Source: Microcaldota archaeon (lineage in GTDB: Archaea; Micrarchaeota; Micrarchaeia; Anstonellales; SKW190). Taken from it: 32,562 bases of DNA. Position 1 is the stretch's first letter. The number at the start of each line of letters is the position of its first letter. The DNA lies in NCBI GenBank assembly GCA_026414265.1, contig JAOAJI010000013.1:1-32562 (forward strand). The letters are read 5' to 3'. The position numbers and the translations under genes are program-made. The notes under the pieces are model-generated. The model ran no database searches and was not told the DNA's origin. It worked only from the letters and a program-made list of their open reading frames with translations. Shown here piece by piece: positions 1 to 32,562 of the stretch.

Positions 1-1
1 A

Positions 2-448
2 ATAGATCTTTATGTTGATGGAGCAGATTCTTTATTCTCTGAACAAAAAGTTTGCATAAAGGGACGAGGAGGAGCGATGCTCAGAGAAAAAGTACTCGCT
101 TATGCTGCAAAAGAATTTATTCTACTAATAGAAGATTTTAAGTTCGAAAAAAAAGTAAAGATTCCTATAGAGGTATTACCATTTTCACTGAATTTCGTTT
201 ACGAAGAACTAAAAAAGTTCAATCTGAATCCTATAATTAGAACTTCTGATGGCAAACTGGGTCCTGTAGTTTCTGATAACAATAATTTCATCGTTGATAT
301 TTTACCAGAAGACTTTTATTACGATAACTTAGAAGAGCTAAACAATAAACTCATGAACATACCAGGCATAGTAGGTACAGGCATTTTCAAAAGAGACTTA
401 AAAGTCGTTAGCAATTTTGACGAAGAAATAAAAATGTTCGATGTTTGA
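2..448 (+). CDS. rpiA: Ribose-5-phosphate isomerase A, 3' part (5' end outside window)
   Basis: Interconverts ribose 5-phosphate and ribulose 5-phosphate in the cytosol. The reading frame is open from base 2 and runs through the ATG at 77, so that ATG is an internal methionine. The 148 visible residues begin with DLYVDGAD, followed by KGRGGAMLREK; these match the active-site blocks DGADE and KGGGGA..EK of RpiA, with the acidic pair, the lysine and the glutamate retained. The C-terminal part also fits: the PIEVLPF block, the VVSDNNNFIVDI block and the IPGIVGTGIF block. Full-length RpiA is about 220-230 residues, so roughly the first 75 are missing. Odd points: the glycine loop reads GRGG rather than GGGG, and GADE reads GADS. 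A shared origin with the family is well supported; full activity is assumed. Confidence 0.9.
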   Translation: MDLYVDGADSLFSEQKVCIKGRGGAMLREKVLAYAAKEFILLIEDFKFEKKVKIPIEVLPFSLNFVYEELKKFNLNPIIRTSDGKLGPVVSDNNNFIVDILPEDFYYDNLEELNNKLMNIPGIVGTGIFKRDLKVVSNFDEEIKMFDV

Positions 449-465
449 ATTTCGTAATTTAAATC

Positions 466-474
466 TTTATAATA
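466..474 (+). promoter_or_regulatory. TATA box for the beta-lactamase-fold nuclease gene
   Basis: TTTATAATA lies with its centre about 23 nt before the ATG at 493 and 32 nt before the ATG at 502. That spacing fits a leaderless archaeal transcript starting at or near 493. No Shine-Dalgarno-like sequence is seen between box and start. Confidence 0.5.
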
Positions 475-492
475 CTTCTCTGAGAATAAAAA

Positions 493-1515
493 ATGCATAC
501 TATGAAAATGTTTGACTACCTAGTTTTCAATGAAGAGAAAAAATTAGGGCTTGATTCAAGAGAAGGTAATATTATATTCATATCACATGCACATGCAGAC
601 CATGCGTATGCATATTCAAAAAAGATAAAGACTCTATGTTCAGCAGAGACAGCGGAAATACGAAGTTTTAACGGCAATGTTATAGATAAGAAAGAAGCAG
701 AGAACTATTTCAATATTGAGATAGAATTACTTAACGCTGGACACATGTTTGGAGCAAAACAATTGTTTGTCAAAGACAACTTAGCAGGTAAAAGCGTCTT
801 ATACACAGGAGATATCAGACTGAGAGACAATATCGTAACAAAAGGTGCAGAAACAAGACAAACAGACTCTCTTATAATAGACTGTACATATGGCTCTCCA
901 GAATATCTATTTCCAGAACCTTTTGAAGTCTACGAACAAATGAGGAAATTCTACATGAACGAAAAACCAGACATTTGTGTTTTTATGGGGTATCCTACAG
1001 GCAAAGCACAGGAACTTGTAAAATTTGTAAACGAATACATGAAAGAGATACCTGTTGTTGACACATACATTGCTAAAGTCTGTAGGATAATGAACAAATA
1101 TAACATGAAACTGGAGTTTTTAGAAACAACCTCAGAAGAAGGACTAGAAACTATGAAAAAAGGAAGATACATCGCTATAAGCTCTCCATTCTGGCACATC
1201 AAGAAAAACTTTCACTCACTGGCACAAAAGCTCAATAAGAAATGTGTTACTGTCTATGCAACAGGATGGGCTGTGAAAAAGGATTTGTCAAGGATATGCG
1301 ATAAGGCATTTCCTCTTTCAGACCACTGTGACTTTAATGAACTTGTAGAATTCGTTAAACTATGCAATCCAAAAAATGTGTATTGCAAATACGGTTTTAC
1401 CAGAGAGTTTGCGAATTACCTTAACAGATCAGGATATCGCGCAATACCATATGAAGAAACTAATGCAAAACAAACTACAACTCTTTTAGAAAATCAAATT
1501 AGTATTAAAGAGTAG
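493..1515 (+). CDS. Metallo-beta-lactamase-fold exonuclease (beta-CASP/Artemis-like)
   Basis: Predicted zinc-dependent nuclease acting on DNA or RNA. Metal-binding motifs of the fold are visible: HAHADH at residues 32-37, GHMFGA at 83-88, TGD at 105-107, and SDHCDF in the C-terminal third, followed by a block NPKNVYCKYGFTREFANYL like the end of beta-CASP exonucleases of the LigD-associated/mRNA 3'-end-processing type. At 340 residues it has the length of the short archaeal forms that lack KH domains. The start at 493 is placed by the TATA box at 466-474; 502 is an alternative. Its last 11 bases overlap the end of the convergent taw3 gene. The substrate cannot be read from sequence; a DNA-repair exonuclease is the usual annotation. 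Confidence 0.8.
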   Translation: MHTMKMFDYLVFNEEKKLGLDSREGNIIFISHAHADHAYAYSKKIKTLCSAETAEIRSFNGNVIDKKEAENYFNIEIELLNAGHMFGAKQLFVKDNLAGKSVLYTGDIRLRDNIVTKGAETRQTDSLIIDCTYGSPEYLFPEPFEVYEQMRKFYMNEKPDICVFMGYPTGKAQELVKFVNEYMKEIPVVDTYIAKVCRIMNKYNMKLEFLETTSEEGLETMKKGRYIAISSPFWHIKKNFHSLAQKLNKKCVTVYATGWAVKKDLSRICDKAFPLSDHCDFNELVEFVKLCNPKNVYCKYGFTREFANYLNRSGYRAIPYEETNAKQTTTLLENQISIKE

Positions 1516-2119
1516 AGAGAAATAAATTCAGAGATTTTTCAAGAGATTTAAGTTTTTGCAAATTCTTAGTCAACTTTGTCAAGCAAAGTTGTTCTAATTC
1601 ATTAACTGCATCGATGTTGATGATTAATTTTTGGTTAAAATAAACAGGCACCGAAAGGTATTGTGTTGATTGAAACTCTATCAATGGAAAGTTTTTTGTT
1701 TTCATTATGCCGAATCTTTTTATTCCTGACAACAATAGAAATTCCAACATTTTATTTGCGTAATAAATATCGTAAGCATAGAGATGCAATATGAACCCTT
1801 GAACATGTAAAAACAGGTTTCTATTTTCTAAATTTAGAGAAATAAATTCTTCTATTTTATTTTTTATTGATCCTTGAGGCCATACTGTATGAGATTTCCA
1901 ATAGATTGTAGCGTCTTTTTTTGAGTCTGTTATCTCAAGCAACATAACTCTACCTGAACAAGATGAAGAAGTAACATAGTATTTGGAATTATTTAGCATG
2001 TTCAAAATCTCTAGAATTGGTTCATCGACCTTATTTTGAACAATATGTTCTTTCAACTTTTCAAGCTTTTTTGCTTTCAAGTCTTTCCACTTCATGTCCT
2101 TATCTTTATCAGGTATCAT
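1505..2119 (-). CDS. taw3: Wybutosine biosynthesis methyltransferase Taw3 (TYW3 family)
   Basis: N4-methylates the 7-aminocarboxypropyl-demethylwyosine intermediate at G37 of tRNA-Phe, using SAM. The family signature SSCSGR is at residues 52-57, followed by WKSH at 74-77 and the conserved LHVQGFILHLYA and SGIKRFGIM blocks; 204 residues is normal for the archaeal protein. It is the last gene of a minus-strand run rtcB-guaA-taw3, 27 nt behind guaA. Its 3' end overlaps the convergent nuclease gene. Other wybutosine genes (trm5, taw1, taw2) are not in this window. Together with rtcB next door it gives the unit a tRNA-maturation flavour, though guaA lies between them. Confidence 0.88.
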   Translation of the reverse strand: MIPDKDKDMKWKDLKAKKLEKLKEHIVQNKVDEPILEILNMLNNSKYYVTSSSCSGRVMLLEITDSKKDATIYWKSHTVWPQGSIKNKIEEFISLNLENRNLFLHVQGFILHLYAYDIYYANKMLEFLLLSGIKRFGIMKTKNFPLIEFQSTQYLSVPVYFNQKLIINIDAVNELEQLCLTKLTKNLQKLKSLEKSLNLFLSTL

Positions 2120-2146
2120 AGCACGTCAATGCTTTTGCTCTTTATT

Positions 2147-2722
2147 TTATTTACAAAAATCTACGAAGTTCTGAAATATTCTTTGGCCTACTTTCGTGTG
2201 ATGCACTTCCGGATGAAACTGCACTCCGAAGATTGGTTTAGCTTCATGCTCTATAACTTCACAGATATTGTCAGGAACAGAAACTGCTGTGATGTGAAAG
2301 TTATCAGGTATTTCAGAAACTACGTCAAAATGAGAAGCCCAAGCATCAAAAGTATCTACTAATCCCGTTAAGAGTCTTGAGCTTTTAACAAGCTTGACTT
2401 GGATTAAACCATACTCCCCTTTTTTTCCTCTTTCCACTTTACCTCCAAACCTGTGTGAAATCAATTGATGGCCTAAACAAATACCCAAAATCGGGATATT
2501 CAAAGAGCCTTTTTTGGTTTCAGAAATTATTTGCTCACAAACACCATAATTTTCATTGACTACAGATGATGGACCTCCTGAAAATATTATGCCGTCGCAA
2601 TCATTTATTTCAGAAAAAGCGATGCTTTTGTTGACCAGTTTTGTATCAACATCTAAATCACGTAAATTTCTCCAAATCAGATGGGCATACTGACCTCCCA
2701 AGTCAAAAATAATGATTTTCAT
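2147..2722 (-). CDS. guaAA: GMP synthase, glutamine amidotransferase subunit A
   Basis: Provides ammonia from glutamine for amination of XMP to GMP. The class I amidotransferase triad is visible: Cys82 in GICLGHQ (80-86) and His170/Glu172 in the FHPEV block. At 191 residues it is only the glutaminase domain, which is the archaeal split arrangement; the ATP-pyrophosphatase partner (GuaB/GuaA2) is not in the window. It starts 4 nt after the stop of rtcB, and a GGCTGAT sequence inside the end of rtcB can serve as its ribosome site, so the two are probably co-transcribed and translationally coupled. Confidence 0.9.
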   Translation of the reverse strand: MKIIIFDLGGQYAHLIWRNLRDLDVDTKLVNKSIAFSEINDCDGIIFSGGPSSVVNENYGVCEQIISETKKGSLNIPILGICLGHQLISHRFGGKVERGKKGEYGLIQVKLVKSSRLLTGLVDTFDAWASHFDVVSEIPDNFHITAVSVPDNICEVIEHEAKPIFGVQFHPEVHHTKVGQRIFQNFVDFCK

Positions 2723-2726
2723 TGAA

Positions 2727-4181
2727 TCAGCCTTTTATGACAGCCACAGGAACATTTCTTGCTATCGGTAAACAGATGTTTGCACATCTGACAGCATCTA
2801 TAACAGCGTCAATGTCTTTGTAAGCTCCAGGAGCTTCTTCATAAATATTGTCCTTTTCTGTGGCTCTGACGTAGATACCTTTGGCCATCAATTCATTAGA
2901 TATGTCCCTTTTACTGAACTCTTCTTTTGCTTTATGTCTGCTCATTACCCTGCCTGCACCATGGCATGTCGAACCATATGTAAGCTCCATTGCAGTTTGA
3001 GTCCCTACTAACACATAACTGGCTGTGCCCATAGATCCAGGTATTATTACAGGTTGACCTGTTTCATAATACTTTTCTGGCAGTTCTTTCCTGTGTTTTG
3101 TGAAGGCACGAGTAGCACCCTTTCTGTGAACACAAACCTTCATTTTCTGCTTGTTGATTGTATGATCTTCAAATTTTGCTATGTTATGGCAGACGTCATA
3201 AACCAATTTAACATCAAGTTCATCGATACCAAAAACCTTGGAAAAGGCTTCTCTAACACCATACAACAAAAGCTGCCTATTACAGAAGGCATAATTTATT
3301 GCACAAGCCATGGCTTTCAAGTAGCTATTTGCCTCTTCAGTAGATAAGTGAGCATAAACCAATTCTTTATCCAAAATCTTGATAGAGTTCTTCGCTAAAT
3401 ACTTTTCAAATTTTTTCAAGTAATCAGAACATACTTGATGACCATATCCTCTAGAGCCTGAATGGATCATTATGCACACTTTACCTTGTTGTAGACCGAA
3501 AGAACTAGCAATGCTTTCGTCATAGATCTCTTTTATCTCTTGAACCTCTACAAAATGATTTCCAGAACCTATACTACCTACTTGGTCCTTGCCACGTTTC
3601 TTAGCTTCGTCACTCACATAATTAGGATCTGCATTAGGCATCCTTCCGTATTCTTCTATGCATTTTTTGTCTTCAGAGGTAGCAAACCCTGCTTTGATCA
3701 AATAATCAATGCCTTTTTCTGCTAATTCATCTAGCTCAGATTCTTTCAGGCGCAACTTCGCGCTTTTTGAGCCCAAACCTCCAGGAACGTTCTTGTACAG
3801 CTCATTAGTCAGTTCTTTGATTTTTTGCCTTACCTCTTCAATCTTTAAATCAACTACTGCCAATCTAACACCACAATTGATATCGTAACCAACTCCACCG
3901 GGAGAAACAATACCTTTATCCAAATCTTCAGCGTCAAAAGCCGCAACACCACCTATTGGAAAACCATAACCTTCATGGGCATCAGGCATGACGAAAACAG
4001 GTCCTACTAAACCAGGAAGTCTTGCAACATTACTCAATTGAACCAACGTTCTGTCTTTGGTTAATAACCCCAATAACTTTTCAGAAGAGATCACGTAAGC
4101 ATCCTGAAGTGTATTGTTTGCTTTTAATCGGTAAACACAGTTGGATACTTTTTCTAAACTATGATTGAAAGAATTATCCAC
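2727..4181 (-). CDS. rtcB: RNA-splicing ligase RtcB
   Basis: Joins 2',3'-cyclic phosphate and 5'-OH RNA ends, sealing spliced tRNA exons, through a GMP-histidine intermediate and Mn2+. Family blocks are all present: GGVGYDINCGVRL with Asp100 and Cys103, the GSGNHFVE block, the HSGSRGYGHQ block, GSMGTASYV, and HGAGRVMSR with the guanylylated His at residue 407. The C-terminus ends in PVAVIKG, as is typical. Length is 484 residues with no intein. The start is a GTG at 4181, chosen because GAGGTGA sits three bases upstream, the best Shine-Dalgarno in the window. It heads a minus-strand unit with guaA and taw3. Confidence 0.96.
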   Translation of the reverse strand: MDNSFNHSLEKVSNCVYRLKANNTLQDAYVISSEKLLGLLTKDRTLVQLSNVARLPGLVGPVFVMPDAHEGYGFPIGGVAAFDAEDLDKGIVSPGGVGYDINCGVRLAVVDLKIEEVRQKIKELTNELYKNVPGGLGSKSAKLRLKESELDELAEKGIDYLIKAGFATSEDKKCIEEYGRMPNADPNYVSDEAKKRGKDQVGSIGSGNHFVEVQEIKEIYDESIASSFGLQQGKVCIMIHSGSRGYGHQVCSDYLKKFEKYLAKNSIKILDKELVYAHLSTEEANSYLKAMACAINYAFCNRQLLLYGVREAFSKVFGIDELDVKLVYDVCHNIAKFEDHTINKQKMKVCVHRKGATRAFTKHRKELPEKYYETGQPVIIPGSMGTASYVLVGTQTAMELTYGSTCHGAGRVMSRHKAKEEFSKRDISNELMAKGIYVRATEKDNIYEEAPGAYKDIDAVIDAVRCANICLPIARNVPVAVIKG

Positions 4182-4184
4182 AAC

Positions 4185-4192
4185 GTCACCTC
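4185..4192 (-). promoter_or_regulatory. Strong Shine-Dalgarno for the GTG start of rtcB
   Basis: Read on the minus strand this is GAGGTGAC, three bases before GTG. It decides the start codon and implies a leadered transcript, unlike many genes around it that look leaderless. Confidence 0.75.
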
Positions 4193-4236
4193 TTCAAGAA
4201 CTTTGTCTGATGCTAAGTATTCACAATTTTAAAATG

Positions 4237-4251
4237 TATTTTATATAAAAG
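4237..4251 (-). promoter_or_regulatory. TATA box for the rtcB-guaA-taw3 unit
   Basis: On the minus strand CTTTTATATAAAATA lies about 60 nt before the rtcB start, giving a leader of about 35 nt that contains the Shine-Dalgarno. A second AT-rich element (CATTTTAAAAT, 4226-4236) is an alternative box. Confidence 0.5.
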
Positions 4252-4265
4252 TGATTTTATCAATA

Positions 4266-5003
4266 TCAGGAATGGTAGTCAAATGAAATAGAATAGCATT
4301 TCAAATCTTTATAACTCAGTAATTTTTTAAAGTCATCTAATACCGTAACTTTTACTATCAGCTCGCGCTCAACATCTCTTTCAACTATCTGGTCCAACAA
4401 ATTCGTACCTTTTTTTGATGCACCTGGAGTTGATTTGAGCTCAAGATAGAGCAGATCTACTTCTGAATTAATAGCAAATTCTAGATCATCTAAATTATGG
4501 ACTTTTAGAATGACTTCTTGTGAGTATGAATGCGCTTCATCTATAACATCAAGTAAATCAAATTCTTGATCATCAATCTGCTTTAAGTCCAATATAACTG
4601 CATCTCCGATTCCAAGCTGGGAATAATCCAACACAGGCCAATCCAGAATAGATATGTTATCAAGATTTTTAAGTCTGTTTAAAGAACTCAGAGAAGGCAG
4701 AGGATTAATTATATATGCTGATACATCAATCGCGTTGGTTTTAAAGTAGCTTAATGAATCAATTTCATACTTTTCAATTATATTATTAAAAATACTTGAC
4801 CTATCTAAAGTGGCAGGCAATACATCATGGAACTCAAGGAGTATGTTAAATTTAAGTTTCTGCCTGTTTTCATTCAATTTTTCGATTAAAGACCTCTTTT
4901 GATGCTTCTTGAATTCTTCTATTTCTAAGCCATCAAAAAATTTTGATTTAACTAAGTCTTTTATCAAGCTTACATAACTCTGTGACTCTGTTGAAACAGT
5001 CAT
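4266..5003 (-). CDS. Degenerate TrpC-like TIM-barrel protein, function unknown
   Basis: Not confidently recognised. The order of segments resembles indole-3-glycerol-phosphate synthase: FNILLEF (residues 52-58) at the position of the AEYKR strand, then IIEKYEIDSL, ISILDWPVLDYSQL (117-130) at the MKDF strand, IGDAVILDLKQI (132-143) at the GADTVLLI strand, and VILKVHNLDDLEFAINSEVDLLYLE (164-188) at the LIEI/INSRDL strands. On this alignment the catalytic lysines, the strand-6 glutamate (here Lys167) and the asparagine are lost, so it should not be an active TrpC. The start at 5003 (MTVSTES, 245 residues) is preferred over 5027 because a TATA box sits about 28 nt upstream. It is divergent from the DUF373 gene. 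A regulatory, scaffold or new enzymatic role is possible. Confidence 0.55.
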   Translation of the reverse strand: MTVSTESQSYVSLIKDLVKSKFFDGLEIEEFKKHQKRSLIEKLNENRQKLKFNILLEFHDVLPATLDRSSIFNNIIEKYEIDSLSYFKTNAIDVSAYIINPLPSLSSLNRLKNLDNISILDWPVLDYSQLGIGDAVILDLKQIDDQEFDLLDVIDEAHSYSQEVILKVHNLDDLEFAINSEVDLLYLELKSTPGASKKGTNLLDQIVERDVERELIVKVTVLDDFKKLLSYKDLKCYSISFDYHS

Positions 5004-5007
5004 AGTG

Positions 5008-5016
5008 ATTAAAAAG
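5008..5016 (+). promoter_or_regulatory. TATA box for the DUF373 gene
   Basis: ATTAAAAAG is centred about 28 nt before the ATG at 5040 and lies immediately next to the start codon of the divergent TrpC-like gene. The gene is probably leaderless. Confidence 0.5.
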
Positions 5017-5026
5017 TAAAGCAACA

Positions 5027-5037
5027 TAATTTTAAAC
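5027..5037 (-). promoter_or_regulatory. TATA box for the TrpC-like gene
   Basis: On the minus strand GTTTAAAATTA is centred about 28 nt before the ATG at 5003. It overlaps the alternative upstream ATG at 5027, which argues against that codon being the start. Confidence 0.5.
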
Positions 5038-5039
5038 GT

Positions 5040-6242
5040 ATGGAAAAAAGTAAGAAAAAATTGATAATTTGTGTTGACATAGATAACGATTTGTACGAGA
5101 AAGCAAAAATAGTAGGTCCGCTCATAGGCAGAAAAGCCAACCTAGAGGGAGCTGTTCAACTAGCATTGGCAGATCCAGAAGAAGTAGATTCGAATGTAAT
5201 ATTCTATGGCATAAAAATCTACGATGAACTGAGTGAATCAGAAGAAGTAGAAATAGTTACTTTAACTGGAGATAAAAGACTTGGAATAACTGCCAACATG
5301 ATCATAACAGAGCAACTGGAAAAAATTATTCAGCAATACAAACCACAGTCATGTATTTTCATATCCGATGGAAGAGCAGATGAAGAGATATTGCCAATAG
5401 TCAAATCCAGAGTGAAAATTGACGTGGTTAAAATAGTTGTCATGAAACAAGCAAAAGAACTGGAGAAAACATATTTCGTTTTATTGGAAAAGTTAAGAGA
5501 CCCTTATTACTCACGGATTGTTTTGGGCATACCTGCTCTTCTAATTTTATTGTATTCCTTGGCAGCTGTTTTTTCAATCAAATTAGAATACATAGCCATT
5601 TTGTTCAGCTTATATTTGATAGGAAAAACATTGGGTTTAGAGGATTACGTGATTTCAATATTCAGAGAACTGAAAGTTGATTTTCATAGACTGAGTTCAT
5701 TTCCGATATTTCTATCGATCCTGATAATTCTTGGGATAATCATAGTTGGAATAGACAATTATTTACAATCTTCTTCAATATTAAGCGCGCTGAAATCATT
5801 GTCCTATTTGCCTTTTGCTTTGATTTTCCTCTACATTGGAAAAATAATAGACAGTGTTGAAGCCAAAAACAAACTTGACCTGTTGAAATTTTCAAGGTTT
5901 TTTGTTTCTATAATGATAATCTGGACCATAATGATATCAGTAATTTACTGGCTTCTGAATGAAAAAGGGATAGAGATTGTAGTAGATAACATAATTCAAA
6001 TGTTTGGCTTGAGTATCGTTTCATTCTATAGTTTTGCTTTCATAAAAAACAGAGTAATTGAATCTATGGACTTGGAAAATAAAGAAGTCATAGGAACGAT
6101 AAGCGGTTACATCGGAAAAGTTCAAGGCATAAACAAAAAAAACAATTTGTTAATAATTAAAACGCCCTTAGGACAAGTAATTCAAATCAATATAGACTTT
6201 GTATCAACAATAAAAGACAATAGGATAATTATAAACTATTAG
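5040..6242 (+). CDS. DUF373 family archaeal membrane protein
   Basis: Function unknown; a widely conserved archaeal family. The N-terminal soluble domain (1-157) carries the family blocks CVDIDNDL, GPLIGRKANLEGA, LALADPEEVDSNVIF, IKIYDEL, FISDGRADEE and KLRDPYYSR. It is followed by about six hydrophobic helices (roughly 160-178, 183-198, 220-238, 250-269, 286-306, 318-336). A short soluble C-terminal domain rich in beta-strand-like sequence (350-400) ends the protein. The Asp-rich N-terminal region suggests metal or nucleotide binding, but this is a guess. It is divergent from the TrpC-like gene and followed 25 nt later by purB, so purB may be co-transcribed. Confidence 0.85.
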   Translation: MEKSKKKLIICVDIDNDLYEKAKIVGPLIGRKANLEGAVQLALADPEEVDSNVIFYGIKIYDELSESEEVEIVTLTGDKRLGITANMIITEQLEKIIQQYKPQSCIFISDGRADEEILPIVKSRVKIDVVKIVVMKQAKELEKTYFVLLEKLRDPYYSRIVLGIPALLILLYSLAAVFSIKLEYIAILFSLYLIGKTLGLEDYVISIFRELKVDFHRLSSFPIFLSILIILGIIIVGIDNYLQSSSILSALKSLSYLPFALIFLYIGKIIDSVEAKNKLDLLKFSRFFVSIMIIWTIMISVIYWLLNEKGIEIVVDNIIQMFGLSIVSFYSFAFIKNRVIESMDLENKEVIGTISGYIGKVQGINKKNNLLIIKTPLGQVIQINIDFVSTIKDNRIIINY

Positions 6243-6267
6243 GACATTATCATAAACTGTGATTTAT

Positions 6268-7581
6268 ATGAGCTTGGACAGATACTCAACTGAAATGTCA
6301 TCTCTTTTCTCTGAAGAATATAAGTATAAGACATGGGCAGAAGTAGAGATAGCGCTTCTCAAAGCCTATGTGAGATTGGGCATATTCAAAGAAGACGATG
6401 TAGATTTCCAAGAACTCGAAAAAGCAAAGGAAGAACTCGATCCTGCAAGGGTTAAAGAAATCGAAAAAGAGATTAACCATGACCTCATGGCAGTTGTAAA
6501 AGCTCTGAATGAAAAAGCACCTAAAAGCGGCAAATACTTACACGTAGGTGCAACAAGCTACGACATCGAAGATACTGCAACTGCTTTGATTTTCAAAAAA
6601 GCCTTTGAGTTGATATTGAAAGAATTGGATAATACTCTAAGTTTATTGAAGGAAAAAGCAAAAAAATTTGAAAACGTAATTTGTATAGGTAGAACACACG
6701 GACAACATGCAATACCTACCACTTACGGAATGAAATTTGCCTTATATTATCAGGATTTTATGAGGTGCAAGCAAAGGATAATTCATGCAAAAGAAAGAAT
6801 ACTTGTAGGAAAAATGAGCGGAGCAGTAGGAACGATGGCAGGATTCTTCGGCAAAGGAATAGAAATTGAACAAGAAGTCATGAAAGAACTGGGTCTGAAC
6901 TATGCAAAGATCTCTACACAGGTAGTACAAAGAGATGTACACGCAGAAGCCGTTTTTCTTTTGACATTAATATCATGTAACGCTGAAAAATTTGCTAAAG
7001 AGATCAGGAATCTGCAAAGAACAGAAATAGGCGAAGTTTTGGAAATGTTTGAAGAAAAACAAGTGGGTTCATCTACCATGCCTCATAAAAGGAATCCTCA
7101 TAAAGCAGAGAGAATCTGTTCTTTAGCAAAACTCATTAGAGCAAACATGAGCATTGCTCTAGAGAATATAGCTCTTGAACACGAAAGAGATTTGACGAAT
7201 TCAGCAAACGAAAGGTTCTTGTTCGCGCAACAATTCATTCTTACTCACTATGTTTTAAAGGAAGTAAATAAAATTCTGAAAAACATGAAGATTTACGAAC
7301 AAAAAGGTTTGGAGAATTTGTGGTTGACTAAAGGTCTGATATTCGCTGAAAGGGTTATGCTTGAACTGACTAAAAGAGGTATGAATAGACAAGAAGCACA
7401 TGAAGTTGTCAGAAAAATAGCACAAAATTGTTACGAATCAAAAGCAGAATTCAAAAAGCTCTTATCGGAAAATGCAATTGTCAGTAAGTATTTGAATAAC
7501 AAGGATCTTGAACAAATATTTGACGCTTATAACTATCTTGGAAATCACAAAGAGATCATAAAAAGGGCATTAGAAGATTAG
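6268..7581 (+). CDS. purB: Adenylosuccinate lyase
   Basis: Cleaves succinyl groups in purine synthesis (SAICAR to AICAR, adenylosuccinate to AMP). The superfamily signature GSSTMPHKRNP is intact, with the general-base region TSYDIEDTA and GRTHGQHAIPTT upstream. The protein has 437 residues from the ATG at 6268, which is preferred over an in-frame GTG at 6259 because that GTG forms part of a GTGAT ribosome site 4 bases upstream and the family normally begins just before the YSTEM/F block. It lies 25 nt downstream of the DUF373 gene on the same strand. With guaA subunit A and pyrH elsewhere in the window it shows a cell making nucleotides at least in part. Confidence 0.95.
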   Translation: MSLDRYSTEMSSLFSEEYKYKTWAEVEIALLKAYVRLGIFKEDDVDFQELEKAKEELDPARVKEIEKEINHDLMAVVKALNEKAPKSGKYLHVGATSYDIEDTATALIFKKAFELILKELDNTLSLLKEKAKKFENVICIGRTHGQHAIPTTYGMKFALYYQDFMRCKQRIIHAKERILVGKMSGAVGTMAGFFGKGIEIEQEVMKELGLNYAKISTQVVQRDVHAEAVFLLTLISCNAEKFAKEIRNLQRTEIGEVLEMFEEKQVGSSTMPHKRNPHKAERICSLAKLIRANMSIALENIALEHERDLTNSANERFLFAQQFILTHYVLKEVNKILKNMKIYEQKGLENLWLTKGLIFAERVMLELTKRGMNRQEAHEVVRKIAQNCYESKAEFKKLLSENAIVSKYLNNKDLEQIFDAYNYLGNHKEIIKRALED

Positions 7582-7588
7582 TTTTTTT
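7582..7588 (+). terminator. Possible U-tract terminator after purB
   Basis: A run of seven T directly follows the purB stop, with further T-rich runs over the next 30 bases inside the convergent HxlR gene. Archaeal termination often uses such tracts without a hairpin. Confidence 0.3.
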
Positions 7589-7595
7589 ACAAGTT

Positions 7596-7991
7596 TTATT
7601 CTATTTTTGCTTTCTGAGGCTCAGCGCATTCTAAATCATTGGAAAGAGATGAAGAAGCTAAATAAACTATTTTATTGTTTTCTATTCGCTTTGTGATTAA
7701 ACCTCTTTGCTCAAGCTCACGAAGCCTCATTGACAGCATCTTAGGAGTTATTTTCTTGAGTCTTCGCTGAATCTCGTTAAAGCGTGTTGCCCCTCTCATT
7801 ATTACTAGTAATATTTTTATTGACCATTTCTTCTCAAGCAAATCTAAGTTTTTTAGAAAAAAACAGTTAGAATAAGTATGGTTATTGAAACTGTTGTTCT
7901 TTTTAGAATTAATTTGGTAAGTTTTGATACTCACACTTTTCTCTGCATTTTTATTATCATCCAAAATTTGAGATCCTTGAGGTCCTTCCAT
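7596..7991 (-). CDS. HxlR-family winged-helix transcriptional regulator
   Basis: DNA-binding regulator. Residues 43-125 form the HxlR domain: Cys43, then LDLLEKKWSIKILLVIMRG, RFNEIQRRLKKITPKMLSMRLRELEQRGLI and the wing ending in IVYLAS. The cysteine at the domain start is in the position used for thiol or aldehyde sensing in HxlR/HypR-type regulators, so a redox or electrophile signal is possible. The first 40 residues are a polar extension unlike the usual compact family members (about 100-120 residues). A TATA-like element 24 nt upstream of 7991 suggests a leaderless transcript. The gene diverges from the KH-domain gene, and an 18-bp perfect palindrome between them is a candidate operator. 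Confidence 0.85.
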   Translation of the reverse strand: MEGPQGSQILDDNKNAEKSVSIKTYQINSKKNNSFNNHTYSNCFFLKNLDLLEKKWSIKILLVIMRGATRFNEIQRRLKKITPKMLSMRLRELEQRGLITKRIENNKIVYLASSSLSNDLECAEPQKAKIE

Positions 7992-8010
7992 AAAAACAAC
8001 CTAAAAAACT

Positions 8011-8020
8011 ATTTTAAAAG
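8011..8020 (-). promoter_or_regulatory. TATA box for the HxlR gene
   Basis: On the minus strand CTTTTAAAAT is centred about 24 nt before the start at 7991. It abuts the 18-bp palindrome at 8022-8039, in the place where BRE and upstream contacts would fall. Confidence 0.5.
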
Positions 8021-8021
8021 C

Positions 8022-8039
8022 TTCAATTATATAATTGAA
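8022..8039. promoter_or_regulatory. Perfect 18-bp palindrome, candidate HxlR operator
   Basis: TTCAATTATATAATTGAA is identical to its reverse complement. It sits between the TATA boxes of the divergent HxlR regulator and KH-protein genes, where a bound dimer would block or assist both promoters. Autoregulation by the adjacent HxlR protein is the simplest reading; it is an inference. Confidence 0.6.
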
Positions 8040-8046
8040 AGAATGA

Positions 8047-8058
8047 AATAAATTTATT
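8047..8058 (+). promoter_or_regulatory. TATA box for the KH-domain protein gene
   Basis: AATAAATTTATT is centred about 28 nt before the ATG at 8081, fitting a leaderless or nearly leaderless transcript. Confidence 0.5.
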
Positions 8059-8080
8059 AGCTTTTCATGCAGTGAATATT

Positions 8081-8620
8081 ATGAAAGTGACAGAAAGCAT
8101 AGTATTACCTAAGAAGAGATACAAGAATCTGATGACCAAAAACGATATAAGACTTAAGTACGAAGAAACATGCAATGTAACTCTTAGTTTTGAAAAAGAT
8201 TACATAGCAGTTGTTGAAGGCGAGGCTCAAAACGTGTTTTTTGCAAAAACTGTGCTGGAAGCGTATGCGAAAGGATTCGGTATGAAAACTGCCATAAAGA
8301 TACTAACCAGAGATTATTCATATAGGATAATTAACCTAAAGGACTTTGGAAAGAATGTAAAAGATTTGAAAAGAATCAAAGGAAGAATAATAGGAAAAAA
8401 GGGAAAAGCAAAAAAAACGATTGAAAACTTAACTAATTGTAAAATCATAATAAGAGGTAAAAAAGTTGCACTAATAGGTCCTCCTGAATCTGTGGATGAT
8501 GCAAACGAATCGATTTTAGACCTTATTGAAGGAAAAAAGCACTCAACTATTTATTCAAACCTTGAAAATAAAAACAGGATTAGAAAATTACAGAGTAATT
8601 TCTGGACCAATAAGCCATAA
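8081..8620 (+). CDS. KH-domain rRNA-processing protein (Dim2/Krr1/Pno1-like)
   Basis: Archaeal homologue of the Dim2/Pno1 RNA-binding factor of small-subunit ribosome assembly. It has 179 residues, with a divergent N-terminal KH-like half (about 1-75) and a canonical C-terminal KH domain with the GxxG-type loop RIIGKKGKAKK at 102-112, and the family C-terminus SNLENKNRIRKL. The ATG at 8081 is preferred over a GTG at 8072 because the TATA box and a GTGA sequence place it there. The family often neighbours aIF1A or rio1 in other archaea; here it instead precedes top6B. The function follows from the family; nothing unusual in the domain. Confidence 0.85.
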   Translation: MKVTESIVLPKKRYKNLMTKNDIRLKYEETCNVTLSFEKDYIAVVEGEAQNVFFAKTVLEAYAKGFGMKTAIKILTRDYSYRIINLKDFGKNVKDLKRIKGRIIGKKGKAKKTIENLTNCKIIIRGKKVALIGPPESVDDANESILDLIEGKKHSTIYSNLENKNRIRKLQSNFWTNKP

Positions 8621-8643
8621 ATTGATTTAGGTTCATAACTCAA

Positions 8644-8655
8644 TGTTTAATTATT
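8644..8655 (+). promoter_or_regulatory. TATA box for top6B
   Basis: TGTTTAATTATT is centred about 26 nt before the ATG at 8676, so top6B appears to have its own leaderless promoter separate from the KH-protein gene. Confidence 0.45.
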
Positions 8656-8675
8656 AAGGCAGAGAGAGGCTTTGT

Positions 8676-10433
8676 ATGGACCATAAAAATGAAAATAACA
8701 ATGCAGTTAATAACTTCCAAAAAAGTGCAGACATAGATTCTAGTTTTGAAAACTTTAGAGAGCATTCTGTAGCTGAGTTCTTTAAAAAAAACAAACAAAT
8801 GCTAGGTTTCTCAGGAAAAGTAAGGTCCTTGACAACTATAATTCATGAGTATGTTACTAATTCGCTTGATGCTGCAGAAGAAAGAAACATCTTACCAGAA
8901 ATAATTGTCAAAATCCAAGAACTTGAGAAAAATGAGAGGTATCTAGTTACTGTTGAAGATAATGCAGGTGGAATTCCTAAGGAATTCCTTGGCAAAGCTC
9001 TTGGAAAAATTCTGGCTGGAACAAAATTTCACAGGTTTATGCAGGCAAGAGGACAACAAGGGATAGGAGCTGCTGGTTGCACCATGTTCTCATACATTAC
9101 CACTGGAAAACCAATCAAGGCAATTAGTAAGTTCAAAGATTACGTGGTAGAGGCTGAGATCTCAATTGACATCAATCAGAATGAACCAATAATAAAAATA
9201 CTAAGAGAAGATGCAATTTCAGAGAACGAAAAAAGTGGATTGTGTGTAATTGCTGAGTTTGCAGAAGTCAAGTACGAAGAATCTAGCTATGGTGTTCTTG
9301 AATACCTGAAAAGAACTTCTTTAGTAAATCCACATCTTGAAATCCTTTTCTTAGATCCAGAAAATAAAAAGCATCTTTTTCCAAGGTCGAGTAACATAAT
9401 ACCTAAAAGAGCACAAGAAGTACAACCACATCCATTAGGCCTTAACGCTCACGACATCTATGAACTGATAAAAAAAGATAACCAACACAGAAACGTTGAA
9501 AGCACTCTCATAAATTCGTTGGCAAGATTTTCTAAAGCCAAAGCGATAGAAATTCAGCAAATGCTTGATTTTGACTTGAAAATCAGAAAAGAGGACTTTA
9601 CTTGGGAACATGCTAACAAGTTAGTTAATGCAATAAAAAAGGTTAAGTGGATTGCTCCATCCTTGGACAGTGTTGTACCGATAGGAAAAGAACAATTGGA
9701 AAAAGCGATACTCAACATACTGAATCCACAACACTATGCGATAACTGAAAGGGAACCTAAAGTTTACAGAGGAGGAATACCTTTTGTTGTTGAATGCGCT
9801 ATTGCATATGCAAACATTCAGGATAATAATAAAAAAGATTTAGTAGATGCTACTACACAAACTAAAAACGGACAGAAAAAAGCAGAAGTTATGAGGTTTG
9901 CTAATAGAGTTCCTTTGCTTTTTGACGCAGGCAATTGTGCCATAACAGAAGCAGTTAAATCAATAGATTGGAAAAGGTACAATATTGACAACTTTGAAGA
10001 ACAACCTATTACCGTAATAGTAAATGTATCTAGTGTCTTTATACCTTATACTGGAGCAGGAAAACAATCTATTTCTGCTGAAGAAGAAATCGTAAATGAA
10101 ATTAGATTTGCATTGATGGAAAACGCAAGAAATTTACAAAGATTTCTTTCCGGTAGAAGAAGGGAACAAGAGATATTATCAAAAAAGAAAGTTCTTTACA
10201 GGTACGTAGAACAACTGGCAAAAGACATATCTGAACTCTCTGGAAAAAATAACTACAACGAACTCAAAAAGAAACTAGAAGAATTGATTGAAAAAAGATA
10301 TCTTCAGAGCAATAACGTAGAATTATCAGAAGAAGAAATCATGGAAATTGAAAAAGAACTTGAAAGAACTGAAAATCAATCAGAAGTAAAAAAACAAAAA
10401 AAATTATTTGATGAAGAGTCTATAGAAGAATGA
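8676..10433 (+). CDS. top6B: DNA topoisomerase VI subunit B
   Basis: ATPase subunit of the type IIB topoisomerase that relaxes and decatenates DNA. The GHKL fold is visible: IIHEYVTNSLDAAEE (N-box, Asn62), VEDNAGGIP (95-101) and the ATP lid ARGQQGIGAAGC (124-135). The transducer region carries ATTQTKNGQKK and RFANRVPLLFDAG. Length is 585 residues, somewhat longer than the usual ~530, mostly from a charged helical C-terminal tail (from about 490 onward, rich in Lys and Glu). It is followed 60 nt later by top6A, the usual order, although top6A appears to have its own upstream AT-rich element. Confidence 0.97.
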   Translation: MDHKNENNNAVNNFQKSADIDSSFENFREHSVAEFFKKNKQMLGFSGKVRSLTTIIHEYVTNSLDAAEERNILPEIIVKIQELEKNERYLVTVEDNAGGIPKEFLGKALGKILAGTKFHRFMQARGQQGIGAAGCTMFSYITTGKPIKAISKFKDYVVEAEISIDINQNEPIIKILREDAISENEKSGLCVIAEFAEVKYEESSYGVLEYLKRTSLVNPHLEILFLDPENKKHLFPRSSNIIPKRAQEVQPHPLGLNAHDIYELIKKDNQHRNVESTLINSLARFSKAKAIEIQQMLDFDLKIRKEDFTWEHANKLVNAIKKVKWIAPSLDSVVPIGKEQLEKAILNILNPQHYAITEREPKVYRGGIPFVVECAIAYANIQDNNKKDLVDATTQTKNGQKKAEVMRFANRVPLLFDAGNCAITEAVKSIDWKRYNIDNFEEQPITVIVNVSSVFIPYTGAGKQSISAEEEIVNEIRFALMENARNLQRFLSGRRREQEILSKKKVLYRYVEQLAKDISELSGKNNYNELKKKLEELIEKRYLQSNNVELSEEEIMEIEKELERTENQSEVKKQKKLFDEESIEE

Positions 10434-10493
10434 ATTAATAAATAAACAAACAGATGTTTATAGCTCTCTTATCACTTTCGTCAGGTAGAGAAA

Positions 10494-11591
10494 ATGGCTA
10501 AAGAAGAAGTTGTGAAAAAACTTGAAGAATTGGGAAACGACATGGTAACAGAAATACAAAAAAATGAAAGCCCTAAATTCAAAACCAAGATAAGGGCTAA
10601 AAGTAATGTACTTTATGACCCTGGACTTGGGTACTTATTATTGGGAAATAAAACAGAAGAAAGGACTTTTCTTAACATCGCTCAAGCCAAAAAGTTCATG
10701 CAAACAATTGCTATAGCAAATAAGTGCAAAAAATTCCTTCAAGAAAATGCGCACACCTCAATCAGAGGTTTGTTTTATCAACTGAAATTTTCTTTGGGAG
10801 AAGACGTGGAAGAAGAACTTTTTTCCGAACAAAGCGAAAGCAATCCCTTAATCGAAGACCTTGAACTGGCGTTGGACGTAAAAAGAGAAGATTTAAACTT
10901 AACAACAGATAGGAAAGGTGTAGCTGCAGGTATGTTCAAAATAATAGACAGGTTTGGTGGAGAAAACATAGAAATAGACGGAACTAAGCTTGGAAGATCA
11001 GGTTGGGCTATACCTAGTGATGTAGACAATGACATAGAGTTCAAAGACATTAAAGCAAAATATGTTTTAGTTGTTGAAAAAGACGCGATGTGGCAGAGAC
11101 TGAACGAAGAAAGGTTCTGGGAAAAAGAAAAGTGTATTCTTATAACACCAAAAGGCCAGGCATCAAGAGGATGCAGAAGACTGATAAGAAAATTGGCTGA
11201 TTATGATTTACCTGTTTACGTGTTTACCGACTGTGATGCGTGGGGATGGTACATCTATTGGACTATAAAAACAGGGTCTATGAACTTGGCATACCTTGGA
11301 AGAAACATAGCAGTACCTGAAGCTAAGTTTATCGGAGTTACGATGCAAGATATCAAAGATTATTCTTTCCTAGAAAAATTAACCATCAAAGCTAAAGAAA
11401 TAGATATAAAAAGAGCAGAAGAACTACTTGAATACGAATGGATAAAAGCACACAAAGAGTGGGTAAACGAACTAAAACAAGTTCTTCAACAGAAAAAGAA
11501 GATAGAACAAGATGCTTTACAAGGTCCTAGATTGTCCTTTGTTGTTGATTACCTGAAAGAAAAAATCAAGAAAAACAAAGTGTTACCATGA
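10494..11591 (+). CDS. top6A: DNA topoisomerase VI subunit A
   Basis: DNA-cleaving subunit, homologous to Spo11. The catalytic tyrosine is Tyr95 in SIRGLFYQLK. The TOPRIM domain shows Glu195 in VLVVEKDAMWQRL and the D-x-D pair Asp246/Asp248 in TDCDAWGWYIYWT, which normally reads DADPWG. The 365-residue length is normal. It starts 60 nt after top6B. It forms a heterotetramer with subunit B and is probably essential in an archaeon lacking gyrase genes in this region. Its downstream neighbour is an unrecognised gene with its own promoter. Confidence 0.97.
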   Translation: MAKEEVVKKLEELGNDMVTEIQKNESPKFKTKIRAKSNVLYDPGLGYLLLGNKTEERTFLNIAQAKKFMQTIAIANKCKKFLQENAHTSIRGLFYQLKFSLGEDVEEELFSEQSESNPLIEDLELALDVKREDLNLTTDRKGVAAGMFKIIDRFGGENIEIDGTKLGRSGWAIPSDVDNDIEFKDIKAKYVLVVEKDAMWQRLNEERFWEKEKCILITPKGQASRGCRRLIRKLADYDLPVYVFTDCDAWGWYIYWTIKTGSMNLAYLGRNIAVPEAKFIGVTMQDIKDYSFLEKLTIKAKEIDIKRAEELLEYEWIKAHKEWVNELKQVLQQKKKIEQDALQGPRLSFVVDYLKEKIKKNKVLP

Positions 11592-11667
11592 TTTGTAGTT
11601 CAAGGTTAAAAAAGTTTAAGAGCCAAAAATAATTCTCATTAAAAGTTTAAATTTGTTTTTAAGAAGA

Positions 11668-11676
11668 GTATTTAAT
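11668..11676 (+). promoter_or_regulatory. TATA box for the 424-residue unknown gene
   Basis: GTATTTAAT is centred about 27 nt before the ATG at 11699. The 107-nt gap from top6A holds this box and otherwise only AT-rich sequence. Confidence 0.5.
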
Positions 11677-11698
11677 CCTTGATTGAGTATTTTATTAT

Positions 11699-12973
11699 AT
11701 GAAGGATTTGACAAGTGAAAGCCTGATAGGAAAGACAAATGAACTGCTGGATAGTATTCATAATTTTAACCCAAGTAACATTCAAGTGATTGAAGAACTA
11801 GTAGAAACTATGAAAAACATGGGTTTTGCTAATCCTTTTAAACCCATTATAGTTCCGCTAAAAGATGTGGAAGTTTCTGCAGACACAAAAAAAGACATTA
11901 AAAGGCAAATCAAAAAGATGAAGGAAATCTACTTGTTGAAAAAGTATACTCTAAGAAGGGCTAAAGTTGCTTACGCAGCACACAGATTATGCAATCATTT
12001 TAAGAACACTAATTACTTCAATGAATTGATACACTACCTACCTTATGACGGATCATATGTAAAAAGAATTGCAACTTATAACATTTACGCATACGAATGC
12101 TATTTAACTCTCATGCAGTTCCTAAGTACAAGCGTAGAAGAGTATTCAGTATTGGTCACGTTGAAATACAGAAACGAAAAAGACAATGAAGTGATTGAAT
12201 CATTTAAGTTGATTAATCCGAATAACATCAACGAAAGGGTCAAAGCCATATACGGGAACTCTGCCGAAATTATTGGAACGAAGTTCTTGAATCCGTTAAA
12301 AACTTTGATAAAAGGAGCTGAATATAGAATTGCTTTAGCTACTGCCCTGACATCACATTCAGTAGAACAAAACCTTGAATTCATAGATAGAGCTATAAAA
12401 AATACCAGCGATAAGTTCAAAAAATACGATGAGTTGATGAAAAAGAATAAATTGAACTCATTATACAGAATTGATTTGGTGAATGGATATGAGGAAGTCA
12501 AAGAAGAATTAGTAAATAGTAACTTGGCTTTTTATGACGGCGAAGAATTCTTCTTAGACAATGAATTGGCCAAAGAGATAGAGCACACAAAAAATAGAAT
12601 AAGTAAACACCTATTTGAATACTCAAGAAATATGATCCAGAGGTATTTGATAACTCACATGATTTCCAACATAAATTTCAATTTCTTACCCAATTTCACG
12701 ATTCAGAACAAAGAATTGTATGCAGAACTTTTTGATGAATTCATACATGACAACAAAAATTATTCCCTGAAAGAGGCGATTAAAGAGTTTGTAGAACTAG
12801 AAAAATACAACGTTCTCGAGAATGATAGACTTTTGGCAGCTTTGTTAGCAAAGCACATAAAAGATGTTAACATTGCATCACAAATAATTGGAATAAGTAA
12901 AAACGAAGTTCAAAAAAGCTTAGAAATACTCGATAAAGTAGACTTTGAGAGATTGAAGAAATTTAACGACTGA
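11699..12973 (+). CDS. Unrecognised 424-residue protein
   Basis: I do not recognise this protein. It looks soluble and largely helical, with no signal peptide, no clear membrane segment and no obvious nucleotide-binding or metal motif. Visible features are a basic segment at about 62-90 (KKDIKRQIKKMKEIY and following), a central region with THMISNINF-type helices, and a C-terminal segment (about 385-415) reading AKHIKDVNIASQIIGISKNEVQKSLEIL that resembles a helix-turn-helix. Codon use and AT content match its neighbours, so it is not obviously foreign. It has its own leaderless-type promoter. A 128-residue basic protein follows after 9 nt and is probably co-transcribed. A lineage-specific DNA- or RNA-binding protein is one possibility. 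Confidence 0.8.
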   Translation: MKDLTSESLIGKTNELLDSIHNFNPSNIQVIEELVETMKNMGFANPFKPIIVPLKDVEVSADTKKDIKRQIKKMKEIYLLKKYTLRRAKVAYAAHRLCNHFKNTNYFNELIHYLPYDGSYVKRIATYNIYAYECYLTLMQFLSTSVEEYSVLVTLKYRNEKDNEVIESFKLINPNNINERVKAIYGNSAEIIGTKFLNPLKTLIKGAEYRIALATALTSHSVEQNLEFIDRAIKNTSDKFKKYDELMKKNKLNSLYRIDLVNGYEEVKEELVNSNLAFYDGEEFFLDNELAKEIEHTKNRISKHLFEYSRNMIQRYLITHMISNINFNFLPNFTIQNKELYAELFDEFIHDNKNYSLKEAIKEFVELEKYNVLENDRLLAALLAKHIKDVNIASQIIGISKNEVQKSLEILDKVDFERLKKFND

Positions 12974-12982
12974 CATTAAATT

Positions 12983-13369
12983 ATGCTTATGAACCACAAT
13001 AAAAATTCAATTCTAATATTACCAAAGAAAAAATCTGAAATGGAAAAATTCATCTTTTCAAATGCAGGAAAAATCGTGCAAAGAGTTGAAACTTCGTCTT
13101 ACTTGGGAAAAAAAACACTGGCAAAGTTGATAGGATTGATCAAGTTTAATGAACTGAGTTTACCTAAATCAATAGCGCGCAGAATGAACCTATCAAAACT
13201 ACTCAGAACAAACATTGAAATCATAATCGTAAGTAAAAAAAGAGGAAGGAAAAACAAAATTGAAAAAAAAAGATTAGACATTAATAAGCTTAAGAAACTG
13301 CTGGAAAAAAAAGTTATTTCAAGAAGAACGTATTTCTACTATAAGAAAGAATTATGCAGAAATATGTAA
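12983..13369 (+). CDS. Unrecognised 128-residue basic protein with SHOCT-like C-terminus
   Basis: Not recognised. It is very lysine-rich, especially residues 85-110 (KKRGRKNKIEKKRLDINKLKKL), which suggests nucleic acid binding. The last 30 residues, INKLKKLLEKKVISRRTYFYYKKEL, resemble the short helical SHOCT motif (leader helix, turn with I-S/T, then a second helix), but aromatic and basic residues replace the usual acidic ones. The start may be 12983 or the in-frame ATG at 12989. It sits 9 nt after the 424-residue gene and upstream of the L10e promoter region. The pairing suggests a shared role that I cannot name. Confidence 0.7.
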   Translation: MLMNHNKNSILILPKKKSEMEKFIFSNAGKIVQRVETSSYLGKKTLAKLIGLIKFNELSLPKSIARRMNLSKLLRTNIEIIIVSKKRGRKNKIEKKRLDINKLKKLLEKKVISRRTYFYYKKELCRNM

Positions 13370-13428
13370 AGTTTTTAAAGAGGTACTTATAATAACTTCA
13401 TACTTGTTATAGTTTCCCGTAATTGACC

Positions 13429-13450
13429 AACGTATAAAGAAAACGTATAA
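13429..13450. repeat. Tandem direct repeat upstream of the L10e promoter
   Basis: AACGTATAA occurs twice (13429-13437 and 13442-13450), 13 nt start to start, directly upstream of the TATA box at 13458. The phase and position suggest an activator or BRE-associated site, but the sequence is short and AT-rich. Confidence 0.35.
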
Positions 13451-13457
13451 GGAATAG

Positions 13458-13468
13458 TTATATTTAAT
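13458..13468 (+). promoter_or_regulatory. TATA box for the L10e gene
   Basis: TTATATTTAAT predicts a transcript start near 13489 and a leader of about 27 nt containing AAAGGTAGATAAT just before the ATG at 13516. Confidence 0.5.
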
Positions 13469-13515
13469 AACATTTCATGTTAAAATATACATGTACTATA
13501 TTAAAGGTAGATAAT

Positions 13516-14064
13516 ATGGGGAGAAGACCGGCAAGAACAGTCAGAGACATGGACAAAGTTGCTTATACCAGATTCTCAAGAAACAAACCTAGAAAATCTT
13601 ACATAAAAGCAATGCCACACAGGCATCTGCATATCTTTGATATGGGAAAAAAAGATGGTAATTTCAATACTAAATTTGACATAGTAGCAGAAAAAGATGT
13701 TATAATTAGAGACTGTGCTGTAGAAGCAGCAAGAGTGGCTATAAATAAAGTACTAGAAAAAGCTCTTCCAGAAAAGTATTTCTTCAAAGTTTTAAAATAT
13801 CCTTTCCACGTAATAAGAGAAAACAAAATGATTGCAGGAGCAGGCGCAGATAGACTGTCAAAAGGTATGAGAAGGTCTTTTGGTAGAACTACCGACGTAG
13901 CTGTTAGGATTCAAAAAGGAAGCTCCATTTTCATGATAAATTCAGATTATGAAAATGTTGAAGTGATAAAAAGAGCTGCTAAATTGGGTATAAACAAGTT
14001 GGGTGGAATGTTCAGAATAAAGGTTGAAAAGTATGCAGAGCAAAAAGCACTTGAAGCTAACTGA
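13516..14064 (+). CDS. rpl10e: 50S ribosomal protein L10e (uL16 family)
   Basis: Large-subunit protein near the peptidyl-transferase centre and tRNA path. Archaeal/eukaryotic L10e blocks are clear: MGRRPARTVRDMDKVAYTR at the N-terminus, PHRHLHIFDMG, the internal loop block AGAGADRLSKGMRRSFG, and a C-terminal helix. From the ATG at 13516 it has 182 residues, the normal length. An upstream in-frame ATG at 13477 would add 13 residues of non-family sequence and lies upstream of the predicted transcript start. GGTAGAT a few bases upstream acts as the ribosome site. Its 3' end overlaps the start of the coiled-coil gene by 32 bases. Confidence 0.96.
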   Translation: MGRRPARTVRDMDKVAYTRFSRNKPRKSYIKAMPHRHLHIFDMGKKDGNFNTKFDIVAEKDVIIRDCAVEAARVAINKVLEKALPEKYFFKVLKYPFHVIRENKMIAGAGADRLSKGMRRSFGRTTDVAVRIQKGSSIFMINSDYENVEVIKRAAKLGINKLGGMFRIKVEKYAEQKALEAN

Positions 14065-15289
14065 TATCGATGAGTTAGTGAACCTTCTAAAAAAAGAGAA
14101 GTATATATCGCTTAAAACTCTTCAATCATTAACTAATTTAGATGAAGAAAGACTCCAAAATTACCTTGAAATGCTCGAAAACGAAAACTTAATCGAAATT
14201 GAATATAAGCTGACTAACACTTACATAATTTGGAACGTTAAAGATGACGAAGAAAAAAAACATGTAGAACAAACTATCAAACAAATGCAACACAAAAAAT
14301 TGGAAAACAAAAAGGCAGAAGAAGCTGAAACTGCAAAACAGAAACAACATTCTACTGATTATTCTACACTCATAAGAGAATTGAACAAAGAGCAAGAAAA
14401 GCTTTGGATTTACGAAAAAGAAAGAGAGAAATTATTCAGAGAAGAGATAGTACCTCTAGAGACTAAGCTGAATGTACAAATAAGAGAACTAGAATCTCTA
14501 CTTGCAGAATACGCAAAAAAAATACTTGAATTAAATGAAGATGTTAATGCGATTCCAACTAGGATTGCTGAATTAGAAAAAGAAAAAGACGAAAAAGAAC
14601 AAAAAAGAGACGAGTTATTGATTAAACTAAATTCTACTAAAGATTCGTTTGTAAAGATGCTGAATGAATGTGATGAACTTGTAAATGATATTAATAAAAG
14701 TATCGAAAATATAGAACTACAAAAAAAAGAATACTTGAGTAACGCCAACGCATATCAAAAAGAAATAAATGAAATCCAAAAACAAATTAATGAATACGAA
14801 ACCTCTTTAAAGAATAGCAAAAAGGAAATTGTCAAAATCTTCAATATGCTTGAGGATGCAGAAAAAAAGAACAATGAAATGAAAAATTATTTTGAAAAAA
14901 TAAGATCACAACAAACATCTTTGATTAAAGAACTAACACAAGACGTAAAAGAAAAAGAAGAACAACTTAAAAATCTATTGCATGAGTTCGAAAACCATCA
15001 AGAAAATATGAAAAATTATATAAAAACCATAGATGAGACTATAGAAAAACATAAGAAAGAAATGAAAGACTTTGAAGAAAAATTACTCACTTTCAGAGAG
15101 CAAACACTACAGAAATATAGAGTAGAATATCTGGCAAAAATTAGAGAATTAACTAAAAGGTATAGTGTAGAATCTCAGAAATTACTAGATGAAGACGAAA
15201 AACTAGAAACAAAAATAATCAAAACCAAAGAGAAAATTAGGTCTCTCGTAGAAAAAGCAAACGCTATGTTGGAAAGCAACAATATCTGA
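14033..15289 (+). CDS. Winged-helix plus long coiled-coil protein, function unknown
   Basis: A 418-residue protein with two parts. Residues about 8-70 look like a winged helix: ELVNLLKKEKYISLKTLQSLTNL, then EERLQNYLEMLENENLI and a wing ending near YIIWNV. Residues about 80-410 are an almost unbroken, Glu/Lys-rich coiled coil with few helix breakers apart from a turn near 170 (NAIPTR). The start is the ATG at 14033, inside the end of the L10e gene (32-base overlap), with GGTTGA upstream; a TTG at 14024 is an alternative. Overlap implies coupled translation with L10e. SMC-like length is absent and there is no ATPase head. It may be a structural or chromosome-associated protein; I cannot name it. 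Confidence 0.8.
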   Translation: MQSKKHLKLTDIDELVNLLKKEKYISLKTLQSLTNLDEERLQNYLEMLENENLIEIEYKLTNTYIIWNVKDDEEKKHVEQTIKQMQHKKLENKKAEEAETAKQKQHSTDYSTLIRELNKEQEKLWIYEKEREKLFREEIVPLETKLNVQIRELESLLAEYAKKILELNEDVNAIPTRIAELEKEKDEKEQKRDELLIKLNSTKDSFVKMLNECDELVNDINKSIENIELQKKEYLSNANAYQKEINEIQKQINEYETSLKNSKKEIVKIFNMLEDAEKKNNEMKNYFEKIRSQQTSLIKELTQDVKEKEEQLKNLLHEFENHQENMKNYIKTIDETIEKHKKEMKDFEEKLLTFREQTLQKYRVEYLAKIRELTKRYSVESQKLLDEDEKLETKIIKTKEKIRSLVEKANAMLESNNI

Positions 15290-15363
15290 GCTATACCTCT
15301 TATTAACTCATGTGTCTACTTTACTTATTAGCATACATAGCTCATCAAAAAGAGATGGTGGTT

Positions 15364-16296
15364 ATGCAGTCAAAATCTGATATTTATGATGTCATTATCA
15401 TAGGTACTGGAGTAGCAGGTTATGCAGCAGGTATGTATTCAGGCAGACTTGGAATGAAAACTCTATTAATTGGAGAATTACCTGGAGGTACTATTACCTG
15501 GACTAACTTAGTAGAAAACTATCCAGGATTCAAATCCATAACAGGCTTTGAATTAGCTGAGAAACTTAAAGAACATGCGCAAGTTTATAACATAGAAATA
15601 AAAAACGACAAAGTTATTCAGGTAAAAAAAGAAAATCAATTGTTTTACGTTAAAACTGAGTTCGAAGCTAAAGAATATGTGTCTAAGTCGATCATAATTG
15701 CAACAGGAACAACTCATAGAAAACTAGACATTCCAGGTTACAAGGAATTGGAGCATAAAGGTATACACTATTGCGCACTCTGTGACGCAGCTTTCTACAA
15801 AGGCAAAGAAACTGCTATTGTAGGTGGAGGCGATTCTGCAGTCATAGATGCCTTGGTACTTAGTAATGTGTGCTCCAAAGTATATATAATCTACAGAGGA
15901 AAACAACTCAAGGCTGAAAAAGCTAATCTGGAAAAACTGGCAAATGTCAAGAATATCGAAATTATCTATGAGACTAATGTTACAAGAGTTATAGGCGAGA
16001 AAAAAGTCGAAGCCATAGAATTGGATAAAGAGTATAAAGGTTCTAAAGTACTTAAAATTTCAGGGTTGTTTATTGCTATAGGCGCTATTCCTAATTCAGA
16101 AATTGCTAAGCAACTTGGAGTAGAAACAAACGAAAAAGGCGAAATAAAGATAAACCGAAAATCAGAAACCAATGTAAAAGGTGTTTTTGCAGCAGGAGAT
16201 GTAACTGATTCATATTTCAAACAAGCAGTTACTGGAATTGCAGAAGCTGTTATTGCAGCTTATTCAGCTTTTGAATATTTAAAAGATAAGAATTAG
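15364..16296 (+). CDS. trxB: Thioredoxin reductase-like flavoprotein
   Basis: Class II low-molecular-weight flavoprotein disulfide reductase. FAD-binding GTGVAG is at 14-19, the redox pair Cys137/Cys140 is in HYCALC, the nicotinamide-nucleotide loop GGGDSA is at 154-159, and the FAD-ribityl block GVFAAGDVTD is near the C-terminus. The pair reads CALC instead of the common CATC. The 2'-phosphate-binding HRR motif of NADPH-specific enzymes is replaced by YRG (177-179), so NADPH preference is doubtful. The start is placed at 15364 on GGTGGTT upstream and on the family N-terminus; 15355 is possible. The partner thioredoxin gene is not in the window. It converges on the metallophosphoesterase gene. 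Confidence 0.92.
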   Translation: MQSKSDIYDVIIIGTGVAGYAAGMYSGRLGMKTLLIGELPGGTITWTNLVENYPGFKSITGFELAEKLKEHAQVYNIEIKNDKVIQVKKENQLFYVKTEFEAKEYVSKSIIIATGTTHRKLDIPGYKELEHKGIHYCALCDAAFYKGKETAIVGGGDSAVIDALVLSNVCSKVYIIYRGKQLKAEKANLEKLANVKNIEIIYETNVTRVIGEKKVEAIELDKEYKGSKVLKISGLFIAIGAIPNSEIAKQLGVETNEKGEIKINRKSETNVKGVFAAGDVTDSYFKQAVTGIAEAVIAAYSAFEYLKDKN

Positions 16297-16333
16297 GCTG
16301 ATCAAAAGTTCTCTCTTGATTAAATAATATGCT

Positions 16334-17464
16334 CTAATCAATATATTCTCGAAGACCTAAAGGATCTAAGTAAACATCCTGATCGAAACTTTTCACTTCA
16401 TCTAAAACAATATACCCTAAAGCATATAATATGGCACTTAACCTTGCAAAACCTAGTGTCCTGACATGATAAGTCCAATCTACATTGATTTGTCTTTTGT
16501 TAAACCAAACTTCTGGAATTTTTGCTTGTCGGACGTCAATTGCTCCGAGCATCACCTGACTTAAAATTTCTTCAATTTGCTGCTCTTGCTCTATGTGGGA
16601 ATGTCCATGAATGTTTGGAACTTTATGAGATTCTCTGTCGCTAGTAACGATTATGAAAGAAGTAGGTCTATGTGTCAAATGTAAGAAAAAGGTATGAGGG
16701 AGCACTGTACGCACATTTAAATCCTCAGATCTCAGTATTAAAATGGCATGATGAGCAAAATATGGTCTGAACGAATGAAGAAATTTCAAATTTTCATCAA
16801 GGCCTTCATTGTCGCCAGAAACTAGCAAAAAAGCGTCATGAGGCTGAGCAATTTGCATTAAACACTTAATCCATAAAGAAACATCTGTGCTCTTAGAACC
16901 TATGTCTCCAAGAACTACGATCAAAAATCTGCAGTCTCTGTTTTTATATTTAATCAATGTCTCTCTGTGAGAAGCCAAGGTTTGTTGTAGATAAGAGATT
17001 TGACTGTTCAGAAAAGTATCATAGTCTCGAATTATTTTAAAATCTGGGATTCCTAGTTTCCTTAAAATACTTTTTAAAAATTTAAACCTTTCTTTGTCGT
17101 AAAAGTGCAGATCCGAAATAAGCAAGACATCATCAAACGAGCCAAATTCTGTCACGTAATATCTATCAGAGTAAACAATGTAAAGGACAAGCGGAGGATT
17201 ACTGCTTAAAGTTTTGTCTGGACCTACCAAACCTATTTCGAGATTACTAGATAATTTGATAGTAGAATTTTTATGAATTGATGGATCTTGTGAGCGCACA
17301 AAGAAACAGGATCTTGATTCACCATCTTTTTTATTAGATGGAGTAAAAGAAATATGATCTAGCAAAGGAATATCTGCCTCTCTGTTGATAAAGAGTTTTC
17401 CTCCTTGAGTATACTGAACTACTCGCCGCCGTGCGTCGTTTCGTGGTAATTTTTTTACTTGCAC
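16334..17464 (-). CDS. Divergent calcineurin-like metallophosphoesterase with N-terminal extension
   Basis: Numbering here is from the alternative TTG at 17482. Metallophosphoesterase motifs run in order: SDLH at 123-126, LGD at 191-193, SGDNEG at 222-227, HLTH at 268-271 and IHGHSH at 291-296. The third motif normally reads GNHD or GNHE; here it is GDNE, so the metal-bridging asparagine and the catalytic histidine are altered. The first ~115 residues are an uncharacterised extension with a basic start (KLPRNDARRR), and the C-terminus continues about 85 residues past the last motif. The start is given as the GTG at 17464 because a TATA-like box lies about 27 nt upstream; TTG 17482 is the alternative. 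It points toward trxB and diverges from the ankyrin gene. Substrate unknown. Confidence 0.8.
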   Translation of the reverse strand: MQVKKLPRNDARRRVVQYTQGGKLFINREADIPLLDHISFTPSNKKDGESRSCFFVRSQDPSIHKNSTIKLSSNLEIGLVGPDKTLSSNPPLVLYIVYSDRYYVTEFGSFDDVLLISDLHFYDKERFKFLKSILRKLGIPDFKIIRDYDTFLNSQISYLQQTLASHRETLIKYKNRDCRFLIVVLGDIGSKSTDVSLWIKCLMQIAQPHDAFLLVSGDNEGLDENLKFLHSFRPYFAHHAILILRSEDLNVRTVLPHTFFLHLTHRPTSFIIVTSDRESHKVPNIHGHSHIEQEQQIEEILSQVMLGAIDVRQAKIPEVWFNKRQINVDWTYHVRTLGFARLSAILYALGYIVLDEVKSFDQDVYLDPLGLREYID

Positions 17465-17486
17465 AGTACAATATTTAACCAAATAA

Positions 17487-17495
17487 CTTAAAAAG
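17487..17495. promoter_or_regulatory. Near-symmetric TATA element serving two divergent genes
   Basis: CTTAAAAAG read one way and CTTTTTAAG the other. It is about 27 nt from the GTG at 17464 on the minus strand and about 26 nt from a predicted plus-strand start at 17517, just before GTGAT and the ankyrin ATG. One element may therefore drive both genes. Confidence 0.4.
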
Positions 17496-17525
17496 GTGTT
17501 GTTGTAAATATAATAATGTGATGTT

Positions 17526-18554
17526 ATGTTTCAGCGATTCCAAATGCCTGAGTTTAGAAGATTGGAAGAAAGTCAAAAACAGAAAATGAACTCACATGTA
17601 AGGAAATTATTACAGAGCAAAGAGACAAAAGACTTGCTTTTAGATGTAAAAAATGCATTAATGATTAATGATACAGAATTTCTTCACACTTTTTTTTCTG
17701 AGCTAAATAACACTAAAGACACTGAGAAAATTAAGCAGATATATAGAGAGTCTCTGTTTAACTTCTTCTATTACAATGGGTATAACATGCCACTTTTTTC
17801 ATTGATTTGCTCGGAGTATCTCTTTAAATTTAAAAACGATGACATTCACTTAGCCCGTAATGAGCGTGGAGAAACTATATTTCACGTTTGTGCAAGAAAT
17901 TTTTTAAATGATACATTAGAATTCTTAATTAAGTCAAGTTTGTCAAAAAAGACAGTGGTTGAATTATTAAATTCAAGAGATTCTCATAATAACACGCCTC
18001 TTATTACTACTATTCATGCATTCAATAAGCATGCTGCTAAAATATTCTTAGAGAATGGAGCTAATCCAAATGTAAAAGACACTGAAGGTAATTCTTGTTT
18101 GCATGAATGTGCTAAATACGGTAACATTGAAATCGCATTAATGTTAATACAACATAATGCAGATACTGATACAGTTAATAATCAAGGGCAAACGCATCTA
18201 CACATTGCAGCTATTAATGCTCAACCAGAATATCTGATGCATTTCGTGAAGAAAAGTCAAGATTTAACCCAGGAAGACTATCACGGTAAAACAATAATTG
18301 ACTACTTAATCCAAAATGATAATCTCAATGTAGATTTGTTATTGCACTTCAAAAATAAATTCAATTTAGATTTGAATAGCAGAGATAGTAGAGGCAAATC
18401 ATTATTGGTAAATGCAATTAACAACAAAGCATACAATTCAATAACAGCTTTGAAAGAATTAGGTTGCAAACTTTCTCTTTACGATATGGCTCAAGTTAAT
18501 ATATTTAACTTGATACTGTTTTATTTTTATACTCTCTTAAAAAGAGATATATGA
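17526..18554 (+). CDS. Ankyrin-repeat protein with hydrophobic C-terminal tail
   Basis: Protein-protein interaction scaffold of 342 residues. After a helical N-terminal region (1-105), about six ankyrin repeats follow: roughly 111-148, 150-181, 184-215, 218-250, 252-283 and 286-318. The clearest consensus pieces are NTPLITTIHAFNKHAAKIFLENGANPNVKD and NSCLHECAKYGNIEIALMLI. Residues 324-338 (VNIFNLILFYFYTLL) are strongly hydrophobic and end in KRDI, as in a tail anchor. The start at 17526 follows GTGAT by three bases. It lies between two metallophosphoesterase genes that both point away or toward it, with a 13-nt gap to the second. No partner or target can be read from sequence; membrane-attached recruitment of a partner is a reasonable guess. 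Confidence 0.88.
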   Translation: MFQRFQMPEFRRLEESQKQKMNSHVRKLLQSKETKDLLLDVKNALMINDTEFLHTFFSELNNTKDTEKIKQIYRESLFNFFYYNGYNMPLFSLICSEYLFKFKNDDIHLARNERGETIFHVCARNFLNDTLEFLIKSSLSKKTVVELLNSRDSHNNTPLITTIHAFNKHAAKIFLENGANPNVKDTEGNSCLHECAKYGNIEIALMLIQHNADTDTVNNQGQTHLHIAAINAQPEYLMHFVKKSQDLTQEDYHGKTIIDYLIQNDNLNVDLLLHFKNKFNLDLNSRDSRGKSLLVNAINNKAYNSITALKELGCKLSLYDMAQVNIFNLILFYFYTLLKRDI

Positions 18555-18567
18555 TATGATCACAAAG

Positions 18568-19335
18568 TCACTTTTTGGAGAGTTCAATCAATTTGAGTAC
18601 TTCACTTAATTCTAAAGGCTTGTATTCATGAAATTCAAGATTAACGTTTAATGCCCTTTTTTCTTTAAGACGTTTAAGGAGTTCATTTGTATAGTAATCA
18701 ATTGAATATTTTTTGTCTGTTAGAAATCCGTTGTGCGTGTGACCATGTAAATAATATTTATTAGGATTCTTGTAGTTCTTACTAACATCGCTCAATGCAT
18801 GGACCAAAATAAAAGACATTCTATCAAATGTCAAATCAATAACCTTTGGTTTGGAGAATTCTTTAGGATCATGGTTGCCACTTACAATTATCTTGTAACC
18901 GTTTAACTGGTATAAAAAATGTGCTGCGCGAAAAGAATCCTTGTCTACAACTAAATCCCCTAAAATAAATATCAAAGAATTTGCATCAACCTTTTCATTC
19001 CATGATTGAACTATTTTCGTGTCCATTTCGTATACAGAAGAAAAATGTGAATTTCTATAAGTATCGAAAACTGTTGAATCTGAAAAATGTAGGTCAGAAA
19101 TGAAAAAGATCTTCGAAAAATATTTGTAAGCTTCTTGGAAACTAAGAATATGTTGATTTGAGTTTTGATCATAAGACAAATCCAATTTAATTCTAGTATC
19201 GTCAAAAACAATTACTTTCATAGGTTCAATGATTGAAAATTCAAAAAGTTTTCTTGAATTTCGACTATTTTTTGATGTGTTGCTTTCAGTATTATTCCTT
19301 ATGTTGATTCTTCTGATTGTATGCATATCTACCAT
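18568..19335 (-). CDS. Calcineurin-like metallophosphoesterase (YfcE-like)
   Basis: A complete metallophosphoesterase: ISDLHF (Asp and His), LGDLV, SGNHD, a lone histidine in LVHALS, and LHGHTH, in the standard order with all metal ligands present. The C-terminal NVNLEFHEYKPLELSEV block is characteristic of small YfcE/MJ0037-like phosphodiesterases. The first ~75 residues are an extension with a polar, serine/asparagine-rich start. The start is uncertain: 19365 would lie upstream of the likely transcript start given the TTTTTAAAA element near 19367-19377, so 19335 (255 residues) or 19326 is preferred. It converges on the ankyrin gene with 13 nt between. Distantly similar to the gene at 16334-17464, including the strand before SDLH. 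Confidence 0.88.
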   Translation of the reverse strand: MVDMHTIRRINIRNNTESNTSKNSRNSRKLFEFSIIEPMKVIVFDDTRIKLDLSYDQNSNQHILSFQEAYKYFSKIFFISDLHFSDSTVFDTYRNSHFSSVYEMDTKIVQSWNEKVDANSLIFILGDLVVDKDSFRAAHFLYQLNGYKIIVSGNHDPKEFSKPKVIDLTFDRMSFILVHALSDVSKNYKNPNKYYLHGHTHNGFLTDKKYSIDYYTNELLKRLKEKRALNVNLEFHEYKPLELSEVLKLIELSKK

Positions 19336-19397
19336 CTCAGAATGAGATAAAAAGATGTAGCACAAAATTTTTAAAAAAGTTTGTATTTGTTAATAAA

Positions 19398-20111
19398 CTA
19401 CCACTTTTCTTTTTTGAACTGGGTTTTAGGGACGTTTAATTTTTCCAATATATTTTCAGTGTGTTGGATTAATTCTAATGGACCACATGAAAAATAGACA
19501 TAGTCTTGTGGGTTTTTAACATACTTGAGTATTGTATTTTCAGACACTCTACCAAGTTCATAACCTTCTACGTTTTCTCGTGTTATGATATAAATTATCT
19601 TAATATTTTTCATCTTATTCGTTATCTGATCAAGTTCATTCTTGAAAGGAATAGAACTCACTGTTCTGTTGGAAAAAAACAAGTAGACATCAGTTGACAA
19701 GTTTTTGTCTCTTATGTACCTCAACATAGACATGAAAGGGGTTATGCCTATTCCACCAGCAACGAATACTACTTTATCGTATTTGTTTTCGTCAAAAATG
19801 AATTCTCCCAATGGTCCAATCATCCTATGTTTTGTGCCTATGCTTTCTTCTGACAGAACCTTTGTAAAACCAGATTCTTTTATTTTAATCGAAAGGTCTA
19901 TGTAATCAAAAAATGGAGATGAACAAATAGAATAGGCACGTGTCTTTCTGAATTCATCTGGCATGCTTGGAACAGTTAATGACACAAACTGGCCAGGAAA
20001 AAAATCAAGTTTCTTGTTGTCTATTCGCCTATATCTGAATGTGATTATATCTTCAGTTTCCTTTATCTTTTCAATCAATTCAACTTCGAAATTCTCAACT
20101 TTTTTCATCAT
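19398..20111 (-). CDS. FAD/NAD(P)-binding oxidoreductase, ferredoxin-NADP reductase family
   Basis: Electron-transfer flavoprotein of 237 residues. The FAD domain shows RAYSICSSP (58-66) and GPLGEF (99-104); the nucleotide domain shows VAGGIGITPFMSML (117-130) and FSCGP (207-211). The lack of an iron-sulfur domain means an external partner such as ferredoxin, rubredoxin or a [2Fe-2S] protein is needed. It begins 6 nt after the translin-family gene on the same strand, with GAGATATT before the ATG pair, so the two are likely one transcript. Direction of electron flow and partner cannot be read. The pairing with an RNase-like protein is unexplained. Confidence 0.88.
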   Translation of the reverse strand: MMKKVENFEVELIEKIKETEDIITFRYRRIDNKKLDFFPGQFVSLTVPSMPDEFRKTRAYSICSSPFFDYIDLSIKIKESGFTKVLSEESIGTKHRMIGPLGEFIFDENKYDKVVFVAGGIGITPFMSMLRYIRDKNLSTDVYLFFSNRTVSSIPFKNELDQITNKMKNIKIIYIITRENVEGYELGRVSENTILKYVKNPQDYVYFSCGPLELIQHTENILEKLNVPKTQFKKEKW

Positions 20112-20117
20112 AATATC

Positions 20118-20747
20118 TCACTCTTTTGAGTCTTTTATTCGCATCTTGTACATAAAAAGCTCACTCTTTGCATGGTCTAGATTAACCCTCATCGTGTCTA
20201 TCTTCTTTCTTAATTCAGGGACCACTGAATCAGAGAACTTGAACAAAGAAACTTCATTGAAGACTTTTTCTATAGTGTTGACACACAACTCTGCAGTTTT
20301 GTAATCATTTTTCAACAAACTATTTAGAGAAAATCTCTTGAGCTCTCCAGTAAAATCGCATAAGCCATAGAAATACGAATCGTATGAAATTTTTATTGGT
20401 AAATCATCATAAATGCAAACTCTCTGTTCCTTTAAAAATACGTAGAATAAGTATGCTTCACAGTATTCTTGTTCTGAAATAATCAAGAAAGATTGAAACC
20501 ACTTTATCTTGTCTATGAGAGATTTCAACTCTTTAATCTGATTCTCTATTTCATTAAATTCTTTCTGAATTTCCAGTGTGTTTACTTTTGAAGGATCTAC
20601 ATGTAAAACTGTGATGATTTTTCCTGCTCTTTTGACAATTTCACGCATTAAGTCAAGGCACTTGGTTTGATGTTCTTCTCTTTCGTTAAATGCTTCTAAA
20701 ATTAATTTCATGTTCTTTGAAAAATCGATAAAATCGCTTTTCTTCAT
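20118..20747 (-). CDS. Translin family protein, Trax-like
   Basis: Helical RNA-binding protein related to translin and its nuclease partner Trax (C3PO). The conserved block YFYGLCDFTGELKR is at 125-138, and SVVPELRKKIDTMRVNLDHAKSEL ends the fold at about 174-197. Residues 92-99 (EQEYCEAY) match the QEY.EA motif that supplies catalytic glutamates in Trax but not in translin, so ribonuclease activity is plausible. Length 209 residues is normal for archaeal members. A TATA-like element about 27 nt upstream points to a leaderless transcript. It is divergent from pyrH and heads a two-gene unit with the FNR-like protein. Confidence 0.85.
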   Translation of the reverse strand: MKKSDFIDFSKNMKLILEAFNEREEHQTKCLDLMREIVKRAGKIITVLHVDPSKVNTLEIQKEFNEIENQIKELKSLIDKIKWFQSFLIISEQEYCEAYLFYVFLKEQRVCIYDDLPIKISYDSYFYGLCDFTGELKRFSLNSLLKNDYKTAELCVNTIEKVFNEVSLFKFSDSVVPELRKKIDTMRVNLDHAKSELFMYKMRIKDSKE

Positions 20748-20768
20748 AGTAAATTGTTATGATTCAAA

Positions 20769-20778
20769 GTTTAAAATA
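20769..20778 (-). promoter_or_regulatory. TATA box for the translin-FNR unit
   Basis: On the minus strand TATTTTAAAC is centred about 27 nt before the start at 20747. Confidence 0.5.
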
Positions 20779-20826
20779 GGTAGTAAAAATAATTATATTA
20801 GATTGATAAAAGCATGAGGTTGTTTT

Positions 20827-21516
20827 ATGACTGTTTTATCCATAGGAGGGAGCATAATAAACAAAAACGGGATAATTCAAATTGATTACTTGAAGAGGCT
20901 AGGAAAACTCTTAGCTGAATATCATTTAGGGATCGTTGTCGGAGGAGGATTTTCTGCAAGAGTGTATGCAAATGCAATGAAGTTGCTATCCAATAACGAA
21001 TTCTTAGCTGATGAATGTGCAATTCTTTCAACAAGGCAAAATGCAATGCTTTTAATAGCAGCTATAGGCAAAAACGCATATCCAAATGCAGTAAACAGTT
21101 TTGCAAAAGCAAGAGAAATATATTTTTCAAACAAAACAGTTGTCATGTATGGTACTATTCCTGGCATAACAACTGATACTGATTCTGTGCTTTTAGCCGA
21201 AGCTATAGGAGCCAAAAAATTGATCAATGTTTCTATTATTGACGGCATCTATGACAAGAACCCTAAAGAGCACAAAAATGCAAGGAAACTGAAAGCATTA
21301 ACGCATGATGAATTAATTGAGTTAGCAAATAAGTATGATAATAGAACTGCAGGCACTAACTTTGTGTTCGATTCTGTAGCTGCTAAAATAGCAAAAAGAA
21401 GTAACATCGAATTACATTTCGTATCAGAAGACACTAACGAAATCAAAAAGGCTTTAGACAACAAACTGCATTCAGGTAGTGTTGTCAAAAGTAATTTGGG
21501 AAAATTGACTGAGTAA
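20827..21516 (+). CDS. pyrH: Uridylate kinase (UMP kinase, archaeal type)
   Basis: Phosphorylates UMP to UDP. Amino-acid-kinase-family blocks are visible: VLSIGGSI at the N-terminus, the VVGGGFSARVYANA loop, the middle block MYGTIPGITTDTDSV, and VSIIDGIYDKNPK with TAGTNFVFDSVAAKIAKRS near the end. At 229 residues it fits the archaeal/bacterial hexameric UMP kinase. GAGGTT lies upstream of the ATG at 20827, with AT-rich promoter sequence at about 20783-20800. It converges on the SAM synthase gene with a 25-nt gap. Confidence 0.93.
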   Translation: MTVLSIGGSIINKNGIIQIDYLKRLGKLLAEYHLGIVVGGGFSARVYANAMKLLSNNEFLADECAILSTRQNAMLLIAAIGKNAYPNAVNSFAKAREIYFSNKTVVMYGTIPGITTDTDSVLLAEAIGAKKLINVSIIDGIYDKNPKEHKNARKLKALTHDELIELANKYDNRTAGTNFVFDSVAAKIAKRSNIELHFVSEDTNEIKKALDNKLHSGSVVKSNLGKLTE

Positions 21517-21541
21517 AGATACATAGAAATTTTGATTTACT

Positions 21542-22765
21542 TCATGCATAACAGTTTCCAGCCTTTTTCTTCAACAATTTTTCTGTTATCGAAGTAATGC
21601 TTTCTAAGTAAGAATCAACAGAAGATTCTAGTTTTGAAATAATTTGATCTACCTTATGATTATGGTATGTTGAAATCTTGATGTCTGCAATTTTTGGCTT
21701 GTCAATTTCTTTTCCAATCTGTGATAATAGTATTACGTTACAACCTTTCACGTCCTTGAAATCATTTACGATCAGCTCAGCAATTTCTTGTGCTGCAAAA
21801 GAGTAAATTTTCCCTACGTGATTGACTGGGTTTTTGCCTGCAGCAGCCTCAAGCGTTGTCAATCTCATTGGTGTTATTAGTCCAGATAATCTGTTACCTC
21901 TACCAACTGATCCATCATCTCCCATTTCACAAGACAAACCTGTAACAGTCAGATAGCAAACCTTATTCTGTTTGTTGTCGGCTGTATTCAAAAAGAGTTC
22001 TATTTCGTAATTATTTTGATATTTTTTAAGAAACTTCATTAATTCATCGACTACTCTTTGTTTTTTGTCAAAGTAGTCATCTAATGAAGATATGAATTTG
22101 CTTACAAAAGCGCATGCAATCGTTATTTTTATTTTGTTTCTTTCTCTCAGAGACATAACTTTGATATCTTCTCCAACATACGGAAATCTGCTCTTAAATT
22201 CTTTAGAATTCAGATATTTTTCAATTTGTTTTGTCATTTTCTCTAAATCAGTGAAAGGAGCATATCCTATTCCAAAGGAAGTATCGTTTGCCAAAGGCAC
22301 TTTGTGTTTGTGATCACAAACTGATTTCAGATCAGCAGAGCCTTCAAGAATCTTGGTTGAATAAATTACATCATTGTCTATGTCCAAAAATCTTGTATTT
22401 TCTTTGAGGAATTTTCTTGCAGTAGATATAGCTATAGAATGTACTGGAATCTCTAATGATTTATTCCCATCAGAATAGGATGCTGTTGCTCTACCTGCCA
22501 AAATCACTTCTATCGGATAAGTTATTTTTCCTCCATTAAACTCTGGTTTAGATTGACCCCCTACGATTAACCCTTTGTCTACATTGTGATGTAAAATCAC
22601 TCCGATTTCATCTAGGTAATAGTTTGAAAGGTTGATAGATATTTCTTCCATTATTCCGTCAATCAGTGTATCTGGATGGCCTAAACCCTTTCTTTCAACT
22701 ATTTCCACTACTCTCTCATCAGGCAAAGGCTCGTTCAGAAACTCTACAACAATATTTCTTTGCAT
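21542..22765 (-). CDS. mat: S-adenosylmethionine synthase, archaeal type
   Basis: Makes SAM from methionine and ATP. It belongs to the archaeal MAT family, not to bacterial MetK. Diagnostic blocks: [15 protein letters not shown] near the N-terminus, [20 protein letters not shown] and [17 protein letters not shown] in the C-terminal half. Length is 407 residues, normal. A TATA box is centred 28 nt upstream of the ATG, so the transcript is probably leaderless. It is divergent from the GH57 gene, and the 172-nt gap between them holds several TGCA-containing inverted repeats. SAM feeds Taw3 and other methylases. Confidence 0.97.
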
Positions 22766-22787
22766 AGTGTGATTATGAAAATAGTTG

Positions 22788-22798
22788 TTTTTAAAAAA
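22788..22798 (-). promoter_or_regulatory. TATA box for mat
   Basis: TTTTTTAAAAA on the minus strand is centred 28 nt before the ATG at 22765, leaving no room for a leader. Confidence 0.5.
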
Positions 22799-22850
22799 TG
22801 TTACAGAAAATATTCCTAAAGGAATTTTTTTATATGCATGAATTATGCCT

Positions 22851-22903
22851 TATGCAATGCATAGATAAGATAAAAGCTTTTGCAAAAAAAATGCATTGCA
22901 AAA
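22851..22903. repeat. Two TGCA-core inverted repeats between mat and the GH57 gene
   Basis: TATGCA-A-TGCATA (22851-22863) is a perfect inverted repeat with one central base. TTTTGCAA (22878-22885) and TTGCAAAA (22896-22903) form an 8-bp inverted repeat that encloses ATGCAT. Further ATGCAT and TATGC words occur from 22833. The block lies upstream of the GH57 TATA box and may be a regulator-binding region. Confidence 0.45.
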
Positions 22904-22906
22904 AAT

Positions 22907-22917
22907 AATTTTAAATT
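22907..22917 (+). promoter_or_regulatory. TATA box for the GH57 gene
   Basis: AATTTTAAATT is centred 26 nt before the ATG at 22938, which fits leaderless transcription. Confidence 0.55.
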
Positions 22918-22937
22918 GAAAACATAAAAATACGTTT

Positions 22938-24119
22938 ATGGATATTTGTATTTATTTCCAGGTCCACCAACCTTTAAGATTGAAAAGAATTTATTCTATT
23001 TACAAAATCAAAGACCCTTACGAAGACTACTTTGATCACGAACTGAACAAAAAGATACTGAAAAAAGTCGCAGAAAAATGTTATTTCCCTACTAATTCGT
23101 TGCTACTTGAATTGGCTGATAAACACGATTTCAAGTTTTCTTTTTCGATAACTGGAGTTTTCATAGAACAGTGCAAGAGATACTATCCAGAAGTACTTGA
23201 TTCGTTCATTGAATTGGCGAGGCACAAAAATGTCAGTATTTTGTCTGAAACTTATTATCATTCATTATCTTCACTTTTTCCAAGCAAAATCGAGTTCATG
23301 CAACAGATAAAAGAACACAAAGAGATAATGGCAAAGTATGGAATATCTACTACATCTGCTTTTCGTAACACAGAACTGATTTTTTCGAATGAAATAGCAA
23401 GTACTGTGGAAAGCCTTGACCATACCGTTATATTGGGCGAAGGAATAGAAAACCTTTTGGGATGGAGAAGCCCCAACTACCTCTATCACATTAACAAAAC
23501 TAAACATATCAAAGCTATGCTGAGAAACTATAGATTGAGCGATGACATAGGTTATAGATTTTCTGCAAAATGGTGGTCTGAGTATCCTTTAACAGCAGAC
23601 AAGTATGCCTCATGGTTGGCTTCAACTAGTGGAGATACCATCAACCTGTTCATGGATTACGAAACCTTTGGAGAGCACCATTGGCAAGACACTGGAATAT
23701 TTGATTTCTTGAAAAAACTTCCTGAAGAAGTGAACAAGTACAAACATTTGAGCTTTAATCATCCTCATAAGATTGCCGAAAAGCACAGAGCACATGATAC
23801 TATAGACGCACATTATCCGATTTCCTGGGCTGATCTAGAGAGGGATGTTTCTGCTTGGCTAGGAAACGACATGCAGAGAGAATGTTTCAGGGCTGTTCAA
23901 GAGATAGAAACGGAAGTAAAAGACACTTATGACAAATATCTGATACATATTTGGAGATTACTACAGACAAGCGACCATCTTTACTATCTCTCCACAAAGA
24001 GCTTGTCAGATCAAGATGTTCACAACTATTTCTCACATTACGATTCGCCTTTTGAAGCTTTTATCAACTACATGAATATAATCAACCACTTCAAGGGACT
24101 TTTGAATGGAAAAAGATGA
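22938..24119 (+). CDS. Glycoside hydrolase family 57 (alpha-amylase-like)
   Basis: Predicted retaining alpha-glucan hydrolase or transferase in the cytosol (no signal peptide). The five GH57 regions are in order: HQP at 10-12; ETYYHS at 104-109; FRNTE at 142-146 with Glu146 as nucleophile; FMDYETFGEHH at 238-248 with Asp240 as acid/base; and WADLERDVSAWLGNDMQ at 297-313. The 393-residue length matches the short archaeal alpha-amylase-like group (compare the MJ1611 type). The stop overlaps the start of the next gene by 14 bases, so the two are translated together. It may act on stored glycogen-like polymer; no glycogen synthase gene is seen here. Confidence 0.93.
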   Translation: MDICIYFQVHQPLRLKRIYSIYKIKDPYEDYFDHELNKKILKKVAEKCYFPTNSLLLELADKHDFKFSFSITGVFIEQCKRYYPEVLDSFIELARHKNVSILSETYYHSLSSLFPSKIEFMQQIKEHKEIMAKYGISTTSAFRNTELIFSNEIASTVESLDHTVILGEGIENLLGWRSPNYLYHINKTKHIKAMLRNYRLSDDIGYRFSAKWWSEYPLTADKYASWLASTSGDTINLFMDYETFGEHHWQDTGIFDFLKKLPEEVNKYKHLSFNHPHKIAEKHRAHDTIDAHYPISWADLERDVSAWLGNDMQRECFRAVQEIETEVKDTYDKYLIHIWRLLQTSDHLYYLSTKSLSDQDVHNYFSHYDSPFEAFINYMNIINHFKGLLNGKR

Positions 24120-24942
24120 AGCAAATACTTTGATGAATGACTACGAATACCTAAAAGTCGTTGAAGACTTTGAAAAAAACCCTCAAAGAGATATTAATGA
24201 TTTGGAGCAAGCAATAAAAGTAGTTATAGAAAGTCTAGAAAAGAGTTGCCTAACCACCATAAAAGAAATCGATTTGGAAAAGACTGCACTTATGTTGTCT
24301 GGGGGTATTGATTCTGCTTTCCTTTATCACATCTATAAGAAAAACAACATTGAAATTAAAACAATATGCGCAGGTACTAAAAAATCAAAAGACCTTGAAT
24401 TTGTCAAAAAACACTTCGATCATAATAGAATAGAGTTCATGATATTTGATCAAAATGAAAACAATTCAAAAAAAGAGTTTTTGCACATTTTTGGAAATTA
24501 TAACGATTTATTAAACCTGAGCCTTGGACTACCTTTGTACTTGATTTGTAAAAAATTAAAAAACAGATTCAAGTATCTCATACTTGGCTCAGGCACAGAG
24601 GAACTTTTTTTTGGCTACCATTATCAGCAGAGATTTCTGGAAAAAGAAATGGATATGAACAAAATCAATAAATTCCAGATCTATGAACTCAAAAACTTGC
24701 CAATAAAGGATCTAATAAGGAACAAAAAAATTTTGGACTTTTTTGACATGCAAGGTATATTGCCTTATCTAGAGAAAGGATTTGTAATGAATGCCCTAAG
24801 AATAAATCCAAAGCTAAATTCGCATGAGTTAAGAAAATTGGTTTTAAGAAAATCCGCAATACACTATGGCATAAAAGAAGAAATAGCTTTGAGGAAGAAA
24901 ATTGCTTTTCAATACGGTACTGGAATAAGAAAAATGCTGTGA
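24106..24942 (+). CDS. Asparagine-synthase-like ATP-pyrophosphatase without glutaminase domain
   Basis: The PP-loop of N-type ATP pyrophosphatases is clear: MLSGGIDSAF with SGGIDS at 65-70. GSGTEELFFGYHY at 161-173 corresponds to the GEGADELFGGY block of asparagine synthetase B, and LRKKIAFQYGTGI near the C-terminus matches the KxAxQYGSG block. It has 278 residues and lacks the N-terminal class II glutamine amidotransferase domain, so ammonia must come from elsewhere or the substrate differs. It starts inside the GH57 gene. A link to sugar or glycan amidation is possible, but asparagine synthesis from free ammonia is also possible. Confidence 0.82.
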   Translation: MEKDEANTLMNDYEYLKVVEDFEKNPQRDINDLEQAIKVVIESLEKSCLTTIKEIDLEKTALMLSGGIDSAFLYHIYKKNNIEIKTICAGTKKSKDLEFVKKHFDHNRIEFMIFDQNENNSKKEFLHIFGNYNDLLNLSLGLPLYLICKKLKNRFKYLILGSGTEELFFGYHYQQRFLEKEMDMNKINKFQIYELKNLPIKDLIRNKKILDFFDMQGILPYLEKGFVMNALRINPKLNSHELRKLVLRKSAIHYGIKEEIALRKKIAFQYGTGIRKML

Positions 24943-24954
24943 TTAATTTTTGAG

Positions 24955-25728
24955 CTATTGTTCTTCAAGAAAGTTCATTTTTCCTGCAGGCAATTTTTTA
25001 GATATGTAATCTGAGGAAAAATTATAAATTTTAGATAATTGCTGACAAAAGTCCTCTTTTTCAATATTCCCAGGAACTATAATCCTTTGCTCAATCAATT
25101 CAACTCCTGCACTATAAGGGAAAACACAGAAATCGTCTCTCAGAATACCTATCTTCAATTTGAGTTCAACGTTCTTATACCATTCTTTTTTGCCTGTTAT
25201 GATAAAAGAGCCTTTCTGCAAATACAGACCAGAAGCAGCCTTTTCTACTTGTTCAGGCAAAAATGAATACACGTCTATTACAGCACTCTTCAATTTCCAT
25301 GCGTTTGAATAACATGCAGCTATTTGGGCTGCTTGGGCTTTTTCATCTGAATCAGATTTTTTTCCTTCTTTGAGAAGGATCAAAGACGCACCAATTATAT
25401 CTGCGTGAAAAAGCAAATCGTTTGCTTTAGCAAATCTTGAAAACAATATATCGTTTTGGTGAGCGTTTCTACCTGCATAAATGACTTTATTATTAGAGGT
25501 TATGAACTTATAAAAGATATTCTGCTTGCTTTGTTCCTTTCTTTCTTTATGCTCTTTCTTTGATGGCTTGTTCTTATTAATTAGCGCTGTACGTTTAGAT
25601 TCAAGAGAATTTAGTTTCTTTTTCAGTTCCTTGAGCTCATTATACTTTTTGTCTAAATTCAGTTCTAGAGATAAATCAGGATCAAGCTCTATCTCTTTTT
25701 TCTGACCGTGATTATTTTGGAGTTGCAT
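24955..25728 (-). CDS. NFACT-R domain protein (Rqc2/NEMF-like, lacking NFACT-N)
   Basis: Related to the C-terminal half of the ribosome quality-control factor Rqc2/NEMF/RqcH. It keeps the ELDPDLSLELNLDKKYNELKELKKKLNSL linker helix (about 12-42), then a Lys-rich stretch and the NFACT-R (DUF814) domain: FYKFITSNNKVIYAGRNAHQND, LLFHADIIGASLILLK, and the SFLPEQVEKAA / GSFIITGKKEWYKN region. The NFACT-N and helix-hairpin-helix parts of the usual ~600-residue protein are absent. The ATG at 25728 is preferred because GTGAC, five bases upstream, is a ribosome site that overlaps the in-frame GTG at 25737. It converges on the asparagine-synthase-like gene and diverges from gatB. A tRNA- or RNA-binding role is likely; tail synthesis is uncertain. 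Confidence 0.87.
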   Translation of the reverse strand: MQLQNNHGQKKEIELDPDLSLELNLDKKYNELKELKKKLNSLESKRTALINKNKPSKKEHKERKEQSKQNIFYKFITSNNKVIYAGRNAHQNDILFSRFAKANDLLFHADIIGASLILLKEGKKSDSDEKAQAAQIAACYSNAWKLKSAVIDVYSFLPEQVEKAASGLYLQKGSFIITGKKEWYKNVELKLKIGILRDDFCVFPYSAGVELIEQRIIVPGNIEKEDFCQQLSKIYNFSSDYISKKLPAGKMNFLEEQ

Positions 25729-25794
25729 GAAAGTCACATAAATGAATGAAAAGTCAAATATACTATTAAAACGTTTTATGATTTAAAGGATATC

Positions 25795-27144
25795 ATGGAA
25801 CGTGATGATGTTATCATTGGTTTAGAGATTCATCTTCAACTCAATACTGAATCAAAGCTATTTTGTACTTGCTCTACTGACTACCAAAAAGAACCTAACA
25901 CCAACATCTGTGAAGTATGCACCAGCCAACCAGGAGCAAAACCAATGGCTATAAACGAGAAAGCGATAGAGTTTACAGTTAAACTTGCAAAAGCACTGAA
26001 TGCACAAGTGCTGACAGAAAAAGAGATATTCGTACAGAGAAAACACTACTTTTATCCAGATCTGCCTTCGAATTACCAGAGAACCTCTATGCCCATAGCA
26101 GTAAAAGGCAACTTAAACGGAATAAGGATCAGAGAAATTCATTTGGAAGAAGACCCAGGTAGATACGATATCAGAACAGGGTTAGTTGAATACAACAGGT
26201 GCGGCAATCCTTTGATAGAGATAGTTACTGAACCAGACTTCAAGAGCTCAGAAGAAACAAAAAAGTTCTTGGATAAATTAGCGATATTGCTAGACTACTT
26301 GGAGATAACGAGAAGAGAAGAAGGCTCGATGAGGGTAGACGCAAACATCTCTTTGAGAGGCAGTAACAGGGTAGAGATAAAAAACATAAATTCTTTTAGG
26401 GGTGTGATAACTGCTCTCAATTACGAAATAACAAGACAATCAACACTTTTGAAACAGAACATGAAAGTGGAAAGAGAGACTAGACACTTTGACGAATCAC
26501 AAGGCATAACCATAGGCTCTAGAAAAAAAGAAACTGTTGACGATTACAGGTATATACCAGACCCTGATCTAGTACCTATCTACGTTACAAAAGAATACGT
26601 TGATTCGATTCAATTACCGGAACTGCCAGAACAAAAAATCCAAAGATTGGTAGAAACTTACAAAATAAAAAGACACGATGCGGAGATCCTTGCACAAGAT
26701 AAAAACATATCTGATGTTTTTGAGAAGCTTGTAAAAGAAAACATAAATTCTGAATTGGCAGTCAAGTGGCTAAACAGAGACCTGAGGAAACAACTGAACT
26801 ACAGATCCATGAACTTCTCTGATTCTAAGCTCAAGTATTCAGACATCAAGCAGATAATTGTTCTTTTGTCTGAAAAAAAGATCCATGAAAAAATTGCTGA
26901 GCAAATGCTGATCGAATTACTTGATAAAGGCAAAACTGCTATCAAAGAAAAATTGGAAGACGAAGAGAAAATTTCAGCAATCATAGATGAAGTTCTGTTG
27001 AACAACAAAAAAGTAGTAGAAGATTACAAACAAGGCAATGAGAAAGCGTTCCACTTTTTGTTTGGACAGGTAATGAAATTGACAAAAAAATTAGCAGAGC
27101 CTAAGATAGTTGAAAAACTGCTTAAAGACAAACTCGATAAATGA
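25795..27144 (+). CDS. gatB: Aspartyl/glutamyl-tRNA amidotransferase subunit B
   Basis: Subunit of GatCAB, which amidates Asp-tRNA-Asn and/or Glu-tRNA-Gln. Blocks: VIIGLEIHLQLNT, the zinc site CTC...CEVC (between about 23 and 42), RKHYFYPDLPSNYQ, HLEEDPGRYD, NRCGNPLIEIVTEPDF and the C-terminal YqeY-like tail. Length 449 and the lack of the AspRS-like insert exclude GatE. It is followed by the nucleotidyltransferase gene after 6 nt. No gatA or gatC is in the window, so the complex is encoded at separate sites. Confidence 0.95.
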   Translation: MERDDVIIGLEIHLQLNTESKLFCTCSTDYQKEPNTNICEVCTSQPGAKPMAINEKAIEFTVKLAKALNAQVLTEKEIFVQRKHYFYPDLPSNYQRTSMPIAVKGNLNGIRIREIHLEEDPGRYDIRTGLVEYNRCGNPLIEIVTEPDFKSSEETKKFLDKLAILLDYLEITRREEGSMRVDANISLRGSNRVEIKNINSFRGVITALNYEITRQSTLLKQNMKVERETRHFDESQGITIGSRKKETVDDYRYIPDPDLVPIYVTKEYVDSIQLPELPEQKIQRLVETYKIKRHDAEILAQDKNISDVFEKLVKENINSELAVKWLNRDLRKQLNYRSMNFSDSKLKYSDIKQIIVLLSEKKIHEKIAEQMLIELLDKGKTAIKEKLEDEEKISAIIDEVLLNNKKVVEDYKQGNEKAFHFLFGQVMKLTKKLAEPKIVEKLLKDKLDK

Positions 27145-27150
27145 TTTTTT

Positions 27151-27738
27151 ATGGAGAATTCAATCATGAAAACTAGAGTTTCAGGATTAGCTAAATTAAA
27201 AAGTACTAAGTTGAAAGCTATTGATTGCTTTATCGATTTGATATCTAATCACGGCAATAAAAACTATAGGATACCAAAAAGATACCACGAATTGGTTTAT
27301 GAGAACGCTAGAGGTAATTATGAACTTAAGCCACACTTAAGAAAACTTTTCAAGGTAGGCATAACAGGAGGTAAATTCGAAATCCTGCACTATGGCCATG
27401 TGCAAATGCTGAAGAAAGCAAAAGAATTATGTGATGTTTTGATAGTGATATTAGCTAATGACGAGCTAATCAAAAAGCTTAAAAAAAGAAATCCTTTACA
27501 GAACCAAAGCGAAAGAACTGATTGTATCAAAGCCCTAAGGTATGTGGACGTTGCGTTGGTAGGCGATAGAGATCTGAACTACAAATACTTTCTTGAATTA
27601 ATTAAACCTGATATTCTATTTTATGGTTACGACCAAAAAAGAATTACAATAATCCAAGAGCTAAATTTTAAGGTCAAAGAAATCGTTTTGCCAAAATTTG
27701 GAGAGGCAAACACGACCAAAATTATCAACAATGAGTGA
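27151..27738 (+). CDS. Cytidylyltransferase-family nucleotidyltransferase (RibL/FAD-synthase-like)
   Basis: Adenylyl- or cytidylyltransferase of the HIGH-motif class. The core reads GGKFEILHYGHVQMLKKAKEL (73-93) with HYGH as the catalytic motif, VILANDE, the KKRNPLQNQSER block, and FYGYDQK (157-163). This fits archaeal FAD synthase RibL or glycerol-3-phosphate cytidylyltransferase relatives, whose usual length is about 130-150 residues. Here an extra ~66-residue N-terminal segment (including RIPKRYHELVYENARGNYEL) precedes the core. It begins 6 nt after gatB and is probably co-transcribed with it. The exact nucleotide and substrate cannot be told from sequence. Confidence 0.82.
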   Translation: MENSIMKTRVSGLAKLKSTKLKAIDCFIDLISNHGNKNYRIPKRYHELVYENARGNYELKPHLRKLFKVGITGGKFEILHYGHVQMLKKAKELCDVLIVILANDELIKKLKKRNPLQNQSERTDCIKALRYVDVALVGDRDLNYKYFLELIKPDILFYGYDQKRITIIQELNFKVKEIVLPKFGEANTTKIINNE

Positions 27739-27829
27739 AACAAAGTAATTCCAACGGTATAAAAAAGATAAGGAACTTTTTTAATAATTAAATAAAAAAT
27801 GATAATATATTTTTAAAAGAGGCAAGAAA

Positions 27830-28006
27830 ATGTCAAAAGCATGGGTTTCAGTACTGAGTGTTGTGCTTGGAATAATCGTTGGTGCAGGGATAGTGTTCAT
27901 GTGGCAAGAGTTCAGACCTGACGATGATCCGATATTTGGATATGGCGCAGGCTTGGTTGCAGCTGTTATGGTTTTCATACTATTGAGCAAGCTCAGAGGA
28001 GGATAA
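27830..28006 (+). CDS. Small two-helix membrane protein, 58 residues
   Basis: Open reading frame with two hydrophobic segments: WVSVLSVVLGIIVGAGIVFM (about 5-24) and IFGYGAGLVAAVMVFILL (about 34-51), joined by an acidic loop QEFRPDDDP and ending in KLRGG. AAGAGGCAAG precedes the ATG and AT-rich TATA-like sequence lies at 27801-27818. The hairpin form resembles many small archaeal membrane proteins of unknown role. Coding is supported by the clean hydrophobic pattern and the promoter and ribosome-site context, not by homology I can name. Confidence 0.7.
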   Translation: MSKAWVSVLSVVLGIIVGAGIVFMWQEFRPDDDPIFGYGAGLVAAVMVFILLSKLRGG

Positions 28007-28025
28007 CTAGGCTTGTAACTAAGCT

Positions 28026-28046
28026 AAACTTCTTTCATATTTTTTA
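28026..28046 (+). terminator. Possible U-rich terminator after the small membrane protein gene
   Basis: A T-rich stretch (CTTCTTTCATATTTTTTAC region) follows a small imperfect hairpin (GCTT...AAGC near 28010-28024) downstream of the stop at 28006. Confidence 0.3.
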
Positions 28047-28072
28047 CATCTATTTAAAATCTTTTTTCAGCT

Positions 28073-28085
28073 CTAATTTATTGTG
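28073..28085 (+). promoter_or_regulatory. TATA box for glyA
   Basis: CTAATTTATTGTG predicts a start near 28104 and a ~19-nt leader with GCTGGTTTT before the ATG. TCTATTTAAAATC (28049-28061) is an alternative box further upstream. Confidence 0.4.
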
Positions 28086-28122
28086 AGTATTCTTTTTTTG
28101 AAAAGACCAAAGAGCTGGTTTT

Positions 28123-29385
28123 ATGAATAATTATTATAAACACTTGGCTAGTGTAGACCAGGAAGTTTATTCGTATGTAAAAATGGAGCTTGAGCGCCAG
28201 AGAAACACTATCGGATTGATTGCAAGTGAAAACTATGCTAGTTTAGCTGTTTTGGAGGCCTTGGCAACTCCACTGAATAACAAGTACGCTGAAGGTTATC
28301 CAAACAAGAGATACTATGCAGGTAACAAGATCATAGATTCGATAGAAAGTATCGCAATAGATAGGGTAAAAAAGCTTTTTGATGCAGAACACGCAAACGT
28401 ACAACCGCATGCAGGAGCAACAGCTAACATGTCTGTTTATTTAGCCACTTTAAACTTAGGTGATAAAATATTGGCACTAGAACTCGCACACGGTGGACAT
28501 TTAACGCATGGATCAAACGTGAACTTTTCTGGAGCAGCATACAAGTTTGTTCATTATCATCTGGATAAAGAAACAGGGTTGATAGATTTTGAAGAAGTCA
28601 GAAAACTGGCTTTGGAACATAAGCCAAAAATGATATTGTGCGGATATTCAGCCTATCCTAGAAAAATAGACTTCAAAAGATTCAGAGAGATAGCTGACGA
28701 AGTCAATGCCATACTGTTTGCTGACATTGCACACATAGCAGGGTTGGTTGCTGGGAAGGCGCACGAAAATCCTTTTCCTTATGCAGACATAGTCAGCTCA
28801 ACTACACATAAAACCCTTAGAGGACCTCGAGGGGCTATAATACTTTGCAAAGAAAAGTTTGCCAAAGCAATAGACAAAGCAGTTTTTCCTGGAACTCAAG
28901 GAGGTCCTTTCGAACACTGTATAGCGGCAAAAGCAGTGTGTTTCAAGGAAGCACTGCAACCTGAATTCAAGGAATATACTAGACAAATAGTCAAAAACGC
29001 TCAAGCTATGGCTGAAGAGTTCATCAACTTAGGCTATTCCCTTGTAACGAACGGAACAGACAATCATCTGCTTTTAGTAGACCTTGTAAAAAGTAAGTTG
29101 AAAGTTTTCGGAAAGGAAGCACAAGAAAAACTAGAATCTGTTGGAATTATTTGTAACAGGAACATGGTGCCTTATGATACAAGAAGCCCTTTTGATCCTT
29201 CTGGAATAAGGCTAGGAACGCCTATGATAACAACTAGGAACATGAAGGAATCTGAAAGTAGGTACATTGCTGAACTTGTTGACAAAACACTTAAAACAGA
29301 GAGTAAGACTGAACTCGAAAGAATACATGAAAATGTTTTAGATTTGAGTAGCAAGTTCCCTTTATATAAAGATCTCGTACTGTGA
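28123..29385 (+). CDS. glyA: Serine hydroxymethyltransferase
   Basis: PLP enzyme that converts serine and tetrahydrofolate to glycine and methylene-THF. The PLP lysine is Lys230 in SSTTHKTLRGPRGA; other blocks are LIASENYAS (32-40), NKYAEGYPNKRYYAGN and VQPHAGATAN. Length is 420 residues, as in bacterial-type SHMT. It heads the folate cluster glyA-folD-folC-5-FCL, which indicates tetrahydrofolate and not tetrahydromethanopterin as its C1 carrier. FolD follows 15 nt later. Confidence 0.97.
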   Translation: MNNYYKHLASVDQEVYSYVKMELERQRNTIGLIASENYASLAVLEALATPLNNKYAEGYPNKRYYAGNKIIDSIESIAIDRVKKLFDAEHANVQPHAGATANMSVYLATLNLGDKILALELAHGGHLTHGSNVNFSGAAYKFVHYHLDKETGLIDFEEVRKLALEHKPKMILCGYSAYPRKIDFKRFREIADEVNAILFADIAHIAGLVAGKAHENPFPYADIVSSTTHKTLRGPRGAIILCKEKFAKAIDKAVFPGTQGGPFEHCIAAKAVCFKEALQPEFKEYTRQIVKNAQAMAEEFINLGYSLVTNGTDNHLLLVDLVKSKLKVFGKEAQEKLESVGIICNRNMVPYDTRSPFDPSGIRLGTPMITTRNMKESESRYIAELVDKTLKTESKTELERIHENVLDLSSKFPLYKDLVL

Positions 29386-29400
29386 TAAGAATTGATTGCT

Positions 29401-30264
29401 ATGACTGGCAAACAAAATAATGACAAAACAAAAAGTTTAGTTTTGAGCAGTAAAGAGTTGTATAACAAAGGACTAAATGAATTAAAAAGTTTGATAAATG
29501 AAAAAGAAATAGAACCGAGGTTAGACATTATTTTCATAGGAAATAACAAAGAATCAGAAGTTTATGTCAATCACAAAGTAATTGCTGGGAAAAAAATAGG
29601 CATAGATGTAATCATTCACAGATTCGATGAAGATGCTAAACAAAAAGAGGTTGTTGATAGTATAAAAGAAATTAATCAAATGAATGAAAACCATGGAATA
29701 ATCGTACAACTACCTGTTCCAAAAACCTTGAACCAATTTGAGCTGATTAATCTCATTGACCCGAAAAAAGACGTTGATGGAATTTCTTCTACTAATCTAG
29801 GACTACTTGTACAAGACAAGCCTTACCATTATCCATGCACACCAAAAGGAGTTGTAGATTTGTTGAAGCATTACAATGTTGCTCTGGAAGGAGCTAACGT
29901 ATGCGTAATAAATAGAAGTATAATTGTTGGGAAACCTTTGTTACATATGCTCCTGAACGAAAACGCAAGTGTTACTCTATGCCATTCAAAGACCAAAAAC
30001 TTGAAAGAAATAACTAATAAATCTGACATCGTAGTCTGTGCTATCGGAAAACCGAAGTTCTTCAATAGGTCTTATTTTAATAAAGATACTATTGTGATTG
30101 ATGTAGGTATTAACAGAATCGATAATGAAATTTGCGGAGATGTAGATTTCGATGACGTTATGAACCATGTTAAAGGGATTACCCCTGTACCTGGAGGAAT
30201 CGGTAAACTGACAGTCCTCAATTTGCTGAAAAATACCGTTAGTGCATGCATGATGCTGAATTAA
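29401..30264 (+). CDS. folD: Methylene-THF dehydrogenase / methenyl-THF cyclohydrolase
   Basis: Bifunctional oxidation and hydrolysis of methylene-THF to 10-formyl-THF, NADP-dependent in most members. Blocks: YVNHKVIAGKKIGI with the catalytic YxxxK, VQLPVPK, KDVDGISSTNLG, PCTPKGVVDLL, the nucleotide-binding INRSIIVGKPL, and KGITPVPGGIGKLTVLNLL at the C-terminus. The canonical GRSxxVGxP loop reads NRSIIVGKP. The ATG at 29401 is preferred over an upstream TTG at 29392 because TTGAT just before it looks like a ribosome site. It lies 15 nt after glyA and is probably co-transcribed with it. Length is 287 residues, normal. Confidence 0.96.
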   Translation: MTGKQNNDKTKSLVLSSKELYNKGLNELKSLINEKEIEPRLDIIFIGNNKESEVYVNHKVIAGKKIGIDVIIHRFDEDAKQKEVVDSIKEINQMNENHGIIVQLPVPKTLNQFELINLIDPKKDVDGISSTNLGLLVQDKPYHYPCTPKGVVDLLKHYNVALEGANVCVINRSIIVGKPLLHMLLNENASVTLCHSKTKNLKEITNKSDIVVCAIGKPKFFNRSYFNKDTIVIDVGINRIDNEICGDVDFDDVMNHVKGITPVPGGIGKLTVLNLLKNTVSACMMLN

Positions 30265-30310
30265 TAATTCGCAGAAGGATTTGTAATATTTTTGTTATTA
30301 TTTGATCCTT

Positions 30311-31756
30311 ATGAAAGAGTGTGGCTCTTTTTCCAGACAAAACGTTTACACGTTCAGATACTATGAGAATTACCACGAATGGGATGAGAAATCCTTTGTA
30401 GAGCTCCTGGAACTCAACAGCATAAAAAAAACCAAAATATCGCATTACGAAACTTTGGAGTTCCTGAAATCGATTGGAGCCCCAAACGAAAAATTGGATT
30501 GCATTCACATAGCAGGCACGAATGGAAAAGGGAGTGTGGTGTCTTTTTGTACATACGCACTTCTGGAAAAAGGATTGAAAGTAGGTACTTTCATATCCCC
30601 ACACGTAATGGACTACAGGGAAAGATTTCTTGTTAATGGAAAACTCTATGACGGTAATGTCATACTACAAGAGTTTAAGAACCTGTTAGAATACAAACCT
30701 AAAAACCTGACAAAGTTTGAACTAATGACAGCATTTGCCTTCTATCTTTTTGACAAACTCAGAGTTGACATAGGAGTCATAGAAACAGGCATGGGAGGTA
30801 GATTAGATGCTACTAGAGTATGTAAACCTATAATTAGTGTTATAACTGGCATAGGCTTTGACCACATGCAGTACTTAGGGAATACTTACGAAGAAATCAC
30901 ATATGAAAAGATTAATATCGGCAGAGAAAACGTGCCTATGATCATAAATTCAAGCAATGAAAATGTCAGATTGGTTGCAAGAAATTTCTGCTCTAAGAAC
31001 AGAATACCTCTGAGATTTGTCGATTATGTTTACAAAATAGTAGAGCACGATTATGAAAAATTAAGTGTTGAATATGAATTCGAAGACAGAACTATTGAAC
31101 TGCAAACCCATATGATAGGCACTTATAATGTGAATAACATGGCTACAGCATACTTTGCACTGAAAGATATGCTAAGTGAAGAATGCATCAAAAAAGGTTT
31201 TAGGAAAGCGTTTATCCCTATTAGAATGCAAATAGAATACGTGAATGGAAAACTAATAGTTATAGATGCTGCACACAATCAAGACGGGATAAAGAGTTTC
31301 GTTAAATGCATAGAAGATTTGGAAAATTTTTTTCAGAATAGCGGGAAGACAGAAATAAGTAATAAGAATATGTATAACAATAAAAAAAATGAATACTTTA
31401 AAAAGTATCAAACAAAAAGAATCGGGCTGATCTTCAATACCAAATTTAATAAAGACTACGTGTCTATGACTTATGAACTTATAAACTTGATAAAGAAGAG
31501 AAACATTGTAAATGTTTGCATACCAGATTTTTCAAAAGGCTTGGAAATAGAGAAAGTAAATGAAATAGAGAAAATGATAAAAAGCAATGCAACTAAAGTG
31601 AATGTTTTGAAATTTGAAAATATTTCATCTGCATTTAAATTTCTAATTGCTGATAATACAATAGAAGAAATTTACGTTACTGGTTCAATTTACATGATAG
31701 GGGAATTGTTTGCAGAAACACTCAACAAAAAAATAACGTGGAAAGAACAGGATTAG
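30311..31756 (+). CDS. folC: Folylpolyglutamate synthase / dihydrofolate synthase (Mur-ligase family)
   Basis: Adds glutamates to folate. Mur-ligase blocks: HIAGTNGKGSV with the P-loop at 69-75, ISPHVMDYRERF, ETGMGGRLDATR, VITGIGFDHMQYLG and IDAAHNQDGI. The protein is 481 residues from the ATG at 30311, a bit longer than the usual ~430, partly from an Asn/Lys-rich loop at about 339-369. The ATG is preferred over an upstream TTG at 30302; a TATA-like element at 30284-30294 would make it leaderless. It follows folD after 46 nt on the same strand. Confidence 0.94.
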   Translation: MKECGSFSRQNVYTFRYYENYHEWDEKSFVELLELNSIKKTKISHYETLEFLKSIGAPNEKLDCIHIAGTNGKGSVVSFCTYALLEKGLKVGTFISPHVMDYRERFLVNGKLYDGNVILQEFKNLLEYKPKNLTKFELMTAFAFYLFDKLRVDIGVIETGMGGRLDATRVCKPIISVITGIGFDHMQYLGNTYEEITYEKINIGRENVPMIINSSNENVRLVARNFCSKNRIPLRFVDYVYKIVEHDYEKLSVEYEFEDRTIELQTHMIGTYNVNNMATAYFALKDMLSEECIKKGFRKAFIPIRMQIEYVNGKLIVIDAAHNQDGIKSFVKCIEDLENFFQNSGKTEISNKNMYNNKKNEYFKKYQTKRIGLIFNTKFNKDYVSMTYELINLIKKRNIVNVCIPDFSKGLEIEKVNEIEKMIKSNATKVNVLKFENISSAFKFLIADNTIEEIYVTGSIYMIGELFAETLNKKITWKEQD

Positions 31757-31776
31757 TGCCTTTGGAAATGAAATGA

Positions 31777-31787
31777 TTATATTAAAT
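31777..31787 (+). promoter_or_regulatory. TATA box for the 5-formyl-THF cyclo-ligase gene
   Basis: TTATATTAAAT predicts a start near 31809. GTGAT at 31805-31809, three bases before the ATG, would then be only at the very 5' end of the message, so the exact start of transcription is uncertain. Confidence 0.4.
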
Positions 31788-31812
31788 TACTTAGCCAAGT
31801 TTATGTGATTTT

Positions 31813-32352
31813 ATGAACATCTCTTTGGCAAAGAACCACATAAGGCAATTAGCCAAAAAACGAATAGAAGAATTTTTCGATAATAACAATAGAATCGATG
31901 CAGATAATAGAATAGTAAATAGATTAACTTCTGCTCAACTCTACAAAAACGCCAAAACAATATTTTCATTCTATCCTATGCATCACGAACCTATGATAAC
32001 TGAAATCTTCAAAGACAAAAAGAAAGATTTTTACTATCCAAAGATCAGCGGAGAAAAGCTGTTGGTCGGCACTGGGAAACTTTCTCCAGGCAAGTTCGGC
32101 CTATACGAACCTGTTATAGTCACTAACGTTTATGAGTTTGATCTAATTCTTGTACCTGCTATGGCTTATGACATTCATTTCAACAGACTCGGTAGAGGCC
32201 TAGGTTACTTTGACAGGTTTCTCAAAACTGCTAAAGGTTTCAAACTAGGTATCTGCTATGACGTGCAGGTTTTCGCTTCCATACCTGTTGAAGAGCACGA
32301 TGAAAAAGTTGACGGTATTCTGACAGAAAAAAGGTTTTTGACAAATAAGTAA
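31813..32352 (+). CDS. 5-formyltetrahydrofolate cyclo-ligase
   Basis: Converts 5-formyl-THF to methenyl-THF with ATP, returning a stored or inhibitory folate to the pool. The signature GRGLGYFDRFL and the FDLILVPAMAYD strand before it are clear, with LAKNHIRQLAKKR at the N-terminus supplying the ATP-binding basic residues and the C-terminal HDEKVDGILTEK. Length is 179 residues, normal. It completes the folate cluster. It is followed by a T7 tract before the convergent aIF2 gamma gene. Confidence 0.94.
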   Translation: MNISLAKNHIRQLAKKRIEEFFDNNNRIDADNRIVNRLTSAQLYKNAKTIFSFYPMHHEPMITEIFKDKKKDFYYPKISGEKLLVGTGKLSPGKFGLYEPVIVTNVYEFDLILVPAMAYDIHFNRLGRGLGYFDRFLKTAKGFKLGICYDVQVFASIPVEEHDEKVDGILTEKRFLTNK

Positions 32353-32390
32353 AAAACAAAAATTCGATCTATGTGTGACTTCTATCCTAC

Positions 32391-32397
32391 TTTTTTT
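32391..32397 (+). terminator. Possible U-tract terminator after the 5-FCL gene
   Basis: Seven T residues 39 nt after the stop, in a 60-nt gap between convergent genes. No strong hairpin is seen. Confidence 0.35.
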
Positions 32398-32412
32398 AGC
32401 CTATTTGTTAAA

Positions 32413-32562
32413 TTACTCTATTAATTTACCATAACCCGCCAAACGCCATCTCTGTTTTATTTTCCTTGAAACAGAGATTATAGAGCTTGGAGAAACAGCT
32501 ATTCTGTTCTTGAGCTCTAAAGTAATTCTGTTCTTTTTTACGCCTTTCACAACTGCTATCGC
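32413..32562 (-). CDS. eif2g: Translation initiation factor aIF2 gamma subunit, C-terminal end (5' end outside window)
   Basis: The minus-strand frame is open from the window edge to a TAA at 32413, giving 49 residues. It contains VKKNRITLELKNRIAV, then SRKIKQRWRLAGYGKLIE, which matches the C-terminal beta-barrel of archaeal/eukaryotic IF2 gamma (blocks like SRRI...RWRLIGYG). The GTPase domain lies beyond the window. It converges on the folate cluster. Confidence 0.85.
   Translation of the reverse strand, partial: AIAVVKGVKKNRITLELKNRIAVSPSSIISVSRKIKQRWRLAGYGKLIE

Follow-up and report, generated by a model that had tools for sequence, protein, structure and literature searches.

The window analysed here is a whole contig of 32,562 bp, part of a 1.18-Mb genome distributed over 117 contigs. 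The original prediction had described an ankyrin-repeat gene bracketed by two metallophosphoesterase genes on the opposite strand, and the three open reading frames and their coordinates were all confirmed. They are named MPE1, ANK and MPE2 below and are listed with the features next to them.

16334..17482, minus strand: MPE1, diverged metallophosphoesterase of 382 aa with a profile match to phrog_547
17483..17525, no strand: A+T-rich gap of 43 bp, read from the sequence, between MPE1 and ANK, whose starts diverge
17526..18554, plus strand: ANK, ankyrin-repeat protein of 342 aa (PF12796, E = 2.8e-33)
18568..19335, minus strand: MPE2, phrog_547 / COG4186-like metallophosphoesterase of 255 aa with all metal ligands
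19398-20111, minus strand: FNR-type flavin reductase, upstream of MPE2 on the same strand
20118-20747, minus strand: translin-family protein, upstream of the FNR gene and on the same strand as MPE2

MPE1 and ANK diverge across the 43-bp gap; ANK and MPE2 are convergent, their stops 13 bp apart. Because of these orientations, transcription of the three genes as one operon is excluded. The gap itself is a possible two-way promoter common to MPE1 and ANK. Upstream of MPE2, the FNR and translin genes follow on the same strand at gaps of 62 bp and 6 bp, respectively, and the shared strand and short gaps point to possible co-transcription of these three genes. Codon usage is native for MPE1, ANK and MPE2, and a search for flanking repeats around them found none, on which grounds a foreign or mobile origin was rejected. 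The genome encodes six metallophosphoesterases. Elsewhere in the window, an ORF of 253 aa adjoining DUF373 (4266-5027) has no Pfam match above the cut-off.

The intact enzyme and its diverged relative

MPE2 matched PF00149 above the cut-off (E = 1e-6) and the phrog_547 profile with E = 1.2e-28, and scored 162 bits against the MPE2-family profile. The metallophosphoesterase motifs are complete and in order: D81/H83, G126-D127, G153-N154-H155-D156, H179 and G198-H199-x-H201. The sole significant solved relative by sequence was 1xm7 (Aquifex aq_1665), the nearest structure for MPE2; the family is presumably COG4186. The AlphaFold2 model of MPE2, built from 52 aligned sequences with a mean pLDDT of 75, had the same entry as its best PDB match (E = 5.4e-9). 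With similarity to phrog_547 over the whole catalytic domain and 1xm7 as the closest fold, MPE2 belongs to the phrog_547 / COG4186-like family and is an ordinary member of it. A literature search found no function assigned to this family. MPE2 would act as a binuclear phosphodiesterase that relies on two divalent metals and on the histidine of GNHD, and its substrates would be phosphodiesters, most likely nucleotides or RNA ends. It should be noted that sequence alone is insufficient to read the substrate specificity of this enzyme class (PMC4222275).

MPE1 starts at a TTG, giving the 382-aa product; an alternative GTG lies six codons further in, and there is no early ATG. It stays under the Pfam cut-offs (Metallophos_2, E = 0.017) and matches phrog_547 with E = 1.7e-6. 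Four of the five superfamily motifs are retained (D124/H126, D193, H271 and H294/H296), and residues 223-226 read G-D-N-E where G-N-H-D is expected, in agreement with the earlier description of one enzyme with all metal ligands and another with a changed GNHD/E motif. Among 114 aligned members of the MPE2 family, GNHD occurs in 107, GDHD in two, GNND and GNKD in one each, and GDNE in none. The first change places an aspartate, another possible ligand, in the position of the metal-2 asparagine. The second removes the phosphate-binding histidine, with the metal-1 and bridging ligands retained. Because of these two replacements, two outcomes are predicted for MPE1: weak, general phosphodiesterase activity that does not extend to 2',3'-cyclic nucleotides, or no catalysis at all. 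In a 2008 study cited in PMC4222275, Keppetipola and Shuman reportedly found that loss of the GNHD histidine abolishes 2',3'-cyclic nucleotide activity, and such activity should therefore be lacking in MPE1.

Both enzymes carry long N-terminal extensions, as originally described, although the two are not alike: residues 1-55 of MPE2 are predicted to be disordered, whereas the extension of about 115 aa in MPE1 is predicted, with low confidence, to form a series of strands (residues 1-113). The AlphaFold2 model of MPE1 is itself of low confidence (mean pLDDT 62) and has no PDB match, and for these reasons was set aside as evidence of fold. Searches of 301 phylum genomes, GTDB contigs, viral contigs and phage records detected no homologue of MPE1; a viral origin of MPE1 was rejected, there being no homologue in viral or phage sequences.

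The strand-rich extension, the low similarity of MPE1 to its relatives and the GDNE motif, absent from all aligned family sequences, would suit a protein that has given up catalysis, serving as a protein-binding scaffold like eukaryotic VPS29 or as a regulator of MPE2. Set against this, MPE1 retains the ligands of D-x-H, GD, His and GHxH, and the single changes GDHD, GNND and GNKD are found in otherwise intact-looking members of the family. Moreover, enzymes with GNCD at this position, such as YfcE and MJ0936, are active. We regard a non-catalytic MPE1 of this kind as rather unlikely.

Regarding kinship, a profile of MPE2 with 51 viral homologues was aligned to MPE1 by hhalign from the first motif to HGHSH (probability 90, E = 1.6e-6). 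MPE1 scored 17.7 bits against the MPE2-family profile and at most 5.9 bits against profiles of the ICC-like, Mre11, DP1 and YfcE-like enzymes of the same genome. The specificity of this match is only moderate, because the ICC-like enzyme reaches 14.9 bits on the MPE2-family profile, near the score of MPE1. Direct comparison of the two proteins by BLASTP gave a best segment with E = 0.024. In the predicted models of both, a helix is inserted between the HGHxH and INV motifs, which would fit common descent without proving it. The earlier suggestion that the two enzymes are paralogues thus receives moderate support, the nearest family of MPE1 being that of MPE2 itself, a rare one with members in 10 of 301 phylum genomes. 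Most likely MPE1 is a diverged duplicate from the family of MPE2; given its divergence from MPE2, a separate origin is possible.

The ankyrin-repeat protein

The PF12796 match of ANK reaches 114.8 bits, where the cut-off is 27.3, and covers several ankyrin repeats, with about 100 aa at the N-terminus lying outside them. For the first 80 or so residues, no convincing orthologue was found in the 301 genomes. The C-terminus, VNIFNLILFYFYTLL (15 residues), is weakly hydrophobic. Its best 19-residue hydropathy is 1.22, under the usual membrane-helix threshold of at least 1.6 and close to the median maximum of 1.29 for sampled ORFs of the same genome; the stretch therefore makes an unconvincing membrane anchor, and the description of ANK as tail-anchored is not established. 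Among the PADLOC anti-phage models, the only matches were ankyrin-repeat ones for ANK, with none for MPE1 or MPE2, and the genes do not fit a known defence system.

Ankyrin genes are numerous in this genome. Approximately 17 ankyrin ORFs are spread over ten contigs, 13 of them exceeding the Pfam cut-off, and ankyrin matches occur in 26 of 59 genomes of the order. For an archaeal genome of 1.18 Mb this is a marked expansion; it involves contigs C22, C28, C40, C94 and C106, with five ORFs on C22 alone. On a further contig of the same genome (C117; L172:7210-9663), some 1.1 kb separates an ankyrin ORF from the gene of a YfcE-like phosphoesterase; a tRNA gene (8906-8977) lies in this interval, which is free of ORFs of 60 codons. 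With a gene total of about 1,195, extrapolated from roughly 33 genes in the 32.6 kb of the window, the chance of an ankyrin gene falling between two tandem metallophosphoesterases is about 17/1195 = 1.4%, a post hoc figure that ignores clustering of ankyrin genes. The layout is uncommon on this estimate, which by itself is no justification for a functional link. ANK belongs to a lineage-expanded ankyrin set and lies between the two enzyme copies on the opposite strand.

Gene neighbourhood in related genomes and viruses

Counting this genome, 10 of the 301 in the phylum have an MPE2-type enzyme. In the other nine loci neither a further member of the family nor any recognisable ankyrin gene was seen, and their contexts are unrelated. 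They include a copy beside Top6A and Pus10, copies with housekeeping neighbours, and fusions to a 2H phosphoesterase domain and to an unidentified N-terminal region. Within these nine hits, that of G216 resembles a metallophosphoesterase of another kind, next to a helicase gene, and that of G012 comes from a genome with 6% contamination, in which its contig is short. The conserved three-gene adjacency that was sought did not emerge: no second MPE1-ANK-MPE2 case was found in the 301 genomes, and a conserved cassette was rejected at the level of the phylum. Because the closest genomes compared share only the order, a cassette confined to the genus or family would have escaped detection. Furthermore, neither MPE1 nor MPE2 was found at 80 Top6A loci of relatives. 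A scan of GTDB contigs for closer relatives reached only 66-75% identity between the Top6A of this genome and those of Micrarchaeota archaea, which places the organism in that group; synteny consists of KH-Top6B-Top6A, plus the next gene in about a quarter of loci. Around members of the MPE2 family in viruses (156 loci, 1.1 Mb, about 150 homologues), no ankyrin ORF was found.

Two apparent parallels were dropped. The ankyrin-like gene beside the MPE2 relative of G023 gave a Pfam E of 0.1 and a profile probability of 1.5, against 0.4 for an unrelated control. In G034/G070 and G020 an ankyrin gene lies near a metallophosphoesterase, and those of G034 and G020, whose enzymes were read, resemble ICC-like and Mre11 proteins and not the MPE2 family. 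The Top6A of G023 (L068:12199-14490), 763 aa with an apparent intein-like insert, adjoins the ankyrin-like ORF and the MPE2-type gene. In G293 (L080:8424-9866) the MPE2 relative carries about 300 additional N-terminal residues, nucleotidyltransferase-like by eye and with no significant Pfam match, beside a helicase-like gene. Two near-identical viral loci (L247:3207-4498 and L248:3207-4498) have two MPE2-family ORFs adjacent in tandem, the sole tandem case.

In G286 (L078:8457-9677) an MPE2 relative has a 2'-5' RNA ligase / 2H phosphoesterase domain (PF13563, E = 2.1e-15) fused at its N-terminus, which may hint at activity of the MPE2 family on RNA ends with cyclic phosphates. Together with the copy beside Pus10 and the closely spaced MPE2, FNR and translin genes on one strand, this fusion would suit an account in which MPE2 works with the translin-family protein in RNA end healing or nucleotide salvage, with ANK and MPE1 as bystanders. 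However, relatives of the FNR and translin genes each occur in a few of the 80 Top6A loci, never together, with MPE2 in none, and the intervening flavin enzyme has no obvious role in RNA. On balance, this account appears unlikely.

Interpretation and comparison with known systems

It had been suggested that the three genes form a membrane-recruited phosphoesterase module. In its more general form, ANK would bind catalytic MPE2 and altered MPE1 and take both to a target or to the membrane. Adjacency speaks for such an arrangement, two members of a rare family flanking one ankyrin gene, as do the starts of MPE1 and ANK, near enough for a promoter region to be common. Nevertheless, the neighbourhood is not conserved and no relative has the layout, MPE1 is without a detected homologue, ankyrins abound in the genome, ANK and MPE2 are convergent, and the ANK tail lies under the membrane threshold. 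The membrane module finds no backing in these results, and a working module of any such kind is very unlikely. More specific still would be a lineage-specific three-part phosphodiesterase complex of this Micrarchaeota family, in which a non-catalytic MPE1 regulates or scaffolds MPE2 with ANK as adaptor; we consider it extremely improbable.

The reading that we favour, and consider probable, is a lineage-specific pair of phosphodiesterase duplicates, one of them diverged, with an unrelated ankyrin gene between them, so that the three genes would be neighbours and no more. It builds on the observed families, motifs and orientation and on the observed absence of a conserved context, from which we infer that the three genes would not act jointly; the duplication, the substrate class and the effect of the motif change are likewise deduced. 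The arrangement looks ordinary: the genes are real, the duplicate is plausible, and there is no evidence for a system.

This result records in Micrarchaeota a rare phosphoesterase family that has no assigned function, together with one strongly diverged relative whose active site is altered; otherwise its value lies mainly in annotation. If the genes did cooperate, they would form a novel phosphodiesterase complex in archaea thought to depend largely on hosts, a group whose ankyrin proteins are suspected of mediating contact with other cells.

Among known systems, the ankyrin-repeat expansions of DPANN archaea provide the counterpart of ANK, which differs from them in its first 80 or so residues. 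VPS29 of retromer has a metallophosphoesterase fold that serves protein contacts and is among the fold matches of MPE2; MPE2 differs in retaining the catalytic histidine, and the MPE1 model does not match VPS29 or any other PDB entry. The residue that distinguishes animal MPPED1 from MPPED2 is the histidine of the GNHE motif. Between that pair and MPE1/MPE2 the likeness is by analogy and lies in the motif change only, MPE1 having the asparagine changed too. The animal proteins are a related metallophosphodiesterase pair told apart by a histidine (PMC10547211). The closest comparison is with the phrog_547 / COG4186-like family and 1xm7. MPE1 resembles it more weakly, from motif 1 to HGHSH, and differs by GDNE in place of GNHD, by a large insertion after motif 1 and by its strand-rich N-terminus. 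MPE2 resembles it throughout the catalytic domain, the full set of ligands and the INVSVE-type motif at the C-terminus included, and differs by about 55 additional disordered N-terminal residues and by the helix inserted after HGHTH.
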